NCBI RefSeq assembly: GCF_019797865.1 | Contig: NZ_CP081869.1 | Coordinates: forward strand, 2,108,001-2,172,000 | Direction of reading: 5' to 3' | DNA length: 64,000 nucleotides | Source: Chenggangzhangella methanolivorans | Lineage (GTDB): Bacteria; Pseudomonadota; Alphaproteobacteria; Rhizobiales; Methylopilaceae | Shown here: piece after piece, positions 1-64,000 of the stretch | How the letters are laid out: every line of letters starts with the position of its first letter | How positions within the stretch are numbered: the first letter of the stretch is position 1 | Notes under the pieces: model-generated | Databases searched by the model: none | Told to the model about the DNA's origin: nothing | What the model saw: the letters and a program-made list of their open reading frames with translations, nothing else | Translations under genes and position numbers: made by a program

Positions 1-1
1 T

Positions 2-469
2 CTCGCTGCGACCGTCGCGGCGGAGCGCGGCTGGCTGGCGGGCGCCACACCGGAGGCGTCGGGCGCAGGCGTGCGCGTCGCCGTCGAGACCGGCGCCAGC
101 AGCAGCCTGCCGGACCTGTCGGCGGCCGAACTCAGGCTCGCCTATCTCGCGGCGGATCCTGTCTCTGACGGCCGCCGCGGGCTGTTCGCGGGCTATGTCG
201 GTCCCCATGGCTGCCGGCTGGGCCTCTGGATTGGTCGGGGCGCAGCTCGTTCGGCGCCCGAGGCGGTAGACGTGGGCGACGTGCGCGTGCGCCGCTGGTC
301 GGCGGACGGAGCGTCCTATGCGCTGATGAGCCGAGGGATGGACCCGCTCCGGCTCGATCGTTTCGCAGCCGTGATTGCCGATCTCGCAAGTCCCGGCCGC
401 ACGCTGGACGATGGGCTCCGCATCGCGCTGAAGGAGGCCTCGACGTCCGGCGGCGCCTGTACCGGCTGA
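2..469 (+). CDS. Anti-sigma factor, C-terminal part (gene cut by window edge)
   Basis: The frame is open from base 2 and ends with TGA at 467-469, so only the C-terminal part of the gene is here. The end of the protein (a Trp, a Gly-x-x-Tyr/Phe-Ala step, then an Asp-x-x-Arg-Leu helix) matches the end of the second anti-sigma protein of this window at 7699-8479. I therefore read it as the periplasmic part of a membrane anti-sigma factor; its membrane segment and its ECF sigma partner would lie to the left. It stands directly upstream of the sulfite dehydrogenase operon, and ECF/anti-sigma pairs next to sorT are known in rhizobia (RpoE1/RpoE4 of Sinorhizobium). The assignment rests on family resemblance and context. 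Confidence 0.5.
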   Translation, partial: LAATVAAERGWLAGATPEASGAGVRVAVETGASSSLPDLSAAELRLAYLAADPVSDGRRGLFAGYVGPHGCRLGLWIGRGAARSAPEAVDVGDVRVRRWSADGASYALMSRGMDPLRLDRFAAVIADLASPGRTLDDGLRIALKEASTSGGACTG

Positions 470-476
470 TCAGCCT

Positions 477-502
477 GGAATAATTCGAAGCCCGACTGCG
501 TC
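477..502 (+). promoter_or_regulatory. ECF sigma promoter, GGAAT-N17-CGTC, for the sulfite dehydrogenase operon
   Basis: GGAAT lies at 477-481, 17 bases follow, and CGTC lies at 499-502. The same two boxes with the same 17-base spacer occur at 6709-6734 (plus strand) and 6635-6660 (minus strand). The site lies about 40 bases before the sulfite dehydrogenase start codon. The two-box form is typical of ECF sigma promoters. Confidence 0.65.
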
Positions 503-512
503 TTCTCTTTCA

Positions 513-529
513 CGGGGAATATGTCCCCG
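513..529 (+). other. Small hairpin at the 5' end of the sulfite dehydrogenase leader
   Basis: CGGGGA (513-518) and TCCCCG (524-529) can pair around a 5-base loop. If the ECF promoter at 477-502 is used, this stem would form within the first bases of the mRNA, just before the ribosome binding site GAGGAG at 531-536. It could protect the 5' end. No regulatory role is shown. Confidence 0.3.
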
Positions 530-542
530 CGAGGAGACGACC

Positions 543-1757
543 ATGTTCGACAGACGACGGATGCTGAAATCCGCCGGCGGCATGGCGCTTGGGTTTTCAG
601 GGCTTGCGATCGCTGGATCGCCGCTGAAGGCCTTCGCGGCAGAGACCGTCACGCTGCCCTTCGCCAATGGCGAGCGGAAGCTCGTGCAGTATCCGGGCAA
701 GCGCCCGCTGATCCAGCTTACCGCTCGCCCGCCGCAGCTCGAGACGCCGTTCTCTGTGTTCGACGAGGGCGTCCTGACGCCGAACGACGCGTTCTTCGTG
801 CGCTATCACCTCGCCGGCGTACCGCTGTCGATCGATCCGGCGGCCTACAAAATCGAGGTGAAGGGCAAGGTCGACACGCCGCTGTCGCTCTCGCTCGACG
901 ATCTGAAAAAGATGGACGCGGTCGAGATCGTCGCGGTCCACCAGTGCTCCGGCAACAGCCGCGGCTTCGTCGACCCACGGGTCGCCGGCGGTCAGCTCGC
1001 CAACGGCGCGATGGGTAACGCCAAGTGGAAGGGCGTGCCGCTCAAAGCCTTGCTCGACAAGGCGGGCGTCCAGGCCGGCGCCGTGCAGGTCTCGTTCGAC
1101 GGGCTCGACAAGCCGGTCATCCCGGCGACGCCCGACTTCGTGAAGGCGCTCGAGATCGACCACGCACGCGACGGCGAAGTGATGCTCGCCTACCAGATGA
1201 ACGGCGAGGACCTGCCCTGGCTGAACGGTTTTCCGGTGCGCCTCGTCGTGCCCGGGCGTTTCGGCACCTACTGGGTCAAGCATCTCGCCACCATCACGGT
1301 GCTGGACCAGCCATTCGACGGCTTCTGGATGAAATCCGCCTACCGCATTCCCGACAACGACTGCGCCTGCGTCGAGGCGGGCGCCAAGCCCGACAAGACC
1401 AAGCCGATCGGGCGCTTTAACGTGCGCTCCTTCGTCACCAACGTGCTCGACGGCGCGAAGGTGAAGGCAGGCGACGCCGAGCTCCGCGGGATCGCGTTCG
1501 ACGGCGGGAACGGGATCAAGTCGGTCGAGACCTCCGTGGACGGCGGCAAGACGTGGGCTCCGGCGAAGCTCGGCGAGGACCTCGGCAAATACTCATTCCG
1601 CCAGTGGACCTCGAAGGCGACGCTGCCCTCCGGCGAAGCGACCATCATGGTCCGCGCCACCTCGAACGGCGGCGAGACGCAGCCGACGTCCGCGCGCTGG
1701 AACCCGCCCGGCTACATGCGCAACGCGGTCGAGGCCACCCGCGTGACGGCGGCGTGA
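543..1757 (+). CDS. sorT: Periplasmic sulfite dehydrogenase, molybdopterin subunit (SorT/SorA family)
   Basis: This 404-residue protein oxidises sulfite to sulfate with a molybdenum cofactor and passes electrons to a c-type cytochrome. The N-terminus (twin Arg at residues 4-6, then a hydrophobic stretch ending near residue 32) is a Tat export signal, as expected for a folded cofactor protein. The central sulfite-oxidase fold carries the cofactor ligand Cys135 in HQCSGNSRG, followed by the substrate-pocket region around GGQLANGAMGNAKWKG. The last 120 residues form the Mo-cofactor dimerisation domain. The start ATG has GAGGAG nine bases upstream. A cytochrome c gene follows after 11 bases, as in sorT-sorU operons. 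An ECF promoter lies upstream. YedY-like family members are possible, but the partner cytochrome favours sulfite dehydrogenase. Confidence 0.85.
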   Translation: MFDRRRMLKSAGGMALGFSGLAIAGSPLKAFAAETVTLPFANGERKLVQYPGKRPLIQLTARPPQLETPFSVFDEGVLTPNDAFFVRYHLAGVPLSIDPAAYKIEVKGKVDTPLSLSLDDLKKMDAVEIVAVHQCSGNSRGFVDPRVAGGQLANGAMGNAKWKGVPLKALLDKAGVQAGAVQVSFDGLDKPVIPATPDFVKALEIDHARDGEVMLAYQMNGEDLPWLNGFPVRLVVPGRFGTYWVKHLATITVLDQPFDGFWMKSAYRIPDNDCACVEAGAKPDKTKPIGRFNVRSFVTNVLDGAKVKAGDAELRGIAFDGGNGIKSVETSVDGGKTWAPAKLGEDLGKYSFRQWTSKATLPSGEATIMVRATSNGGETQPTSARWNPPGYMRNAVEATRVTAA

Positions 1758-1768
1758 GGGAGGATCGG

Positions 1769-2071
1769 ATGAGACATTTCACAATCGCCCTCGGCCTCGT
1801 CGGAGTGCTCGCCGCAGGCGCGGCGTCGGCCGAACCGAAAACCTACCAGCTCCCGGACGAGACGGCAGAGTTCAAGCAAGGACCCGGCGTCGAGGCGGCG
1901 CAGGACAACTGCATGTCCTGCCATTCGGCCGACTACATCAACGCCCAGCCGCCAAAGAAGGGCCGCGCGTTTTGGGAGGCTGAAGTCACGAAGATGATCC
2001 ACACCTACAAGGCGCCGATCGAAGAGACCGACGCCAAGGCGATCGTCGACTACCTCGAGAAGACCTACTGA
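1769..2071 (+). CDS. sorU: Monoheme cytochrome c, electron acceptor of the sulfite dehydrogenase
   Basis: A 100-residue secreted protein. Residues 1-21 are a Sec signal peptide ending in ASA. One heme site, CMSCH (Cys48, Cys51, His52), attaches heme c. The small size and single heme fit the cytochrome that takes electrons from SorT in the periplasm. The ATG follows AGGA with good spacing and lies 11 bases after the sorT stop, so the two are cotranscribed. The family assignment comes from the heme motif and the operon. Confidence 0.78.
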   Translation: MRHFTIALGLVGVLAAGAASAEPKTYQLPDETAEFKQGPGVEAAQDNCMSCHSADYINAQPPKKGRAFWEAEVTKMIHTYKAPIEETDAKAIVDYLEKTY

Positions 2072-2145
2072 ACGTACCGAACGAAAGCGCCGGCGCGGAG
2101 TTGGTCTCCGGCCGGCGTGACGTCGCGCCTTATGCAAGGAACCTC

Positions 2146-2283
2146 ATGACCGATCCCCAGATCACCGAGACCACGAACGAAGCGCGACAGGGCGAGACCA
2201 GCGGTCACATGCGCTGGGTGTTGCTGGTCTCGATCGTACTGGCGATCGTGGCCGTCGCCGCCATTTGGCTCTGGATCGTCTGA
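2146..2283 (+). CDS. Small single-pass membrane protein, unknown function
   Basis: This 45-residue protein begins at an ATG preceded by AAGGA at proper spacing. The first 22 residues are polar; the rest is one hydrophobic helix (WVLLVSIVLAIVAVAAIWLW) that ends the protein. It lies 74 bases downstream of the cytochrome gene on the same strand and could be the last gene of that operon. I do not recognise a family. A membrane anchor or partner for the redox pair is possible but not shown. Confidence 0.5.
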   Translation: MTDPQITETTNEARQGETSGHMRWVLLVSIVLAIVAVAAIWLWIV

Positions 2284-2307
2284 AGGCACTTCACGCAAAT
2301 CGACGCC

Positions 2308-2862
2308 TCAGCGCTTGCCCTTGCCGTCGCCGTCGCGCATCTCGCCGGTCGGTTCCTGGACGTGGGCCTCGAGGAACCAGAGCTGTTTGTCGACGGCGCG
2401 CGACACCTCGGTGAAGAGATCCGATGTGCCCGCGTCGCCCGCCTCATCGGTCTGATCGACGTTCTCCCGGATGGCGTTGGCGTAGGCCGCATAGCGGTCA
2501 ATGAGCGCTGCGATGTGGTCGGCGATCGCGTAGGCGTCGGTCGGATAGGGCGCGAGCGCCGAGCGCTCGGCGACCTCGGTCGCGGTGCCGATCGCTGTCG
2601 CGCCGAGCTGAACGGCGCGTTCGGCGACCTTGTCGTTCAGGTCGTCGAGTTCGTCGCGGAACCCGTCCAGCATCAGATGGACGCCGATAAAGTCCGGTCC
2701 CCTGAGGTTCCAGTGCGCCTGCTTCACCGCCAGCGCTAGATCGATCCCGTCTGCGAGACGCGCGTTCAGCAGTTCGATCGAGACCTTCCGCGCGTTCGAG
2801 GGGGTCGCATTGCGGGTCTTGTGGTCGTGGATCGCCTTGCCAGTCTTGGTCTTGGTGGACAT
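2308..2862 (-). CDS. dps: Dps-family ferritin-like DNA-protection protein
   Basis: Dps stores iron in a dodecamer, oxidising Fe(II) with hydrogen peroxide and so protecting DNA. This 184-residue protein has the family core: AHWNLRGPDF with the ferroxidase His, GVHLMLDGFRDELD with the second His and acidic ligands, then AERAVQLG. The Lys-rich N-terminus (MSTKTKTG...) is the usual DNA-binding tail. I chose the ATG at 2862 over a longer frame because AAGAAGG lies just upstream. A GGAAC-N16-CGTT promoter about 80 bases upstream suggests EcfG (general stress) control. Confidence 0.85.
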   Translation of the reverse strand: MSTKTKTGKAIHDHKTRNATPSNARKVSIELLNARLADGIDLALAVKQAHWNLRGPDFIGVHLMLDGFRDELDDLNDKVAERAVQLGATAIGTATEVAERSALAPYPTDAYAIADHIAALIDRYAAYANAIRENVDQTDEAGDAGTSDLFTEVSRAVDKQLWFLEAHVQEPTGEMRDGDGKGKR

Positions 2863-2941
2863 GTGTCTCAGCCTTCTTCGAATGTTTGAACTTGGATCTC
2901 GGTCGGTCGATGGGATGACAGGCTCGTGATGTCGCGACCAC

Positions 2942-2966
2942 AACGAGCGCAGGAACGGCTTGTTCC
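2942..2966 (-). promoter_or_regulatory. EcfG-type general stress promoter (GGAAC-N16-CGTT) for dps
   Basis: Read on the minus strand, GGAAC (2966-2962) is followed by 16 bases and CGTT (2945-2942). This is the consensus of EcfG/SigT promoters of alphaproteobacteria, which often drive dps. The start codon lies about 80 bases downstream. Confidence 0.65.
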
Positions 2967-2974
2967 CCTGTCCG

Positions 2975-4126
2975 TCAGGCGCTCTTCAGGCAAGGCGCCA
3001 CGAACAGGTCGCCTCGCCAGGCGCCGCGGACGGTGCGGGCGCCGACGATCAGCCAGAGGCACGCGAGCGCCGCGAACAGGACGACGCCGAAGCCGTGGAT
3101 GGCCGGGATCGGCAGGACGCTTCCGAGCCTGAGTGTCGCGACCGCGTAAACGCCGAGCGGAAAGGTGTAGCCCCACCAGCCGAGGTTGAACGGCAGACCC
3201 TCGCGCAGGTAGCGGAACGTGATCAGCAGCGCCATCGCGAGCCACCACAGGCCGTAACCCCACAGCAGCAGTCCCGCCACGAGCCCGACGCCCTCCGCGA
3301 TCTGGCCGAACTGGCCGAGCCCGTTCGTCGCGAGTATTTCCGGCGCGGCGTGGCCGAGGACGAGCATGCCGAGCGCCCCGGTCCCGATCGGGCCGAGCGC
3401 GAGCCAGCTCGTCGTCGCCATCGAGACATGCGGCAGGTTGTGCAGGACCATTCTCAGCAGCAACACCACCAGCATGCTCATGGCGAGCGGCACGGAGAGC
3501 GACCACAGGACGTAGGAGACGACCAGCACGTCGAGCCGAAGCGAGGCCTCAGTGAGATGCGGGATCAGCAGGCCGCCCGAGACCGCTGCGACCTCGCAGG
3601 CGACCACCGGCAGCAGCCAGACCGCCGTCATCTGCTCAATCGAGTGCTCCTGGCGGGTGAACATCATGTAGGGGATCGCGATCCCGCAGACGATCGACAG
3701 GGCGACGTCGATCCACCACAGCGCGTGGGCGATCCCGACCGCGGCGTCTCCCCAGCGCGCGACGCCGAAGATGAGGAAACCGTTGATGATGGTTGCGAGG
3801 CCCATCGGGATGCAGCCGAAGAACATCGACACGACCGAATGCCCGAAGATCCGCCGCGCGCCGTCGAAGAAGAAGATCCAGCGCGCAGCGTAGAGGCCCG
3901 TAAACAGCGCGAACAGGCCGATGTTGAAGAGCCAGAGCCCTTCGGCGATCGCCATCAGCGCCGGAACGTCCTTGCCGAACTGCGACAGCGCGATCGAGAG
4001 GATGCCGGTTCCCATCGTGGCCGCGAACCAGTTCGGCGTGAACTGGCGCACGACCTCGCGGGGGTTGTCGAGGCGCGACAGCGGATGGATGCCGGTCGCG
4101 ACGAGGCGGGCCTGTTCGAAGGTCAT
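2975..4126 (-). CDS. TDT/SLAC1-family membrane transporter, probable sulfite exporter or tellurite-resistance TehA type
   Basis: A 383-residue integral membrane protein with about ten hydrophobic helices and the family opening FTPNWFAATMGTGILS, typical of the tellurite-resistance/dicarboxylate transporter (TDT) family. That family includes TehA, the SLAC1 anion channel and the fungal sulfite pump Ssu1. The location beside a sulfite dehydrogenase suggests efflux of sulfite or another anion; the substrate is inferred from context. The ATG at 4126 follows a strong purine-rich site (GAGGAG in the leader). A small membrane protein gene ends 24 bases upstream on the same strand, so the two form an operon. 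Confidence 0.75.
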   Translation of the reverse strand: MTFEQARLVATGIHPLSRLDNPREVVRQFTPNWFAATMGTGILSIALSQFGKDVPALMAIAEGLWLFNIGLFALFTGLYAARWIFFFDGARRIFGHSVVSMFFGCIPMGLATIINGFLIFGVARWGDAAVGIAHALWWIDVALSIVCGIAIPYMMFTRQEHSIEQMTAVWLLPVVACEVAAVSGGLLIPHLTEASLRLDVLVVSYVLWSLSVPLAMSMLVVLLLRMVLHNLPHVSMATTSWLALGPIGTGALGMLVLGHAAPEILATNGLGQFGQIAEGVGLVAGLLLWGYGLWWLAMALLITFRYLREGLPFNLGWWGYTFPLGVYAVATLRLGSVLPIPAIHGFGVVLFAALACLWLIVGARTVRGAWRGDLFVAPCLKSA

Positions 4127-4150
4127 CGGACGCTCCTCGTTGGTCTCTGA

Positions 4151-4644
4151 TCAGATGGTGGGGTCGGCGGCGACCGCGGCCATATGGGCGACGACGAGGA
4201 TTGCGGTTCCGCCGATCGCGAGCGCGATGGCTAGCGATCCGACCTGCCAAAAGGCTGCGCGTCCGCTGATCCGCCCCGTCGCGATGTCGGCCTCGCCGTT
4301 CCAGAACGCACGGAAGCTGCGGTCCTGTTCGCGCTCCGGCTCCATGTTGCGGCCCATGAAGGCCGGAAGCGCCATGCCGCTGAGGAACATCACGCTGATC
4401 AGCACGACGAAGGCGAGAACGAGCGAGGTCGCGCCTCCCGCGAATGTCGCGCAAGCGGCGAGGATAAGCGCGAATAGGCGGCAAGAGGCGTCCAGATCGC
4501 GAGCGGATGGATGCGGGTGTCGGGAAGGCGCGGCGCGTCCGCGAGCGGGCGGGCGACGTCGGACGACGTCCGCACGATCTTGCGGCGATCGATCGCCCGC
4601 GCGGTGGGTTCGCGTGGGGGAGCCTGAAAAGCGACGGCTGTCAT
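4151..4644 (-). CDS. Small membrane protein upstream of the TDT transporter (frameshifted)
   Basis: Starting at the ATG at 4644 (AAGGAGA upstream), a soluble N-terminus of about 55 residues (MTAVAFQAPPREPT...) runs in one frame. Near 4480 the reading moves to another frame, which continues with two hydrophobic helices (residues about 60-100), a charged loop with GRNMEPEREQD, and a final helix ending at 4151. The total length of 494 bases is one short of a multiple of three, in line with one lost base. I know no function. Its position suggests an accessory subunit of the transporter. Confidence 0.5.
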
Positions 4645-4740
4645 GGCGGCTCTCCTTGTTTGCTGGCGGGGCACTCAGTGCGTCCCGGCTCATGCATGAA
4701 AGGTAGAAACCGCCATCCAATCGTTCCAACGAATAGTTTG

Positions 4741-4774
4741 GCACGTTTCATTCGCTTAAAACGAATGAACGTGC
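4741..4774. repeat. Long inverted repeat between two minus-strand operons
   Basis: GCACGTTTCATTCG (4741-4754) pairs with CGAATGAACGTGC (4762-4774) around CTTAAAA; the arms are perfect except for one extra T. It lies ten bases after the end of the beta-propeller gene and about 100 bases before the start of the membrane protein/transporter operon. It may end the upstream transcript or serve as an operator. There is no clear T-run. Confidence 0.5.
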
Positions 4775-4783
4775 TGTGTTGGA

Positions 4784-6180
4784 TCAGCCGCCGCTGAGCG
4801 CTGGGACACCGTCCGCCTTGGCTTTCTCACCTTCGACGACCCTGAACTTGACCGACTTCGCCTCGCCAGCCGCGGCCTTGCCGACTGCGCGGACCGGGCC
4901 CACCGCGGAGGCCATCGCCGCGCCCTTCTCATTGGTCTTGAAGGCGACCAGCGGCTCATCCGTTCCCTCGACGAACAGGGCGTAAGGCGTGTCGGGCTTG
5001 AGCTTCGAGGCGCTGATCTCGAGAATGTCGATCAGGCCGAGATTGCGCGAGACGACCTGCCCGGCGCCCATCGAGCCTTCGGGGCCTTCAGGTTCAGCGT
5101 CAGGTTCTCGGGCGCTTTCTTCAGCGGCGTCAGATTCTCCGCACCGCCGCCCGGCGCCGCGCCGGCACGTAGATCAGCGCCTGCGGGGCCTGGCCGATCG
5201 GCATATGCGCCACCGCCTTGTTGCTGGCGGCGTCGATCACGTCGACGCCGTCGCCGTCTCGAGCCCGACATAAAGACGACTGCGGTCTCCGCTCGCCCAG
5301 ATCCCGTGCGGCAGCGCGCCGACCGGGATGGTGGCGATGAGCTTCGCCTCGTCGTCGGTCGTATAGACCTTTACGACGTTCTCCCCGCCGATCGTGACAT
5401 AGGCGAGCGTCTTGTCTCCGGATTTGCCGAAGGCGAGATGGTTGGAGATCGGTCCGGAGTCGATGACGCCCTTCACTTCGAGCGCCTTGGCGTCGATCCG
5501 CGTGACCTTGCCGACGTCCTTGTGCGTCATCCAGGCTTCCGACCCATCCGGCGTCATCTGGACGAAGGGCGAGAACGGCGAGACCACCTTGATCTCTTTG
5601 ACAATCTTTTTGGTCGCGACGTCGATTACATCGAGCTGGCTGTTGAAGCTGTTGGCCACGAAGGCGAGCTTGCCGTCGGGCGCGAAGATGGTCATGCCCG
5701 GGCCGCTCGTCGTCTTGATCTTGCCCGTCTCCTCAAAGGTGTTCGGGTCGATCACCGCGAGATGGTCCTCGCCGCGAACCGTCGCCCACACCTCCTTGCC
5801 GTCCGGCGTGAAGAAGGCCTCGTGCGGGTTGCGGCCGATATAGGCCGTGCCCTTCACCTTATTGGTCGCCGCGTCGATGAAGGTGACCGAGTTGGTCACG
5901 GTCGAGACCGCGACCAGCGTCTTGTGGTCGGGCGAGAAGCCGAGGCCATGGACGTTGACCTGGCCCTTGTAGAGCGGGCTCAGCACGTTCGGCCGCGGGT
6001 CGCCCCCAGCTTGATCTGGCCGAGCGTCTCGTTCTTGACCGGATCGATCACCGTCACGGTGTTGGAGTTCTGGTCGGCCGTGTAGACGCGGTCGCCCTCC
6101 TGCGGCAGCGCGAAGGCTTCCGTCGAGGTGAGAGCGGTCGCGGCGAGAAACGCCGCGGCGACGAGGCGCGTTCGGGTCAT
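4784..6180 (-). CDS. Periplasmic YVTN-type beta-propeller protein (several frameshifts)
   Basis: A secreted beta-propeller (YncE/YVTN family) with a signal peptide of about 24 residues and repeated strands such as VYTADQNSNTVTVIDPV, TVTNSVTFIDAATNKV and DGVDVIDAASNKAV. Such repeats build a seven-blade propeller, often a redox-enzyme partner or metal-binding periplasmic protein. The frame changes near 5985, 5255, 5160 and 5080; the last piece (4784-5071) keeps a conserved C-terminal domain. The ATG overlaps the stop of the DUF305 gene (ATGA at 6177-6180), so the two are translationally coupled. Four shifts could mean a pseudogene, but the pieces remain open and conserved, so sequence error is as likely. 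Confidence 0.65.
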
Positions 6181-6599
6181 TTCGAATCCTTGGGCTGGGG
6201 GATTTCGGCCTTTGCGGCCTGCGGCTTGGCGGCGAGGAGCCGCGTCATCAGGTCGATCTCGTACTGCTGCTCGACGATGATCGACTGGGTGAGGTTGCGG
6301 ATCTCGGGGTCGTCGGTCGCGAGCAACGCGGCTTTCGCCATGTCAACCGCGCCCTGATGGTGCGGGATCATCTGGGAGAGGAAGTCGTGGCGCGGGTCGC
6401 CGTTGGTCGGCGCCTGCATCATCCCCGCATGCATGCGGTCCATAGCCTTCGCGGTCGCATCGGCGTAGGCGGCTGCCTTCGGATCCTGAGCGCCCGTCGG
6501 CGTCGCATGCGTCATGGCGCTGTGGTCGTGCAGGCCTTCTGCGCCAGCGGGCGACGCCAGCGCGAATAAGGACAATGCGAGCGGGATCGCGATCCGCAT
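6177..6599 (-). CDS. DUF305 secreted copper/stress-associated protein
   Basis: A 140-residue protein with a 20-residue signal peptide and the DUF305 (ferritin-like helical) core: DFLSQMIPHHQGAVDMAKA, then EIRNLTQSIIVEQQYEIDLM. The paired His residues and Met/Glu-rich helices are thought to bind metal, and the family is often found with copper and redox genes. A His/Met-rich segment after the signal supports metal contact. It is the first gene of an operon with the beta-propeller gene and has its own ECF-type promoter at 6635-6660. The exact role is unknown. Confidence 0.82.
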   Translation of the reverse strand: MRIAIPLALSLFALASPAGAEGLHDHSAMTHATPTGAQDPKAAAYADATAKAMDRMHAGMMQAPTNGDPRHDFLSQMIPHHQGAVDMAKAALLATDDPEIRNLTQSIIVEQQYEIDLMTRLLAAKPQAAKAEIPQPKDSK

Positions 6600-6634
6600 G
6601 AGGTCTCCTCTTCAAGATCGATGTTGCGAGGAGG

Positions 6635-6660
6635 GACGCCAGCGGGTCCGCGACCATTCC
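6635..6660 (-). promoter_or_regulatory. ECF sigma promoter, GGAAT-N17-CGTC, for the DUF305 operon
   Basis: On the minus strand GGAAT (6660-6656), 17 bases, then CGTC (6638-6635). It matches the boxes and the spacer of 477-502 and 6709-6734. It lies about 35 bases upstream of the DUF305 start codon. Confidence 0.65.
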
Positions 6661-6708
6661 ATCACGGACGCGTGAACGATGCGGTCGCAGAAATCTTTTC
6701 AGGCGCTG

Positions 6709-6734
6709 GGAATAGCGGGCGTCGAGGCGGCGTC
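6709..6734 (+). promoter_or_regulatory. ECF sigma promoter, GGAAT-N17-CGTC, for the SnoaL-sigma operon
   Basis: GGAAT at 6709-6713, 17 bases, CGTC at 6731-6734. It is arranged back to back with the DUF305 promoter, 49 bases away. It precedes the SnoaL-like gene and, downstream, the ECF sigma gene itself, so the sigma factor may activate its own operon. Confidence 0.65.
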
Positions 6735-6772
6735 TCTCGGCTCGTCAGTCACTTCAACCGACGGAGCCCCTC

Positions 6773-7184
6773 ATGCGCATCGCACTCGCCGCTACCGCTC
6801 TCTTGCTCGCGACCCCTGCCTTCGCGGGTCCCGCGGAAGAGATGTCCAAGTCCCGCATCGACGCGATCGCCAAGGGCGACGTCATGACCGTCCAGTCGGC
6901 CTATGCCGACGGCGCGACCCTGCACTGGGTCGGCGGTCCGCTCGACGGCGTTTACACAGGCGCGGACAAGCTCAAGACCGTCTGGACCAAGTTTTCGACT
7001 GCGCAGGCGAGCAGACCGCCAAGGTCGCATCCGTCTCCGAGGCCATGAACCCGAAGGGTTCGACGGTCACAGCCGACGTCACCTTCTCGGCAAGAACGCC
7101 GTCAAGGTGCGCTATGTCATGGTCTGGCGCGAGGGCAAGCTCGCGGACGAAATCTGGCAGGTGAACCCGAACGCCGCCTACTGA
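6773..7184 (+). CDS. Secreted SnoaL/DUF4440-like protein (two frameshifts)
   Basis: The protein has an 18-residue signal peptide ending AFA, then a nuclear-transport-factor-2-like fold: a helix with EEMSKSRIDAIAKGD, the strand ATLHWVGGPLDGVYTG, and a C-terminal strand KVRYVMVWREGKLADEIWQ. SnoaL-like domains bind small molecules in a cone-shaped cavity. The frame moves by minus one near 7005 and again near 7090; each step fits one lost base. An ECF promoter stands upstream and the ECF sigma gene follows. Such proteins are frequent members of ECF regulons; the ligand is unknown. Confidence 0.65.
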
Positions 7185-7240
7185 CCGCCGGAGCGCATCG
7201 CCTTGGACGAGCCGCCCTTCTCGAACCACTGATCCCGCAG

Positions 7241-7702
7241 TTGAGGCGCTACGCCTATGCGATGACGCGGGACCACGAGAGCGCCGACGACCTCGTCCAG
7301 GACACGCTCGAGCGCGCGCTGTCGCGCTGGGCGCTGCGCCGGCGCGATGGCGATCTGCGCGCCTGGTTGTTCGCGATCGAGCGCAATCTCCATGTGAGTT
7401 CGATCCGCACTCGACGCCGCCGACCGGAAAGCGCGCTCGACGCCGCCGACGAGCCGGGCGGCCCGGCGACGCAGGAGGCCGGGCTCGCGGCCCGGGACGC
7501 GCTCGAGGCGCTCGATCATCTGCCGGAAGACCATCGCACTGTGCTTCTGCTGGTTGGCGTCGAAGACCTGACCTACGAAGAGACCGCGCGCGTGCTGGAC
7601 CTGCCGGTCGGGACCGTCATGTCGCGGTTGTCGCGCGCAAGGACACGCCTCAGGGCGCTGATCGAGACCGGCCGCTCCGGCTACCTGAGGAGAGTGAAGT
7701 GA
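7241..7702 (+). CDS. ECF-type RNA polymerase sigma factor (N-terminus unsettled)
   Basis: The protein shows region 2 (RRYAYAMTRDHESADDLVQDT, with the DLVQDT core contact) and region 4 (LPEDHRTVLLLVGVEDLTYE, then ARVLDLPVGTVMSRLSRAR, the -35 recognition helix). The given start is a TTG; homologous sequence (PLIPQL) continues upstream in the same frame to about 7214 without a good start codon, so the true start may lie near the TTG at 7203 with one indel between. The stop overlaps the start of the next gene, an anti-sigma factor, so the pair is coupled. It probably drives the three GGAAT-N17-CGTC promoters found here. Confidence 0.8.
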   Translation: MRRYAYAMTRDHESADDLVQDTLERALSRWALRRRDGDLRAWLFAIERNLHVSSIRTRRRRPESALDAADEPGGPATQEAGLAARDALEALDHLPEDHRTVLLLVGVEDLTYEETARVLDLPVGTVMSRLSRARTRLRALIETGRSGYLRRVK

Positions 7703-8479
7703 CGATGCCGGGCGCCCCTGTTGGCGACGACGATCTCGCCGCCCTCGTGGACGGACGCCTTACGCCCGAACGCCGCGCCGCGGTTGAGGCCTGGCTCGCG
7801 GAACACCCCGACGCCGCCGCCCGTGTCGAGGCGGACCGCAGCCAGCGTGATGACCTGCGCGCGCGCCTCGCGTTCAAGGTCGAGGAGCCGATCCCGTCGA
7901 GGCTGAGGATCGCGAACATCCGCGCCGCTCGCCGCGCGCGCAGCCTTGGTCAGCTTCGCCGTCGCAGCCGCGGTGGCGCTGGTCGCGCTCGGCGGCGCAG
8001 GCGGCTGGGTCGCCAAGGACGTCGCGGGGACGGGCCAGGGCGCAAGCTCTTCGCCCGTCGCCTTCGTGTCCGACGCCGTTGGCGCTTATCGAACCTTCGT
8101 GGTCGAGGTCGCGCATCCCGTCGAGGTCCGCGCCGGCGACGAGGCGCATCTGATCACCTGGCTTTCGAAGCGCATCGGCAAGCCGCTGAAGGCGCCCGAC
8201 CTTACCGGCTTCGGCTTCCGCCTGATGGGCGGGCGCGTCCTTCCCGCAGGCGCGGGCGCCGCTGCGATGCTGATGTATGACGATGACGCCGGCACGCGTC
8301 TCACCGTCTATGTCCGCGCCGACAAGGGCGCCGAGACCGCGTTCACGTTTCTGCGCGAGGGCGAGGTCGCCACGTTCACCTGGCTCGACCGCGGCTTCGG
8401 TTTCGCGGTCTCGGCCAAGGCCGACCGCGACCGACTGCTGCCGATCGCCGAAGCCGTTTACAAGGACCTGGGCGCGTGA
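7699..8479 (+). CDS. Membrane anti-sigma factor of the ECF sigma (frameshifted)
   Basis: The cytoplasmic N-terminal part (GDDDLAALVDGRLTPERRAAVEAWLAEHP) is the usual zinc-less anti-sigma domain that grips the sigma factor. After about 80 residues the frame changes near 7940. A single membrane helix (VSFAVAAAVALVALGGAGGW) and a periplasmic domain follow, ending in a conserved WLDRGFGFAVSAKADRDRLL. Start GTG at 7699 overlaps the sigma stop; an ATG two codons on (7705) is an alternative. It should hold the sigma factor at the membrane until a periplasmic signal arrives. Confidence 0.75.
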
Positions 8480-8498
8480 CGCGCCGGGTCCCGAGAAA

Positions 8499-9383
8499 AT
8501 GACGCTCGAGCAGCTCCGCATCTTTGTCGCTGTCGCCGAACGCGAGCATGTGACCAAAGCCGCGCAGGACCTGAACCTGACGCAATCGGCCGTCAGCGCT
8601 GCGGTGTCGACGCTCGAGGCGCGCTACGCCACAAAACTTTTCGACCGCGTCGGGCGCAGCATCGTGCTGACGGAAGCAGGAAGAATGTTTTCGGCGAGGC
8701 GCGCAGCGTGCTCGCCCGCGCCTCGACCGCAGAGCAGGCGCTGACAGATCTCTCTGGCCTCAAGCGCGGACGCTTGGCGCTCGCGGCAAGCCAGACGGTC
8801 GCGGGATACTGGCTCTCTCCGCTGATCCACGACTTTCGGCGCGCCTATCCAGGCGTCGAGGTCAGCCTCCAGATCGCCAACACCGACGATGCGGCGGCGC
8901 TCATCCGCAACGGCGAGGCCGATGTCGGCATCGTGGAGGGCGAAATCGACGATCCGCTTCTCGCTTCCGAGACGGTCGCCGAGGACGACATGGTCCTGGT
9001 CGTCGCGCCGGGACATCCATGGATCGGATCAGCCCCGAGTTCGGGCGAGGATCTCATCGCCTCGGAGTGGACTTTGCGTGAGCCGGGCTCGGGCACGCGC
9101 GCGATCTTCGAGGGCGGCCATCGAGACGGCTGGAGTCTCAATGGAAAAGTTCGACGTCATGGTGCTCGCCTCTAACGAAGCGGTGCGCTCTGCCGTCGAA
9201 GCCGGCGCAGGGGCGACGGTGCTGTCGCGCCTGGTCGCCAAATTCTCGATCGCGACCGGCGCGTTGGTCGTCGTGCCGTTCCAGCTCCCGACGCGCCGCT
9301 TCCTGTCGCTGCGGCATCGCGAGCGCCACGTCACGAAGGCCACGCAGGCTTTTCTCGACATGCTCCAAGACGGGAAGACGTGA
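8499..9383 (+). CDS. LysR-family transcriptional regulator, CysB/CbbR-like (two frameshifts)
   Basis: An N-terminal winged helix (MTLEQLRIFVAVAEREHVTK, then QDLNLTQSAVSAAVSTLEA) is followed by a substrate-binding domain with GRLALAASQTVAGYWLSPLI and a final VPFQLPTRRFLSLRHRER. The frame changes near 8690 and near 9115; the three pieces together make a protein of normal length, about 295 residues. Its stop overlaps the start of the uracil-DNA-glycosylase-like gene (GTGA). The C-terminal domain resembles regulators of sulfur and carbon assimilation. Target genes are unknown. Confidence 0.72.
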
Positions 9384-10024
9384 CCTCGGGACTTCTCGAC
9401 AACGCCGTGGCGATCGCGGAGCGCGCCGACGCGTTGGGCTTGCCTCACGTCGCTCCGCTCGAGGCCTACGCGGAACTTCTGCGCCAGCGCCACGGCAACG
9501 TTCCGCATTTCGATCCGTTCGACGGCGGGGTCGGCGCCCGCCTGCTCGTCCTGCTGGCGACGCCCGGGCCGAGCACGGCGTTGATCCGTTTCACGTCCCG
9601 GGACAATCCCACCGGCACTGCGCGAACGCTTCGACGGCTGTTCGACGCCTCGGAGATAGATCGTCGCGAGACCGTGCTCTGGAACGCCGTGCCCTGGATC
9701 CTGCCTCGGAGGGGAGCCCAACTTGGCGTGCCCCGAAAACGCGATATCGGGTACGCGCGCCTGTCACTTCGGGCGCTGCTGGAGCTCCTTCCTCAGCTCG
9801 AGGCAATTCTCCTTCTGGGCAGGGTAGCCTCTGAAGTTGCGTTGTCTTCATTCGTTGAGAGCGCGCATCCCGTCGTCATCGTCGCCCCACACCCGAGCCC
9901 AGCGAACCTCGCGGCGAACCGATCATTTGGTGACGAGCTTGAGCGTCGCTTCGGTCAGGCGGCCAAGGCGTTGATCCGAGACGACCAGACACCTGAATAC
10001 GTTCTCCGCAGAGACGCCACGTAG
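9380..10024 (+). CDS. Uracil-DNA glycosylase superfamily protein
   Basis: A 214-residue protein with a GTG start overlapping the LysR stop. Two landmarks place it in the uracil-DNA-glycosylase superfamily: the segment LLVLLATPGPST, resembling the water-activating loop (GxxPG), and the late motif HPSPANL, resembling the DNA-intercalating H-P-S-P loop. Between them TVLWNAVPW matches the central strand. No iron-sulfur cysteines are seen, so it is not a family 4 or 5 enzyme. It may cut damaged bases or be a diverged member. The link to the LysR gene is by overlap only. Confidence 0.65.
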   Translation: MTSGLLDNAVAIAERADALGLPHVAPLEAYAELLRQRHGNVPHFDPFDGGVGARLLVLLATPGPSTALIRFTSRDNPTGTARTLRRLFDASEIDRRETVLWNAVPWILPRRGAQLGVPRKRDIGYARLSLRALLELLPQLEAILLLGRVASEVALSSFVESAHPVVIVAPHPSPANLAANRSFGDELERRFGQAAKALIRDDQTPEYVLRRDAT

Positions 10025-10206
10025 CTGACCTTGAGGACGTCCGTTAAGGTCAATCTGTCGAGCTGCGGGAAACCGCTCGGCGCCAGCACCTGCCATTTCA
10101 CACGGCGCCGAAAGCGGACATCGAGGTGTCGATGCTCAAAAGGTGGCGTTCGTCATTGGTTTCTGCGAGGCGTTGACCCGCGGTCGCGACCGCGGGAGTT
10201 TTCGAG

Positions 10207-11715
10207 ATGACGCCCATTACGGGGATCCGTACGGACCGAGCAGCTCTTCAGCAGGTGATCGCCGGATTGACCGACGGCATCGTACTGATCGAACCAGACG
10301 GCGCATCGCCTGGGCAAACGACGCCGCGCTTGCGATGCATGGCACCAAGACATCGCAGGGCTTGGCTCAGACGTTGACGGCTACCGCCAGCGCTTCCGGC
10401 TTCGCTTCAGAAACAATCATCCGCTGCCCGCCGGCCGTTACCCGATCGACCGCGTGGTCGCCGGCGAGACCTTCTCGGACGTGACCGTGGAAGTGTCACC
10501 GGCCGCGACCCCGAGCGGACATGGGTTCACACGATCCGCAGCCTCGTCGTGGTGAACGAGGCGGGAGACCCGGATCTCCTTGTGCTGATCATCAAGGACG
10601 AGAGCGAGCACTACGAGGCCGAGGACCGGTTCGAGAGCTCGTTCAACGCCAATCCCGCGCCCGCCCTCATCTGCCGTCTTGAGGACCAGGTCTTCGTCCG
10701 CGTGAACCAGGGCTTCATCGATATGACGGGCTACGACCGCGGAAACGTCGTTGGCCGCACGGTGAAAGAACTCGACATCTTCTCGACCGCCCCGGACCGC
10801 GACATCGCATATGAACGGCTGGGCGAGGGACGCGTGATCACAGATGGAAGCCGAGGCGCCGCTTCCCGGCGGCGGAGGGCGTGCGGTCATCGTCGCGGGC
10901 CAGCCGATCGACGTCGAAGGCGTGGCCTGCATGCTGTTCACCTTCGCCGACCTCGAGGGACGCCGGAAGGCCGAGAGCGCGCTGAAGGAAAGCGAGCGGA
11001 GGTTCGCGTCTTCGTTCCGCCTCTCTCCGGTCGCGGAAGCGATGTCGAAACTCAAGGGCTGCGTCTTCACCGAGGTCAACGACGCGTTCGTGCGGCTGGT
11101 CGGGCGGCCGGTCGAAGAGATCGTGGGCCGCAGCGCGGCGGACTTTCATCTCTGGGAGGACGTCGGCGAACGCCGCGCCCTGGAGGCCGCCATCAAGGAC
11201 GCGGGCGGGGTGGATCAGCACCCCATGCGCCTCAGGGCGAAAGACGGCTCGTTGCTCGACTGCGTGGTCTCGGCCGAGACCGTGGCGATTAACGACGAGG
11301 ACTGCGTGCTCTGGGTCATCCAGGACGTGACCGAACGCAAAAAGACGAGGACGAGCTGATCGTCGCGATCGAAAGCGTCATGGCGGACACCTCCTGGTTC
11401 AGCCGCAGGATCGTCGAGAAGCTCGCAGGCCTCAGGCAAACGTCGCGTCCGTCGAAGTTCATCGCCTCGACCGCCGAACTCGCTGACCTCACCGACCGCG
11501 AGCGCGAGATCCTCGGCATGATCTCGGAGGGGTTGGACAACGCCGAGATGGGCGAACGCCTGAGGCTGTCGACCAATACGATCCGCAACCATGTGGCGTC
11601 GCTGTTCCGGAAGATCGGCGTGAATCGCCGCGCGGCCGCGGTCGTATGGGCGCGAGAGCGTGGCATTTCCGGCCTCGCTTCCGCGTCCGTGAAACGCCCG
11701 CGTTCGCGCAGATAG
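10207..11715 (+). CDS. PAS-domain LuxR-type transcription regulator (four to five frameshifts)
   Basis: The pieces add up to one protein of about 500 residues. The first PAS domain starts near the ATG (LQQVIAGLTDGIVLIEPDG, then RIAWANDAALAMHG). A second PAS follows (FESSFNANPAPALICRLEDQ) and a third (FASSFRLSPVAEAMSKLKG ... VTERKKT). The C-terminal LuxR helix-turn-helix reads LTDREREILGMISEGLDNAE, then STNTIRNHVASLFRKIGVN. The frame changes near 10310, 10370-10500, 10840 and 11345. PAS domains sense redox, light or ligands. It stands just upstream of a 21-bp palindrome that recurs before csbD, so it may control these stress genes. Confidence 0.7.
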
Positions 11716-11722
11716 ATCCTAC

Positions 11723-11743
11723 AGGACTAGTCGGACTGGTCCT
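11723..11743 (+). promoter_or_regulatory. 21-bp palindromic operator upstream of the PRC-barrel gene
   Basis: AGGACT (11723-11728), nine bases, GGTCCT (11738-11743), followed by GCCGT. An almost identical site lies at 12663-12683, before csbD, including the same trailing GCCGT. Both stand about 100 bases upstream of their start codons. It begins eight bases after the stop of a LuxR-type regulator gene, the likely binder. Confidence 0.6.
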
Positions 11744-11848
11744 GCCGTCCATTACGCGAACGGGAGGAGATCTCCAAATCCGGACAGAGGCGATCGGCGG
11801 CCGCCATCCGGCGGCTGACGGTTCGCCGTATGAGATTGGGAGACGACC

Positions 11849-12250
11849 ATGAAGACGATCATCGCCGGAGCGGTTCTGGCCGCAGCGCTGTCCTCGACCG
11901 CTTATGCTCAAGACGTCGCGATGAAGGCGGTCGCGTTCAAATCGGTGGAGAAGACCGACAAGCAGGCGTTCGCCTCAAACCTCGTCGGCCTCGACGTCTA
12001 CAACAACGCCAACGAGGACGTCGGCGAGATCAAGGACGTGGTGATGGGCGCCGACATGAAGGTCACTGGCCTCGTCATGTCGGTCGGCGGCTTCCTCGGC
12101 CTCGGCGCGAAGTACGTGATCGTGGATCCGAGCTCTGTCGTCGTCTCGCACGACGACGCCAAGAAGGAGTGGACCGCAAAGGTCGACGCCACCAAGGAGC
12201 AGCTCACGGCTGCGCCCGAGTTCAAATACGAGGGCAAGTTCGACGACTGA
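11849..12250 (+). CDS. Secreted PRC-barrel domain protein
   Basis: A 133-residue protein with a signal peptide of about 20 residues (ending AYA) and one PRC-barrel (SNLVGLDVYNNANEDVGEIK, then GGFLGLGAKYVIVDPSSV). PRC-barrels are small beta-barrels that mediate protein contacts. Secreted single-barrel forms are common alphaproteobacterial stress proteins. Start ATG has GGGAGACGACC just before it; the same leader precedes csbD. The palindrome at 11723 suggests shared control with csbD. Confidence 0.78.
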   Translation: MKTIIAGAVLAAALSSTAYAQDVAMKAVAFKSVEKTDKQAFASNLVGLDVYNNANEDVGEIKDVVMGADMKVTGLVMSVGGFLGLGAKYVIVDPSSVVVSHDDAKKEWTAKVDATKEQLTAAPEFKYEGKFDD

Positions 12251-12273
12251 TCGAACGCCCGCCGACACCTGAA

Positions 12274-12302
12274 ATCGTCCGCATCCTATGGGTGCGGGCG
12301 AT
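12274..12302. terminator. Hairpin between convergent genes
   Basis: ATCGTCCGCATCC and GGGTGCGGGCGAT can form a 13-pair stem (with G-T pairs) around TAT. It lies 23 bases after the PRC-barrel stop and just before the end of the opposing small gene. It probably ends transcription from both sides. There is no T-run. Confidence 0.45.
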
Positions 12303-12313
12303 CTGTCGTGGGT

Positions 12314-12538
12314 TCAGGCCGGCTTCGTCAGCAGGCCATTGATCAACGCCCACAGCGCCTGCTGTTCCGGCCCGTTCCCTGCGAGAAGAAACAGCGGCAA
12401 GGTCACCTCGGTCGAGGCGCCGCCCGACGGTATGTTCGCCTGATGGCGGACGAAGGGCTGGCCCGTCGCGTCGTCTTTGACCAGCGACCAGCGGTCTCCG
12501 TTTTCACTTGCGTACAAGCCGATGTTTTCCGCGGACAT
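12314..12538 (-). CDS. Small conserved-looking hypothetical protein
   Basis: A 74-residue soluble protein beginning MSAENIGLYASENGD. The pattern (DRWSLVKDDATGQPFVRHQAN, then a hydrophobic strand TLPLFLLAG and a C-terminal helix EQQALWALINGLL) looks like a real compact fold and not a shadow frame. No signal peptide is seen. It is flanked by stress genes on the other strand. I do not recognise a named family. Confidence 0.5.
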   Translation of the reverse strand: MSAENIGLYASENGDRWSLVKDDATGQPFVRHQANIPSGGASTEVTLPLFLLAGNGPEQQALWALINGLLTKPA

Positions 12539-12662
12539 TCAGCGCTCTCCCAATCTCGCCAGACGCGATTATCGCGGCTGATCGCTGTCCGCGCGCCGCC
12601 GGCCGAGCGATCATTATCGGCTCCTGAGCCGGCCGCGTCGGATCTTCCGAGAAAGGTCCTTC

Positions 12663-12683
12663 AGGACCAATAGGACTGGTCCT
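12663..12683 (+). promoter_or_regulatory. 21-bp palindromic operator upstream of csbD
   Basis: AGGACC (12663-12668), nine bases, GGTCCT (12678-12683): a perfect 6-9-6 palindrome. With the site at 11723 it shares the right part GGACTGGTCCTGCCGT. It lies 97 bases before the csbD start codon. Confidence 0.6.
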
Positions 12684-12780
12684 GCCGTTTCTGTAACGAC
12701 GCCGCTCAAGTCCTTAACTCCCCTCAGCGACGGACGATCCCGCCATCCCGGCGGTTTCGTCAGAAACGTGGGAGACGACC

Positions 12781-12962
12781 ATGGACAAGAACCGCATCGA
12801 AGGCGCCGCCAAGGAAGCCAAGGGCTCCGTGAAGGAAGCGATCGGCAAGCTCACGGGCAACGAAGCGACCGAAGCCGAAGGCAAGGCCGACAAGGTCGAA
12901 GGCAAGCGCAGGGCGCTGTCGGCAAGGCAAAGGACACAGTCCGCGACGCCGTCAAGAAATGA
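12781..12962 (+). CDS. CsbD-family stress protein (frameshifted)
   Basis: A small hydrophilic protein of about 60 residues, almost all Ala, Lys, Glu and Gly: MDKNRIEGAAKEAKGSVKEA, then GKADKVEGK, then (after a frame change near 12905) QGAVGKAKDTVRDAVKK. This is the CsbD repeat pattern; the family is induced by general stress in many bacteria, with unknown molecular role. The leader GGGAGACGACC and the upstream palindrome match those of the PRC-barrel gene. Without the correction the frame would run into the next gene, which I reject because that gene has its own start and ribosome site. Confidence 0.75.
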
Positions 12963-13059
12963 CCATCTGAGCCAACGCGCTGGGCGAGACGTCGATGGCG
13001 GCGTCCCGCAGGACGGCGCGCCCGCGTGCGCGGCCGTTCGGACTGCGAGGAGCGAAACG

Positions 13060-13980
13060 ATGACTGACATTCCCATGGCCGGGACGGCGACCGGACCGAT
13101 CGCCCATAGCGCGAGCGTCGAACGAACCGCGGCTTTCAACCAGATATCTTGGGGGGCGGTGTTCGCGGGCGTCGTGCTGGCGCTGACCGTCCAGTTCCTG
13201 CTGAACCTGCTCGGCGTCGGAATCGGCGCGGCGGCAATCGATCCGGGCGCGTCCGACAATCCCGGCGCCGGCGCAGCCTCGATCTTCGGCGGCCTCTGGT
13301 ATGTCGTGGCCGGACTAATCGGCGCTTTCGCCGGCGGCTATGTCTCGAGCCGCCTGTCAGGCCGACCCTCCACGTCTACCGGCTCGTTCCACGGCCTCGT
13401 GACCTGGGCGGTCACCGCGCTGGTGGTCCTCTATCTGCTCACGACCTCGGTCGGCGCGCTTGTGGGCGGCGCGTTCAGCGGTCTGTCGGGCGCGATCGGC
13501 GGCGTCGGCAGAGCGGCTTCGACCGCGGCTCAGGCGGCGGCTCCCTCGCTCGCCAACATGAACCCGATGGCCGACCTCGACCGCCAAGTTCGCGAGACAA
13601 GCGGCAGCGACCCGGCGGCGCTTCAGGCCGGAGCCGTCGCGGCGATGCAGGCCGTCGTGAGCGGCGACCCGTCGAAGATGGCCGAGGCCAAGGATCGCGC
13701 CGCCGTCGCGCTCGCCAAGGCGCGCAACATCCCGGTCGAACAGGCTCGCATTCAGGTTGACGACTACGAGGCCAAGTACCGCCAGACGGTGGCGCAGGCC
13801 AAGCAGAAGGCGACCGAGGCCGCGGTGACGGCCACCAAGGTAGTGTCGCGCGGAGCGCTGCTGGGCTTCGTCGCCCTGCTGCTCGGCGCCGTCGCCGCAT
13901 GGTTCGGCGGAGCCGCCGGCACGAGCCGTGCGACCGCCGCGTTGGTCTCCTCATCCGCCACGGCGCGTCCCCGCGCCTGA
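13060..13980 (+). CDS. PhnA-like membrane stress protein
   Basis: A 306-residue protein with ATG preceded by GAGGAG. Two hydrophobic hairpins fill the first half (WGAVFAGVVLALTVQFLLNL, the Gly-rich GGLWYVVAGLIGAFAGGYVS, and VTWAVTALVVLYLLTTSVG), an Ala-rich soluble coiled part follows (residues about 150-260), and a last membrane helix near 265-290 ends it. This layout matches the alphaproteobacterial proteins annotated PhnA-like. They have no shown link to phosphonate use. It follows csbD by 97 bases, so they may form a stress operon. Confidence 0.65.
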   Translation: MTDIPMAGTATGPIAHSASVERTAAFNQISWGAVFAGVVLALTVQFLLNLLGVGIGAAAIDPGASDNPGAGAASIFGGLWYVVAGLIGAFAGGYVSSRLSGRPSTSTGSFHGLVTWAVTALVVLYLLTTSVGALVGGAFSGLSGAIGGVGRAASTAAQAAAPSLANMNPMADLDRQVRETSGSDPAALQAGAVAAMQAVVSGDPSKMAEAKDRAAVALAKARNIPVEQARIQVDDYEAKYRQTVAQAKQKATEAAVTATKVVSRGALLGFVALLLGAVAAWFGGAAGTSRATAALVSSSATARPRA

Positions 13981-14014
13981 GCGGCCGCAGGGCGTTTCCC
14001 CCGGCCTCTGCGGT

Positions 14015-14050
14015 GGGCGGGATCTCCGTGAGATCGGGGGTCCCGCCCTT
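14015..14050. terminator. Strong hairpin between convergent genes
   Basis: GGGCGGGA (14015-14022) pairs with TCCCGCCC (14041-14048), followed by TTAT; an inner ATCTC/GAGAT pair adds stability. It lies between the ends of the PhnA-like gene (plus) and the PAS kinase gene (minus), so it can serve as a terminator for both. Confidence 0.6.
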
Positions 14051-14095
14051 ATCACGACCCAACCCGTTATGCGGGCGTTGATGGAATGTCGCGGC

Positions 14096-15331
14096 TCAAG
14101 CGGCTTTGGGCGTCGCGAGCGGCATTCTGAACGTGAAGCGGGTTTCCAGAGGTCCTGACGCCACGTCCAGCGTCCCGCCATGAGCTTTGGCGATTTCGGA
14201 CGCGATGTGGAGGCCAAGTCCCAGCCCCTGCAGGCTTCCTCGGACTTCCCCGCGGAAGAACGGCTCGAACAGCTTCGCCATCGCATCCTCCGGGATCGGT
14301 GCGCCGCCGTTCGCCACCGACAATTCGAAACCGTCGTCGACTGTGCGCGCAACGAGCCGGACGGGGACCTCCGCAGAACCGTGGGTCAACGCGTTGCCCA
14401 GCAGGTTCGAAGCCATCTGCCCGATGCGCGAGCGGTCGCAATCCACTGGCGCTGTCAGATCGATCCTTGTTTCGATGAGCCTGTCGGGTTTGCCGACGCG
14501 CAGTTCTTCGACGACTTGCAGCAGAACTGGTTCGAGGGGCGCCGCGGCGTTCCTGTTCAGCGTGATGCCGCCGCCAAGGCGGCCACGGGCGAAGTCCATC
14601 AAGTTGTCGATCAGACCCGCCATCCGGACGACGCTTCCCTGCATAAGCCCGAGGACGTGTTTCGCCTTGTCGGACTGCTCTTCGCGCAGCAGCAGCAACG
14701 CGCCGCTGTCGATCGAGGAGAGCGGATTGCGAAGATCGTGGCCGAGCACTGCGATGAACTGCTCTCGAAGGTCTCCGAGTTCACGCTCGGCGAGCAGCCC
14801 CTTCTCGCTGCTCAGTCGCGCGGAGACCGCTTCGTCGATTCTCGCTTCTAGCTCAAGGTTGAGTTTCTGAAGGGCGGCCTTGGCGTCTTCGGCCGCCCCA
14901 CGTTGCGCAAGAAGTTCGCGCTCATGGCGACGGCGCTCGGTCGCCTGGAAAATGGTGATCCGGGTGAAGAGCAGCTTTCCGTCTTTGTCGCGGCGCTCGG
15001 AAGCGTTCGCCAAAATCGGCAGGCGATCGCCTTCGGCGATGAGGTCCAGTGCGACCTCGTGGAGATATCCCTGCATCCGAAGAAGCGGGCTCACATGTGT
15101 CTCAAAGAAGATCTTGGAGGGCACGCTCATGAGGTCGTGCAGCCGGCTCCCGAGCAGATCTTCCGCTCGACGGCCAAGCCACACGGCGAGCGTTGCGTTG
15201 GCCTTGACGATACGGCCAGCCGGCGAGAGCGACAGATATCCGCAGGGGGCGTTCTCGTAGAGGTCCGCGAGATCTTCGGAGGGTCCGTCCATTACGTCTT
15301 GCGCCAACTCAGACAAAGGCGCGGATCGCAT
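14096..15331 (-). CDS. Cytosolic PAS-domain sensor histidine kinase
   Basis: A 411-residue kinase without membrane segments. A PAS domain covers residues about 20-135 (LYENAPCGYLSLSPAGRIVK). A coiled helix leads to the His-phosphorylation site GHDLRNPLSSID, and the ATPase domain follows with N (LLGNALTHG), G1 and the G2 box GLGLGLHIASEIAKAHGG. Its start overlaps by 23 bases the end of the RsbQ-like hydrolase gene. In Bacillus, RsbQ supplies a ligand to the PAS domain of the RsbP phosphatase. Here the hydrolase is coupled to a PAS kinase, which suggests the same sensing logic with a different output. Confidence 0.85.
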   Translation of the reverse strand: MRSAPLSELAQDVMDGPSEDLADLYENAPCGYLSLSPAGRIVKANATLAVWLGRRAEDLLGSRLHDLMSVPSKIFFETHVSPLLRMQGYLHEVALDLIAEGDRLPILANASERRDKDGKLLFTRITIFQATERRRHERELLAQRGAAEDAKAALQKLNLELEARIDEAVSARLSSEKGLLAERELGDLREQFIAVLGHDLRNPLSSIDSGALLLLREEQSDKAKHVLGLMQGSVVRMAGLIDNLMDFARGRLGGGITLNRNAAAPLEPVLLQVVEELRVGKPDRLIETRIDLTAPVDCDRSRIGQMASNLLGNALTHGSAEVPVRLVARTVDDGFELSVANGGAPIPEDAMAKLFEPFFRGEVRGSLQGLGLGLHIASEIAKAHGGTLDVASGPLETRFTFRMPLATPKAA

Positions 15332-16105
15332 CGATGACCTCGTCGGGCGCGCTCAGGTTCGGACAGTGGCCGGTTGCGTTCAGGATGACCAGCTCGCTGT
15401 TCGGCAGATGGTCGTGGACGTAAGCGCCCACCTGCGCCGGCGCGATGACGTCCTCGCTGCACTGGAGCACGAGGGTGCGTGTAGAGACCCTCGGGAGGTC
15501 GGCGCGGTTGTCCGACGTGAAGGTCACGCGAGCGAAGGCCTTGGCGATCTCAGGGTCGGTTCGGCAAAAGCTGTTGTTCAGCTCCTCGCCAAGTTCTGGC
15601 CGATCGGGATTGGCCATGATCACCGGCGCCATGGCGGCGGACCACCCCAAAGGATTTTCCTCGAGGAGGTCGAGCAGTTCGTCGATCTGGTCCGCTGAAA
15701 ACCCCCGACATAGCCGTCGTCGTCGATGTAGCGTGGAGATGGGCTGACCATGACGAGCGCTTCGAAGATTTCGGGCGCACGGATCGCGGCGATCGCCCCG
15801 ATCATCGCGCTCACCGAATGGCCGACGAAGATCGCCCCCCGGAGCCCGAGGTCACGCGCGATCTCCACAACGTCGTCGGCATAGCCCGACAGGTCGGCGT
15901 ATTTCGCCGGGTCGTAAGCCGACAGGTCGGAGCGACCCGCTCCGACATGGTCGAACAGCACTGTGGCGTAGCGGTCCTCGAAAGCGGGGGCCACGAAACG
16001 CCACATGTTCTGATCGCACCCGAACCCGTGGGCGAACATCATCGTCGTCGTTCCAACGCCGCTGATTACGTTGTTGCGCGTTGCCGAAGACAAATCGAGC
16101 CTCAA
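15309..16105 (-). CDS. rsbQ: RsbQ-like alpha/beta hydrolase (frameshifted)
   Basis: The first part (RNNVISGVG, FAHGFGCDQNMWRFVAPAF, DHVGAGRSDLSAYDPAKY, FVGHSVSAMIG, PSPRYIDDDGYVGGF) matches RsbQ closely; Ser in GHSVS is the nucleophile. The frame changes near 15640, and the rest holds the Asp (CSEDVIAP) and the His (NATGHCPNLS) of the triad. RsbQ relatives include the plant karrikin and strigolactone receptors KAI2 and D14. It makes or binds a small hydrophobic molecule for a PAS domain. It overlaps the PAS kinase gene, its probable partner. The single shift fits sequence error. Confidence 0.78.
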
Positions 16106-16182
16106 GTTTTCCGGAGATTAGGCGGGCTCGAAGGCCCGGTCCATGACGTGGTTCGAAAGGGTCGCACGCGGCGCCGGTCGCT

Positions 16183-17047
16183 TCAGACGGTCCCAACCAC
16201 GCTGACCTCGACCGCCATATCGTCGAACGCGTCTGCGGCGCCGACATAGCTCCCCGACACCGGCATGATCTGCCGTATGTCGCGCGCCACCGCGACCGGG
16301 ATCAGGTTGGCCCCGCCGACACTGCGGTTCGTCGGATCGAACGTCACCCAGCCCGCGCCCGGCAGATAGACCTCCGCCCTGGCGTGGGTGGACCCGAGGC
16401 CGCTCGAACCGATGAGATCCCGTGCCGGATCGTGCAAGTAGCCGGACACGAGCCGGGCGCCGAATCCTAAGCTGCGGGCGGCCTCGGCGAACAGAGTCGC
16501 GAGATCGCGGCAGGAGCCGCGGCGCGATCGAGGGTTTCGAGCGGCGACTGCGTGCCCTCATCCTCGCGGACCTCGTAGGCGATCTGGTTCGCCACTCCGG
16601 TGGAGGTCCTTGAGCAGCGAGAGGTGTCGGTGGGCCGGGAGTAGACGAAGCCACCGGCCCAGACCCGAAGCCGTCCGCCCCGATCGAGGTGCTGGTTCAG
16701 CGTCAGCGACCCGAGGTCGGTCCGCTCGTCGTCGGAATAGGGAACGGGTACTCGATCGCGGAGGCCGCAATAGGGAAGATCGGCCACGCAGGGGCGTCGA
16801 GGTCGATCTCGGCGACGCTCTCGATCACGAGCTCCGCGGTCATCGCCTGGAACGTGACGGTCGCCACGCCGTTGCCGAACACGTCCTGGGACCATGCGAC
16901 GGCCGCGTTCGGCGTGATCGTCAGGTCGATCCGCTCGAGTTTCAGCTCCCGGCTCTCGCGAGGGCGCAGGACGAGCCTATGAGCCTGAAGGCGCACCGGC
17001 GCCCTGTAGCGATAGGAGGTTCGGTGGCGGATGGTGACCGGGGCCAA
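16183..17047 (-). CDS. Transglutaminase-like protein, first of a tandem pair (three frameshifts)
   Basis: Start TTG at 17047 has GAGGAG five bases upstream. The N-terminal half is the beta-sandwich of this family (IRHRTSYRYRAPVRLQAHRL). The transglutaminase core follows: a helix with ANQIAYEVREDEGTQSP, the Cys region (in a changed frame), His in STHARAEVYLPGAGW and Asp in VTFDPTNRS. The frame changes near 16730, 16615 and 16515. These proteins are bacterial relatives of cysteine proteases with unknown substrates. The intact neighbour at 17097-17951 is a paralog. Confidence 0.65.
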
Positions 17048-17096
17048 GCAAGCTCCTCGAACTGGTGGGCGCGAACCGTCTGGCCGATGGACAGCT

Positions 17097-17951
17097 TCAG
17101 GCCGCGACCAGCACGGGAGTGTCGGTGCTGATCGCGTCCGTCGTCCGCGGCTGCGGCTCGGGCTGGCCGTCGGAGCGGTCGATCCAGATCCTGATCGGTC
17201 CCGGCTCCATGTTCCCGAACGGGGTCGAGAAAGCGATCTCGGCCGCGTCACGGCCCACGCCGATGCGAACAAGGCCGTCAAGCGAGGCCTGCCTTGTGCC
17301 GTCGAACAGCCACCAGCGCCCGTCGAGGTACGCCTCGAACACCGCGTGGAAGTCGTTGGGGTCGAGCCCGAACGCGTAGCAGCTTACTAGCCGCGCTGGG
17401 ATGCCGAGCGCCCGGCAGAACGCTATCCCGAGATGGGCGAAGTCCCGGCATACGCCAGCGCGCTGGATCAGGATCTCGGTTGCGGTTGTCTCGCTGTCGC
17501 TCGAGCCGCGCTTGTAGTCGATGTTCTGGTAGATCCACGAGCAGATCGCGCTCACCCGCGCGTGGCCCCGCGGCAGTCGCCCGAACTCGCGATAGGCGTA
17601 GTCCGCGAGGCGGTCGGACGGCACGAAGCGGCTCGGGAGCAGATAGGGAAGGATGTCGAGCGGCAGGTCGCGGACGTTCATCTCCTGCACGGTCGCGGGA
17701 TCTGCGCGGTGGACCTCGAGATCGACCTCGGCCGTGTAGGACAGCGTGAACTCGCCGGGCTCTGCGAGCGCACGGACGTAACGGTTGTGGTTGCCAGGCG
17801 CGACGTAGCGGAGCAGCTCGACGTCCGGCTTGCACACGAGGTTGTCGACGAGGTCGATGTGTCGCCCGAGCTGGGCGACCTCGACGTTGAAGATGAACAG
17901 CGTCTCGTCGACGATTTTGTATTGCAGTGCGCAGCCAAGCTTGAACTTCAA
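17097..17951 (-). CDS. Transglutaminase-like cysteine peptidase family protein, second of a tandem pair
   Basis: A 284-residue cytosolic protein. After a beta-rich N-terminal domain comes the papain-like core with catalytic Cys in RAGVCRDFAHLG, His in NDFHAVFEAYLDG and Asp in WWLFDGTRQA. It sits 50 bases before the start of the paralog at 16183-17047. Such pairs are common in alphaproteobacteria, sometimes with a predicted alpha-E protein and an ATP-grasp gene, which are absent here. It may cross-link or cut proteins or peptides. The substrate is unknown. Confidence 0.8.
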   Translation of the reverse strand: MKFKLGCALQYKIVDETLFIFNVEVAQLGRHIDLVDNLVCKPDVELLRYVAPGNHNRYVRALAEPGEFTLSYTAEVDLEVHRADPATVQEMNVRDLPLDILPYLLPSRFVPSDRLADYAYREFGRLPRGHARVSAICSWIYQNIDYKRGSSDSETTATEILIQRAGVCRDFAHLGIAFCRALGIPARLVSCYAFGLDPNDFHAVFEAYLDGRWWLFDGTRQASLDGLVRIGVGRDAAEIAFSTPFGNMEPGPIRIWIDRSDGQPEPQPRTTDAISTDTPVLVAA

Positions 17952-18024
17952 GATCCGTCTCCTGGCAGGCTCGGCGCTTGCCGGGCGGAATGGCGCGACG
18001 CGACGCGACGCGCCGAGGCGAGGT

Positions 18025-18420
18025 TTAGTGGGCCATGCGCTTCATCGCGGCCGTGACCTTGGCGCGGTCGTAGGGTTTCGAGAAGAACTCGCTGCGCACC
18101 GGAAGGTCGATGTCGTTGAAGGTCCTGAACCCGGACGTCACGATGATCTCAATCGGCGGCCAGCGTCTGCGAACGAGAGCCGCCAGCATCAGGCCGTCGA
18201 TGCCGCGCGGCATGTCGATGTCGGTGAACATGATCCGGATGTCGGTCCGCGCCTCGAGGATGCGGACCGCCTCGGTGGCGTCCGCCGCCTCGACAGCCTC
18301 AAACCCCGCGTCCTCGACAAGGTCCACAGCCATCATCCTCAGCAGGGGCTCGTCTTCGACGACGAGCACCACCTGACGGGATGAAATTGGCCCTCGATCC
18401 CGAGGGCCTTGATCGGTCAT
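18025..18420 (-). CDS. Single-domain response regulator
   Basis: A 131-residue receiver domain: acidic pocket VVEDEPLLR, phosphorylation Asp in MFTDIDMP, Thr/Ser switch in IIVTSGF and Lys in FFSKPYD. There is no output domain. Start ATG at 18420 overlaps the kinase stop (ATGA), so it is translated with the HWE kinase at 18417-20033, its likely phosphodonor. Single receivers paired with HWE kinases commonly pass phosphate to, or compete in, the general stress pathway of alphaproteobacteria. Confidence 0.82.
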   Translation of the reverse strand: MTDQGPRDRGPISSRQVVLVVEDEPLLRMMAVDLVEDAGFEAVEAADATEAVRILEARTDIRIMFTDIDMPRGIDGLMLAALVRRRWPPIEIIVTSGFRTFNDIDLPVRSEFFSKPYDRAKVTAAMKRMAH

Positions 18421-20033
18421 GACTGCTGAACCTGGTTGAGCGGCGCCCTGAACTCCGCCTTGAGACCCGATGGGAGATAACGGAGCTCGACGCCGCCCGT
18501 TCCGACGAGGCCCATCCTGATGAGGCGGGAGCCGAACCCTCGGGTCGTCGGCTGGCGTGCTTCCGGACCGCCGCTCTCGCTCCAAAGCATCGTCAACTCG
18601 GGCTGATCGTCACCGGGCTCGAGCTTCCACGACAGCGACACCCGGCCCCCCTCGACGGAGAGCGCGCCGTGCTTCATCGCGTTGGTGGTCAGCTCGTGCA
18701 GCAGCAACCCGAGCGACAGCGTGGCCCGCGGGCCAAGCGCCAGATCCTCGCCGGCGACGTCAAAGCGGCTGACCGGGCACAAGGTCTTGAGCGTCGACTT
18801 CACCACCGTTCCGATCGACGCTGCGGACCACTCCTCCTGTAGGAGGACGTCATGAGCCGTCGCGAGCGCCATCAGGCGGCTGAGCACCGCGTCCATCGTC
18901 TCCCGGCTGGTCTCCGACTTGATGGTCTGCGTGACGATGGCCTGCACCATCGACATCATGTTCTTCATACGGTGGCTGAGCTCTTGGTTCAGCACCCGCT
19001 GGTCAGACTCCGCGCGAAGGCGCCCGACGCCAACCTCGAGGCGGTCCGCGACGTTGCGGAGAAACGCCAGCACCTCTGGCTCCCATTTCCGCGGCTCGTC
19101 ATCATGGACGATGAACATTGCGACGGTCCGCCCTCGCTCACGCACGGGCACGTTGACCAGCGACCGGATGCTGAGCCGCTCCATCGGTTTGGGATCAGCG
19201 GCCGTGCGGGGGTCGCTTCGGACGTCGTGGATGATCAGCGCCTCGCCCTGCAGGATATCTGGCAGCAAGTCGCCGTAGTCCTCGAAGCGGTGGCGGCCGG
19301 CGACGCTCGCGACGCCCTCCTTGGTCCAGTCCGAGGCAATGTCGATGTGTCGGGAATCGGCGTCGAGGTGGCCGAACCCGACGCGCGACGCGTTGAGCGC
19401 CACGCCAACGATCTCGGAGGCCGCGTGGATCATCGCGTCGGGAGTGGAGTGATCGCGAAGGCGGTCACCGAGTTGGAGCAGCGCATGGCGTCGCCTATCG
19501 GCGTCGGCTCTTCCGGCGATCAGCGCATCCCGCTCGGCCAGCGCTCGGCGCAGGTCCATCTGCGCCATCACCTGGGCCGCCAAGTTGCGCAGCGCGCTCG
19601 CCTGCTTGTCCGAAAGGCCTTCTGGACGCGGCGCCCCATCGATGACGCACAGGCTCCCGAGCGTCTGCCCATTACGGGTCCGAAGCGGCGCGCCCGCGTA
19701 GAACCGGATGTGCGGGTCTCCCGTCACAAGCGGGTTTGCTTGGGTGCGCGGGTCTTTCGTGAGGTCGGGGATAATCAGCAAGTCCGGCTCGACCAGCGCG
19801 TGGGCGCAAACCGAGCTGTCGAGGTCGGTCTCGCAGGGCTCAAAACCCTCGCGCGCCTTGAACCACTGTCGGTTCCCGGCGACGAAGCTGACCAACGCGA
19901 CCGGCGCGTCGCACAGCACGCGGGCGATGTGCACCACCTCGTCGAACCCCGGCTCCGGCGGGGTGTCTAGAATGTCGTAGGCTTCAAGTTCGGCGAGGCG
20001 ACCTTCGTCGGTCACAGATGTCGGCGGGATCAC
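18417..20033 (-). CDS. GAF-domain HWE-family sensor histidine kinase
   Basis: A 538-residue soluble kinase. The first GAF domain (residues about 20-165, ending RNGQTLGSLCVIDGAPR) is followed by a second (about 185-345, with LVNVPVRERGRTVAMFIVHD). The His box is LSHRMKNMMSMVQAIV, typical of HWE/HisKA_2 kinases; the ATPase domain has HELTTNAMKHGAL and GFGSRLIRMGLVG. GAF domains sense redox, light or small ligands. No bilin-binding Cys is evident. It is coupled to the receiver gene 18025-18420 by ATGA overlap. Confidence 0.85.
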   Translation of the reverse strand: MIPPTSVTDEGRLAELEAYDILDTPPEPGFDEVVHIARVLCDAPVALVSFVAGNRQWFKAREGFEPCETDLDSSVCAHALVEPDLLIIPDLTKDPRTQANPLVTGDPHIRFYAGAPLRTRNGQTLGSLCVIDGAPRPEGLSDKQASALRNLAAQVMAQMDLRRALAERDALIAGRADADRRRHALLQLGDRLRDHSTPDAMIHAASEIVGVALNASRVGFGHLDADSRHIDIASDWTKEGVASVAGRHRFEDYGDLLPDILQGEALIIHDVRSDPRTAADPKPMERLSIRSLVNVPVRERGRTVAMFIVHDDEPRKWEPEVLAFLRNVADRLEVGVGRLRAESDQRVLNQELSHRMKNMMSMVQAIVTQTIKSETSRETMDAVLSRLMALATAHDVLLQEEWSAASIGTVVKSTLKTLCPVSRFDVAGEDLALGPRATLSLGLLLHELTTNAMKHGALSVEGGRVSLSWKLEPGDDQPELTMLWSESGGPEARQPTTRGFGSRLIRMGLVGTGGVELRYLPSGLKAEFRAPLNQVQQS

Positions 20034-20523
20034 GAACGAAACTCAGGCTCTCGACTGTAAGATGCCGGCACCATGGGACCGCCACCATGGAAACGCAATT
20101 TGGTTCCGCGGCGATCGGAGAGATGAGAACGCCTCCGTGTCGATGCGGGTGACGCGGGTCGAAGGCCATCTGCGGAGACAGCACCGACGCCTGGTCTGCC
20201 GCTATCGCAGAAAGCGGGCGTGCCGCGCGTCTGCTTGGGGTCATCCGCGGCCAATGAAGCACGGCCGCCTGGCGCCAGGAGCAGACATTGGACGCATGCT
20301 AACGAGCGGACATCGGTCGCTGCAGGAACAGGTTGTGGTGTCGCGAAAGCCAGGGGTTTCGCCACAGCACCGAGTTTCCCCAGGTCCACGAGGAACTGCA
20401 CAGATCAATGGCGAAGCCGGTGATTGGAGCGAAGAGGAGATTTGGCCGGTCCGACGAAGTCGCCCGTAGATTCCAGCAGTCAACGCCTAGGATAGATCAT
20501 CGCCTCTCTGCAATCTAGGCATA
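20034..20523. other. Gap of 490 bases without a convincing gene
   Basis: Open frames here carry no recognisable motif or ribosome site. The stretch holds one copy of the 10-mer AGCGGACATC (20305-20314), which also occurs in intergenic DNA at 10113 and 31407. It marks the change from the kinase genes to the defence island and could hold decayed sequence from earlier insertions. Confidence 0.4.
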
Positions 20524-21204
20524 CTAGATGTAAATAGCGCGGCTATCATTCTCCTGCTTCAAGGTCTGCATTGCGACTTTGTTCGACGTCGCGGCGAAAC
20601 GGCTTAGAAAAAAACTTTCATCCGCTTCGGCGAGCGACGTTGCCGACTCCGTTTCAGTTTCCAGGAACGCGCGCAATGCTTTGCGAACACTGTCGCCGTC
20701 GCGCTGGTGATGTCGGGCATATAGAAGCTCCCGTGCTGGATTCGAAGACGTTTGCCGGGCGAGCTGTCGTGGAGCGAAGACCGGTGCCCGGCGTTCGGCG
20801 CTGCGAGCGATCAAAATCGTTCGGATGCACCATAGTGCGCGCTTGGCGAGCAGGGCCGAATTCAGCTCGTCGCCGAAACGGACTAGATACCAGCCGAGGT
20901 CGGAGGCCCGCTTGATGTCGTCCTGGTAACTCGGGCGAAACTGAAACGCGTTCTGAAGGCGGGGCAGATAATCGTCCGGGTCAACGAGCGGCTTGGCTTC
21001 TTCGACCAGATGACAGGTGAACAAGTCTCCCGACCGCGCATCCTCTTCGAGCTTGCGCCAAGGATAGATGAACAGCGAGAGGTGCCCAACCGATACATGG
21101 CGGGACTCCTCGTCGAGATTGATCATCAACAGGTCGGTGTCGGATCCTGCCGTATGGTCGGCTCGCGCTAGGCTTCCGAATATGAGGGTAGCTGCTATCG
21201 CCAT
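20524..21204 (-). CDS. Nucleotidyltransferase-domain protein of the MNT type with a helical C-terminus
   Basis: A 226-residue protein. Near its start, IFGSLARADHTAGSDTDLLM is the nucleotidyltransferase signature GSxxR...SDxD. A third acidic residue is not obvious in the next strand (HLSLFIYPW). The C-terminal 120 residues are helical (DDIKRASDLGWYLVRFGDEL, ALLAKRALWCIRTILIA), suggesting a fused HEPN-like part. Proteins of this kind form toxin-antitoxin pairs in which the transferase modifies a HEPN RNase. It lies 50 bases downstream of capW on the same strand and may share its transcript. The start could lie upstream, since the signature is unusually close to the N-terminus. Confidence 0.6.
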   Translation of the reverse strand: MAIAATLIFGSLARADHTAGSDTDLLMINLDEESRHVSVGHLSLFIYPWRKLEEDARSGDLFTCHLVEEAKPLVDPDDYLPRLQNAFQFRPSYQDDIKRASDLGWYLVRFGDELNSALLAKRALWCIRTILIARSAERRAPVFAPRQLARQTSSNPARELLYARHHQRDGDSVRKALRAFLETETESATSLAEADESFFLSRFAATSNKVAMQTLKQENDSRAIYI

Positions 21205-21253
21205 GGGTGGCGACGGGGGTGGGGTCGGGAAGCTGGCGCGCGATGGCGAAGGA

Positions 21254-22171
21254 TCATGATGGGGCCGCGCTCGCTGCCCGCGCCAGCGCCTCGATCGACA
21301 TCTGACGCGACAAGGCCCGCGCCTGCGTCACCTCATCCCGGTTCTGCAGCACGATCTGCTGTTTCTCCGGCTTCAGCACTCCCGGCTCAACGTCGAGGTT
21401 GTACTCGCTCATCAGATAGAAGCTGAGGCTCAGGCGACAGGGCCGCAACAGCCGCCCCTCTGTCATGCCGTGCTCGGCCGCCACAGCGGCTTGCCGTTCG
21501 GCTGAAAGTTCAGGGTTTGGCCGGATGTCGAGATTGATTTTGTGGCCCCACTCGAAGTCGAGGGCCGGGTCAATCGTGGCAGGGCGATGATCGCTGACGG
21601 CCGCGATCCGATTGAGGTTGTAGTCCCGGAAGTCATCATGGTCCTTCGACCAGGATCGGACGTACCAGCGGCCGGCGCTATGCGCGAGGGCGTGGGGGGC
21701 GATCGTACGCGACGGCTGCACCGAACCCGTCAGCGAGGCGTAGCCGATGTCGATTTCCTGCCGCTTGCTAATGGCGTCCAACACCCCCAGCAGCACGGCC
21801 GGATTGGTGGGACGACGGCCGAGGGTGATCACCTCGACGGGGGGGATGGCGTCGAACCAGGTATCTTCCGGCCGCATCCAGCGGTTCTCGATGGCGACCA
21901 ACTGCAACAGATAGCGCTCGATCGTCTCGCCGATAAGCGTGGGCGCGAAGGCTTCCGTGCGGACGTAGGCCTTCTCGGCGCGATCGTAGCGAAGGTTGGC
22001 CGACGCAATCCTCTCGTACTGCGCGATGTCGGCGGAGGCTTGCTGGGCCGAAATGGCGAAGGTGGCGGAGAGGTCGCTGCGATTGAACCGGCCATCCCAG
22101 AACAGCCGAAAGTCGATGAACTCGAGACGCCGACGGACTCCCCAGCGTAAGTGTTCGCCGCCGTCATCCAT
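21254..22171 (-). CDS. capW: WYL-domain transcription repressor of the CBASS operon (CapW type)
   Basis: This 305-residue protein starts at an ATG with GAGGAG six bases upstream. A winged helix occupies the first 70 residues (RFNRSDLSATFAISAQQASA). A WYL domain follows, with IDIGYASLTGS and GRWYVRSWSKDHDDFRDYNL, then a C-terminal extension. CapW/BrxR-type WYL proteins bind inverted repeats before phage-defence operons and release them on infection. It is divergent from capV with 137 bases between, the standard CapW layout. Function follows from family and position. Confidence 0.8.
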   Translation of the reverse strand: MDDGGEHLRWGVRRRLEFIDFRLFWDGRFNRSDLSATFAISAQQASADIAQYERIASANLRYDRAEKAYVRTEAFAPTLIGETIERYLLQLVAIENRWMRPEDTWFDAIPPVEVITLGRRPTNPAVLLGVLDAISKRQEIDIGYASLTGSVQPSRTIAPHALAHSAGRWYVRSWSKDHDDFRDYNLNRIAAVSDHRPATIDPALDFEWGHKINLDIRPNPELSAERQAAVAAEHGMTEGRLLRPCRLSLSFYLMSEYNLDVEPGVLKPEKQQIVLQNRDEVTQARALSRQMSIEALARAASAAPS

Positions 22172-22308
22172 GCCAATCTCCTCTACAAACACGATTCTAT
22201 CGACTCGATCGCGTCTAGTTACTTGACGTGAAATTGCAGCGTCCCCACATCTTATGGACATGACCGGCCAATGAGGCAATCGGTCGTCTGATAGAGGGAG
22301 GCGGGCAG
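22172..22308. promoter_or_regulatory. Divergent capW-capV promoter region with candidate operators
   Basis: The region holds TTGACG at 22223-22228 (plus-strand -35 candidate) and two inverted repeats: GTCC-N11-GGAC at 22241-22259 and GACCG-N14-CGGTC at 22262-22285. CapW is expected to bind an inverted repeat in this position. Which one is used cannot be told from sequence. capV has GGGAGG as ribosome site (about 22296-22301). Confidence 0.45.
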
Positions 22309-23455
22309 ATGGCGGAGAACGAGCAGAACCAACCTGATGGGCTGCCTTATCGTGTGCTCAGTCTCGACGGCGGGGGGATGCGCGGCATCTACACCGCGGC
22401 CTTTTTGGCTCGGCTCACCGATCAATTCGCCCGCATCCGGGGCGAACCGGCGCTCGACCTCGGCCGCGGCTTCGACCTAATCACCGGGACCAGCACCGGC
22501 GCGATCGTCGGGTGCGCGCTGGCGATCGGCCGGCCGATGACCGAGGTGGTCGGCCTCTATCGCGAACACGGTCCCAAAATCTTTCCGCACCGGATCGCGG
22601 GCAAGCGCAGCGCGATCTACCGCGCAAGTCAGGGCAGCCGGTTCGTGCGCGAGGGCGACGCGGCGTTGCGCGCGGCGCTAAGGGCGTGCTCGACGACGTG
22701 ACGATGCTTGAGGTCTTCGAGGGTCGCGGCATCTCGCTCGCGATCCCTACCGTGCTGATGAGCGAGCACCGGGCCTGGGTGTTCAAGAAGACACCCAAAA
22801 GTGGGGTGCGCGACGATCGTTACCCGCTGGTCGACGTGTGCATGGCGACGAGCGCCGCGCCGATCTACCGCTCGCTCGCCGCCATCGATGATCCCAACGC
22901 GCCCGACGGTCCCAAGCAGGTGTTCGCCGACGGCGGCCTATGGGCCAACAATCCGATGGTCGGCCTGGTAGACGCGCTTACGGTGGCTCCGCCGAGCAGC
23001 CGATCGAGATCTACTCCCTCGGCACTTGCCCGCGTCCCGAGGGCGATCACCTCGACGCCGAGAGTGCGCACCGCTCGATGCTCGACTGGTCGTTGGGCGC
23101 AGACGTCGCGCCGCTCAGCATTTCGGCACAGGAGTTCGCCTTCGACCATATGGCGCGGCTCCTGACGAACGCTATCAGCAGTTGCGGTAGATCGATCCGG
23201 CGTGTGCGCTTCCCCAACAAGCCCGTGCCGGCGAGCATGATGCCGTATCTCGCCCTCGACGACACGCGGCCCGAGGCGATGGATCGGCTGGTCGGTCAGG
23301 CCCACACCGACGCCGACCTGACCAAGAGCGCCTGCGACGACCTCAACAGTGACGACGGCCGCATGATCCGCCGCCTCATGAACGATTTGCCGCCGATGCC
23401 GGCGACCGGGGCGGTCTGGCGGCCCGCCCCCACGACAACCAGAAAGGATAGGTGA
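22309..23455 (+). CDS. capV: CBASS effector: patatin-like phospholipase CapV (two frameshifts)
   Basis: CapV degrades membrane phospholipids when it binds the cyclic nucleotide made by the CD-NTase, killing the infected cell. The patatin signatures are present: oxyanion loop GGGMRGIY (residues 21-28), nucleophile Ser62 in GTSTG, and Asp in the FADGGLWANNP motif. The frame moves by minus one near 22690 and near 22980; the last piece reaches a stop that overlaps the cyclase start (TGATG). All catalytic motifs survive, so the shifts look like sequence errors. Confidence 0.82.
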
Positions 23456-24499
23456 TGTTCGACTGCTCCAAAGATGTGCGTGCATATCACGATCAGGACG
23501 TGACCCTGCCCAAGAGCGAACAGGACGCCATGCGCGACCGGCGCGACTCCAACCGGACGCGCCTGCGCAAGGGGCTGGAGAAGGCCGGCAAGCCTAAGCC
23601 GATTGAGTTCGTCAAGCAGGGCAGCTACGCCATGAAGACGATGTGCCGCGACGTCGACAACGACTACGACATCGACGACGGCGTCTATTTCGAGAAGGAT
23701 GATCTGGTCAGCGATCGCGGTGCCGAGATGACGTCGCTGCAGGCGCGTCAGATGGTGCGCGACGCGGTTGACGACGGGAAGTTCAAGCGCGCGCCGGAGG
23801 TGCGCTCTAGCTGCGTCCGTGTCTTCTATGAGAAGGGCTATCACGTCGATCTGCCCGTCTATCGGCGCGTCGTCACCGACACCGTCTTCGGTGAGGAGGT
23901 GCATTATGAACTCGCGGCGAGCAGCGGCTGGAAGCGCTCGGACGCCCGCGATGTGTCGGAGTGGTACGAGGACGAGCGCGCCGCCTGTGCCGACGGCATC
24001 CAGCTGCGCCGCATCAACCGCGATCTTAAGAAGTACGCGCAGTCGGTATAGCTGGCGCGGCGCGATCCTCAGCGGCTTCGGAATCTCGGTGCTGACCACC
24101 GAGAGGTTTCGGGTCAATGACCGCGAGGACCGGGCGCTGTACGACACCATGGTCGCGATCCGGGACCGGTTGAACTGGGACCTCGTCGTCACCCACCCCG
24201 TGACGCCGGGGGACACCATCACAAGCGGCTCCGACGATGCCAAGGCGCGCCGCTTCCGCGAGAAGCTGACCGAGGCGATCGACACGCTGGCGCCGCTGTT
24301 TGCCGCCGACTGCACGCGCGAGAAGGCGCTCAAGTGCTGGGACAAGGTGTTCGCGACCACCTTCTTCAGCGAGCGCCTGGAGGAGGAGCAGCGCGCGCAC
24401 GTGGCCGCCCCGGCGATCATCGGCTCGGCCGCCTTGTTGGGCGCGACTGCGGCGGCGGCGAGCGCGGTCAGCAGTGCCGGCGGCGGCCGCCATGCCTAA
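23455..24499 (+). CDS. CD-NTase, DncV-like cyclic dinucleotide synthase of CBASS (frameshifted)
   Basis: The enzyme makes a cyclic nucleotide signal after phage infection. The active site is clear: Gly56-Ser57 in VKQGSYAMKT, Asp72 and Asp74 in DYDIDDG, and the third Asp132 in HVDLPVY. These strings, EWYEDERAACADG and the Trp-Arg-Gly step before the helix with GFGISVL, follow Vibrio DncV. The frame changes near 24045, in the middle of the helical half. The ATG overlaps the capV stop. The C-terminus ends in an Ala/Gly-rich tail, as expected for a substrate of Cap2 conjugation. The product (3'3'-cGAMP is typical for this clade) cannot be read from sequence. Confidence 0.82.
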
Positions 24500-26328
24500 A
24501 GAGGCCCTCCCGCTCGGTTGGCGACAGGCAGCGCTTCGTCTCGAAGCGGGCTTGCGCGAGCGTGCGGGGCAGGCGCCCGAACGTCTTGATGCGACAACGA
24601 TCGGCTCCGACTATCCGACCCGCGACTGGATCGCGGCCGGCTGGCGGATCAGCGTCGCGTTCTCCGACGGGGTGACCCGGCGCGTCGATCTGCTGGCCGG
24701 CGCGCACTTTCCGACGACGCCGGTGCGAACGGCGCTGGTAGATCACCCCGTGGCGATGACCTGGCCGCATGTCGAGGGCGACGGTATCCTTTGCCTGCTA
24801 CCCAACATGGCCGAGTGGGATCCCGACGATCCGTCGGCGGTCGCCCTGGGGCTCCTTCATCGCTCGATCAGCTTGATCGAGGAACTGCTGGAGGGAAGCA
24901 TCATTGAGCGCGACTTCCGCGAGGAGTTCGTGACTTATTGGGGCTACAAGGTGCATTCTAAGGGTGAGGCCCTGTTCAGCTTGGTCGCGCCCGCGCCTCC
25001 ATCGCGGCAAGTGCAGGTCTGGCGCGGCAAGGGCCTCGAGTTAGTTGGGGGATCAGGAGTCGCTCGTCGCCTGGATCCGCCATCGCTTCGGCGACAAGAC
25101 TCCGGTCAAGACCGAGGCGGCGGCCTTCCTCTGGCTTGAGACGCCGCCCTTGCCCTGCGACTATCCGGAGACCGCGGCCGATCTCCATCTGCTAGCCGAG
25201 CGGATTGGCAAAGACGCCAAGGCCGTCCTCGAAGAGGTGGCAGGCCACGAGCCCGACGAGGTGTTGACGCTATTGGGCGCGATCGGGCGCGGCGGCGCGG
25301 CGCTGATTGGCGTGAAGGCACCCAACCCGAAGCGACGCAACGGCCGGCCGCGCGCGCCCGACGAACCTCTATCGGTCGGATTCCGACCGCACCATACGCC
25401 ACAGCCGCTCCTTCTTAGGCGCTTCTTTGGCGCGCTCCCGGTCATGCGGACTCACGTGCATCGCGCGGACGCCGATTGGGTGCACGGGCGAGGCCAGGAT
25501 CCTCGCACGCGCTGTCTGCTGGGCGCGACCGTCGTCATCATCGGATGTGGTTCGGTCGGTGCGCCCGTCGCTTGCGCGCTGGCCCAGGCGGGGGTCGGGC
25601 GGATCGTTATGGTCGATCCAGAAACGCTGGGCTGGCCGAACGTTAGTCGTCATCCGCTCGGTGCGGCTGATGTCGGCCGTAATAAGGCAGAGGCTTTGGC
25701 GCAGCGGCTTCAGATCGACTATCCGCATCTCACGGTGGAACATCGCCCGTGCGACCTCCACCAGCTTATCGCGCAAGACGAGGATCTACTCGCCGCGACC
25801 GATCTCATCGTCGCCGCGACGGGCAACTGGGTTGCCGAAAGCGCTCTCAATCGGTGGCACGTCGCGCAAGGACGGCCGAGGCCAATTCTCTATGGCTGGA
25901 CCGAGGCCCATGCCTGCGCCGGCCATGCCGTCGCGGTCGGCGCGGACGGCGGTTGTCTGCAATGCCATATTGGACGAACCGGTGTGCCGGATCTAACCGT
26001 GATCGATTGGCCGGAAGGAGGCGATGCAAGCTTGGAGGAACCGGCGTGTGGCGCGCACTATCAGCCCTACGGGCCGGTGGAGCTAGCCTATGTGACGGCG
26101 ATGATCGCAGATGCGGCAATGGATTGCCTCCTCGATCCACCTGCGCAATCTTTTAATCGCGTATTTGTGGCTTCGCCGCGCCGTGTGGCTGCGCTTGGCG
26201 GACGCCTGACTGAAGGCTGGCGCTCCGCTTTTGGCACAGTTGCCCAGGGGGTTCGGACGGTCGATCGAGCCTGGACGTCTACTGCTTGCGCAGCTTGCGG
26301 AGCCAAGCGTTCCGATGAAGCTGCTTGA
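24493..26328 (+). CDS. cap2: CBASS ancillary protein Cap2, E2-E1 ubiquitin-transfer fusion (frameshifted)
   Basis: Cap2 joins the C-terminus of the CD-NTase to targets and primes it for signalling. The N-terminal third is the E2-like domain with Cys in EGDGILCLLPNMAEWDPDD. The E1 part shows the nucleotide loop VVIIGCGSVGAPVACALAQA and VMVDPETLGWPNVSRH, later Cys residues (GGCLQCHIGR, EEPACGAHY), and a C-terminal CAACGAK. A one-base shift falls in a run of five G (25047-25051): removing one G joins both halves. Start ATG overlaps the cyclase end. A JAB peptidase gene (cap3) normally follows; none is intact here. Confidence 0.82.
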
Positions 26329-26992
26329 TCGGCACTTCAATTCGGGAGTGCGGACTAAGCGCTAGATAGCGAGCAGCCGCCTAGGTGTCGACGAAGGGGA
26401 TTAGATCCGTGCCGTCGACCTCCGTGCCCGCCTGAGCGACTTCGCGCAGCGGCGACCTTGCGCTTCGACCCATACGCGTCCCGCCTGCGAACGATGCGGC
26501 AGGGTCCATTTGCGGGCAACCAGCAGACATACCGAAAGTCCGCTGTGGGCCATCCCGGGACGAGATCTGCCGGCAGAGACGCGCTAGAACCAAACATGTC
26601 GACGCGAGCGAATGGCTGACACCGCTACTTGGTATCGAGCCCTCCCGCTTGATCGCCATCAGAACGTGACGTCGAACTCAATGATCCTGCTTATACTTGC
26701 GGTGAGCCGAGCCTAACGGGCGGAGTCGTCAACTCCGAAGCCGGCTCGGCCTTCAGTCCTCGGACTGGCGGTCGATTACGAGCAGCGCTTCGAAAAGGCC
26801 GCCGCCAGGCGGGCCCGCGTCTACGAAGAAGCGGACCTCCCCAGAGCAGTCGCAACCTCAGGGGGGGTGCGCTACATTAATCCGCGTAGCTGTCGTGCTT
26901 TAGCGCGGACCGTGCCGGGCCCTTTGGCGTAGCTAAAGCATTCGTCTGGGTCGGTGGGGCGCGCCTGTGTACCGGGGCGGGGCGCTGGGGCG
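26329..26992. other. Gap of 660 bases after cap2, place where cap3 would be expected
   Basis: An ATG overlaps the cap2 stop (26314) but its frame ends after 16 codons. No frame downstream shows a clean JAB motif (H-x-H-x7-S-x2-D). A weak, shift-ridden echo (LWAIPGRDLPAE near 26550) is too poor to call. The stretch may hold a decayed cap3 or simply spacer DNA. Confidence 0.4.
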
Positions 26993-28348
26993 ATGAACGT
27001 CGACGACGCCATTTATGTGCATCGTGAGGACCTGATCGGCCTGGCCGACAGGGAGATCCATTTCGAGGAACTGATTGAAGCCATCCACGGCGATGCCAGG
27101 GGCGCCACGGAGATCGCCATCCTTGGAGGCTACTACGCCGTCGACGCCCTGGTGAACGTCTGCCGGAAGGTGCCTCGCGATGCCAGGCGCGACTGCACGA
27201 TTAGGATCGCCGTCGGGCTGGAGGCCACGGCCCTAATCCCGCGGACGTGGACCGACATGCGTGAGGTGGAAAGGAAGCTTCGGAGCTCCGGGTTCAGGGA
27301 CGTCACAGTCAAGGTCGTCATGAACTCGCCGGTCCACTTTCACACGAAGCTGTTTCGCATCCTGAGGACCACGCATCCGGTCTGGTACGTCGGGTCAGCC
27401 AATCCGGGCAGCAAGCGCCACGAGTTGATGCTGCGACTGACGGGGCGGCACGATGCGCTGATGGCGTACATGGATGCTGTGTTCGAGGAGGCGCGGTCGG
27501 TCGCGGAGCCTCAGCCCGCGGTTGATATCCGTACGCTGCGGGATTTCTTCCTGGCCGGGAAGCTCTGCCACAAGCCGCCCACGCCCCGCCTCTTCACCTT
27601 CGATGCCTTCCGCTTCACGCCGGAAAACCGTGAGCAGATCGGAGCGGTCCTCGCCGGTGAGGCTGGGGTCGAGCATGCCCGCCCTCGCACGGAAGGGTTC
27701 GGCTTCAGCCTTCGCAGCGCCCTAGGCTTCGACGACCTGGCAGCCTTGGACGGTGAGGAGGCTGTCGCCAAGCGTACCCAGTACCGCCGGTCGAGTATCG
27801 ACACCGTGCTCGGGCTATGGATGCCGAGGAGGTATGCCAGGGAGCTCAGGCTGCGCATTGCTAACGATGAGGCGGATCGTTTCAGGAAGTTGACGGGAAT
27901 AGCCGACGAGTTGAACACCGGCCCGGGGCAGGAAAAGGTTCGTGTCGCCTTCGTTGCGCACGTGACATCCTTGCAGGGCCTGCTCGACAGGCACCAAATC
28001 GAGGTTCAGCCGGTCCCGAACCGCCAAGCCTTGTTCGAGCGTTTTCTACGGTCGAGGACGACGACATTGTCGGACGAGGATGCCTGCAGGCGCCTCGCCC
28101 GCACCCTTACGTTGGCCGACATGCCCGATATATGGGAGGACGCACACGCGGTCAGGGAGTTCGAGACCTCGTTCTTCGAAGACCTGACCTACCGGGCGAG
28201 CGTCACAACCGGCGGTGCCAGCCGGATCATAAGGTCGTTCGTCGAACGGTTGGGCTTCCTCGGAGCCCATGCGCCAGGCGACGTCCGTTTAGAGTTGGAG
28301 GAAAGCCTGGACGAGGCGGGATGGGGCGAAAACAGCTGGCTGCCGTAG
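26993..28348 (+). CDS. Phospholipase D-superfamily protein, probable nuclease, with large unknown C-terminal region
   Basis: A 451-residue cytosolic protein. One PLD half-site is visible: HFHTKLFRI (His117, Lys119), then VGSANPGSKRHE with Ser135, Asn137 and Glu144. A single HKD site means the enzyme should act as a dimer, as do Nuc and the restriction enzymes BfiI and NgoFVII. The remaining 300 residues are not recognised. It lies 660 bases after the CBASS operon on the same strand and in a defence neighbourhood. A role as a DNA-cutting defence protein is inferred. The ATG at 26993 is preceded by a G-rich stretch. Confidence 0.62.
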   Translation: MNVDDAIYVHREDLIGLADREIHFEELIEAIHGDARGATEIAILGGYYAVDALVNVCRKVPRDARRDCTIRIAVGLEATALIPRTWTDMREVERKLRSSGFRDVTVKVVMNSPVHFHTKLFRILRTTHPVWYVGSANPGSKRHELMLRLTGRHDALMAYMDAVFEEARSVAEPQPAVDIRTLRDFFLAGKLCHKPPTPRLFTFDAFRFTPENREQIGAVLAGEAGVEHARPRTEGFGFSLRSALGFDDLAALDGEEAVAKRTQYRRSSIDTVLGLWMPRRYARELRLRIANDEADRFRKLTGIADELNTGPGQEKVRVAFVAHVTSLQGLLDRHQIEVQPVPNRQALFERFLRSRTTTLSDEDACRRLARTLTLADMPDIWEDAHAVREFETSFFEDLTYRASVTTGGASRIIRSFVERLGFLGAHAPGDVRLELEESLDEAGWGENSWLP

Positions 28349-28380
28349 GAAATCGCGCGTCGAACATGCGCGGAGCGAAT

Positions 28381-29253
28381 TCATCTCGGCGCCCGTCGCC
28401 CTGCGGCAGGATCAAGCGCGTCTTCCGGCTTAGTCGCTGCCGCAACTAGAGGTGTGGCGGAACCAACGGCTGCGAGAGCGGGCTTTGGGGTCGGACCAGG
28501 GAACGGGTGCGCATGCGGAGCGAGCGCAGCCAGGCGTTCGGTGGTCTCTGCCGTGACGTGCTGCTTCAAGCCATACATTGGTGCTGTGCGGGTGCCGAAG
28601 CGCGCGAAGTAAGGGCTGATCATATTGAACCCACGTGAGTCGCCCGACTCGAAATGCCGGAATATCCAATAGGCTATCAGGTCCGCCATCTGGATCAGGC
28701 GAGAGGCTTTTGAGTCAAGAAAGAGCGGGACCTCGGCAAAATTCCGCAACTTGCCTGAAGCGTGGCCTACGTGTTTGAAAACGTGAGATAGTGTTTGGAT
28801 GGTTTGTTCGTAGTTGCTCTTGTCGAGGATAACCAAGCCGCGCTGGGGATCCTTCTTGTAGTAAAGCGACTTGAGGTAGTCGTCGAAGCAGCAAGCCACT
28901 TCCTCGAAGGTCGTCGCCAAAATATCTTCAGGCTTGAGCAGCTTCTTTTCGATCACGCAAGCGTAAACTTTGAGTTTTAGCTGGCGATCGGATAGGAGAG
29001 ACAAAATATCAACGACAGCTTGAACGCGATCCGCTGGAGGAACGCCCTTCCATTCGTCCTTTCCGGAACGCATCGGACTGCCGTGGAACTCAATTTCACG
29101 CGGATTAGTGGCGCTGAAGCGCTCGGCTACTGGATCTATCTGGCCTTCAAGCCAGTGAGTTTGCCGCTCGAAAATGCTGAAGCCAGCCAGCACGAAAAAA
29201 TCCGTGCTTGGATCATAAGCGTGACCAGACTCATCTAGGTAAAGCAGGTACAC
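28381..29253 (-). CDS. DUF3800 protein
   Basis: The DUF3800 family shares an RNase H-like fold and often occurs on mobile or defence DNA. Hallmarks: the opening strand LLYLDESGH with the acidic pair, FFVLAGFSI, later VILDKSNYEQT, and the closing LFLDSKASRLIQMADLIAYW. I place the start at the GTG at 29253, since the domain begins right there and GAGGGG precedes it. A longer frame would run through a hairpin with no family match. The C-terminal 60 residues are Ala/Pro-rich. Function is unknown; a nuclease is likely. Confidence 0.72.
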   Translation of the reverse strand: MYLLYLDESGHAYDPSTDFFVLAGFSIFERQTHWLEGQIDPVAERFSATNPREIEFHGSPMRSGKDEWKGVPPADRVQAVVDILSLLSDRQLKLKVYACVIEKKLLKPEDILATTFEEVACCFDDYLKSLYYKKDPQRGLVILDKSNYEQTIQTLSHVFKHVGHASGKLRNFAEVPLFLDSKASRLIQMADLIAYWIFRHFESGDSRGFNMISPYFARFGTRTAPMYGLKQHVTAETTERLAALAPHAHPFPGPTPKPALAAVGSATPLVAAATKPEDALDPAAGRRAPR

Positions 29254-29263
29254 AGGCCCCTCA

Positions 29264-29290
29264 AAACAAAAAAAGGGCCCAAACGGGCCC
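29264..29290 (-). terminator. Intrinsic terminator directly before the DUF3800 gene
   Basis: On the minus strand GGGCCC-GTTT-GGGCCC is followed by seven T, a G and four T. This is the best intrinsic terminator of the window. It ends 11 bases before the DUF3800 start codon, so it either ends the dihydroxyacetone kinase transcript or lowers DUF3800 expression by attenuation. Confidence 0.75.
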
Positions 29291-29646
29291 GTATAAAAAA
29301 ATAAAAACTGGTAAGCCGAGTGAAGCAATCGTTCAACGCACCGACGTATCAGCGCTCTCAGCTTATGGAGCTTATCTACAGCTAGCGGCACGAAAAATCA
29401 AGAGGGATCCTTCCGCGAAGCCGTTGGTTGCGGCAGCCGTTCAAGCCCTGTCGACATACCATAGTCTGTGGGTGGGTGGCCCCGATTTTCCAGCTGTTCG
29501 CGTCATCGCCACGATGACGGTCGCCTGGCGCGCTACTTCAGCACGGCATAGGGACTCACCGTCAGCCCATCTCTACGTTGGCTTCAGCCTCAGATCACGT
29601 CCGAAACCGGACGCTCCGAGTGGCAGCAATGGGTCAAAAGCTCTCG
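29291..29646. other. Gap between DUF3800 and dihydroxyacetone kinase genes
   Basis: About 355 bases without a supported gene. The part near 29609-29646 is similar to 41246-41290 and belongs to the duplicated 3' flank of the dihydroxyacetone kinase gene. The stretch is the probable right border of the defence island. Confidence 0.4.
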
Positions 29647-31266
29647 TCATGCAGAAGCGAGTGCTTCGAGTATCCGTGCAATAGCCTCTGCGCCGGGGTC
29701 GGGAACTCCGCTCAGCGCCCCTGACGGAACATAGGACGATCGGCCAGCGCGCGCGGTCGCCATCGAGCGGGTCTCGTCTGCCCCGCGGCGGGCAGCTTCG
29801 GCAGCCTCAGCGAGGCCGGCGCCCGCGACGAGCATGTCGATCGCCGGCTCCATGGCGTCGATCATGGTGCGGTCGCCGCGCTTCGCGCCGCCGTAGTCCT
29901 GCATGCGCTTGAGGCCCGCCTTCAACGCCTTCGCCGGCACCGGGTCCTCGCCGAGCGCGGCCGCGGCCGCGGTGAAGAAGGTCGCGAGCAGCACGCCGCT
30001 GCTTCCGCCGCCGACGCGCGAGAGGATATGGCCGATCTCGGCGAGCAGCGCCGGATGATCGGCGAGCGGCAGCGCGTCGAGCCGGTTCTCGACCGCGGTC
30101 GCGATGTTGGCGAAGGTCGAGCCCGCGTCGCCGTCGCCGACCTTTGCGTCGAGCGCGTCGAGCTCCGGCCCGCAGCGCTTCAGAAGCGCGGTCGTCGTCT
30201 CGATTAGGCGGCGAACGGCGGGATCGTTCGACGGCGGGACAGCCGGACCGTCGTCCAATGGCAGCGCGGGAACGACCCGCGCTGGCGCGAACGCCTTCGG
30301 CCCCGTCCACGCGACGCTCGTCGCCGGCGCCAGCAGCCCTGTGCGGCGCCCCTCGTCCAGCGCGAGCGTGGTGAGCGAGAAGCCGCGCATGTCGAGCGAT
30401 GTCATCAGCGGCGCCGGGCCGATCACGAGATCGACGTGCTCCGCAAGCCTGGTCCTCGCCACCGCCGCCATGACGATCGACATCTCGAGCGGCGGCGTGC
30501 CGCCGAGCGAATTGACCATCAGGGCGACGCGCTCGTCCGGCGCCAGCGCCTCCAGAAGCGGAGCCGCGACCTGCTCGACGAGGCGGTCGGCGGCGGCGAA
30601 ATCGATGATGCGACTGCCCGGCTCGCCGTGGATCCCGAGGCCGAGCTCGACCTTGTCCGGCGCGATGCGCTCCTCGCGCTCGGCTCCCGGCATCGCGCAG
30701 GTGGTGAGCGACAGACCGAGCGAGCGCACATGCGCCGCGGCGTCCTCGCCTCGCGCCTTCACCTCCTCGAGCGACAGCCCCGCGGCGGCCGCGGCCCCGG
30801 CGAGCTTGTGGACCAGCAGCGTCCCGGCGATCCCGCGCGGCTGGGGCGCATGTTCGATCGCGACGTCGTCGCCGACGATCACCATCTCGACCTTCAGGCC
30901 GCGGGCGCGCGCCTTCTCGGCCGCCAGGCCGAAGTTCAGCCGGTCGCCGGTGTAGTTCTTCACGATCAGCAGGCAGCCCGGCTCGCCCGTGACCGCAACG
31001 ATGGCGGAGAGCACGGCGTCGACCGTCGGCGAGGCGAAGATCTCGCCGCAGACCGCGGCCGTCAGCAGCCCCTCGCCGACGAACCCCGCATGGGCCGGCT
31101 CATGGCCTGAGCCGCCGCCGGAGACGAGCGCGACGCGGGACCGGTCCCAGTCGGCGCGCAGCACCACCTTGATGTCCGGATAGGCGTCTAGCCGAGCCAG
31201 TGTCCCGCCCGACGCCGCGAGAAGGCCCTCGACCGCGTCGGTCACCACCGCCGAGCGGGCGTTCAT
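29647..31266 (-). CDS. dhaK: ATP-dependent dihydroxyacetone kinase, DhaK-DhaL fusion
   Basis: Phosphorylates dihydroxyacetone with ATP. The DhaK domain (residues about 1-325) has GGGSGHEPAHAGFVGEGLLT and LGLGIHGEPGSR, whose His binds the substrate covalently. The DhaL domain (about 350-540) has DALDAKVGDGDAGSTF for ATP-magnesium and GGGSSGVLLATFF. The fused form is the ATP-dependent type, in contrast to the PTS-dependent three-protein form. In methylotrophs and in glycerol users it feeds glycolysis. I chose the ATG at 31266 (a GTG at 31278 is possible). A decayed copy of its 3' end lies at 41285-41406. Confidence 0.88.
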   Translation of the reverse strand: MNARSAVVTDAVEGLLAASGGTLARLDAYPDIKVVLRADWDRSRVALVSGGGSGHEPAHAGFVGEGLLTAAVCGEIFASPTVDAVLSAIVAVTGEPGCLLIVKNYTGDRLNFGLAAEKARARGLKVEMVIVGDDVAIEHAPQPRGIAGTLLVHKLAGAAAAAGLSLEEVKARGEDAAAHVRSLGLSLTTCAMPGAEREERIAPDKVELGLGIHGEPGSRIIDFAAADRLVEQVAAPLLEALAPDERVALMVNSLGGTPPLEMSIVMAAVARTRLAEHVDLVIGPAPLMTSLDMRGFSLTTLALDEGRRTGLLAPATSVAWTGPKAFAPARVVPALPLDDGPAVPPSNDPAVRRLIETTTALLKRCGPELDALDAKVGDGDAGSTFANIATAVENRLDALPLADHPALLAEIGHILSRVGGGSSGVLLATFFTAAAAALGEDPVPAKALKAGLKRMQDYGGAKRGDRTMIDAMEPAIDMLVAGAGLAEAAEAARRGADETRSMATARAGRSSYVPSGALSGVPDPGAEAIARILEALASA

Positions 31267-31332
31267 GAAACTCTTCACAGGAAGCGACTCCTCGGCTGGC
31301 TTCGCGATGTCCGCCAGATAGGGCGCAGGCAA

Positions 31333-31920
31333 GCCAACGCCCGGGTAACCGATCGCGCCGCCGCCTATACGCCGGGAGGTGTCCGGCTGCCTGGAAGTCT
31401 CGGTTCAGCGGACATCCGCACGATTGCTGTGGCGACGATGTTCCGTCACGCTCTCGTATGAACAATGAGGTGGAGGCTAGGATGAGTTTGCAGTCCTTCT
31501 GGATTGAGTACCGCGCGCTCTTTATGACCAGCGCTGCTCTGCTCGCGATGACTTGCGCTAGCGCCTTCGCAAGCGCGCCCGCGCAATTCGCTCCACAGCA
31601 AGACGTCAAACGATGTTCCCGTTGAGCGGACTTCTCGCGACTTGGCCCGTCAACGCTCACCTTCACGCATGCTCGCATTCAAATGCGGAAGAGTTGGCCG
31701 GCAGTGGGGAAGACTGAAACGTCAGAACATTAATCGGGCGACATCGATGAAAAATAAGGTCTCCGAATTTTATTTTCGGCGGACAGCTTATAATCGATAA
31801 AAGCTGCAATTCACCATCCAAATATGATGCATACAAACCTCAGTATAGTTTTACGAGCGCGTCGTATACGTAATGATCTTCACAGATACACGAACTCGGC
31901 GCCGCTAGGGGGATAATGCA
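31333..31920. other. Gap of 590 bases, AT-rich on its right side
   Basis: No supported gene. It holds AGCGGACATC at 31407-31416. From about 31740 the DNA turns AT-rich (runs like TTTTATTTT), which suits the promoter of the kinase gene at 31921. Confidence 0.4.
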
Positions 31921-32676
31921 ATGGAAACGATTTCGGTCTCGCCTATGGGGAAAGGCTTCGAACGCCCGTCTGAAGACGCGCTTCGCGCAGAAGCGGCGCT
32001 CAGGCTCCTAGCTGTCGCAGGACACGATCTGAAACAGCCACTCAGCGTAGCGCTCTTCTGCATCCAGCGCGCGATCGCTCCCTCCCGCGCAGAGGTCGAG
32101 TCGGACTTTCTGAGGATCGCGGAAGGCGCTCTTATTCGCCTGAACGACGACCTCGAAGACATCGCGATGCTTTCGCAGGCGGGCGCTTCTCTAAAGCCGA
32201 ACATAAAGCCCGTGGAGCTGGATCACCTTCTGGGTCGGGTCAAAGAAGCGACCGCTGCCTACGCCGCAGCGTGCGATGTCCGGCTGACGTTCAGCTTCCC
32301 AGACCGCATCGTCATGACGGATCCGAGGATGTTCCAGTCCATCTTGAAGAACCTGATCTGGAACGCGATCAAGTTCTCGAACCGTGGAGCGACCGTGGAT
32401 ATCGTTGCGTCGCCCTCGGATGGCAAAGTGGAGATTGAAGTTCGTGACCGCGGCTGCGGCATCCGCAGCGAGGACCTCACGAAAGTCTTCGACGCCTTCG
32501 AACGCAGCAGCCAGAACGGGGGGCCCATCGAGGGCTTGGGCCTTGGCCTGCATATCGTTCGGCAGACTGCTCAGGCGCTCGCGCACCCCATCTCGGTCAG
32601 CTCTACGCTCGGCGCGGGAACGACCATGTCGGTGACCGTTCGCGAATGGTCTGCGTGCGGGGCGAACCAGCCGTAA
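31921..32676 (+). CDS. Short sensor histidine kinase without its own sensor domain
   Basis: A 251-residue soluble kinase: the His box VAGHDLKQPLSVALF, dimerisation helices, N box LKNLIWNAIKFS, G1 DRGCGI and G2 box GLGLGLHIVRQTAQAL. There is no sensory domain before the His box, only 25 residues. Such kinases often serve with a separate receiver. A single-receiver gene follows after 144 bases (32821). The ATG follows a G-rich purine site. An AT-rich upstream region suggests its own promoter. Confidence 0.82.
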   Translation: METISVSPMGKGFERPSEDALRAEAALRLLAVAGHDLKQPLSVALFCIQRAIAPSRAEVESDFLRIAEGALIRLNDDLEDIAMLSQAGASLKPNIKPVELDHLLGRVKEATAAYAAACDVRLTFSFPDRIVMTDPRMFQSILKNLIWNAIKFSNRGATVDIVASPSDGKVEIEVRDRGCGIRSEDLTKVFDAFERSSQNGGPIEGLGLGLHIVRQTAQALAHPISVSSTLGAGTTMSVTVREWSACGANQP

Positions 32677-32820
32677 CCTCCGGTAGATTCACACGAAGAA
32701 TTTGCCGTCGACAAACCTCTGTATGATTCCAAGCACGGGGCCTGATCTCTCATATTGCGCTCAATGGAATTCGCGCAGGCCGCATGCGGCCTATCCAGCG
32801 TAAAGAGCGTTAAGGCGATT

Positions 32821-33201
32821 ATGAGCCAGGTGCCAATGATTGCGATTGTGGACGACGACGAGGCCGTCAGGATTTCGACGGCCAGCTTCGTCCGATCGCT
32901 GGGTTACAGGACGCGTACGTTCGAGTCGGCGATGGCGTTCTTGAAAGAAGGCGGCGACGAAGAGCCGGCTTGCATGATTTCCGACGTTCAGATGCCGCTC
33001 ATCAGCGGCCCTGACCTGCAAGACAAGCTGATCGCCGCAGGGCGACGGTTCCCTATCATCTTCATGACGGCCTTCCCCACGGAGGCGGTCAAAGAGCGTG
33101 TTCTGTCCGCCGGAGCCGTGTCGTTCCTCAGGAAGCCTTTTGACGGCAGCGATCTGCAGGCCAGCCTTGAGACCGCCCTGGGGGACCTGACAATCCACTA
33201 G
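32821..33201 (+). CDS. FixJ-like single-domain response regulator
   Basis: A 126-residue receiver: acidic pair in IAIVDDDEAVRIS, phosphorylation Asp in MISDVQMPLISG, FMTAFPTEAVKERVL and the Lys in FLRKPFDGSDL. The pattern follows the receiver of FixJ-type regulators, but the DNA-binding half is missing. I take the ATG at 32821, since the receiver fold starts two residues later. The likely donor is the kinase at 31921. Confidence 0.8.
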   Translation: MSQVPMIAIVDDDEAVRISTASFVRSLGYRTRTFESAMAFLKEGGDEEPACMISDVQMPLISGPDLQDKLIAAGRRFPIIFMTAFPTEAVKERVLSAGAVSFLRKPFDGSDLQASLETALGDLTIH

Positions 33202-33398
33202 GGTCGATCAGCGCTCCCGACCCATAAACTCGGGGCCAACGTAGCGCGGTCTGGTGCGACCTAACACCTGTACGGTCGTTCATATCGCCCCGCCGGAGGC
33301 ATACGGCGACCATCTGCCCAACATCTCGTATTGATGCAGACCAATCGATCTCGGAGCGTCCGCCTCGGGCCGACGACTGCGCGGACTAAAGGGCGACG

Positions 33399-34523
33399 AT
33401 GATTGAGCCTTTCAAGATCGAGATCTCGGACGAACGGCTGGCTGACATCCGCGATCGCGTGGCGCGATATGACTGGAGCAACCTCCCTGACCTTGGCGGA
33501 TGGCGATCAGGCGTAGGCAAGAAAGACCTTCGACGGTTGTCCGATTATTGGCTTACTCGCTTCGACTGGCGGGCGGTTGAGCAGCGCTTGAATCGGCTTC
33601 CACACTTCATCACCGAGATCGACGGAACCTGCATTCATTTCATTCACGCGCGGGGCGACGGCTCGAAGCCGCCGATACTTCTTCTGCACGGCTGGCCTGG
33701 ATCATTCCTCGAGTTTGAAGCCTTCATCGAACCATTGACCTCCGATGGGCACGACGTCGTCGTTCCTTCGCTGCCGGGTTTCGCTTTCTCGTGCGCGAAC
33801 GTCGCCGTCGGCCCGCGCTGGGCCGGACAACTGTTCGCCTTGTTGATGCACGCTCTCTTCGGTCCGCAGCGGTTCATCGTCCACGGAGGGGATTGGGGAG
33901 CGCACATCGCGAGTTGGATGACGTTCGGGCAACCAGACCGGTTGCTCGGCGCTCACATCAACATGGCCTATGTCCATGCCTCAGATGCTGCGCCGACTAC
34001 GCCAGATGAGATCGCATTCGCCACCCGCTGTTCGGAGATATTCGAATGGGAGCTTGGCTATAATCTCGAGCAGGAAACGAGACCCCAGACTTTGGGGGCC
34101 GTGCTTGCTGACAGCCCTGTTGGTGTTGCAGCCTGGATACTGGAGAAGTTCGGAGTGTGGGCGGACTTGCCCAAGCTATCCAATGGCGATCCGGACGTCT
34201 GGAGCAAATTTTCTGAAGAGTTTCTACTATCGAATATCATGCTCTACATTGGGCCGTCGGCGGTTGTGACGGCGACCTGGATCTATCACGGCAAGCGCCT
34301 TGAGCGCGCCGGTTCGTTCAGCGCGGGGACCCGGATCGAAGTCCCGTTGGGCGTGGCTGCGTTTCCTGATCCCGTTTTCGCCCCGCCGCCACGCTCATTC
34401 CTCGAGAAGACCTACAACGTCGTGCACTGGACCGACATGCCAAGCGGTGGACATTTCGCTTCTCTTGAAGAGCCAAGGCTTATGTTGAGCGATATCCGAG
34501 AATTTGTTGGGAAGATTTTTTAG
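33399..34523 (+). CDS. Epoxide hydrolase with EHN domain (microsomal type)
   Basis: A 374-residue alpha/beta hydrolase with the N-terminal EHN domain (MIEPFKIEISDERLADIRDR and WLTRFDWRAVEQRLN). The core shows the oxyanion motif HGWPGS, nucleophile Asp in HGGDWGAH and the base His in SGGHFASLEEP. It opens epoxides with water to diols. ATG start with GGGCGACG upstream is acceptable. Next genes on the strand are an NAD-binding protein and short-chain dehydrogenases, a set suggesting detoxification of reactive organics. Confidence 0.85.
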   Translation: MIEPFKIEISDERLADIRDRVARYDWSNLPDLGGWRSGVGKKDLRRLSDYWLTRFDWRAVEQRLNRLPHFITEIDGTCIHFIHARGDGSKPPILLLHGWPGSFLEFEAFIEPLTSDGHDVVVPSLPGFAFSCANVAVGPRWAGQLFALLMHALFGPQRFIVHGGDWGAHIASWMTFGQPDRLLGAHINMAYVHASDAAPTTPDEIAFATRCSEIFEWELGYNLEQETRPQTLGAVLADSPVGVAAWILEKFGVWADLPKLSNGDPDVWSKFSEEFLLSNIMLYIGPSAVVTATWIYHGKRLERAGSFSAGTRIEVPLGVAAFPDPVFAPPPRSFLEKTYNVVHWTDMPSGGHFASLEEPRLMLSDIREFVGKIF

Positions 34524-34694
34524 GTGAGCAGGATAGCTTGTATACGAACGTACAGGCAATTTGCACATAAAGATATATGATATCCCAAATAATTCTAATC
34601 ATATATTTTAGAGTGCCACGCTATTATCTAAATCGGCAAGCGCAGAAGCTCGCCAATATTTAGTGGAATTGAATTTTATCTTTCGGGGGTTGCC

Positions 34695-35586
34695 ATGCCG
34701 ACGGACGTTCAATCTTGCGGGCCTCAGATCGCGATCGCTGGCGCCACCGGCCGAGTTGGCGCCGCGCTAGTGGGCAAACTTTTAGGCGACCCAGTACAGT
34801 TGGTAGCTCTCAGCCGTAGAGCCAAGAACGATGTGCTGCCGATCAACGTACCTATGCGTACGATAGACTTCGACAGACACTCATCTCTTGTCGACGCGCT
34901 GCGCGGAGTTGAACGCCTTTTTCTTGCTCACGGAACGTCGGATCAGCAAGTCAAGAACGAGATCGCGTTGATTGATGCGGCCATTGAGAGCGGTGTATCT
35001 TACATTGTAAAGCTGTCTGCCATGGGGCCGCCAAGCAAATACCATCCGTTCGATTGGCACACTGAAATCGAAGCTCGTCTGGCTGATACGGATCTGGGAT
35101 ATACCATCCTAAGGCCGAGCACGTTCACTGATGTATTGTCCCGAGCGGGAGCCTTCGTCCTGCAAGATTTATGGGGCGGCGCGGCCGGCGATGGCCGAGT
35201 GAACTTTATCAACACGAGCGACGTCGCCGACGTCGCGCGCGTCGCCCTTATGGAGGAGCGGCCTCTAACGTCTCGCCGTGCATACCATCTCACCGGCCCG
35301 AAAGCTGTGAGCATGCCTGAGATTGCAGAAGCGATTTCGCGACTACTTGGCAGAAAGGTAGTCTATGAGCATCGCGCGCCAGACGATCAAAAGCAGACGC
35401 TTTTAGACGCGGGACTTACCGAAATGGCTGCTGAGATTTCAGTCGGACTTGATAGGATTTTTCACGACTCAGCAATGAGCGAAACAACAAAATACTTATT
35501 ATGACATCACAGGAAAGGAACCAAAATCCGTCGATGATTGGCTCAAAAGAAACATTGCGCACTTTACATCGCCCAGAACGGATTAG
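34695..35586 (+). CDS. NmrA-family NAD(P)-binding protein (frameshifted near the end)
   Basis: An atypical short-chain dehydrogenase with the nucleotide motif AIAGATGRVGAAL, VERLFLAHGTSD and LRPSTFTDVL, as in NmrA/QorB-type proteins that sense or reduce quinones. The first frame stops at 35504, but the DNA beyond encodes, in another frame, YYDITGKEPKSVDDWLKRNI, a normal family C-terminus, up to a stop at 35584-35586. So one base was lost or gained near 35495. The protein should have about 296 residues. Confidence 0.72.
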
Positions 35587-35786
35587 TCGGTCGTCATTGT
35601 AGCAATGCAAAATAAAAATCGCGCGATCGCGTCAAGATAATATTTTTAGAGGTGTTCGTGATTTAAAATGCACAATATGTCAGGCTGCCATACCAACGTA
35701 TAGTTCTACCAGATCAACTGTATAGCAGAACGGCGCGGAGCAAAGCGTTAAAGCTCAGCTATCAGGACCACGGTTGGGAGAAGGAA

Positions 35787-36602
35787 ATGGCAGTTAGTAC
35801 TTTGGGTGTGGCGCTCATCACTGGCGCTTCTGGTGGCATTGGCGCCATGTACGCTGACCGTTTGGCGCGGCGCGGCTACGATCTGATCCTCGTTGCGCGG
35901 AACGAGGAACGCCTCGAAGAGGTCGCGACGCGCGCCCGCAACGTTGGCGGCAATGTCGTCGAGACCATTGCTGCAGATCTCAACTCCGCGACCGACCTTC
36001 GAATGCTTGAGGCCCGCCTGCGCGACGATGCGAGCGTTTCGGTGCTGGTCAACAATGCCGGCTTTGGATCCGCGTCTCCGCTGCTCCAGTCCAACGTCGA
36101 CGACATGGAGCGGATGATCGGGGTCAACATCACCGCGCTCACCCGCCTGACCTACGCAGCAGCGCCGGCCTTTGTCGCTCGTGGCGGCGGCTCCATCATC
36201 AACATCTCGTCGACCGTCGCGATCGGCCTTGAGGTGTTGAATGGCGTGTACGGCGCCAGCAAGGCCTATGTCCTCGCGCTGACCCAGTCGCTCGATCACG
36301 AGCTCGCATCGAAGGGGCTTCGGGTCCAAGCGGTGCTTCCCGGCGCCACCGCGACGGATTTCTGGAAAGTTGCGGGCGTCGGCGGTCACCAAAACCTCCC
36401 GGCTGAGATTGTCATGCGGGCCGACGCATTGGTCGACGCCGCGCTGATGGGCTTCGACGCAGGAGAGGTCGTCACGATCCCGCTGCTCCAGGACGCCGGA
36501 GAGTGGGACGCCTACGACGACGCCCGCAAAGCTCTCGCAGGTCACCTCGGCGGATCGCTGCCGGCTCCCCGGTACCTCGTGCAGACCAGCGTCGCCGCCT
36601 GA
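35787..36602 (+). CDS. Short-chain dehydrogenase/reductase
   Basis: A 271-residue classical SDR: cofactor motif TGASGGIG, NNAGFGS, Ser in NISST, and catalytic Tyr-Lys in YGASKAYV. The Arg in the first beta-alpha turn (RRGYDLILVARN) favours NADP(H). The ATG has AAGGA upstream (GAGAAGGAAATG). It starts a run of three genes in one direction (SDR, hydrolase, SDR) with gaps of 59 and 12 bases. Substrate unknown. Confidence 0.85.
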   Translation: MAVSTLGVALITGASGGIGAMYADRLARRGYDLILVARNEERLEEVATRARNVGGNVVETIAADLNSATDLRMLEARLRDDASVSVLVNNAGFGSASPLLQSNVDDMERMIGVNITALTRLTYAAAPAFVARGGGSIINISSTVAIGLEVLNGVYGASKAYVLALTQSLDHELASKGLRVQAVLPGATATDFWKVAGVGGHQNLPAEIVMRADALVDAALMGFDAGEVVTIPLLQDAGEWDAYDDARKALAGHLGGSLPAPRYLVQTSVAA

Positions 36603-36661
36603 ACGGAGCGCGACACTTCGTCGAGCGATCCGAGCAGGCCCGGCCAATGCGGAGCCCCAAC

Positions 36662-37504
36662 ATGAAGAACTTTCTTCTCGAGACCGATGTCATAACCGTC
36701 GATGGCCTCTCGATCCGCTATGCCAAGGGTGGCACGTCCAAAGGGCCGCCCCTTCTGCTGACGAGCCCCTGGCCGCAAAGCGTCCAGGCGTTTCACGCGA
36801 TCTGGCCGCTGCTTCAGGACGTGGGGCCGCTGGTCGCCGTCGATCTGCCCGGCTTCGGGCGCTCGCAGTTTCGAGCGGACCTCATGACCCCGGCGACGAT
36901 GGGCGGCTTCATCGTGAAGATTGCCGAAGCGTTCGGCCTGAAGCGCGTCCACGCGGTCAGCCCGGACATCGGCACCTCGGCGGCGCTGTTCGCCGCTTCG
37001 CAGAAGCCTTCGATGTTTGAAAGCGTGATCGTAGGCAGCGGCGGCACGAGCATGGATCTCGTGGGAGCAGGCCTTCGAAGCGTGATTGAAGGGCCATTGT
37101 CGGAGATCGACGGCGGCTCCGACGGCCAGATCGTCGCTGATCGCATCAAGCGGCTGTCGAGAAACCAACCGCCTGCCGACGCTCTGGAGGACTATCGGCT
37201 CTCATCCGCCGAGGGTCGTTACAAAGCCGCAGCCGCTTATGTCCGGGCGTATCCGTCCGACTTGCCGCGTCTTCACGACCTGCTGCCTTCGATCAAGACG
37301 CCGACGCTCGTCATCTCCGGAAAAACCGACCCGCTCGTCCCTCCGGGGAATGGAGATCTGCTGGTCGAAGGCCTTCCGCATGCGAGAGGCGAGATCGTCG
37401 ATGCAGGTCACTTCGTCTGGGAAGACGAACCAGAAATCTACGCCGGGCTCATCGTGGATTGGGTCCGCGGCGGCTCGCAAAGCCTGATCGCTGAAACCCT
37501 CTGA
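36662..37504 (+). CDS. Alpha/beta hydrolase with an Asp nucleophile (dehalogenase/epoxide hydrolase type)
   Basis: A 280-residue hydrolase. The nucleophile elbow HAVSPDIGTSA carries Asp instead of Ser, as in haloalkane dehalogenases and epoxide hydrolases; the acid region is VISGKTDPLVP and the His lies in DAGHFVWEDEPE. The ATG at 36662 has GGAG upstream at normal spacing; one at 36647 is possible. It sits between two SDR genes with small gaps. Substrate is inferred only at class level. Confidence 0.75.
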   Translation: MKNFLLETDVITVDGLSIRYAKGGTSKGPPLLLTSPWPQSVQAFHAIWPLLQDVGPLVAVDLPGFGRSQFRADLMTPATMGGFIVKIAEAFGLKRVHAVSPDIGTSAALFAASQKPSMFESVIVGSGGTSMDLVGAGLRSVIEGPLSEIDGGSDGQIVADRIKRLSRNQPPADALEDYRLSSAEGRYKAAAAYVRAYPSDLPRLHDLLPSIKTPTLVISGKTDPLVPPGNGDLLVEGLPHARGEIVDAGHFVWEDEPEIYAGLIVDWVRGGSQSLIAETL

Positions 37505-37516
37505 AGGATCGAAGTC

Positions 37517-38275
37517 GTGCAACTCACCGACAATACCGTCTTCATCACCGGGTCGACTTCGGGAATTGGCCGAGGCCTTGCCGAAGCGTTCCACAAGCTG
37601 GGCAACAAGGTCATCGTCGCCGGCCGCCGCAAGGAGCTGCTTTCGGAGGTCACCAAAGCCAACCCCGGCATGGTCGGGATCGAACTCGACATCGCTGATC
37701 CTGAGAGCATCAAGCGGGTGGCGGACGAGCTTATTCGTGAGCATCCGACCCTTAATGTCTTGATCAACAATGCGGGGATCATGCCCTTCGACGACGCCGG
37801 TGGCGTGGTGGACGACGCAGACGCTCAGCGCGTGCTCACGACCAATCTGCTCGGCACGATCCGCATGACGTCGGCGCTGATCGAACACCTTAAGAGCCAA
37901 CCGCGCGCAACCATCGTCAACAACACCTCGATCCTGGCATTCATGCCCTTGGCGGTTGCCGCGATCTATTCAGCCAGCAAGGCCGCTCTGCACTCCTACA
38001 CGCTCTCGCAGCGCTTCATGCTGCGTGAGACGTCGGTGCGCGTTCAGGAGATCACGCCGCCGTGGGTCAACACGGACCTGGTCAAGAAGAGTGACGACCC
38101 TCGCGCAATGCCGCTCGACGCCTTCATTGAGCAGACGATGGCTGGCTTGGCGACTGAGGTCGAAGAAGTGGTGGTTGAAGCGGTCCAGCGAGTGCGGGCT
38201 AATCCCGGCCCGCAGGAACATGCTCTCGTGAACGCCTTCAACATGAGCATTGTCGCGAACCCTATGCCGGTTTGA
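37517..38275 (+). CDS. Short-chain dehydrogenase/reductase, DltE-like
   Basis: A 252-residue SDR with GTG start 12 bases after the hydrolase stop (AAGGAT upstream). Motifs: TGSTSGIGRGLAEAF, NNAGIMPFDD, the Ser in VNNTSILAF, and YSASKAALHSY. The ending (VRANPGPQEHALVNAFNM) is usual for DltE-type oxidoreductases. Likely a carbonyl reductase working with its operon neighbours. Two hairpins downstream separate it from the Hsp20-Lon pair. Confidence 0.82.
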   Translation: MQLTDNTVFITGSTSGIGRGLAEAFHKLGNKVIVAGRRKELLSEVTKANPGMVGIELDIADPESIKRVADELIREHPTLNVLINNAGIMPFDDAGGVVDDADAQRVLTTNLLGTIRMTSALIEHLKSQPRATIVNNTSILAFMPLAVAAIYSASKAALHSYTLSQRFMLRETSVRVQEITPPWVNTDLVKKSDDPRAMPLDAFIEQTMAGLATEVEEVVVEAVQRVRANPGPQEHALVNAFNMSIVANPMPV

Positions 38276-38283
38276 ACGCTCTA

Positions 38284-38346
38284 GGGTCGGATCGGAACGT
38301 CGCTCTGGCGGACGGTCCGACCCAATTCCGGCTTGTGGCAAGCCGG
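38284..38346 (+). terminator. Two hairpins between the SDR operon and hsp20
   Basis: GGGTCGGA (38284-38291) pairs with TCCGACCC (38316-38323) over a 24-base loop. Next, CCGGCTT (38328-38334) pairs with AAGCCGG (38340-38346) over GTGGC. The first may end the SDR transcript. The second lies in the likely leader of hsp20 and could act on its translation, as RNA thermometers do for small heat shock genes in rhizobia. This last point is conjecture. Confidence 0.4.
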
Positions 38347-38410
38347 ACCAGTTCCCACCTTCTGCGTCGTCCGCGGAGCCGGCTCGTGGACCAGTCCAAG
38401 AGGCGCTTCC

Positions 38411-38821
38411 TTGGCCAATCGAGACCCTTTGAACTGGATGCTGGGTGAAGCGCTCGACACGCTTGCCCGGGCCGAACGCCTGCATCGCCAGGTGTTCGTT
38501 CTCCAGGCGACTGCGACGCCGCGTGAACCCGCTTGGGAGCCACCCGTCGACGTCATCGAGACCGACGACGAGGTTCTGGTGCTTGTCGCCTTGCCTGGCG
38601 TCAATCCCGAGCGCGTCGAGGCGGCGATCGAGGACGGGGCTCTCGTGGTGGCCGGCCGCCGGACGCTGCCAGCCGCCCTGCGCAACGCGGTCATCCATCG
38701 TCTCGAACTTCCACAGGGTCGTTTCGAGCGCCGTATCCCGCTGCCTGCCGGACGGTATTCCGGCGTGCGGCAAGCGGCGGCCGACGGCTGCCTGCTGTTC
38801 AGCCTGACGAAGGCGATCTGA
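38411..38821 (+). CDS. Hsp20-family small heat shock protein
   Basis: A 136-residue alpha-crystallin-domain chaperone that holds unfolding proteins. The domain shows PPVDVIETDDEVLVLVALPG, EDGALVVAGRR, LPQGRFERRIPLPAG and a final DGCLLFSLTKAI. The start is probably TTG at 38411, with AAGAGG seven bases before it. The gene is 10 bases from lon, so the holdase and the protease are made together. The C-terminal I-x-I motif of many sHsps is absent. Confidence 0.78.
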   Translation: MANRDPLNWMLGEALDTLARAERLHRQVFVLQATATPREPAWEPPVDVIETDDEVLVLVALPGVNPERVEAAIEDGALVVAGRRTLPAALRNAVIHRLELPQGRFERRIPLPAGRYSGVRQAAADGCLLFSLTKAI

Positions 38822-38831
38822 GGCTGAGAGC

Positions 38832-41225
38832 ATGAGCGACATTTTCGGAAATTCGGACCCTATCGAAGCCGCAGCTGAGGATCGCTCCGCGCCGGCGCTG
38901 CCTTCTGACGGCATGATCATCCTGCCGGTGCGTGGCTCGGTGCTGTTCCCTAACCTTATCGCGCCGTTCTCGATCGCGCGTCCTCGGAGCATCGCGGCGA
39001 TCCAGCAAGCGGTCCGCGAGGAACGCCAGATCGCGGTGGTCCTGCAGAAGGACCCAGAGGTCGTGGAACCTGGCGCCGCCGACCTCTACGGCGTCGGCAC
39101 GGTCGCCAATATCGTCCGCTACGTCACCGCTCAGGACGGCTCTCACCACGTCGTCTTGCAGGGCGCGCAACGGATGCGGTTGCTCGACTTCTTCCCTGGC
39201 ACGCCGTTCCCTTTCGCGCGGGTGCTGCAGATCCCGGAGCCAAGCGCTCGCTCGCCCGAGATCGAGGCGCGCTTCCTCAACCTGCGCCAGCAGGCTGTCG
39301 AGGCGCTGAATTTGCTGCCGCAAGTTCCGCAGGAGCTCGTCCAGGCGATCCAGTCGGCCCCGTCGGCGGCCGTGCTCGCCGACATGACCGCCGCCTATAT
39401 GGACGTCTCGCCCGAACAGAAGCAGGAGATCCTTGAGACCGTCGACCTCGTCGAACGGATGGAGAGGGTGTCACGCCTTCTCGCCGAGCGCGCCGAGGTG
39501 CTTAAGATCAGCCAGGAGATTGGCCGGCAGACCAAAGCGACCTTCGACGAGCGGCAGCGCGAGGCGGTGCTACGCGAGCAGATGGCCGCGATCCAGCGCG
39601 AGCTCGGCGAAGGCGAAGGCAAGGCCCAGGAAGTCGCGGAGCTCAGCGAGGCGATCACCGCCGCCGGCATGCCTAGGGAAGTCGAGGACCAAGCCCGCAA
39701 GGAACTGCGCCGTTACGAGCGCATGCCTGAGGCCGCCGGCGAGGCCGGCATGATCCGCACCTATCTCGATTGGCTGATCGAGCTGTCGTGGAAGGAGCCG
39801 GACGCAGGCGACATCGACATCGCCGAGGCGCGCCGCATCCTCGACGAGGACCATTTCGGCCTCGAGAAGATCAAGAGCCGCATCGTCGAATATCTGGCGG
39901 TCCGCAAGCTCGCGCCGAACGGGAAGGCCCCGATCCTGTGCTTCGCCGGCCCTCCGGGCGTCGGCAAGACCTCGCTCGGCCAGTCGATCGCGCGCGCCAT
40001 GGGCCGCCCCTTTGTGCGCGTCAGCCTCGGCGGCGTCCATGACGAGGCAGAGATCCGCGGCCATCGGCGGACCTATGTCGGCGCGCTGCCTGGCAACATC
40101 ATCCAGGGCATCCGCAAGGCCGGCTCGCGCGGGGCGGTGATGATGCTCGACGAGATCGACAAGATGGGTCGCGGCATCCAGGGCGACCCTTCGGCCGCGA
40201 TGCTGGAAGTGCTCGACCCCGAGCAGAACGGGACGTTCCGGGACAACTATCTCGGCGTGCCGTTCGACCTGTCGCGCGTCGTCTTCATCGCAACCGCCAA
40301 CATGCTCGATACGATCCCGGGCCCGCTGCGCGACCGCATGGAGATCATCAGCCTCGCAGGCTACACCGAGGGCGAGAAGCTACAGATCGCCGAGCGCTAT
40401 CTGGCTCGCCGCCAGCTGGAGGCGAACGGCCTGACGGCTGACCAGGCTGCGATCGACACAGAAGCGCTTCGGGCGATCATCCGCGACTACACGCGTGAGG
40501 CAGGCGTGCGCAGCCTCGAGCGCGAGATCGGTCGTGTGCTGCGCAACGGCGCGGTCAGAATCGCAGACGGCAGCGAGACCCACGTCCGGATCGGCGTCGA
40601 TGATCTCGAAGCCATCCTTGGGCCGTCACGCTTCGAGAACGAGATCGCCATGCGCACCAGCGTGCCAGGTGTCGCAACGGGACTTGCCTGGACGCCGGTC
40701 GGCGGCGACATCCTCTTCATCGAGGCGGCGCGCAATCCGGGCCGGGGCGGCTTCATCCTAACCGGCCATCTTGGCGACGTGATGCGGGAAAGCGCCCAGG
40801 CGGCGCTCAGCCTCGTGAAGAGCAAGGCGGCTTCGCTTGGCGTTGATGCATCCGCCTTCGACAAGAGCGACATCCACGTCCACGTGCCAGCCGGCGCCAC
40901 GCCCAAGGATGGGCCGAGTGCGGGTGTAGCCATGTATACGTCTCTCGCGTCACTGATGACGAACCGCACCGTGCGTAGCGACACTGCGATGACTGGTGAG
41001 ATCTCGTTGCGTGGGCTTGTGCTTCCTGTCGGCGGCATCAAGGAGAAGGTCGTGGCTGCTGCGGCGGCTGGCCTGACGCGCGTCATGCTGCCGGCGAGGA
41101 ACCGTCGTGACTATGACGACATCCCGAAGGAGGCCCGAGATCGGCTCGAGTTCGTTTGGCTCGAGCATGTCGATCAAGCGATCGAGGCGGCCCTAGATCC
41201 TCGAAGTAACGCAGCCAAAACGTAG
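38832..41225 (+). CDS. lon: ATP-dependent protease Lon
   Basis: A full-length Lon of 797 residues. N-terminal substrate domain (ILPVRGSVLFPNLIAPFSI), coiled middle, AAA+ ATPase with Walker A GPPGVGKTSLG and Walker B MMLDEIDKMG, and the Ser-Lys protease domain with DGPSAGVAMYTSL (catalytic Ser) and GGIKEKVVAA (Lys). It removes damaged and regulatory proteins. Pairing with Hsp20, away from the usual clpX-lon-hupB cluster, suggests an accessory stress copy. Sequence is intact. Confidence 0.9.
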   Translation: MSDIFGNSDPIEAAAEDRSAPALPSDGMIILPVRGSVLFPNLIAPFSIARPRSIAAIQQAVREERQIAVVLQKDPEVVEPGAADLYGVGTVANIVRYVTAQDGSHHVVLQGAQRMRLLDFFPGTPFPFARVLQIPEPSARSPEIEARFLNLRQQAVEALNLLPQVPQELVQAIQSAPSAAVLADMTAAYMDVSPEQKQEILETVDLVERMERVSRLLAERAEVLKISQEIGRQTKATFDERQREAVLREQMAAIQRELGEGEGKAQEVAELSEAITAAGMPREVEDQARKELRRYERMPEAAGEAGMIRTYLDWLIELSWKEPDAGDIDIAEARRILDEDHFGLEKIKSRIVEYLAVRKLAPNGKAPILCFAGPPGVGKTSLGQSIARAMGRPFVRVSLGGVHDEAEIRGHRRTYVGALPGNIIQGIRKAGSRGAVMMLDEIDKMGRGIQGDPSAAMLEVLDPEQNGTFRDNYLGVPFDLSRVVFIATANMLDTIPGPLRDRMEIISLAGYTEGEKLQIAERYLARRQLEANGLTADQAAIDTEALRAIIRDYTREAGVRSLEREIGRVLRNGAVRIADGSETHVRIGVDDLEAILGPSRFENEIAMRTSVPGVATGLAWTPVGGDILFIEAARNPGRGGFILTGHLGDVMRESAQAALSLVKSKAASLGVDASAFDKSDIHVHVPAGATPKDGPSAGVAMYTSLASLMTNRTVRSDTAMTGEISLRGLVLPVGGIKEKVVAAAAAGLTRVMLPARNRRDYDDIPKEARDRLEFVWLEHVDQAIEAALDPRSNAAKT

Positions 41226-41284
41226 CAACTTCCACGATTATGGAGCGTCAGAAAGCGGACCCTCCGGAGGGCAGCCATGGGTCA

Positions 41285-41406
41285 GAAGCGCTTGTCATCT
41301 CGAGACGAAAACTTCGAGCACTCGTGCAATGGCTTCAGTCCCGGGGTCGGAAACGCCACTTAGCGCCTCTGAAGGAGCGAAGAGCGAGCGACCAGCGCGC
41401 CCTCGA
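41285..41406 (-). pseudogene. Decayed copy of the 3' end of the dihydroxyacetone kinase gene
   Basis: On the minus strand this segment encodes GRAGRSLFAPSEALSGVSDP, then GTEAIARVLEVFVSR and a TGA. It matches the last 36 residues of the kinase at 29647-31266 (RAGRSSYVPSGALSGVPDP, GAEAIARILEALASA). DNA similarity continues about 35 bases past the stop on both copies (41246-41284 versus 29609-29646). Upstream of this piece the sequence changes to AT-rich foreign DNA, so the rest of the copy was lost or displaced by the insertion. Confidence 0.7.
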
Positions 41407-41420
41407 CATGTCGCTTTCCA

Positions 41421-42056
41421 CTATAAGCTCTTCTTCAAAGACGAATCCTCAAGATATGGTTCAAGTTTACTAATATCAACAACATCCTGTGACTCACGCT
41501 TGATAATTTCGAGCACTATCGGCCCCAGTTTGCGGTTTCGAGCACGTCGAATTCCTTCCCTTCGCTTCAAACGATTGATCTCTCGCTTAGACGACGGATT
41601 ACACAAATCCGGTTCAATATCTGTCGTATGGGCAATACCAACTCGACGGTATCCGCTCTTTCCTGGAAGCTCACCTGCCAATTTTTTAACTGCGACAAAA
41701 TCGAATCCAACACTCTCGAGAGAGCGAATAACACGATTCACATAGCCTTTCTGCCTAAGCACTGCAAACGTTGTAGCATAAATTGGCGCGTATTCCATCA
41801 CATTATTACCAAAAAACCAATTTGCATGAATAGCTACTATCGCTTCAACTGTCCGTTTATTTTCGAACCAATGACGGCCGGATGCTGATGGAATGTCGCT
41901 CAAGGCAGTGAGGACGTGGAGATGCTGGTCATCTGTTAGACCAATTTCCCCGGCATCAAGTCTCCGCACTATTTCATCTCTAAACATTTGTGTTGCGCGC
42001 GGGTTCGTTCCATAGAATACCGTCCTTTCAAACTGAGCTGGCCGATCATCCGGCAT
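41421..42056 (-). CDS. Unknown protein coupled to the serine recombinase
   Basis: A 211-residue protein that starts two bases after the recombinase stop, so both are surely made together. The N-terminal half is mixed (ERTVFYGTNPRATQMFRDEI, DDQHLHVLTALSDIPSASGR); the C-terminal third is very basic (SSKREINRLKRREGIRRARN), which suggests DNA or RNA binding. I do not recognise a family. A recombination helper or directionality factor would fit the position, but nothing in the sequence proves it. Base composition is AT-richer than the flanks, a sign of transfer. Confidence 0.55.
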   Translation of the reverse strand: MPDDRPAQFERTVFYGTNPRATQMFRDEIVRRLDAGEIGLTDDQHLHVLTALSDIPSASGRHWFENKRTVEAIVAIHANWFFGNNVMEYAPIYATTFAVLRQKGYVNRVIRSLESVGFDFVAVKKLAGELPGKSGYRRVGIAHTTDIEPDLCNPSSKREINRLKRREGIRRARNRKLGPIVLEIIKRESQDVVDISKLEPYLEDSSLKKSL

Positions 42057-42058
42057 TC

Positions 42059-43594
42059 CTAGTAACGGGAAATATTAATGTCTACTTGGACGTCAATCGA
42101 ATCTCGTTCATTTCTTCTCCTGTATCGCACCTCATGAATAATACTGTTCATTTTCGCAACGAGAAGTGCACTTTCTTCGTTGTCCTTGGCATTTGGATCT
42201 CGCCTCCCGAACTCCTCTAACGCTTTCGCAAACGCACCTACAGACGTGTATTGCGTCTCTACCGGAGTTATCTCGACATCCTTGATCCCTGTCAGTATTG
42301 CATATAATTCGTTTTTCCTAGTAACGCGGGGCTCGTGTTTATCATTGAAATGCTCATTAGAGATTCGCTTTGTAATTTTGAGATCAATTATTTCAGATAT
42401 TTCATCATCAATACGTTTTATGCGCGTCCGTATGTCAGATTTTCTAGCGTCAATTTCAGCTTGGCGGGCGCGCTGATTTGCTTGCGTACTTTCAATAAAC
42501 GCGCCATCGGGCTGTAGTTTCGGGATAAGGTCTTTTATGATGGATAATACTGCTTCAATCAGTACATAGCGCGGAAGAGTGCTTCGTATGCGATTATCTC
42601 CTTTATGATTGCAATCGAAATTATGCTTCGCTTTACCCATGAATCCGTCGCAGGTTGGGCATTTCACCTTCTTCTCAAGGAAGTAGGCTGATCGATCAAT
42701 CGATTTTGATGTTCCGGCCACTCGCGCCGCAGCAGCGTAAAATATGTCATCTGTGACGAGAGCTTCGTGAAGCCCTCGCACGTATATTATTTGATCATCT
42801 GGATTTCGAAGCCGGACCTTATCTACTGTTGTTGTCGCCCTCCAGCGTATCATGCCGATATATGCTGGGTTGGTTGCTATATAAACAATAGTGGACTCCC
42901 ACCAGCCGTCGAAACCGCGCGGAGACTCCCAGCCTTTGGCCTCAACCAAGTATTTTATAATCTGAGGCGAAACTCCGGCAGCCAACCAGCCAAGTATTGT
43001 TACTACTCGTGGCCCATTTATGGGATCTTCCCTTATCGTACCACGCTCTCTTCCGATAGTAAAACCGTACGGAATGCCCCCAAGATTGTATCCATCGTTC
43101 GCAGCTTTAAGCATTCCAAGATAGAGTTTGTTAGCCGTAGACTCGTAATCCTGCGCAGCAACACCTGCGGCAAGCGCTGCAGAGATGGGATCGTCAATAA
43201 ATTTTCTTGAGGAGCAATCGTATAGCTTTACACCACGCAGTCGAAAGGCTGCCCAGGCATTTATCCAGGAGGTAAGTGACCTAGCAAAACGGCAAGGAGT
43301 CGCAATAGTAAGTACGTCAAATTCGCCAGCAAGTGCGCGGTTGTATAAGCGCTCCAACTTGGGTCGCTCTTCCATCGGAAGAACCCCAGACAGCCCGTGA
43401 TCGTAGTGAAAATCTCCAGACTGCCAACGATGTTCGGCAGCAGCGGCGCGACATGCTGCCTCCTGAGTAGGCCCGCTATCTTGCTCGTCAGTAGAGGTCC
43501 GACCGTAGTGCTCTGCGATTAGCACTGATCGCTTTGTGCGCTCAACGAAACCCGGGAGTGTCCTGAGCGTAACAGGGAGCACGAGAGGGGGCAT
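42059..43594 (-). CDS. Large serine recombinase (site-specific integrase)
   Basis: Resolvase domain with catalytic Ser in EHYGRTSTDEQDSG, the Arg-rich active site in TPCRFARSLT, and the helix region ISAALAAGVAAQDYEST. The recombinase domain follows (GGIPYGFTIGRERGTIREDP, NPAYIGMIRW), then a zinc ribbon (KCPTCDGFMGKAK ... DCNHKG) and a long coiled coil. These are the parts of phage-type large serine integrases. The start is uncertain: the ATG at 43594 has AGAGG before it, the open frame reaches 43723, and the domain itself begins near 43525. It probably inserted the AT-rich element of 41410 to about 45330. Confidence 0.8.
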   Translation of the reverse strand: MPPLVLPVTLRTLPGFVERTKRSVLIAEHYGRTSTDEQDSGPTQEAACRAAAAEHRWQSGDFHYDHGLSGVLPMEERPKLERLYNRALAGEFDVLTIATPCRFARSLTSWINAWAAFRLRGVKLYDCSSRKFIDDPISAALAAGVAAQDYESTANKLYLGMLKAANDGYNLGGIPYGFTIGRERGTIREDPINGPRVVTILGWLAAGVSPQIIKYLVEAKGWESPRGFDGWWESTIVYIATNPAYIGMIRWRATTTVDKVRLRNPDDQIIYVRGLHEALVTDDIFYAAAARVAGTSKSIDRSAYFLEKKVKCPTCDGFMGKAKHNFDCNHKGDNRIRSTLPRYVLIEAVLSIIKDLIPKLQPDGAFIESTQANQRARQAEIDARKSDIRTRIKRIDDEISEIIDLKITKRISNEHFNDKHEPRVTRKNELYAILTGIKDVEITPVETQYTSVGAFAKALEEFGRRDPNAKDNEESALLVAKMNSIIHEVRYRRRNERDSIDVQVDINISRY

Positions 43595-43723
43595 GATCCT
43601 CTGCTCATCTCGCTCCAGGCTCGCTGATTCGATGAACATTTGTCCGTCTCGATGTGGGCTCTCAAGCGGCAAGCAAGGCCGCGCCATCTGTCTAAACATA
43701 TTAGACACCCGTGGTGTCGTCAA

Positions 43724-44562
43724 CCTGGGCGGTTCGGGTGCGGCCCAGCACTATCCAGCGCGATAGCGCCTCGACGAGATCGCGAGCGTTCGGCGAAAAA
43801 GAAGGACTGTCGCTTGCTGGGGAGTCGGAAGCACGCGTTCCTTGTCAGCGTCGACTGAAGATGAAGGCATAGGCGTTGCAGAGGTGGCTTCATCGGTCAT
43901 GCGACCCTCGGCCGGCAATGCGGCAGCACACTAAGTGCTCGAGGCGAGTTCGCGGAGCGACATCGACAGCGACTGTATACAAGTGATCGCGATGCTAGGC
44001 AACATTCAATAGCAGATTTTGAGAGCTAATATTTGATTGCTATAGATATTTGTTTAATCACATCTATCGGCCCGCGTGTTAATTATTAGAACGCAAATGC
44101 GACAACGCGAGGGGCGCGCCTCTTGTCACAATAGTATAGATCGGCAGACCGCCAACTCAGAACTAATGATTAACATAGGATAGGCCGTCAAAAGATCGAT
44201 TCGAAGACAAAACTCAATGGCACATCAGATCATTTAGCCATCGTTATAATCGAAATGCTTAGCGATTTCCGAATGGTTCTAGCGCCAGACTGTGTCGCTT
44301 GCGACTGCGAAACCTGGTAAAGAGCGCGCTGTTTACTGGAAAACCCAGTCGCAAGTGACATCCCACATAACTCTTAGATATATCAGGCAAAATTTAAGAT
44401 GAAACAATCTGGACGTCGCCAAACTCTAGGCCAATCGACGTAGCTGCCGATCGCGATGCGGGGCTACAGGGCGTGGCGACGCGCCACTGAGCATCATTTG
44501 ACTTTTGGCAATTAAATCTATCTAATACTTACATTGGCGATTTTTGGGCTTAAGCGACGGTT
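43724..44562. other. AT-rich gap of about 840 bases in the mobile insert
   Basis: No gene found on either strand. Composition is clearly AT-rich from 43980 on. It separates the divergent recombinase and the unknown gene at 44563. Such a place in an integrative element can hold attachment sites, promoters or a small RNA. I see no direct repeats or clear promoter that would decide. Confidence 0.45.
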
Positions 44563-45318
44563 ATGGGTCAGCGCTGGTTCGAGGCGGCATCAAAGGCAGA
44601 GCCGAAAGTAAAAGACGCGGCACGAGGCATGCGTGAGCGCGCTATTAAAGAAGAGGCGCGAGTTCATAATATCTCCTCACAGACTTTGACGCGAGCGATC
44701 CTAGCGTTGAATTTCGCTCGTGAGTTTCAGGATCGTCATCAGGTCGACCTGACAAAAATGGCGCTTAACACCGTTGAAGATATAAAAAAATGGGCGAGCT
44801 ATGATGTAGCGGGAGCAAAGGCGGTCGCCGAGCGTGTAGTCACCGATAAATTGTCAGTCAGGGCGGTCCGTTCACTCGAACAAAAAGCTAGAGACCCGCA
44901 ATCAATCGATCTTCCAGACCGATTGGCACCGAGTGTCACCACAGAGCTTTTAGTTGAAGATATCAATCAGAAGTATCCTGATGATCGATATATTCGTATT
45001 GTGCCTTCAGAAGACGCGCCGTCAGCAGATTATTGCCTATACGACGACCAAACGAAAAATAAAATTTTTATACGTGTGTTTAGTGACTACTCGCGCGATG
45101 AAGTAACAAGGCGCAAGCTCGTTAACGAATTGGTTCTCGCTCTCGCGATTAGAGATTATTTCGGTAGTGTTGTGATATATGTTGAATCTCAATCAACATA
45201 CCGGATCGCCAATGAATGGCTTCTATACCGCCATAGAAGTTATGATGTACGCGTACCTCCGATTAGACAGATATCAATCGAAATGCAGCCATGTATTTCG
45301 ACTACGAAATCATTGTAA
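44563..45318 (+). CDS. Unknown protein of the mobile insert
   Basis: A 251-residue AT-rich gene. The N-terminal part is helical and basic (SKAEPKVKDAARGMRERAIK, SSQTLTRAILALNFAREF), a layout found in DNA-binding proteins; the middle repeats helical pieces (SYDVAGAKAVAERVV). The C-terminal part is alternating strand and helix (ADYCLYDDQTKNKIFIRVFS, LALAIRDYFGSVVIYVES), loosely like a nuclease fold, without a provable active site. Start ATG follows a weak ribosome site. I do not recognise a family. Confidence 0.5.
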   Translation: MGQRWFEAASKAEPKVKDAARGMRERAIKEEARVHNISSQTLTRAILALNFAREFQDRHQVDLTKMALNTVEDIKKWASYDVAGAKAVAERVVTDKLSVRAVRSLEQKARDPQSIDLPDRLAPSVTTELLVEDINQKYPDDRYIRIVPSEDAPSADYCLYDDQTKNKIFIRVFSDYSRDEVTRRKLVNELVLALAIRDYFGSVVIYVESQSTYRIANEWLLYRHRSYDVRVPPIRQISIEMQPCISTTKSL

Positions 45319-45396
45319 TTATAACTAAAATTTAACTCTGCACCCTGACCTCTGCACTCGCGTGTCGAAGGGAAGTCACTTCGAGACCCACGCGCC

Positions 45397-46866
45397 TCAC
45401 GTAGTCGGTTGGCCTCTCGCCGGCTTGGCCCGTGAGCCCTTCTCCGCCTGTCGGTAGGCCTGCTCCGCTTCAGCAATGGCGTTGGCCAATGCGGTCGGGT
45501 CCTTGAGGTCCTGCTGCGAAGACAATGCTTCAGCGCAGGCGCGCTCGATTGCGCTGCACCACTTCTTCACGACGGACCATTTCAGATGCGTCCCGTCGTG
45601 CAGGGCATAACTCGCGCGGGTTACATCGTGCGTTTCCTCGCCTTCGTTATGATCAAGGATTATGCGGGTAGCCTCACGACTGTTCCCGAGCATCCTCTCC
45701 CCGTGGGTGGCGAAGCCGCGTCTGAGCGCATGAGGAGTAGCTTTGACGCCGGGAAGATGCATCAGCTTGTGCGTCAGGGTGTCAGCCGCCATGTGGCCGA
45801 CGACCTCGCTTTCATCTCGAGACTGTCTTCTGCGGACCCGTGCCGCCGGGAGGAGATAGATCGACCCAGCAGCGCTTGACCGCTCAATCTGCTCGGCGAC
45901 GCGGCGCCAGGTTTTGGCTGGGATCGGAATGACGTGATCCGTGTAGTCCTTCCGGCGTTCCGCGGTTTTCCGATGCGACGCGGGAATTCGCCAGAGGCCC
46001 CCGTGGCCTGGCAACGCCGAGAACTCGGTGAGCCGCGCTGTCGCGATCGGTCGACGACGTTGCGCGGTCATCACCAGCAATTCGAGGGCCAGCCCATGCT
46101 CTTCACGCATTGCGCCAGACCGGGCGATAGCGAGAATCCGGCCGAGTTCCGTCATGGCGGGAACATGCGGCTGGCGCGTGGGTCGATCTTCGTTTGGCCT
46201 CGATCTCTCGGGAGCCTTCAATCTGCTCATCACGCCCGCTTCCACCTGCGAACGTTCGGCGTTGGCGTCAGACTGCAGGAAACTCCACAGTGTCCGGAGC
46301 GCGCCCGCGAGATGCTCGGCGCGGCCTTCGGTGCCGGCCGAATGGGCCTCGGCCACGATGACTGCGAGATCACGCCGGCCGATGTCGGCGACCGCCCGCT
46401 GTTCCAGGGACGCCAACAAGGGGTGGTTCAGGAGCGAGCGGGTGGCGCGCAGGGTGTCGGGCCGGCGGGTTCGGGCGACCTCGGCCAGATAGGCTTCGCG
46501 ACCTTCAGCAAACGTCATGCGGCCGGGCTGCTCGGCTTGCGGATGGGCGGCCGCGACCTTCCCCATGGCGCGCCGCTGCTCGTCCCACCAGGCTTGCGTT
46601 GGAGCCGCGCGGTTGGCTTTCGCAAAGCGCTTGGCGGCCCGCACGACATCGCGCGCGTCCTCGAGCGGCCACTCGTCGAGGTCGCCGAAACCGATGCGGT
46701 CGAACTTGCCGTCGAGCGTGTAGCGCCAGCTCCAGTTCGCTCCTCCGGCCCCCACGCGAAGGACCAGGCCGCGCACGGCTCCGTCCGACAGCTCGATGCG
46801 TTTGCCGTCACGCCTGGCGTCGCGCAGCGCCTTGTCGATGAGGGATTGAGTGAGGTTCTTCGCCAT
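45397..46866 (-). CDS. int: Tyrosine recombinase (phage-type integrase)
   Basis: A 489-residue integrase. An N-terminal arm-binding part (LTQSLIDKALRDARRDGKRI, VRGLVLRVGAGG) is followed by a core-binding domain and the catalytic domain: Arg in MTAQRRRPIATARLTE, His-x-x-Arg in PHALRRGFATHGE, a later His in ILDHNEGEETHD and Tyr in ASYALHDGTH. It lies with its 5' end 180 bases from a truncated tRNA-Met, the usual target of such enzymes. Composition is like the chromosome, unlike the AT-rich insert next to it, so these are two different mobile events. Confidence 0.83.
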   Translation of the reverse strand: MAKNLTQSLIDKALRDARRDGKRIELSDGAVRGLVLRVGAGGANWSWRYTLDGKFDRIGFGDLDEWPLEDARDVVRAAKRFAKANRAAPTQAWWDEQRRAMGKVAAAHPQAEQPGRMTFAEGREAYLAEVARTRRPDTLRATRSLLNHPLLASLEQRAVADIGRRDLAVIVAEAHSAGTEGRAEHLAGALRTLWSFLQSDANAERSQVEAGVMSRLKAPERSRPNEDRPTRQPHVPAMTELGRILAIARSGAMREEHGLALELLVMTAQRRRPIATARLTEFSALPGHGGLWRIPASHRKTAERRKDYTDHVIPIPAKTWRRVAEQIERSSAAGSIYLLPAARVRRRQSRDESEVVGHMAADTLTHKLMHLPGVKATPHALRRGFATHGERMLGNSREATRIILDHNEGEETHDVTRASYALHDGTHLKWSVVKKWCSAIERACAEALSSQQDLKDPTALANAIAEAEQAYRQAEKGSRAKPARGQPTT

Positions 46867-47042
46867 TGAAGGGCCGTTGACCCGATTGGGCAGTTTGGGG
46901 CAGTTTCGAACGCGCGGCGGCCGGCTGAGCGGGCGCTCGGAGCCTGGCGACGGAAGAGGATTTATAGCTTCGAATTGCTAAGGAAATGGCAGTTTTGGCG
47001 ATCCTCATCGAGGCCTCGAGAGGGTTTCAATCCGGCCGACAA

Positions 47043-47092
47043 GCGGAATCATAATCCGCGTGTCGGGGGTTCGAGGCCCTCCTCCGCTACCA
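47043..47092 (+). tRNA. 3' fragment of tRNA-Met (CAT anticodon), attachment-site remnant
   Basis: The anticodon arm GCGGA-ATCATAA-TCCGC, the variable loop, the T arm (GGGGG-TTCGAGG-CCCTC) and the acceptor end CTCCGCT-A-CCA are complete. The matching 5' acceptor strand (AGCGGAG) and the D arm are missing upstream. Integrases that target tRNA genes leave such 3' parts at one end of an element. The gene is thus not functional by itself. Confidence 0.72.
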
Positions 47093-47278
47093 ACGAAATC
47101 ATCGATTCAGAAAATATCCATGCGCCCGCGAGCGAACTCGGACGTCGCGGGATGACCGCCGACGCCGTCGCGCACGGACATGAACGCCACGGTCCGAGAG
47201 AACGCCGATACGGCGCGTGCGATCGAGGCCAGCGGCGGCTCGAGGCTTTAGGCGCGCCGCGTCGCCGGTCTCGACGCC

Positions 47279-48235
47279 TCACCCCGGAGCGAGGCCGACG
47301 TCTGCTTCGGCCGGCCGGCCGCCGATCCGTCGCGAAACGTTCGCCAGATCCTCGCGCAGCCTCGGCGTCGCGTGATCGATGAAGGCCCGCAGCGTCACGT
47401 TGCGGCGCGGCACGGGGTGGAACACCAGGCTTACAGGCGTCGGCTCGGGCTCGAACGCGTCGAGCAGGGTCATGAGCCGGCCGGCCGCGACATGTCCGGC
47501 CACCTGATAGGACAATGCGCTGCAGACGCCGCGCCCGCGCACCGCGGCGTCGATCGCCGCCCCGGCGGAGTTCAGCGCGAGGCGCGGCGTGATCGGCACG
47601 GAGAAGCGCTTGGCCCGGCGCGCAGCCGGGTCGACGAAGCGCCAGAGCGCGCCGGCGTCGCCCTCCTGCTCGCCGATGCAGGCGTGGCACGTAAGATCAT
47701 GCGGCGTCGCCGGCGCGCCCGCCTGCGCGACATAATCCGGCGAGGCGCAGACGAGCTTGCGGACCTCGCCGAGCCGCGTCGCGACGATCCCCGAGTCCGG
47801 CAACGGCGCGAGCCGCACCGCCACGTCCAGCCCCTCCTCCACCAGATCGACCATCCGGTTGAGCAGCAAAGCGCGGGCGCGGGCGGCCGGGTGGGCGGCC
47901 AGAAAGCTTTCGATCACGGGCATGACGTGCAGGCGGCCGAACAGCTCGGGGGCCGTCACGCCGATCCGTCCGTCGACCGTCTCGCCGGCCCCGGCGTCGG
48001 CGGCTTCGAGCTCCGCCAGCACGCTCCGGTAGACGGGGAGCCGACGCTCGCCGGCCTCCGTCAGGCGCAGGCGGCGGGCGTTGCGGTGGATGAGCCTCTC
48101 GCCGAGCCGCTCTTCCAGCATCTGCAGGGCGCGCGTGACCTTGGCGGGCGACAGCGCGAGCTTGCGGGCGGCCGCCGCGAGCGATCCCTCGTCCACGGTC
48201 GAGACGAACATCGCCATCGCGTCGAGCCTGTCCAT
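47279..48235 (-). CDS. LysR-family transcription regulator
   Basis: A 318-residue regulator: winged helix (MDRLDAMAMFVSTVDEGSLA, KLALSPAKVTRALQMLEERL) and a substrate-binding domain (GRIGVTAPELFGRLHVMPVI). It reads away from the Tat-exported hydrolase gene at 48341, with 105 bases between, so it most likely controls that gene. I chose the ATG at 48235, where the helix-turn-helix family begins. The reading frame runs open far upstream, which is a GC-rich artefact. Confidence 0.85.
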   Translation of the reverse strand: MDRLDAMAMFVSTVDEGSLAAAARKLALSPAKVTRALQMLEERLGERLIHRNARRLRLTEAGERRLPVYRSVLAELEAADAGAGETVDGRIGVTAPELFGRLHVMPVIESFLAAHPAARARALLLNRMVDLVEEGLDVAVRLAPLPDSGIVATRLGEVRKLVCASPDYVAQAGAPATPHDLTCHACIGEQEGDAGALWRFVDPAARRAKRFSVPITPRLALNSAGAAIDAAVRGRGVCSALSYQVAGHVAAGRLMTLLDAFEPEPTPVSLVFHPVPRRNVTLRAFIDHATPRLREDLANVSRRIGGRPAEADVGLAPG

Positions 48236-48340
48236 GATTGCAGATCCTGAAATGACAGAGTGCGATGATGGCGTCTTATACGATTTTCCGAAACGCATAG
48301 CTTCTCGTCGACACACACAGGCAAAGCGAGAGGCGACGCC

Positions 48341-49336
48341 ATGACGACGAGCAGAAAAGGTTTCGAGCGGCGGTCCGTGATCGCCGGACTGGGTCTTGCA
48401 GGCATCGCGCTCTCCGGAGCCGCGGCCGCGCAGAAGACGGCGAGCGCCGACGCGGCTTCGGCGCCCGGAGGTGACGACGCAGCGTTGCGCTTCGGGACCA
48501 AACAGGTCGGAGACGTGACGGTGTTCTATCGCGAGGCCGGCCGCGCCGACGCGCCCGTTCTCCTGCTGCTGCACGGCTTTCCGACGGCCGGCCACATGTT
48601 CCGCGACCTGATGCCGTTGCTCGCCGACAAATACCGCGTCATCGCCCCGGACCTCGCCGGCTTCGGCAACACGGTCGCGCCGCCGCGCGCGTCCTTCGCC
48701 TACAGCTTCGACAAGCTCGCCGAGGTGACGGAGGGCTTCGTCGAGGCCATGGGGCTCACCCGCTACGCGCTCTACGTGTTCGACTACGGCGCGCCGACCG
48801 GCTTCCGGCTGGCGATGGCCCATCCCGAGCGCGTGACCGCGATCATCAGCCAGAACGGCAACGCCTATACGGAAGGCCTCAGCAAGGAATGGGAGCCCTG
48901 GCAGCGTTACTGGCGCGACCCGACGCCAGAGAACCGCGAGGCCTGCCGCGCGGCGCTGACCGACGAGGCGATCCGCTTCCAGTGGAGCCACGGCGCGCCG
49001 GAGGGCCGCGTCTCGCCCGACGGCATGACGCTCGACATGCACTACATGCGCCGCCCGGAGGCGCAGGAGATCCAGCTCGACCTGATCCTGAGCTACCGGA
49101 GCAATGTCGAGCTCTATCCCGCGTTCCAGGCTTACTTCCGCAAGCATCAGCCGCCGCTTCTGGCGGTGTGGGGCAAGAACGACGCCTTCTTCATCCCGCC
49201 CGGCGCCGAAGCCTACAGGCGCGACCTCCCGAAGGCGGAAGTCCACCTGCTCGACGCCGGCCACTTCGCGCTCGAGACCCATGCGGGCGAGATCGCGGCG
49301 AAGATCCGCGACTTCCTGCGGCGCAACGGGGTCTGA
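48341..49336 (+). CDS. Exported alpha/beta hydrolase, haloacetate dehalogenase/epoxide hydrolase type
   Basis: A 331-residue protein with a Tat-like signal (ERRSVIAGLGLAGIALSGAA). The hydrolase core has the oxyanion motif LHGFPTAGHMF, nucleophile Asp in VFDYGAPTGF, and base His in DAGHFALETHAGE. The Asp nucleophile is used to open epoxides or remove halide. Its LysR regulator is divergent upstream, and a PDR-type reductase gene converges downstream. The natural substrate is unknown. Confidence 0.8.
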   Translation: MTTSRKGFERRSVIAGLGLAGIALSGAAAAQKTASADAASAPGGDDAALRFGTKQVGDVTVFYREAGRADAPVLLLLHGFPTAGHMFRDLMPLLADKYRVIAPDLAGFGNTVAPPRASFAYSFDKLAEVTEGFVEAMGLTRYALYVFDYGAPTGFRLAMAHPERVTAIISQNGNAYTEGLSKEWEPWQRYWRDPTPENREACRAALTDEAIRFQWSHGAPEGRVSPDGMTLDMHYMRRPEAQEIQLDLILSYRSNVELYPAFQAYFRKHQPPLLAVWGKNDAFFIPPGAEAYRRDLPKAEVHLLDAGHFALETHAGEIAAKIRDFLRRNGV

Positions 49337-49357
49337 CGGCGGACCAGACGAGACGGG

Positions 49358-49386
49358 CGCCCGGCGCGATGAGCGCGCGCCGGGCG
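49358..49386. terminator. GC-rich hairpin between convergent genes
   Basis: CGCCCGGCGCG (49358-49368) pairs perfectly with CGCGCCGGGCG (49376-49386) over seven bases. It lies between the stops of the hydrolase gene (49336, plus) and the reductase gene (49400, minus) and can end both transcripts. Confidence 0.55.
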
Positions 49387-49399
49387 TCGCGTTCAATCC

Positions 49400-50344
49400 T
49401 CAAAGGTCGAGCGTGACGGAGACCCGCGCGCGCGACACGCAGGGCGCGATCCTGTCCTGCCGGTCGGCTGTCGAGATGACGGCGTCGCGGTGGATCACCA
49501 CGCCCTCCGTATAGCCGCAGACGCAGGAGCCGCAGACGCCGAGCTCGCAGGAGGACGGCATGATCTTGCCGTGCTCGCGCAGCACGTCGAGCAGGGAACG
49601 GTCGGCCGGCACGTGCAGCGTCGCGCCCGAGGAGGCGAGCGTCGCGTCGAACGGCTCCGGCTTGAAGTTCTCGTCGACCGGCGCCTGGAACGCCTCGGCG
49701 TGGATCGCGGTCTCGGGCCAGCCAAGCGCCAGCGCCGCGTCGCGCACGGCCTCGTAAAGCCGATGCGGGCCGCAGACATAGAGGGCAGCCCCTTGCGAAT
49801 AGGGCCCGACCGACGCCGCATCGAAGCGGGCGCCCTCGCCCGAGAACCATGTCGACAGCCGGTCGCCGCAGGCCTCGGACAGTTCGGTGAGCAGCGGGGC
49901 CTCGGCGGCCGTCCGAGCGCAGAAATGGACCGCGATTTCGGCTCCATCGGCCCTGAGCCGCCGCGCCATGGCGAGACCGGGCGTCACGCCGATGCCGCCG
50001 AGCACGAAGAGGTGGCGGGAGGCGTCGCGGATCGGGAAGTTGTTGCGCGGCGCGGAGACATGGGCGATCGCGCCCTCGACCAGCGCCTCATGCGCCCAGC
50101 GCGAGGCGCCGCGGCCCGCGTCCTCGCGCTTGATCGCGATCTCGTAGGTTCGAAGATCCTGCGGGTCGCCGCAGAGCGAATATTGCCGGATCTTTCCGTC
50201 GGGCAACCTCAGGTCGACATGCGCGCCCGGCTCCCAGGCCGGCAATTTGGGGCGGCTCGGGTGGACGAGCGTCAGATGCAGGACGTCCGCGGTCGCAAGC
50301 CGTGCGGCAGCGACCCGGAGCTTCATGATGATGCGGGCGGTCAT
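49400..50344 (-). CDS. PDR/VanB-type oxidoreductase (flavin reductase with C-terminal 2Fe-2S)
   Basis: A 314-residue electron-transfer protein. The flavin domain has RQYSLCGDP; the NAD domain has VLGGIGVTPGLAM and ALYVCGPHRLYEAV; the C-terminal plant-type ferredoxin has SCELGVCGSCVCG and a last Cys in APCVSR as cluster ligands. It passes electrons from NAD(P)H to an oxygenase such as VanA. No oxygenase gene is adjacent; a MOSC gene lies just upstream with a few bases between, so they are cotranscribed. Confidence 0.87.
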   Translation of the reverse strand: MTARIIMKLRVAAARLATADVLHLTLVHPSRPKLPAWEPGAHVDLRLPDGKIRQYSLCGDPQDLRTYEIAIKREDAGRGASRWAHEALVEGAIAHVSAPRNNFPIRDASRHLFVLGGIGVTPGLAMARRLRADGAEIAVHFCARTAAEAPLLTELSEACGDRLSTWFSGEGARFDAASVGPYSQGAALYVCGPHRLYEAVRDAALALGWPETAIHAEAFQAPVDENFKPEPFDATLASSGATLHVPADRSLLDVLREHGKIMPSSCELGVCGSCVCGYTEGVVIHRDAVISTADRQDRIAPCVSRARVSVTLDL

Positions 50345-50348
50345 GGCG

Positions 50349-50961
50349 TCAGGCGTCGTCCAGCAGTTCGATCTCGTCGCCAGGCCGGATCACGCCGCCG
50401 CGCTCGATCCCGGCGTTGAGGCCGGAGCGGTTGTAGAGCGGCAGATAGACCGGAAGTCCCAGCAGCCTCGAGATACTTGCAGGGGAAGTTGAGAGCCCTC
50501 CCCTCATGATCACCTCGCCGACCCGGAACCGACGGCCGACCAGATGGTTGAGCGGCACGCCGCGGACGGTCAGGTTGCGCCGGTGATCGCCGGGCGCGAG
50601 CGCGATGGAGCCGCCCTGCAGCGGCGGATCGTTGCGCGAGAGCGCGTCGAGAGCCTCCTGCTCGATCAGCGTGACCTCGCGCGCGTCGGGCTTGGGCGAA
50701 TAGGTGCCGGTCCCAAGATAATAGCGGTCGCCCACGATGCCGCGGCCCGCGACGCACTGCGCCTCCTCGAGCTCCTCCATCTCGTAGCTTGCGGCGGGCG
50801 CGACATGATGTTGAGCAGCACGCCCCGAAGCCGGTCGCGCCGCCCGGAACGTTGCGGGCGGCCGAGCCCTGCGCATGCTCGAAGGCCTCGACCATCTTCG
50901 GGCCCGGCTTCTCGGCCATTGCTTCGCCGAGGCCGTCCTGACGTCGTTCGTCGTCTCTCAT
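50349..50961 (-). CDS. MOSC-domain protein (several frameshifts)
   Basis: MOSC domains act in sulfur-carrier or molybdenum-cofactor chemistry, and in YiiM-type detoxification of N-hydroxylated compounds. Pieces in order: AARNVPGGATGFG near the start, then CVAGRGIVGDRYYLGTG, VTLIEQEALDAL, RRNLTVRGVPLNHLVG, RFRVGEVIMRGG, the conserved Cys in ALNFPCKYLEA (other frame) and LPVYLPLYNRSGLNAGIERG. The frame changes near 50810, 50510 and 50465. With the reductase at 49400 it may form a detoxifying pair. Confidence 0.65.
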
Positions 50962-51012
50962 GGGTCGTCTCCCTGGCGGCCGTCACGTCGCCGCTTCGAA
51001 CCGAAAGGCCAT

Positions 51013-51042
51013 GCGGCGCCCGGAGCAAGCTCCGGACGCCGC
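51013..51042 (-). terminator. Hairpin after the MFS transporter gene
   Basis: GCGGCG-c-CCGGAGC, a two-base loop, then GCTCCGG-a-CGCCGC form a 13-pair stem with one mismatch. It lies 24 bases after the MFS stop on the minus strand and before the MOSC gene. It may end or attenuate the MFS transcript. Confidence 0.5.
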
Positions 51043-51065
51043 GTTCGTCCGGCGCGTTCCGCGCC

Positions 51066-52387
51066 TCAGTCGATCTTCTTGCCGGCGGTCTCGGGCGCGG
51101 CCAGCGTCGCGGTCAGCGTGATCAGCGCGAGGACGATCAGGTAGACCGAGATCGGCCAGGTGGCTCCGCTCCAGGCCAGCAGCGCGGCCGCGATCATCGG
51201 GGTGAAGCCCCCGCTCAGCGCCGCGCCCACCTGGAAGCCGAGCGAGGCCCCGGTGTAGCGCAGCCGGGCGTCGAAGAGTTCCGACATCCAGGCGGCGCCG
51301 ATCGCGAACATGACGCCCTGACCGAGGCTCAGCGCGACCGCGACCGTGATGGTGATCGTCGTCGGATCGCCCGTGTTCAGCAGGCTGAACATCGGGAACG
51401 CGAAGCCGATCGAGAACAGGCAGGCGAGGATAAACATCGCGCGCCGCCCGTAGCGGTCGGCGAGCATGCCGAACAGCGGCAGCGTGAAGAGCTCGATGAT
51501 CGCGGCGATCAGGATGCCGTTCAGGATCACGCTGCGCGGCAGGCCGAGCTTGGCGGTCACGTAGGAGATCGAGAACACCGTGACGATGCTGACATAGGCG
51601 ATCTCCGAGACCTTGAGGCCGACCGCCGTTGCGAAGGTCCGCGTGTGCTGGGTCAGGATCTCGACGACCGGCATCTTGGCCACGACGTTCTGCTCCTTCA
51701 CCTTCTTGAACGCGGGCGTCTCGTGCAGGCGCAGGCGGATGAAGAGGCCGACGACCACCAGCAGGGCGCTGGCGAGGAACGGGATGCGCCAGCCCCAGGC
51801 GAGGAGTCGGCCTCCGACATGAGCCCCGTCATCCGGAACGCGCCGATCGAGGCGATGACGCCGAGCGGGTAGCCGAGCTGGACCAGCGCGCCGTAGAGCC
51901 GCGCTTCCTGTCCGGCACGCTCTCCACCACCATCAGCACCGCGCCGCCATTCGCCGCCGATGCCCAGCCCCTGCACGAGGCGCAGCACGACGAGCAGGAT
52001 CGGAGCCCAGACGCCGATCTGGTCGTAGGTCGGCAGACAGCCGATCAGGAAGGTGCCGACGCCCATGATCAGAAGCGTCAGAGACAGCATGGCCTTGCGG
52101 CCGAGCTTGTCGCCGAAATGGCCGAAGATGACGCCGCCGAGCGGGCGCGCGGCGAAGCCCACGGCGTAGGAGCCGAAGGCCGCGATCGTGCCGACCATCG
52201 GGTCGAAGCTCGGGAAGAACAGCTTGTTGAAGACGAGCGCGGCCGCCGTCCCGTAGATCAGGAAGTCGTACCATTCGACGGTCGTGCCGATGACGCTCGA
52301 CCAGACGATCTTGCGCCGTTCCGCGTCCGGCATTTTTTCGCCCGCAGGGACCGCGGCCGCATCGGAGACTTCCACCGCAATTGTCAT
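51066..52387 (-). CDS. MFS transporter of the metabolite:proton symporter type (two to three frameshifts)
   Basis: A transporter of about 440 residues resembling ShiA/ProP/KgtP. It begins MTIAVEVSD and has the signature VIGTTVEWYDFLIYGTAAAL, the inter-helix motif GDKLGRKAML and the second-half copy ADRYGRRAMF. The frame changes near 51930 and near 51800; the pieces rejoin as GLGIGGEW ... YGALVQLGYPLGVIASIG and then VVVGLFIRLRLHETPAF. It should import an organic acid or similar substrate. The gene for a RidA protein lies upstream on the same strand. Confidence 0.75.
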
Positions 52388-52524
52388 CGTGAACCCCCGC
52401 TGTGGGTGTGGAGACGTCGTTCGGACTGCTTCAGGCTCCGGTCCGCGCGAGGCCGCACGGGGCCGGCGCCGCCCGGCCATGCGGCCGGGAGGTCGAAGTC
52501 GCGCATGCGGCGCGGATTGAGGGA

Positions 52525-52878
52525 TCAGGCGTCCGGCAGCGCCGCGACGCAGCCGATCTCGACCCGGATCGCGGGATCGGCGAGACGGCTTTCGACGCAG
52601 GCGCGGGCGGGCGCTGCGCCCGCGGGCGCCCAAGCGTCCCAGACCGTGTTGAAGGCTGCGAAGTCGCCGATCGCGGGAAGCCAGACCATCGCGCTCAGGA
52701 TGCGGCTTTTGTCGGTTCCGGCCTCGGCGAGGATCGCGTCGATCTTGGCGAGCACCTGGGCCGCCTGCTCGACGACGCCGACGCCGAGATCGTCAGGCGC
52801 CTGACCGGAAACGTAGACGAGACCGCCATGGACCGTCGCGGCGGACAGGCGCGGTCCGCTCCCGATGCGCCGGATCAC
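52525..52878 (-). CDS. RidA/YjgF-family enamine deaminase
   Basis: A 117-residue protein with the family patterns GPRLSAATVHGGLVYVSGQA, EQAAQVLAKIDAILAEAG and ARACVESRLADPAIRVEIGC. RidA proteins hydrolyse reactive enamines or imines and often lie in catabolic clusters. Start is the GTG at 52878, with GGAGG six bases before it; longer frames lack support. The Arg that binds the substrate carboxylate (ACVESRLADP) is present. Confidence 0.82.
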   Translation of the reverse strand: MIRRIGSGPRLSAATVHGGLVYVSGQAPDDLGVGVVEQAAQVLAKIDAILAEAGTDKSRILSAMVWLPAIGDFAAFNTVWDAWAPAGAAPARACVESRLADPAIRVEIGCVAALPDA

Positions 52879-53376
52879 GGGAGAGACCTCCGGCCAGCGG
52901 GGAAGGCTCGCGCGGCATGAAGCCTGCTTGATGGAGCCGTTGCGGTCATGGGCGGCCGGGACCGGAACGGGGCCGCCGCAGGAAGAGAACAAGCGCGCCA
53001 TGCTGCTTTTCCTTGGATCCGCGACCCGCCATCGCCGGCCGCCCAAGGATCGAAACATGTTTACTCACAGAAATCAAAAGCCGATTTTTGTGGCAGGGCT
53101 CGCGACCGCTCACCCGTTAGGCGCCACATGCGGCGAAAGCGCCAGGCGTGCTGTGTTTGGCTTCATTCTTGGCGAAACGCCCGATTTCGGCGCCTGAAAT
53201 ATTTGCACCTCGCGGCTGCCGGCTTTATGATTTCCAACATTAAACTCACGCCGAACGGCCATCGGAATGTTTTCGCGCCCCGTCAGCCGCGAGTCGCCAA
53301 ACCGACGCTCATCGGCCATGACGGTCGGAACCGCCTGTCGCGCCGCGTCGGCTGATCTGGGCGAACGGAGGACGCA
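52879..53376. promoter_or_regulatory. Divergent intergenic region of about 500 bases
   Basis: It separates the RidA gene (minus) and the XRE-cupin fusion (plus). The part near 53050-53250 is AT-richer (ATTTTTGTGG, AAATATTTGC, TTTATGATTT) and holds likely promoters for both. No clear palindrome was found. Repression by the XRE protein itself is likely by family habit, but no operator can be named. Confidence 0.4.
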
Positions 53377-54891
53377 GTGCTCGATACGGCGAAGGGCGAT
53401 CGCCTTGGCCCCAATCTGCGCGCGCTGCGTCAGGAGCGGGGGCTCACCCTCGACCGGCTCGCAAGCCTCAGCGATCTCACCCGCGGCTATCTCTCGCTCG
53501 TCGAGCGGGGCCTGAAGACGCCCTCGATCACCGCGCTGATCCGCGTCGCGGGCGCGCTCGAGGTCAACATCGCCCAGCTGTTCGACCTCAACGCGGTGCC
53601 GAACGTCCGATACACGCTGCAGCGGGCGCGCGATCAGCGCGCGCCCAAGCGCGCCTTCGGGCTGACGCCGCTCGCGCCGGGCCGCGCCGCCAAGATGATG
53701 GAGCCTTTCATCATGCGCCCCACGTCGTCGCCGGGCGCGATCGGGGGCCCGCGCTGGGCGCATGGCGGCGAAGAGATGCTGTTCGTGGTCTCCGGACGGA
53801 TCGCCGTGAAGCTCGGCGGCGAGGAACTCGAGCTGGACAAGGGCGACTGCCTCTATTTTTCCGGCGAAGAGCGCCACGAGGTGCGCAGCCTCGGCGACGA
53901 GCAGGCCGAAGTGCTGGTCGTGATCGCGTCCGACCCGGACGCCGGCCTAGCGCCCGGGATGGCGTCGTCGCCGGTCCTTCTGCTCACGTCGCTGTCGGCC
54001 GACGATGAGGCCGCGTGGCTCCACGCCCTCCGGTCGGCGATGCCCGACGAGGTCGTCGAGACGGACCCGGATCGGCCGGCCGTCGAGATCGCGATCGTGG
54101 CCAACCCGCCGCCCGGCGGCCTGCGCGGCCTCCCGGCGCTGAAATGGGTCCACAGCCTCTGGGCCGGCGTCGACGGGCTGCTGAAGGATCCAACCGTTCC
54201 GGATGTGCCCGTCCTGCGCCTCGTCGACCCCACGATGGCGCAGGCCATGGCCGAAACGGTCGCCGCGGCCGTGCTGGGCCTGCATCGCGAGTTCGACGTC
54301 TATGGCGCGCAGCAACGCGCCGGACTCTGGTCCGCGCGCCCGTTCCGGTTCGCGCGCGACCGCGCCGTCACGATCCTCGGGCTCGGCGAGATGGGGCGCG
54401 CCTCCGCCGCCCTGCTCAAGGCTGTCGGCTTCGACGTTCGGGGCTGGAGCCGCTCGGGCGCGACGATCGAGGGCGTGCGGACATTCGCCGGGGCCGACGG
54501 TTTCCTGCAGGCCGTCCGGGGCGCGGAGATCCTCGTCAATCTCCTGCCCCTGACGCCCGAGACCGAGGGCGTGCTCTGCGCGAAGACGTTCGAGGCGCTG
54601 GCCGGGGGCGCCTGCGTCGTGAATTTCGGTCGCGGCGGGCACGTCGCGGAGAGCGATCTCGTCGACGCGCTCAACTCGGGCCGCTTGCGCCACGCCGTGC
54701 TCGACGTGTTCCGAACAGAGCCTCCGCCGGCCGGGCATCCGTTCTGGAGCCATCCCGGCGTGACGATCCTTCCGCACGTCGCAGCGCCGACCGACATGTC
54801 GTCGGCGTCCGCGGTGGTCGCAGTCGCTGTCGCGACATACCGGATGACCGGCGTCGCGCCCGAAGGGCTCGACCGTCGCCGCGGATATTGA
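53377..54891 (+). CDS. XRE-cupin regulator fused to a D-2-hydroxyacid dehydrogenase
   Basis: A 504-residue open frame with three parts. Residues about 10-65 are an XRE helix-turn-helix (LRALRQERGLTLDRLASLSD, then PSITALIRVAGALEV). Residues about 85-190 are a cupin (GGEEMLFVVSGRIAVKLGG, DCLYFSGEERHEV). Residues about 198-500 are a GhrA-like glyoxylate/hydroxypyruvate reductase with ILGLGEMGRASAALLKAVGF for NAD(P), the Arg in VNFGRGGHVAE, and the His in LPHVAAPTD. GTG start. The joint GLAPGMASSPVLLLTS contains a Met where GhrA proteins begin, and the DNA there (GGCCTAG) would give a stop if one C is extra. So it is either a regulator-enzyme fusion or two genes joined by an indel. Confidence 0.72.
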   Translation: MLDTAKGDRLGPNLRALRQERGLTLDRLASLSDLTRGYLSLVERGLKTPSITALIRVAGALEVNIAQLFDLNAVPNVRYTLQRARDQRAPKRAFGLTPLAPGRAAKMMEPFIMRPTSSPGAIGGPRWAHGGEEMLFVVSGRIAVKLGGEELELDKGDCLYFSGEERHEVRSLGDEQAEVLVVIASDPDAGLAPGMASSPVLLLTSLSADDEAAWLHALRSAMPDEVVETDPDRPAVEIAIVANPPPGGLRGLPALKWVHSLWAGVDGLLKDPTVPDVPVLRLVDPTMAQAMAETVAAAVLGLHREFDVYGAQQRAGLWSARPFRFARDRAVTILGLGEMGRASAALLKAVGFDVRGWSRSGATIEGVRTFAGADGFLQAVRGAEILVNLLPLTPETEGVLCAKTFEALAGGACVVNFGRGGHVAESDLVDALNSGRLRHAVLDVFRTEPPPAGHPFWSHPGVTILPHVAAPTDMSSASAVVAVAVATYRMTGVAPEGLDRRRGY

Positions 54892-54978
54892 GCGATCGGG
54901 ATCGGACGGCCCCCTTCGTCCGCGCCCTGAAGCGGAGGGCGCAAGACGCTCGCTCGAACCCCGACGTCTCGGACGATA

Positions 54979-55008
54979 GGCGGCGGATCCGACGATCGGT
55001 CCGCCGCC
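54979..55008. terminator. Hairpin between convergent genes
   Basis: GGCGGCGGA (54979-54987) pairs with TCCGCCGCC (55000-55008) over 12 bases. It lies between the ends of the XRE-cupin-reductase gene (plus) and the small secreted protein gene (minus). Confidence 0.55.
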
Positions 55009-55050
55009 CTGTCGAAGGCGCGTCGAGGGCAGCGAAGGCGACGCGACCCG

Positions 55051-55335
55051 TCAGCCGTCGTTGTTGTTGCCGGTCCAGCTCTGGCGGGCGTTGGAGTCGA
55101 GGGAGCGGTTCTCGAAATCGCCGCCGATGCCGACGTCGAGATCGCGCCGCAACTCCACCGGCATGACCTCGCCGTCGCTCTTGATCGACTGGGCCGAGGA
55201 CGAGCCGGCGCGGACGTTGCTGGCTGAATCCACGCTTGCGCCGTAGCCGAGCGTGGTCGCGGACTGCGCCATGGCGCCGGTGGCGGCGGCGAGCGAGATG
55301 ACGGCGGCGGCGCCGATGGTCGTGAAGCAGGTCAT
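55051..55335 (-). CDS. Small secreted protein of unknown function
   Basis: A 94-residue protein with a 23-residue signal peptide ending AMA. The mature part is polar and Ser/Asn-rich (YGASVDSASNVRAGSSSAQS, DLDVGIGGDFENRSLDSN) and probably disordered. The ATG has GGAGAT upstream (AACGGAGATCCAAATG). It is of no family I know. It could be an envelope or exopolysaccharide-associated peptide. Confidence 0.55.
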   Translation of the reverse strand: MTCFTTIGAAAVISLAAATGAMAQSATTLGYGASVDSASNVRAGSSSAQSIKSDGEVMPVELRRDLDVGIGGDFENRSLDSNARQSWTGNNNDG

Positions 55336-55577
55336 TTGGATCTCCGTTGCATCGCCCGGCGCCTCGCCGCGGCGGGACGTCTTTTCGACTTCCGGATGCT
55401 CAACGCGGCGGTTGAAACCGGAGATTTGTTCCTTCAGAGCCTCACAGTTTTGACGTCCAAGACACAGTCGCGCCGGCGTGACGCCGGCCTCGGGGCGGCT
55501 CGCAAGCGTCGCGGACCTGGGCGCGCCCCTCGATGATCCCGAACGAGACGCTCACCGGAGCGTCTTGTTCGCCAGAG

Positions 55578-56466
55578 TCATCGGACGGGCGCGGCGAGAT
55601 ATGGCGGCTCCCCGAACATCTCGATCAGCAGCTCGGTCAACACCCGCACCTTCCGCGCCGGATGCAGGCCGGGCGGGCGGACGACATACGCCCGCTGCCG
55701 GCGGCGGGTGGCGCGTCATGACCGGCACGAGCGCGCCCGACGTCACATGTTCGTCGGTGAGGCAGTCGGGAAGCGCGGCGACCCCGAGCCCCGCCACCGC
55801 CGCCTCGAGGAGGGCGAGGCCATTGTCCGCCTTGAAACGCCCCCGCGGCTGGACCGCGACGACGGCGTCGCCGTCCGTCACGTTCCAGGGCTCGGTCCCC
55901 TGCATCAGCGCCTCATGGGCGACGAGCTCCTCCGGCGTCTCGGGATCCGTGGGCCGCGATATAGGCCGGGCTCGCGACGAACTTTCCGAACATCGGCCCG
56001 ACGCGCCGCGCCACGAGGTTGGAGTCCTGCAGGTAGCCGACGCGGATGGCGCAATCGAAGCCTTCCCCGATCAGGTCGACGAAGCGGTCGGTGTAGGACG
56101 TGGCGACGTGGAGCTGCGGATGCCGCAGCGCCATGGCCGCGAGCGCCGGGGCGAATGCGTCGGGCCAAAGGAGAGCGGCGCCGAGATCCTTAGCCGGCCG
56201 CGCAGCTCGCCTTCCGGCAGGATCGTCTCCTTCGCGAGATCGATCTCCGCGCAGACCCTGGCGGCGTGATCGCGGAACATCGCCCCCGCCTCGGTCAACG
56301 CCGCTCCGCGGGTAGTCCTCGCGAGCAGTTGAACGCCGAGGTCCTCCTCGAGCCGGGCGAGGCGTCGGCTGACGATCGATTTCGAGACGCCGAGCCGCCG
56401 CGCCGCGGTCGTCACGCCCCCGGCGTCCGCGACTTCGACGAACGTCCTCAGCTCTTCGATGTCCAC
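55578..56466 (-). CDS. LysR-family transcription regulator (at least three frameshifts)
   Basis: Start is the GTG at 56466 (VDIEELRTFVEVADAGGVTT; RRLGVSKSIVSRRLARLEED). The substrate-binding part appears in pieces: GRLRISAPLSFG, then in a second frame DAFAPALAAMALRHPQLHVA and VGPMFGKFVASPAYIAAHG, then in a third NGLALLEAAVAGLGVAALPD, and near the end VRVLTELLIEMFGEPPYL. The shifts fall near 56180, 55930 and 55700. The whole is of normal length, about 296 residues. It is divergent from the isochorismatase gene at 56618, its likely target. Confidence 0.72.
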
Positions 56467-56617
56467 TTTGGCGTTCCCCGTTGCGCAACACAGTTCGTCG
56501 CGAGACAGCGCTACCGCATCGAAACTGGAACTGACAGGGTGACGGTCAAGGCGATGCCGCACCCGGCGCAGTCGTCTCGGCCATCGATCCCAGTCAAATC
56601 AGGAAAAGGGCGCACTC

Positions 56618-57274
56618 GTGACATTTCGCAACGGACTTTCTTCGCTTCTTCGTCCGGAAGATTCTGTCGTCGTCCTGATCGATCACCAGCCTTATCAGCT
56701 CGCGAACCTGAACAGCCACGATCCGCAGATGGTGATCAACAACACGGCGGCGCTGGCGAAGGCCGCGAAGGCGTTCGACGTGCCCGTCATCCTGACGAGC
56801 GTCATCGCGGCCCAGGGCGGCAAGATCTTTCCGCAGGTCACCGACGTGTTCCCGGGCCAGGAGGTGATCGACCGCACCTTCATCAACACCTGGGAGGACC
56901 AGGTCGTGGTCGACGCCGTCAAGGCGACGGGCCGCAAGCAGCTGATCATCGCAGGCCTCTGGACGGAGATCTGCGTCGCGATGCCCGCGATCCAGGCGGC
57001 CGGCGAAGGCTGGGACACCACCGTCGTCACCGACGCTTCCGGCGGCGTGTCGGTCGAGGCGCACCAGGTCGCCGTCCAGCGCATGATCGCGGCGGGCGTC
57101 AACATGATGACGTGGCTCGCCGTCTCCGCGGAATGGCAGCGCGACTGGGCGCGGACAGAGAAGCTCCCTGCGCTGATCGAGGTGATGAAGGCCCACGCCG
57201 GGGCGAGCGGCATCGCCTACCTCTGGGAGACGCAGCTTCTCAACACGCCGGTTCCGTCGCACGCGACGCGCTGA
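56618..57274 (+). CDS. Isochorismatase-family hydrolase
   Basis: A 218-residue cysteine hydrolase: Asp in VVLIDHQPYQ, Lys near GGKIFPQV, and the Cys in GLWTEICVAMPAI, preceded by the family cis-peptide. The GTG start follows GGAAAAGGG. Members cut amide or vinyl-ether bonds (nicotinamidase, isochorismatase, YcaC). The length and the pattern NLNSHDPQMVINNTAALAKA look like YcaC-type proteins of unknown substrate. Divergent LysR regulator upstream; porin gene follows after 11 bases. Confidence 0.83.
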   Translation: MTFRNGLSSLLRPEDSVVVLIDHQPYQLANLNSHDPQMVINNTAALAKAAKAFDVPVILTSVIAAQGGKIFPQVTDVFPGQEVIDRTFINTWEDQVVVDAVKATGRKQLIIAGLWTEICVAMPAIQAAGEGWDTTVVTDASGGVSVEAHQVAVQRMIAAGVNMMTWLAVSAEWQRDWARTEKLPALIEVMKAHAGASGIAYLWETQLLNTPVPSHATR

Positions 57275-57285
57275 TCCGGGCGGGG

Positions 57286-58703
57286 ATGGCGGGGTCTTTC
57301 AGCCGCAAATGGAGCGTCGCCTTGTCGGCGGCGCTCTTCGGCGCGGCCCCCGTCGCCTCGCACGCAGAGATCTCCACCGACATCGAACGCGCGCCGACGC
57401 TTACCATCGAGCGGCACGGCGAGGACTGGTCCTACCTCGCCGATCCGGACCGGCGGACGGGCCACTGGACCGAGCCATTCAAATACATTCCCCTGAACGC
57501 CGACGACTCGCTCTATCTGACGACAGGCGTCGAGACCCGCATGCGTCTCGAGGGCTACGAGGGCTCCTTCTGGGGCTCGGCGCCGGACGATGCTTACGTC
57601 TGGAGTCGGCTGATGCCCTACGCCGACCTCCACGCCGGCCCGGTCCGGGTCTTCGCCCAGCCGATCCTCTCGTCGATTTCCGGCTCCGATCACCAGTGGA
57701 CCCCGGTCGACACGACCGGAGCCGACATGCTGCAGGCCTTCGTCGGAGGCGAGATCGCGGTGGCGGACCGCGCCTCGCTTCGGCTGTCCGCGGGGCGCAA
57801 GCTGGTGTCGCTCGGCGCGGGGCGCTTCATCGACACGCGCTACGGTCCGAACGTCCTTCAGTCCTTCGAGGGCGGCGACGCGACGCTGACGGGCGAGACA
57901 GCCCAAGTGACGGCGCTCCATCTTCAGCCGGTCGACACATTGCGGGGCGATTTCGACGACCGCAGGTCGCGCCAGAAGAAGGTCTGGGGCCTCTACGTCA
58001 CGCGGTGGCTGACGCCGGACCGGGCAACGGGTTTCGACGTCTACTATCTCGGCTTCCGCGACCGCGAGGCGGTCTTCGACCAGGGGGCCGGCCGGCAGCT
58101 GATCCACACTTTCGGCGGCAGGCTCTTTGGCGACGCGGCGCCTATTACTGGAATTTCGAAGGCGCGGTTCAGCGCGGCTCCTTCGCGGGCGGACGGGTGG
58201 CGGCGTGGGGCGTCGGCGGCGAGGTCGGCCGCCGGTTTCGCGAGACGCTGCTCGAGCCTGAACTCGCGCTCACGGTCGACGTCGTCTCGGGCGACGACGA
58301 CCCGGACGACTCCAGGCTCGGCACGCTCAATCCGTTGTTTCCCCGCGGCAAGTACTTCGCCTCGCAGTCGCCGGTCGGACCCCGGAACCTGATCCACCTG
58401 CAGCCCTCCGTCACGGTCCATCCCCACACGCAAGTCGCGGCGTCGCTGCGGGGCGCGGCCTACTGGCGCCAGAACGTCAATGACGGGGTCTATGCGATAC
58501 CCGGAACGCTGGTGCGCAGCGGCCGCGACAGCGACGCGCGCTTCATCGGCAAGCAGGCGGAGTTCGCCGTGGCGTGGCGGGCGAGCGCCGAGCTCACCTT
58601 GTCGGCCTCGGTCGGCGTCTTCGTCCCCGGGTCTTTCGTCCAAGACACAGGGCCGGCGCGGACCATAAAGATGACCAGCGCCATGGCGAATTTCCGGTTC
58701 TGA
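57286..58703 (+). CDS. Outer-membrane alginate-export-type porin (frameshifted)
   Basis: A protein of about 470 residues with a signal peptide (WSVALSAALFGAAPVASHA) and a beta-barrel domain of the alginate_exp/AlgE type: YLTTGVETRMRLEGYEG, GRKLVSLGAGRFIDTRYGPN and a C-terminus ending in Phe (AMANFRF), the outer-membrane sorting signal. The frame changes near 58140; both halves are otherwise clean. Such porins take up organic substrates in catabolic clusters. It lies 11 bases after the isochorismatase gene. Confidence 0.75.
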
Positions 58704-58744
58704 CCCCCCGTCGCCGGGCGTTACGAGAGTTGAGGGACCTTCGC

Positions 58745-59806
58745 ATGGACATCGGCGTCGACAGTTTCGCGGCCATCCTCCCCGACCCCGCCACCGGGCG
58801 GCTGCCGTCGGCCACCGACCGGATGGCCGATCTTCTCGAGGAGATCGAGGTCGCCGACAGGGTCGGGCTCGACGTGTTCGGCGTCGGGGAACACCATCGC
58901 GCCGAATTCCTGGACTCCGCGCCCGCCGTCATCCTCGCCGCCGCCGCGGCCCGCACCGAACGGATCCGCCTGGCGAGCGCCGTCACGGTGCTGAGCGCCG
59001 CAGATCCCGTGCGGGTGTTCCAGGAGTTCGCGACGCTCGACCTCATCTCCAAGGGGCGCGCCGAGCTCGTCGTCGGCCGCGGCTCGTTCGGCGAGGCCTT
59101 CCCGCTGTTCGGCCTCGACACGCGCGCCTATGACGATCTGTTCGCCGAAAAGCTCGACCTGTTCCTGAAGCTCGGCGAGACCGCCAATCTTCGCTGGGAA
59201 GGCCGCCACCGCCCGGCGCTCGCCGGCCAGGGCGTCTATCCCCGCCCCCACCAGGAGCGGCTGCCGGTCTGGATCGGCGTCGGCGGCTCGCCGCAATCCT
59301 TCGCCCGCGCCGGCGCGCTCGGCCTTCCGCTGATGGTCGCCATCATCGGCGGCGCGTTCGACCGCTTTCGGCTGCTCGTCGACCTCTACCGCGACACCGG
59401 GCTCCAGGCCGGGCACGATCCGCAGACGCTGAAGGTCGGCGTCCACGCGATGGGCTTCGTCGGCGAGACCGACAAGGCGGCGAGGGACGCGTTTTTCCCC
59501 GGCTGGGCGCATCTCACCGGGACCATCGGCCGCGAGCGCGGCTGGCCGCCGCCGTCGCGCCAACAGTTCGACGCCATGGCGAGCCCTGAGGGCGCGTTCC
59601 TCATCGGGTCGCCCGAGACGGTCGCGGTCAAGATGCTGCGCGCCAGCGAAACGCTCGGCGGCCTCTCGCGCATCACCTTCCAGATGAGCACAGCGTCTCT
59701 CGAAACGGCGGCGATGAAGCGCTCGATCGAACTTTTGGGGACCGAAGTCGCGCCGATCGTCCGGACGGCCCAGGTTCAGGCGACAGCCAAGGAGACGACG
59801 GCATGA
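58745..59806 (+). CDS. LLM-class flavin-dependent oxidoreductase (luciferase-like)
   Basis: A 353-residue TIM-barrel monooxygenase: VGLDVFGVGEHHRAEFLDSA (the EHH motif), LASAVTVLSAADPVRVFQEF, AELVVGRGSFGEAFPLFG and VWIGVGGSPQSFARAG. These enzymes use FMNH2 and oxygen to attack sulfonates, aldehydes or other organics. The stop overlaps the pirin start (ATGA), so both are made together. The ATG follows GAGGGAC. A flavin reductase is not adjacent, though the PDR reductase lies 8 kb away. Confidence 0.85.
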   Translation: MDIGVDSFAAILPDPATGRLPSATDRMADLLEEIEVADRVGLDVFGVGEHHRAEFLDSAPAVILAAAAARTERIRLASAVTVLSAADPVRVFQEFATLDLISKGRAELVVGRGSFGEAFPLFGLDTRAYDDLFAEKLDLFLKLGETANLRWEGRHRPALAGQGVYPRPHQERLPVWIGVGGSPQSFARAGALGLPLMVAIIGGAFDRFRLLVDLYRDTGLQAGHDPQTLKVGVHAMGFVGETDKAARDAFFPGWAHLTGTIGRERGWPPPSRQQFDAMASPEGAFLIGSPETVAVKMLRASETLGGLSRITFQMSTASLETAAMKRSIELLGTEVAPIVRTAQVQATAKETTA

Positions 59807-60696
59807 TCGAGATGATCATCGAGCAGCGGCGCCGCAGCCTCGGCGGCGGCATGGAGGTCGGGCGGGTGCTGCCCTTCGCCAAGCGCCGCATGGTCGGCCC
59901 CTTCATCTTCTTCGACCATATGGGACCGATGGACCTCGCGCCCGGGATCGGCCGCGACGTCGACGTCCGCCCGCACCCGCATATCGGGCTCTCGACCGTC
60001 ACCTACCTGTTCTCCGGCGAGGTCATGCACCGCGACAGCCTGGGCACCGAGCAGGCGATCCGGCCGCAGGAGGTCAACTGGATGACGGCCGGGCGCGGCA
60101 TCACCCACAGCGAGCGGCTCGAACACGCCCGAGCCCACGGCGACCGTCTGCACGGGATCCAGGCCTGGGTCGCGCTCCCGACGGAAATGGAGGAGATCGC
60201 GCCGTCGTTCTCGCATCACGCGGGAAAAGACCTGCCGCAATGGAGCGACGCCGGCGTGCACGGCCAGCTCATCGCCGGAAGCGCCTATGGCCTTGTCGCC
60301 GGCGCCGCGACCCATTCGCCGCTGTTCTACGCCCATCTCGACATGGAGCCGGGCGCGACCGCCGAGATCCCGTTCGGCCACACGGAGCGCGCGCTCTATG
60401 TCGCGACCGGCGCGGTGGAGTTCGACGGCGCCCGCTACGAGGCCGGCAAGATGCTGGTGCTCGGCGCCGCGGCCTCGCGCGTGAAGGCCCTGGAGCGCTC
60501 CGCCGTGATGGTGCTGGGCGGCGAACCCTTGGGCGAGCGCTTCATCTACTGGAACTTCGTCTCCTCCTCGAAGGACCGGCTCGCGCAGGCCGCCTCCGAC
60601 TGGAAGGCGGGCCGCATGAAGCTGCCGGACGCCGACGACGCGGAGTTCATTCCGCTGCCGGACCAGCCGGCCCCGCCCGCGCCGGCCATGTCGTGA
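59803..60696 (+). CDS. Pirin-family cupin protein
   Basis: A 297-residue bicupin. Metal ligands are in place: two His in VRPHPHIGLSTVTYLF and His-x-Glu in GRGITHSERL. Pirins bind iron; some are quercetinases. The N-terminal FFDHMGPMDLAPG is typical. ATG overlaps the LLM stop. Function in this operon may be oxidation of a phenolic compound, or redox sensing. The C-terminal cupin is fully present, with RFIYWNFVSS. Confidence 0.85.
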   Translation: MIEMIIEQRRRSLGGGMEVGRVLPFAKRRMVGPFIFFDHMGPMDLAPGIGRDVDVRPHPHIGLSTVTYLFSGEVMHRDSLGTEQAIRPQEVNWMTAGRGITHSERLEHARAHGDRLHGIQAWVALPTEMEEIAPSFSHHAGKDLPQWSDAGVHGQLIAGSAYGLVAGAATHSPLFYAHLDMEPGATAEIPFGHTERALYVATGAVEFDGARYEAGKMLVLGAAASRVKALERSAVMVLGGEPLGERFIYWNFVSSSKDRLAQAASDWKAGRMKLPDADDAEFIPLPDQPAPPAPAMS

Positions 60697-60745
60697 GCCT
60701 CGGGGCGGCGCTTTCCATCATCGCGTGACGGAGGAACGACGGCTC

Positions 60746-61906
60746 ATGACGACGACGCGCGCCGCGCCGCAACGCCCTGGCCTCGGCGTCGTCCTGCTGC
60801 TTGCGCTTGCGCTTTGCGGCTGCGCGCAGCGCCCGGGCCTCACGGTTCTGGATCCGGTGACGGCGACCCCCGGGGCGAAGCTCGTCTCCATCTATGTCGC
60901 CACCACCAGGTCCGTCGACGGCGACGACGCTCCGCGTCCGACGAACGCGATCGCCGTCGCTCCAAGCTATCTCCGCTACGTGGTCTCGATCCCGCCGACC
61001 CACAGGCCGGCGCAGATCGAATGGCCGTCCGGGGCGCCGGACCCGACGAAGGACTTCGCGGTCGTCTCCTCCGAGCGTCTTGAGGAGGACCAGATGGTCG
61101 CCGAGCTCGGCGCGGCGGCGGCGCGCGGCGACGTCATGGACAGGGAGGTCCACGTCTTCGTCCACGGCTTCAACAACAGTTTTCAGGAATCGCTGTTCCG
61201 CATGGCGCAGCTTGTCGCCGACGCCGACGTCGGGCGCGCGGCCGTCCTGTTCTCCTGGCCGTCGAAAGCGGCGGTGACCGGCTATCTCGCGGACAAGGAG
61301 GCCGTGACCTTCTCGCGCGACGCCCTCGCCCATGTCCTCGCGCGGCTCGCCGCCGAGCGCAGGATCCGCGACGTGCGGCTCGTCGCGCACAGCATGGGAT
61401 CATGGCTCGCCATGGAGTCCGTCCGCCAGATCCGGATCGCGCGGAATGCGGGCGCGATCGCCAAGCTCGACGTCGCTCTCGCGGCCCCCGACATCGACTC
61501 GGAGGTGTTTCTCCAGCAGCTGCGCGTCGTCGGACGCCTGCGCGCGCCCATCACAGTGCTCGTCTCCAAGGACGATCAGGCGCTGTCGCTCTCGAGGCTT
61601 CTCGCGGGCGGCCAGTTCCGGGCCGGCGCGGCCGACGTCGACGACCCCCGCGTGCTCGCCGAGGCGCGCAACGCCAACGTTCGCGCGATCGACATCTCCG
61701 TGCTCGGCACGCGGTCCGGTGCCGGGCATGACGGGTTCGCGGCCTATGCGGCGATCTACGGCCGTTTGCAGAAGACGGGCGACGATCGACTCGCCGCAGG
61801 GGTCGGGCCGGGCGTCTACGTCCTCGACTCCGTCGGCCGGGTGCGTCCCGTGGACGCCCGCATCGCGCAGGCCGCAGGCGAGCCGGACGCCCGGTCGCTG
61901 CGTTGA
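60746..61906 (+). CDS. Lipoprotein alpha/beta hydrolase, DUF900 family
   Basis: A protein of about 386 residues from the ATG at 60746 (GGAGGAA upstream). Lipobox LCGC near residue 29 directs it to a membrane. The hydrolase core has VFVHGFNNSFQESLFRMAQL, WPSKAAVTGYLADKEAVTFS and the nucleophile Ser in VAHSMGSWLAME, then Asp in AAPDIDSEVF, a set unique to DUF900 proteins. Substrate unknown; an envelope lipid or peptide esterase is possible. Confidence 0.8.
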   Translation: MTTTRAAPQRPGLGVVLLLALALCGCAQRPGLTVLDPVTATPGAKLVSIYVATTRSVDGDDAPRPTNAIAVAPSYLRYVVSIPPTHRPAQIEWPSGAPDPTKDFAVVSSERLEEDQMVAELGAAAARGDVMDREVHVFVHGFNNSFQESLFRMAQLVADADVGRAAVLFSWPSKAAVTGYLADKEAVTFSRDALAHVLARLAAERRIRDVRLVAHSMGSWLAMESVRQIRIARNAGAIAKLDVALAAPDIDSEVFLQQLRVVGRLRAPITVLVSKDDQALSLSRLLAGGQFRAGAADVDDPRVLAEARNANVRAIDISVLGTRSGAGHDGFAAYAAIYGRLQKTGDDRLAAGVGPGVYVLDSVGRVRPVDARIAQAAGEPDARSLR

Positions 61907-61929
61907 CCGTCGATCGGCATGGGGGCCGC

Positions 61930-62915
61930 ATGAGACGCTGGAACATCGCCGTCACAGGCTTCGGCGGGGTCGGCCGGGCGGTCGCGGAGCAGCTCGCCAA
62001 CCGCCGCGCCCGCTACGCCGCACGTTACGGCGCGGACGTGCGGCTGACGGGCCTTCGCCGGTCGAAATCGGCGGCGGTCGATCCTGACGGCCTCGGGCGA
62101 GGCGACTGGGACAGGAGCGCGCCGCCGCCCGAGGACTTTCTCGACGCCGCGCAGGCCCACGTGCTGATCGAGGCCGGCCCGTCGGACTTCCGCACCGGCG
62201 GGCCGGGGCTCGGCTATATGAGGGCCGCGCTGTCGTCCGGCAGGCATGTGATCGCGGTGTCGAAAGGCGCGCTCGTCCATGACGGCCCGGGCCTGAGGGA
62301 GCTCGCGGCCCGCCACGGCGTCCGGCTCAAGATCAGCGGCGCCGCCGCGGCGGCCCTTCCGACCATCGACCTCATCGAGCACGATCTCGCGGGCTGCGAG
62401 ATCGTCTCGATCGAGGAATCCTCAACGCCACCAGCAACCATCTGCTGACCGAGATGATGGAGCGCGACGTCACGCTTGGGGAGGCGCTCGCCGCGGCGCA
62501 GGGGGCCGGTTTCGCCGAGGCCGATCCGAGCCTCGACGTCGACGGCTGGGACGCCGCCTCGAAGCTTCTGATCCTGCTCAACTTCGGACTGGGCGCATCG
62601 CTCACGATGACCGATCTCTCCGTCGGCGGCGTCGGGCATGTCGAGCTGGACGACGTTCGCCGCTGGCGGGACGCCGGGCTGTCGCCGAGGCTCGTCGCCC
62701 ATGCGAGGCGGGCAAGCGACGGTCTCGCCGCCGGCGTCGAGCTCCGCACCTATCCGGCGAGCGACCTGTTCGCGCTGGCGCGGGGCAAGACCAAGGCGAT
62801 CCGCATCGCGACCGACGCGGTGGGCGAACTGGTGGTCAGCAGCTGCGCCTCGGAGCCGGCGGCGACGGCCGCCGCCGCGCTCAAGGACCTCGAGCACATC
62901 CTCGCGACCGGCTGA
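61930..62915 (+). CDS. Homoserine dehydrogenase-like protein (frameshifted)
   Basis: NAD(P) motif in VTGFGGVGRAVAEQLANRRA, conserved VIAVSKGALVHDGPGL and, after a frame change near 62415, ATSNHLLTEMMERDVTLGEA and AQGAGFAEADPSLDVDGWDA, which carries the family dimer and substrate residues (Glu, Asp, Lys in AASKLLIL). It reduces aspartate semialdehyde to homoserine. There is no ACT domain. It starts 24 bases after the DUF900 gene. As this copy lies outside a threonine operon, it may be a special or secondary form. Confidence 0.72.
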
Positions 62916-63047
62916 GCCGGCCGAGGACGTTCGAGCCCCGTGGCTGACGCGCGCCGACGGCGCGACGCAAGCCCGCTGCGATCGCGAACGCGCTGATCTC
63001 GCGATTGCCCCGCCATCGCGCATCGGCTAGGTTCCGCCGCGTCGCCA

Positions 63048-63124
<77 letters not shown>

Positions 63125-63269
63125 CGTCTCCACATCCCGGCGAAACTTCGTGCGGCGCTCGAAAGCGCAGCCGCTTTCGCGTCGGAAGACGAATGGCCGG
63201 CGCGCGCGATCGATCCACCTCCATCGGGGGCTGCGGCGACGGTCGCCGGAAGCCGAACGGGAGGACAGG

Positions 63270-63536
63270 ATGAGCGATCGAACCCATGCGAACGGCCCTC
63301 TGGTCAACCAGAACGTCGTTTTCGTCCTGGAGAGCGCGGAAAGCGGAGCGCCGAGCGAAAGCCGGGGATTCATCACCCATGTCGGACTGTCCGAGGTCAC
63401 CGCCTCGTTCCCGACCACAACCGGCCCGTTCACCGCGACCTTCGCGCATGAATGGCTCAGGCCGGCCGAAAGCCCGGACGAGTGGCTGGTCACGGCGCGC
63501 CTGGCCCCGGTCGATCGGCCGTCACGGCCAGCCTAG
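63270..63536 (+). CDS. Small hypothetical protein
   Basis: An 88-residue soluble protein with a good ribosome site (GGGAGGACAGG before the ATG). The sequence ([48 protein letters not shown]) suggests a small all-beta fold. I recognise no family. It lies 145 bases after tRNA-Arg on the same strand. Confidence 0.5.
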
Positions 63537-63715
63537 CAGGTTCGGCGGCGCGGCAGGTCTGGCGGGATGGCCTTCACAGGCGTCGGGCGGCGGTCTTCGC
63601 CGCCGTCGAGCGGCCCGTAAACCGTGACCCGAGAGGCCCTGGGCGGGCGCTAGGCCTCAAGAGGCCAATGGGATACCTTCCGCGCGCTCCGTACGCCCAG
63701 TTGGCTTGGCAGTCC

Positions 63716-64000
63716 ATGCAATCAGAAGATTTCGCGACGTCCCTTTGCCCGTGCGGCAGCGGTCTGAAGCCCGCCAAATGCTGCGAATTGAACGTGTGGA
63801 CCGCGGGTCCGCCCTCCGCCGCGGCCCGGTCTGCCGACGGTCCTGCGGCGCAGGGCGTCAAGGCGTTCAAGCAAGGCGACTATCCCGTGGCCGCCAGGCT
63901 CGCGGTCGAGGCGCTCGAACGGTCCCCGTTCGATCCCGTGGCGCTCAAGGCGCTCGCCGGCGTCCGCGAGCTTGAAGGGCGCGCCGGAGCCGCAATCACC
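63716..64000 (+). CDS. SEC-C motif and TPR protein, N-terminal part (cut by window edge)
   Basis: The first 95 residues of a longer protein. Near the start, LCPCGSGLKPAKCCEL is a SEC-C zinc motif. The stretch from residue about 55 (AQGVKAFKQGDYPVAARLAV, EALERSPFDPVALKALAGVR) is one or more TPR helices. In alphaproteobacteria this pair often heads a TPR-sulfotransferase protein; whether the enzyme part follows cannot be seen. Start ATG at 63716 lacks a strong ribosome site. Confidence 0.65.
   Translation, partial: MQSEDFATSLCPCGSGLKPAKCCELNVWTAGPPSAAARSADGPAAQGVKAFKQGDYPVAARLAVEALERSPFDPVALKALAGVRELEGRAGAAIT

Follow-up and report, generated by a model that had tools for sequence, protein, structure and literature searches.

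The 504-codon open reading frame at positions 53377 to 54891 of the window (the 64,000-nucleotide stretch of Chenggangzhangella methanolivorans DNA analyzed here) very probably represents two adjacent genes, encoding an XRE-cupin regulator and a GhrA-type dehydrogenase, that have been merged by a small indel, and the fusion most likely does not exist in the genome. The sequence-only reading had proposed either a transcription factor fused to a dehydrogenase or two genes run together by one extra base. The latter is strongly favored, since the regulator is a separate gene in four relatives, GhrA homologues occur without a regulator, no fused homologue was found, and the assembly is rich in errors, with even rpoB and rpoC broken. 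We regard this error load as the deciding context. The likelihoods that we attach to two genes and to a real fusion are judgments and were not computed. The frame is made up of the following features.

53377 to 53950, plus strand: XRE-cupin transcriptional regulator gene, recognized by HTH_3, Cupin_2, and separate homologues; the given frame is open past the TAG at 53948 to 53950.
53927 to 53958, plus strand: joint, where similarity to relatives ends (53927 to 53930), followed by the out-of-frame TAG at 53948 and the ATG at 53959.
53959 to 54891, plus strand: GhrA-type D-2-hydroxyacid dehydrogenase gene (310 amino acids), recognized by Pfam 2-Hacid_dh_C, the homologue in genome G319, and PDB 4zqb.

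As seen in the open reading frame listing and its translation, the frame runs without a stop from a GTG at 53377 to a stop ending at 54891. The presence of an XRE helix-turn-helix, a cupin, and a D-2-hydroxyacid dehydrogenase in a single frame, as had been claimed, was confirmed in the given sequence by Pfam and NCBIfam. Pfam placed HTH_3 (residues 14 to 67), Cupin_2 (119 to 182), and 2-Hacid_dh_C (297 to 469) in this order, and the top NCBIfam match of the whole frame was GhrA (residues 210 to 504, E of 5e-58, below the curated cut-off). These observations are also what favors a true fusion in this strain, in which a real indel would have removed the stop from the frame to give a 504-residue protein whose dehydrogenase is tethered to the regulator or senses for it. 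No stop interrupts the frame in the given sequence, neither domain set appears truncated, and the two halves have similar GC3 values (0.90 and 0.89). Nevertheless, we consider this explanation unlikely in view of the evidence below.

At the joint, the out-of-frame TAG was found as described (53948 to 53950). The ATG said to follow it is present at 53959, corresponding to residue 195 of the frame, but the spacing is 8 bases and not 12. Likewise, the single extra C invoked to explain the fusion is one of two readings: one surplus base immediately upstream suffices, but two missing bases there fit too. Placed in frame, the TAG at 53948 would give a regulator of about 190 codons. By itself the TAG carries little weight, because the off-frame that contains it has 13 stops along the open reading frame and approximately 29% of the codons have one within 6 codons. 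A nearby off-frame stop is thus fairly likely anyway, which counts against the interpretation as two genes, and we rejected the TAG as stand-alone proof of it. The same interpretation is also weakened by the ATG at 53959, which by eye has no clear ribosome-binding site.

The first part of the frame has the architecture of XRE-cupin regulators, an XRE-type helix-turn-helix (HTH_3, E of 3.3e-10) followed by a cupin (Cupin_2, E of 3.4e-15), both above the gathering score. Among the regulator models listed by NCBIfam, PuuR ranked first (E of 1.4e-9), scoring 37.8 bits where the cut-off is 211. Among the matches listed, homologues with 81 to 84% identity were found in 4 of the 12 other genomes of the genus (G005, G007, G009, and G011), and in all four the regulator is a separate gene, with 188 codons in G007, G009, and G011 and 196 in G005. 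The five regulator loci correspond to four distinct genomes, as L021 (Methylopila sp. Yamaguchi, 84%) and L005 are duplicate records, L021 being counted with G011, whose contig C7 is equally long and encodes an identical regulator protein. The regulator in L021 stops with TAG followed by CGC, matching the context of the off-frame TAG in the window, and those in G007 and G009 stop with TGA. This likeness is suggestive, although not proof, of the window TAG being the putative stop of the regulator. More distant regulators (G342, G051, and G261; 58 to 60% identity) gave, among the matches listed, matches limited to residues 1 to 188 or 1 to 189, and two of the three have a stop inside the match. 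In favor of a true fusion, the joint sits where gene ends vary naturally among relatives.

The second part carries the NAD-binding domain 2-Hacid_dh_C (E of 3.1e-42, 144.4 bits against a gathering score of 25.1). Its near full-length match resembles GhrA glyoxylate/hydroxypyruvate reductase and D-2-hydroxyacid dehydrogenases (PDB 4zqb, 6oxn, and 3kbo), with 4zqb matching residues 4 to 310 of the 310-residue part (E of 5.5e-79). However, because it scores 196.6 bits against a cut-off of 403 for the GhrA equivalog NF012013, this predicted enzyme is classed as GhrA-type and not as a GhrA equivalog. Catalysis in D-2-hydroxyacid dehydrogenases depends on Arg, Glu, and His residues. By eye, the translation carries the candidate motifs NFGRGG, FRTEP, and LPHVAAPT. 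The closest homologue among the matches listed, in G319, is 62% identical over residues 196 to 504 and has a candidate ATG one residue off the equivalent of the window ATG; its listed open reading frame is longer (783 amino acids), with an upstream portion that matches no Pfam family. A second homologue (49%, residues 195 to 504) lies in G005, about 242 kb from the regulator on the same contig. In the genome samples, the GhrA-type homologues among the matches listed cover the second part only, mostly starting around residues 190 to 215. When the alignment reaches the first 15 residues, as it does in 58 loci including the window's own, a start codon falls within 4 codons of the window ATG position in 34 of them. 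These start positions are supportive of a separate GhrA start, albeit not decisive, and the ATG kept at the usual GhrA start argues against a true fusion. No second copy showing the true arrangement was found in the window's own genome (G000), in which the other 12 matches are just 24 to 43% identical.

A real fusion might be expected to have homologues with the three domains in one frame, and none was found in the genome samples, the plasmid records, or the GhrA loci, which further argues against a true fusion. The search for such homologues, suggested by the sequence-only reading, was performed with full-length queries against four genome samples: 61 genomes comprising the window's own and relatives, then 397 from the order, 385 from the class, and 398 from the phylum. 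These samples overlap and differ in cut-off (E of 1e-3, 1e-40, 1e-60, and 1e-75). Besides the window's own, no match spanned both parts among the matches listed (61 and 397 genomes) or the best 3 or 4 candidates scored per genome (order, class, and phylum). A fused homologue should rank near the top of such matches, although a very divergent one could escape the search. Among 72,556 plasmid records searched, 2,239 gave a match, and in none of these does the match at a single site reach 80% coverage of the query.

We also examined 170 loci. Among the 137 that bear GhrA, many with just 1.5 kb of flank, which suffices for a fusion but not for the wider neighborhood, a regulator match on the same strand was found at the window's own locus alone. 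At least 120 open in-frame codons lie upstream of GhrA in 27 of the 137, the window's own included. The other 26 loci, at least two of which (L067 and L146) share one contig, were rejected as fusions and their upstream frames taken for stop-poor GC-rich DNA, because none matched any Pfam family. Two further candidates were discarded. The match in G140 spans residues 146 to 504 across a TGA, and locus L122 holds a 316-amino-acid GhrA open reading frame and no regulator; the match in G651 contains three TAA stops, and the upstream open reading frame (137 amino acids) has no regulator match. Both parts (regulator at E of 1e-4, GhrA at E of 1e-20) occur in 38 of 132 loci, the window's own among them. 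In the other 37, found within L033 to L090, a distant XRE-cupin-like gene lies 5 to 6 kb from a GhrA-type gene (for example, L033:281-760 and L033:6001-6888). The regulator-like match there is 27 to 31% identical and on the opposite strand, and a conserved regulator-GhrA neighborhood was rejected. Of these 37 loci, 36 are titled Bradyrhizobium and one Frankia sp. RB7.

The genes on the other side of the regulator are shared with relatives and are listed below.

52525 to 53058, minus strand: RidA-family (Ribonuc_L-PSP) gene, oriented divergently from the regulator, with the same gene order in relatives.
51066 to 52423, minus strand: MFS transporter gene, lying in two frames because of gaps seen only in the window; L021 has it intact (445 amino acids).
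50349 to 50961, minus strand: MOSC-domain gene, disrupted by gaps that only the window has; in L021 it is intact (227 amino acids).
49400 to 50344, minus strand: ferredoxin-type oxidoreductase gene (Fer2 domain), at the far end of the block common to relatives.

Similarity to G005, G007, and G009 (blastn, E of 1e-20) covers only 49400 to 53927-53930, that is, the oxidoreductase, MOSC, MFS, RidA, and regulator genes, and breaks off at the end of the regulator; no GhrA was found at E of 1e-20 in the regulator-bearing loci of these three genomes. There is therefore no orthologous junction for direct comparison. On both sides of this five-gene block (49400 to 53930), the flanks are unshared at E of 1e-20 within the 120 to 140 kb compared; judged by sequence similarity, the block or its flanks look as if relocated. 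It is extremely improbable that both genes are made and that ribosomal frameshifting around the stop adds some fused product. The one point in its favor is the closeness of the TAG and the ATG; the fused reading requires no frameshifting in the given sequence, and the relatives compared, having no GhrA neighbor, do not allow conservation of a slippery site to be assessed. Downstream, a LysR-type regulator gene (55552 to 56562, minus strand) is spread over three open reading frames that occupy two frames, one matching HTH_1 and two matching parts of LysR_substrate.

The genome containing the window consists of one contig of 5,542,510 bases listed as 88.37% complete. In this genome the rpoB model matched as two pieces in two frames, and the rpoC model as five pieces over three frames, three of them with internal stops; in 12 of 12 other genomes, rpoB is one piece and rpoC one open frame. 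These breaks, at G000:C1:271057-279345 (inside L137) and outside the window, are best read as assembly errors, because a working RNA polymerase is essential. Compared with G007 and G005, the rpoB-rpoC region has 15 deletions and 13 insertions unique to this genome, some outside genes. A hand count gave 15 frame-changing indels (10 deletions and 5 insertions) within the coding parts of rpoB and rpoC, which total approximately 8.3 kb. A few of these indels may stem from the alignment where substitutions are dense; five are one-base insertions or two-base deletions and would thus produce the shift required at the joint. Since indel errors extend beyond the window, any split or fused gene in this assembly deserves distrust, and the frame breaks littering it, rpoB and rpoC included, speak against a true fusion. 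Passages of PMC12007338 describe gene-fragmenting indels as well documented in long-read assemblies, and we infer that this assembly was built from long reads because it is a single contig.

The error pattern does not uniformly favor two genes. Compared with three relatives, the MOSC and MFS genes beside the regulator contain seven window-only gaps, which add to the error load in favor of two genes. However, all of them are deletions (five of one base, two of two bases) and none lies inside the regulator, whereas the simplest shift at the joint is a surplus base. Moreover, at the rate of suitable errors (5 in approximately 8.3 kb), only about 0.013 would be predicted across the 21 bases in which an error at the joint must fall. 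An error exactly there was not to be expected beforehand; yet the window contains dozens of junctions, of which this one was chosen for its oddness.

With two separate genes, the regulator would have about 190 residues, and the dehydrogenase would start from the ATG at 53959, eight bases past the regulator stop, its translation perhaps coupled to that of the regulator. The single frame would then result from a small indel immediately ahead of the stop, most likely a sequencing or assembly error and less likely a real recent mutation. The dehydrogenase may reduce a 2-oxoacid, for example glyoxylate or hydroxypyruvate, and the regulator may respond to a small metabolite via its cupin domain. It resembles ErfA, PauR, and PsdR of Pseudomonas and PuuR of E. 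coli in its N-terminal XRE helix-turn-helix, its C-terminal cupin, and its position adjoining metabolic genes, but differs in that the given frame continues into GhrA. Passages of PMC7901475 on the Pseudomonas XRE-cupin regulators state that all those studied bind beside their own gene and that six of seven regulate an adjacent gene, with PauR controlling many other targets as well. As most of these proteins act on neighboring genes, the regulator probably represses the divergent RidA, MFS, MOSC, and oxidoreductase genes, whose order is kept in G005, G007, and G009. The word "dehydrogenase" is absent from the main text of PMC7901475. No such dehydrogenase fusion is apparent from the titles and abstract openings of the papers matched by a literature search, a scope that falls short of proving absence in print.

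MocR regulators consist of a GntR helix-turn-helix fused to an aminotransferase-like domain. The comparison made with them, of a regulator sensing its ligand through an enzyme domain, holds for the concept of a regulator with an enzyme-derived domain; however, the domains are other ones and the window's fusion is very probably not real. For the proposal of such a sensor, the open frame itself is the one thing that speaks. A strain-specific single protein joining an XRE-cupin repressor to an active GhrA-type dehydrogenase, in which substrate or NAD(P)H binding could alter DNA binding, is a shade less probable still than the fusion as such. Overall, these results call for caution, as one-contig assemblies with many residual indel errors create both convincing multidomain proteins and broken genes, a problem that a quick inspection of rpoB and rpoC reveals. 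If true, the fusion would give an enzyme-linked one-component regulator an unusual architecture.
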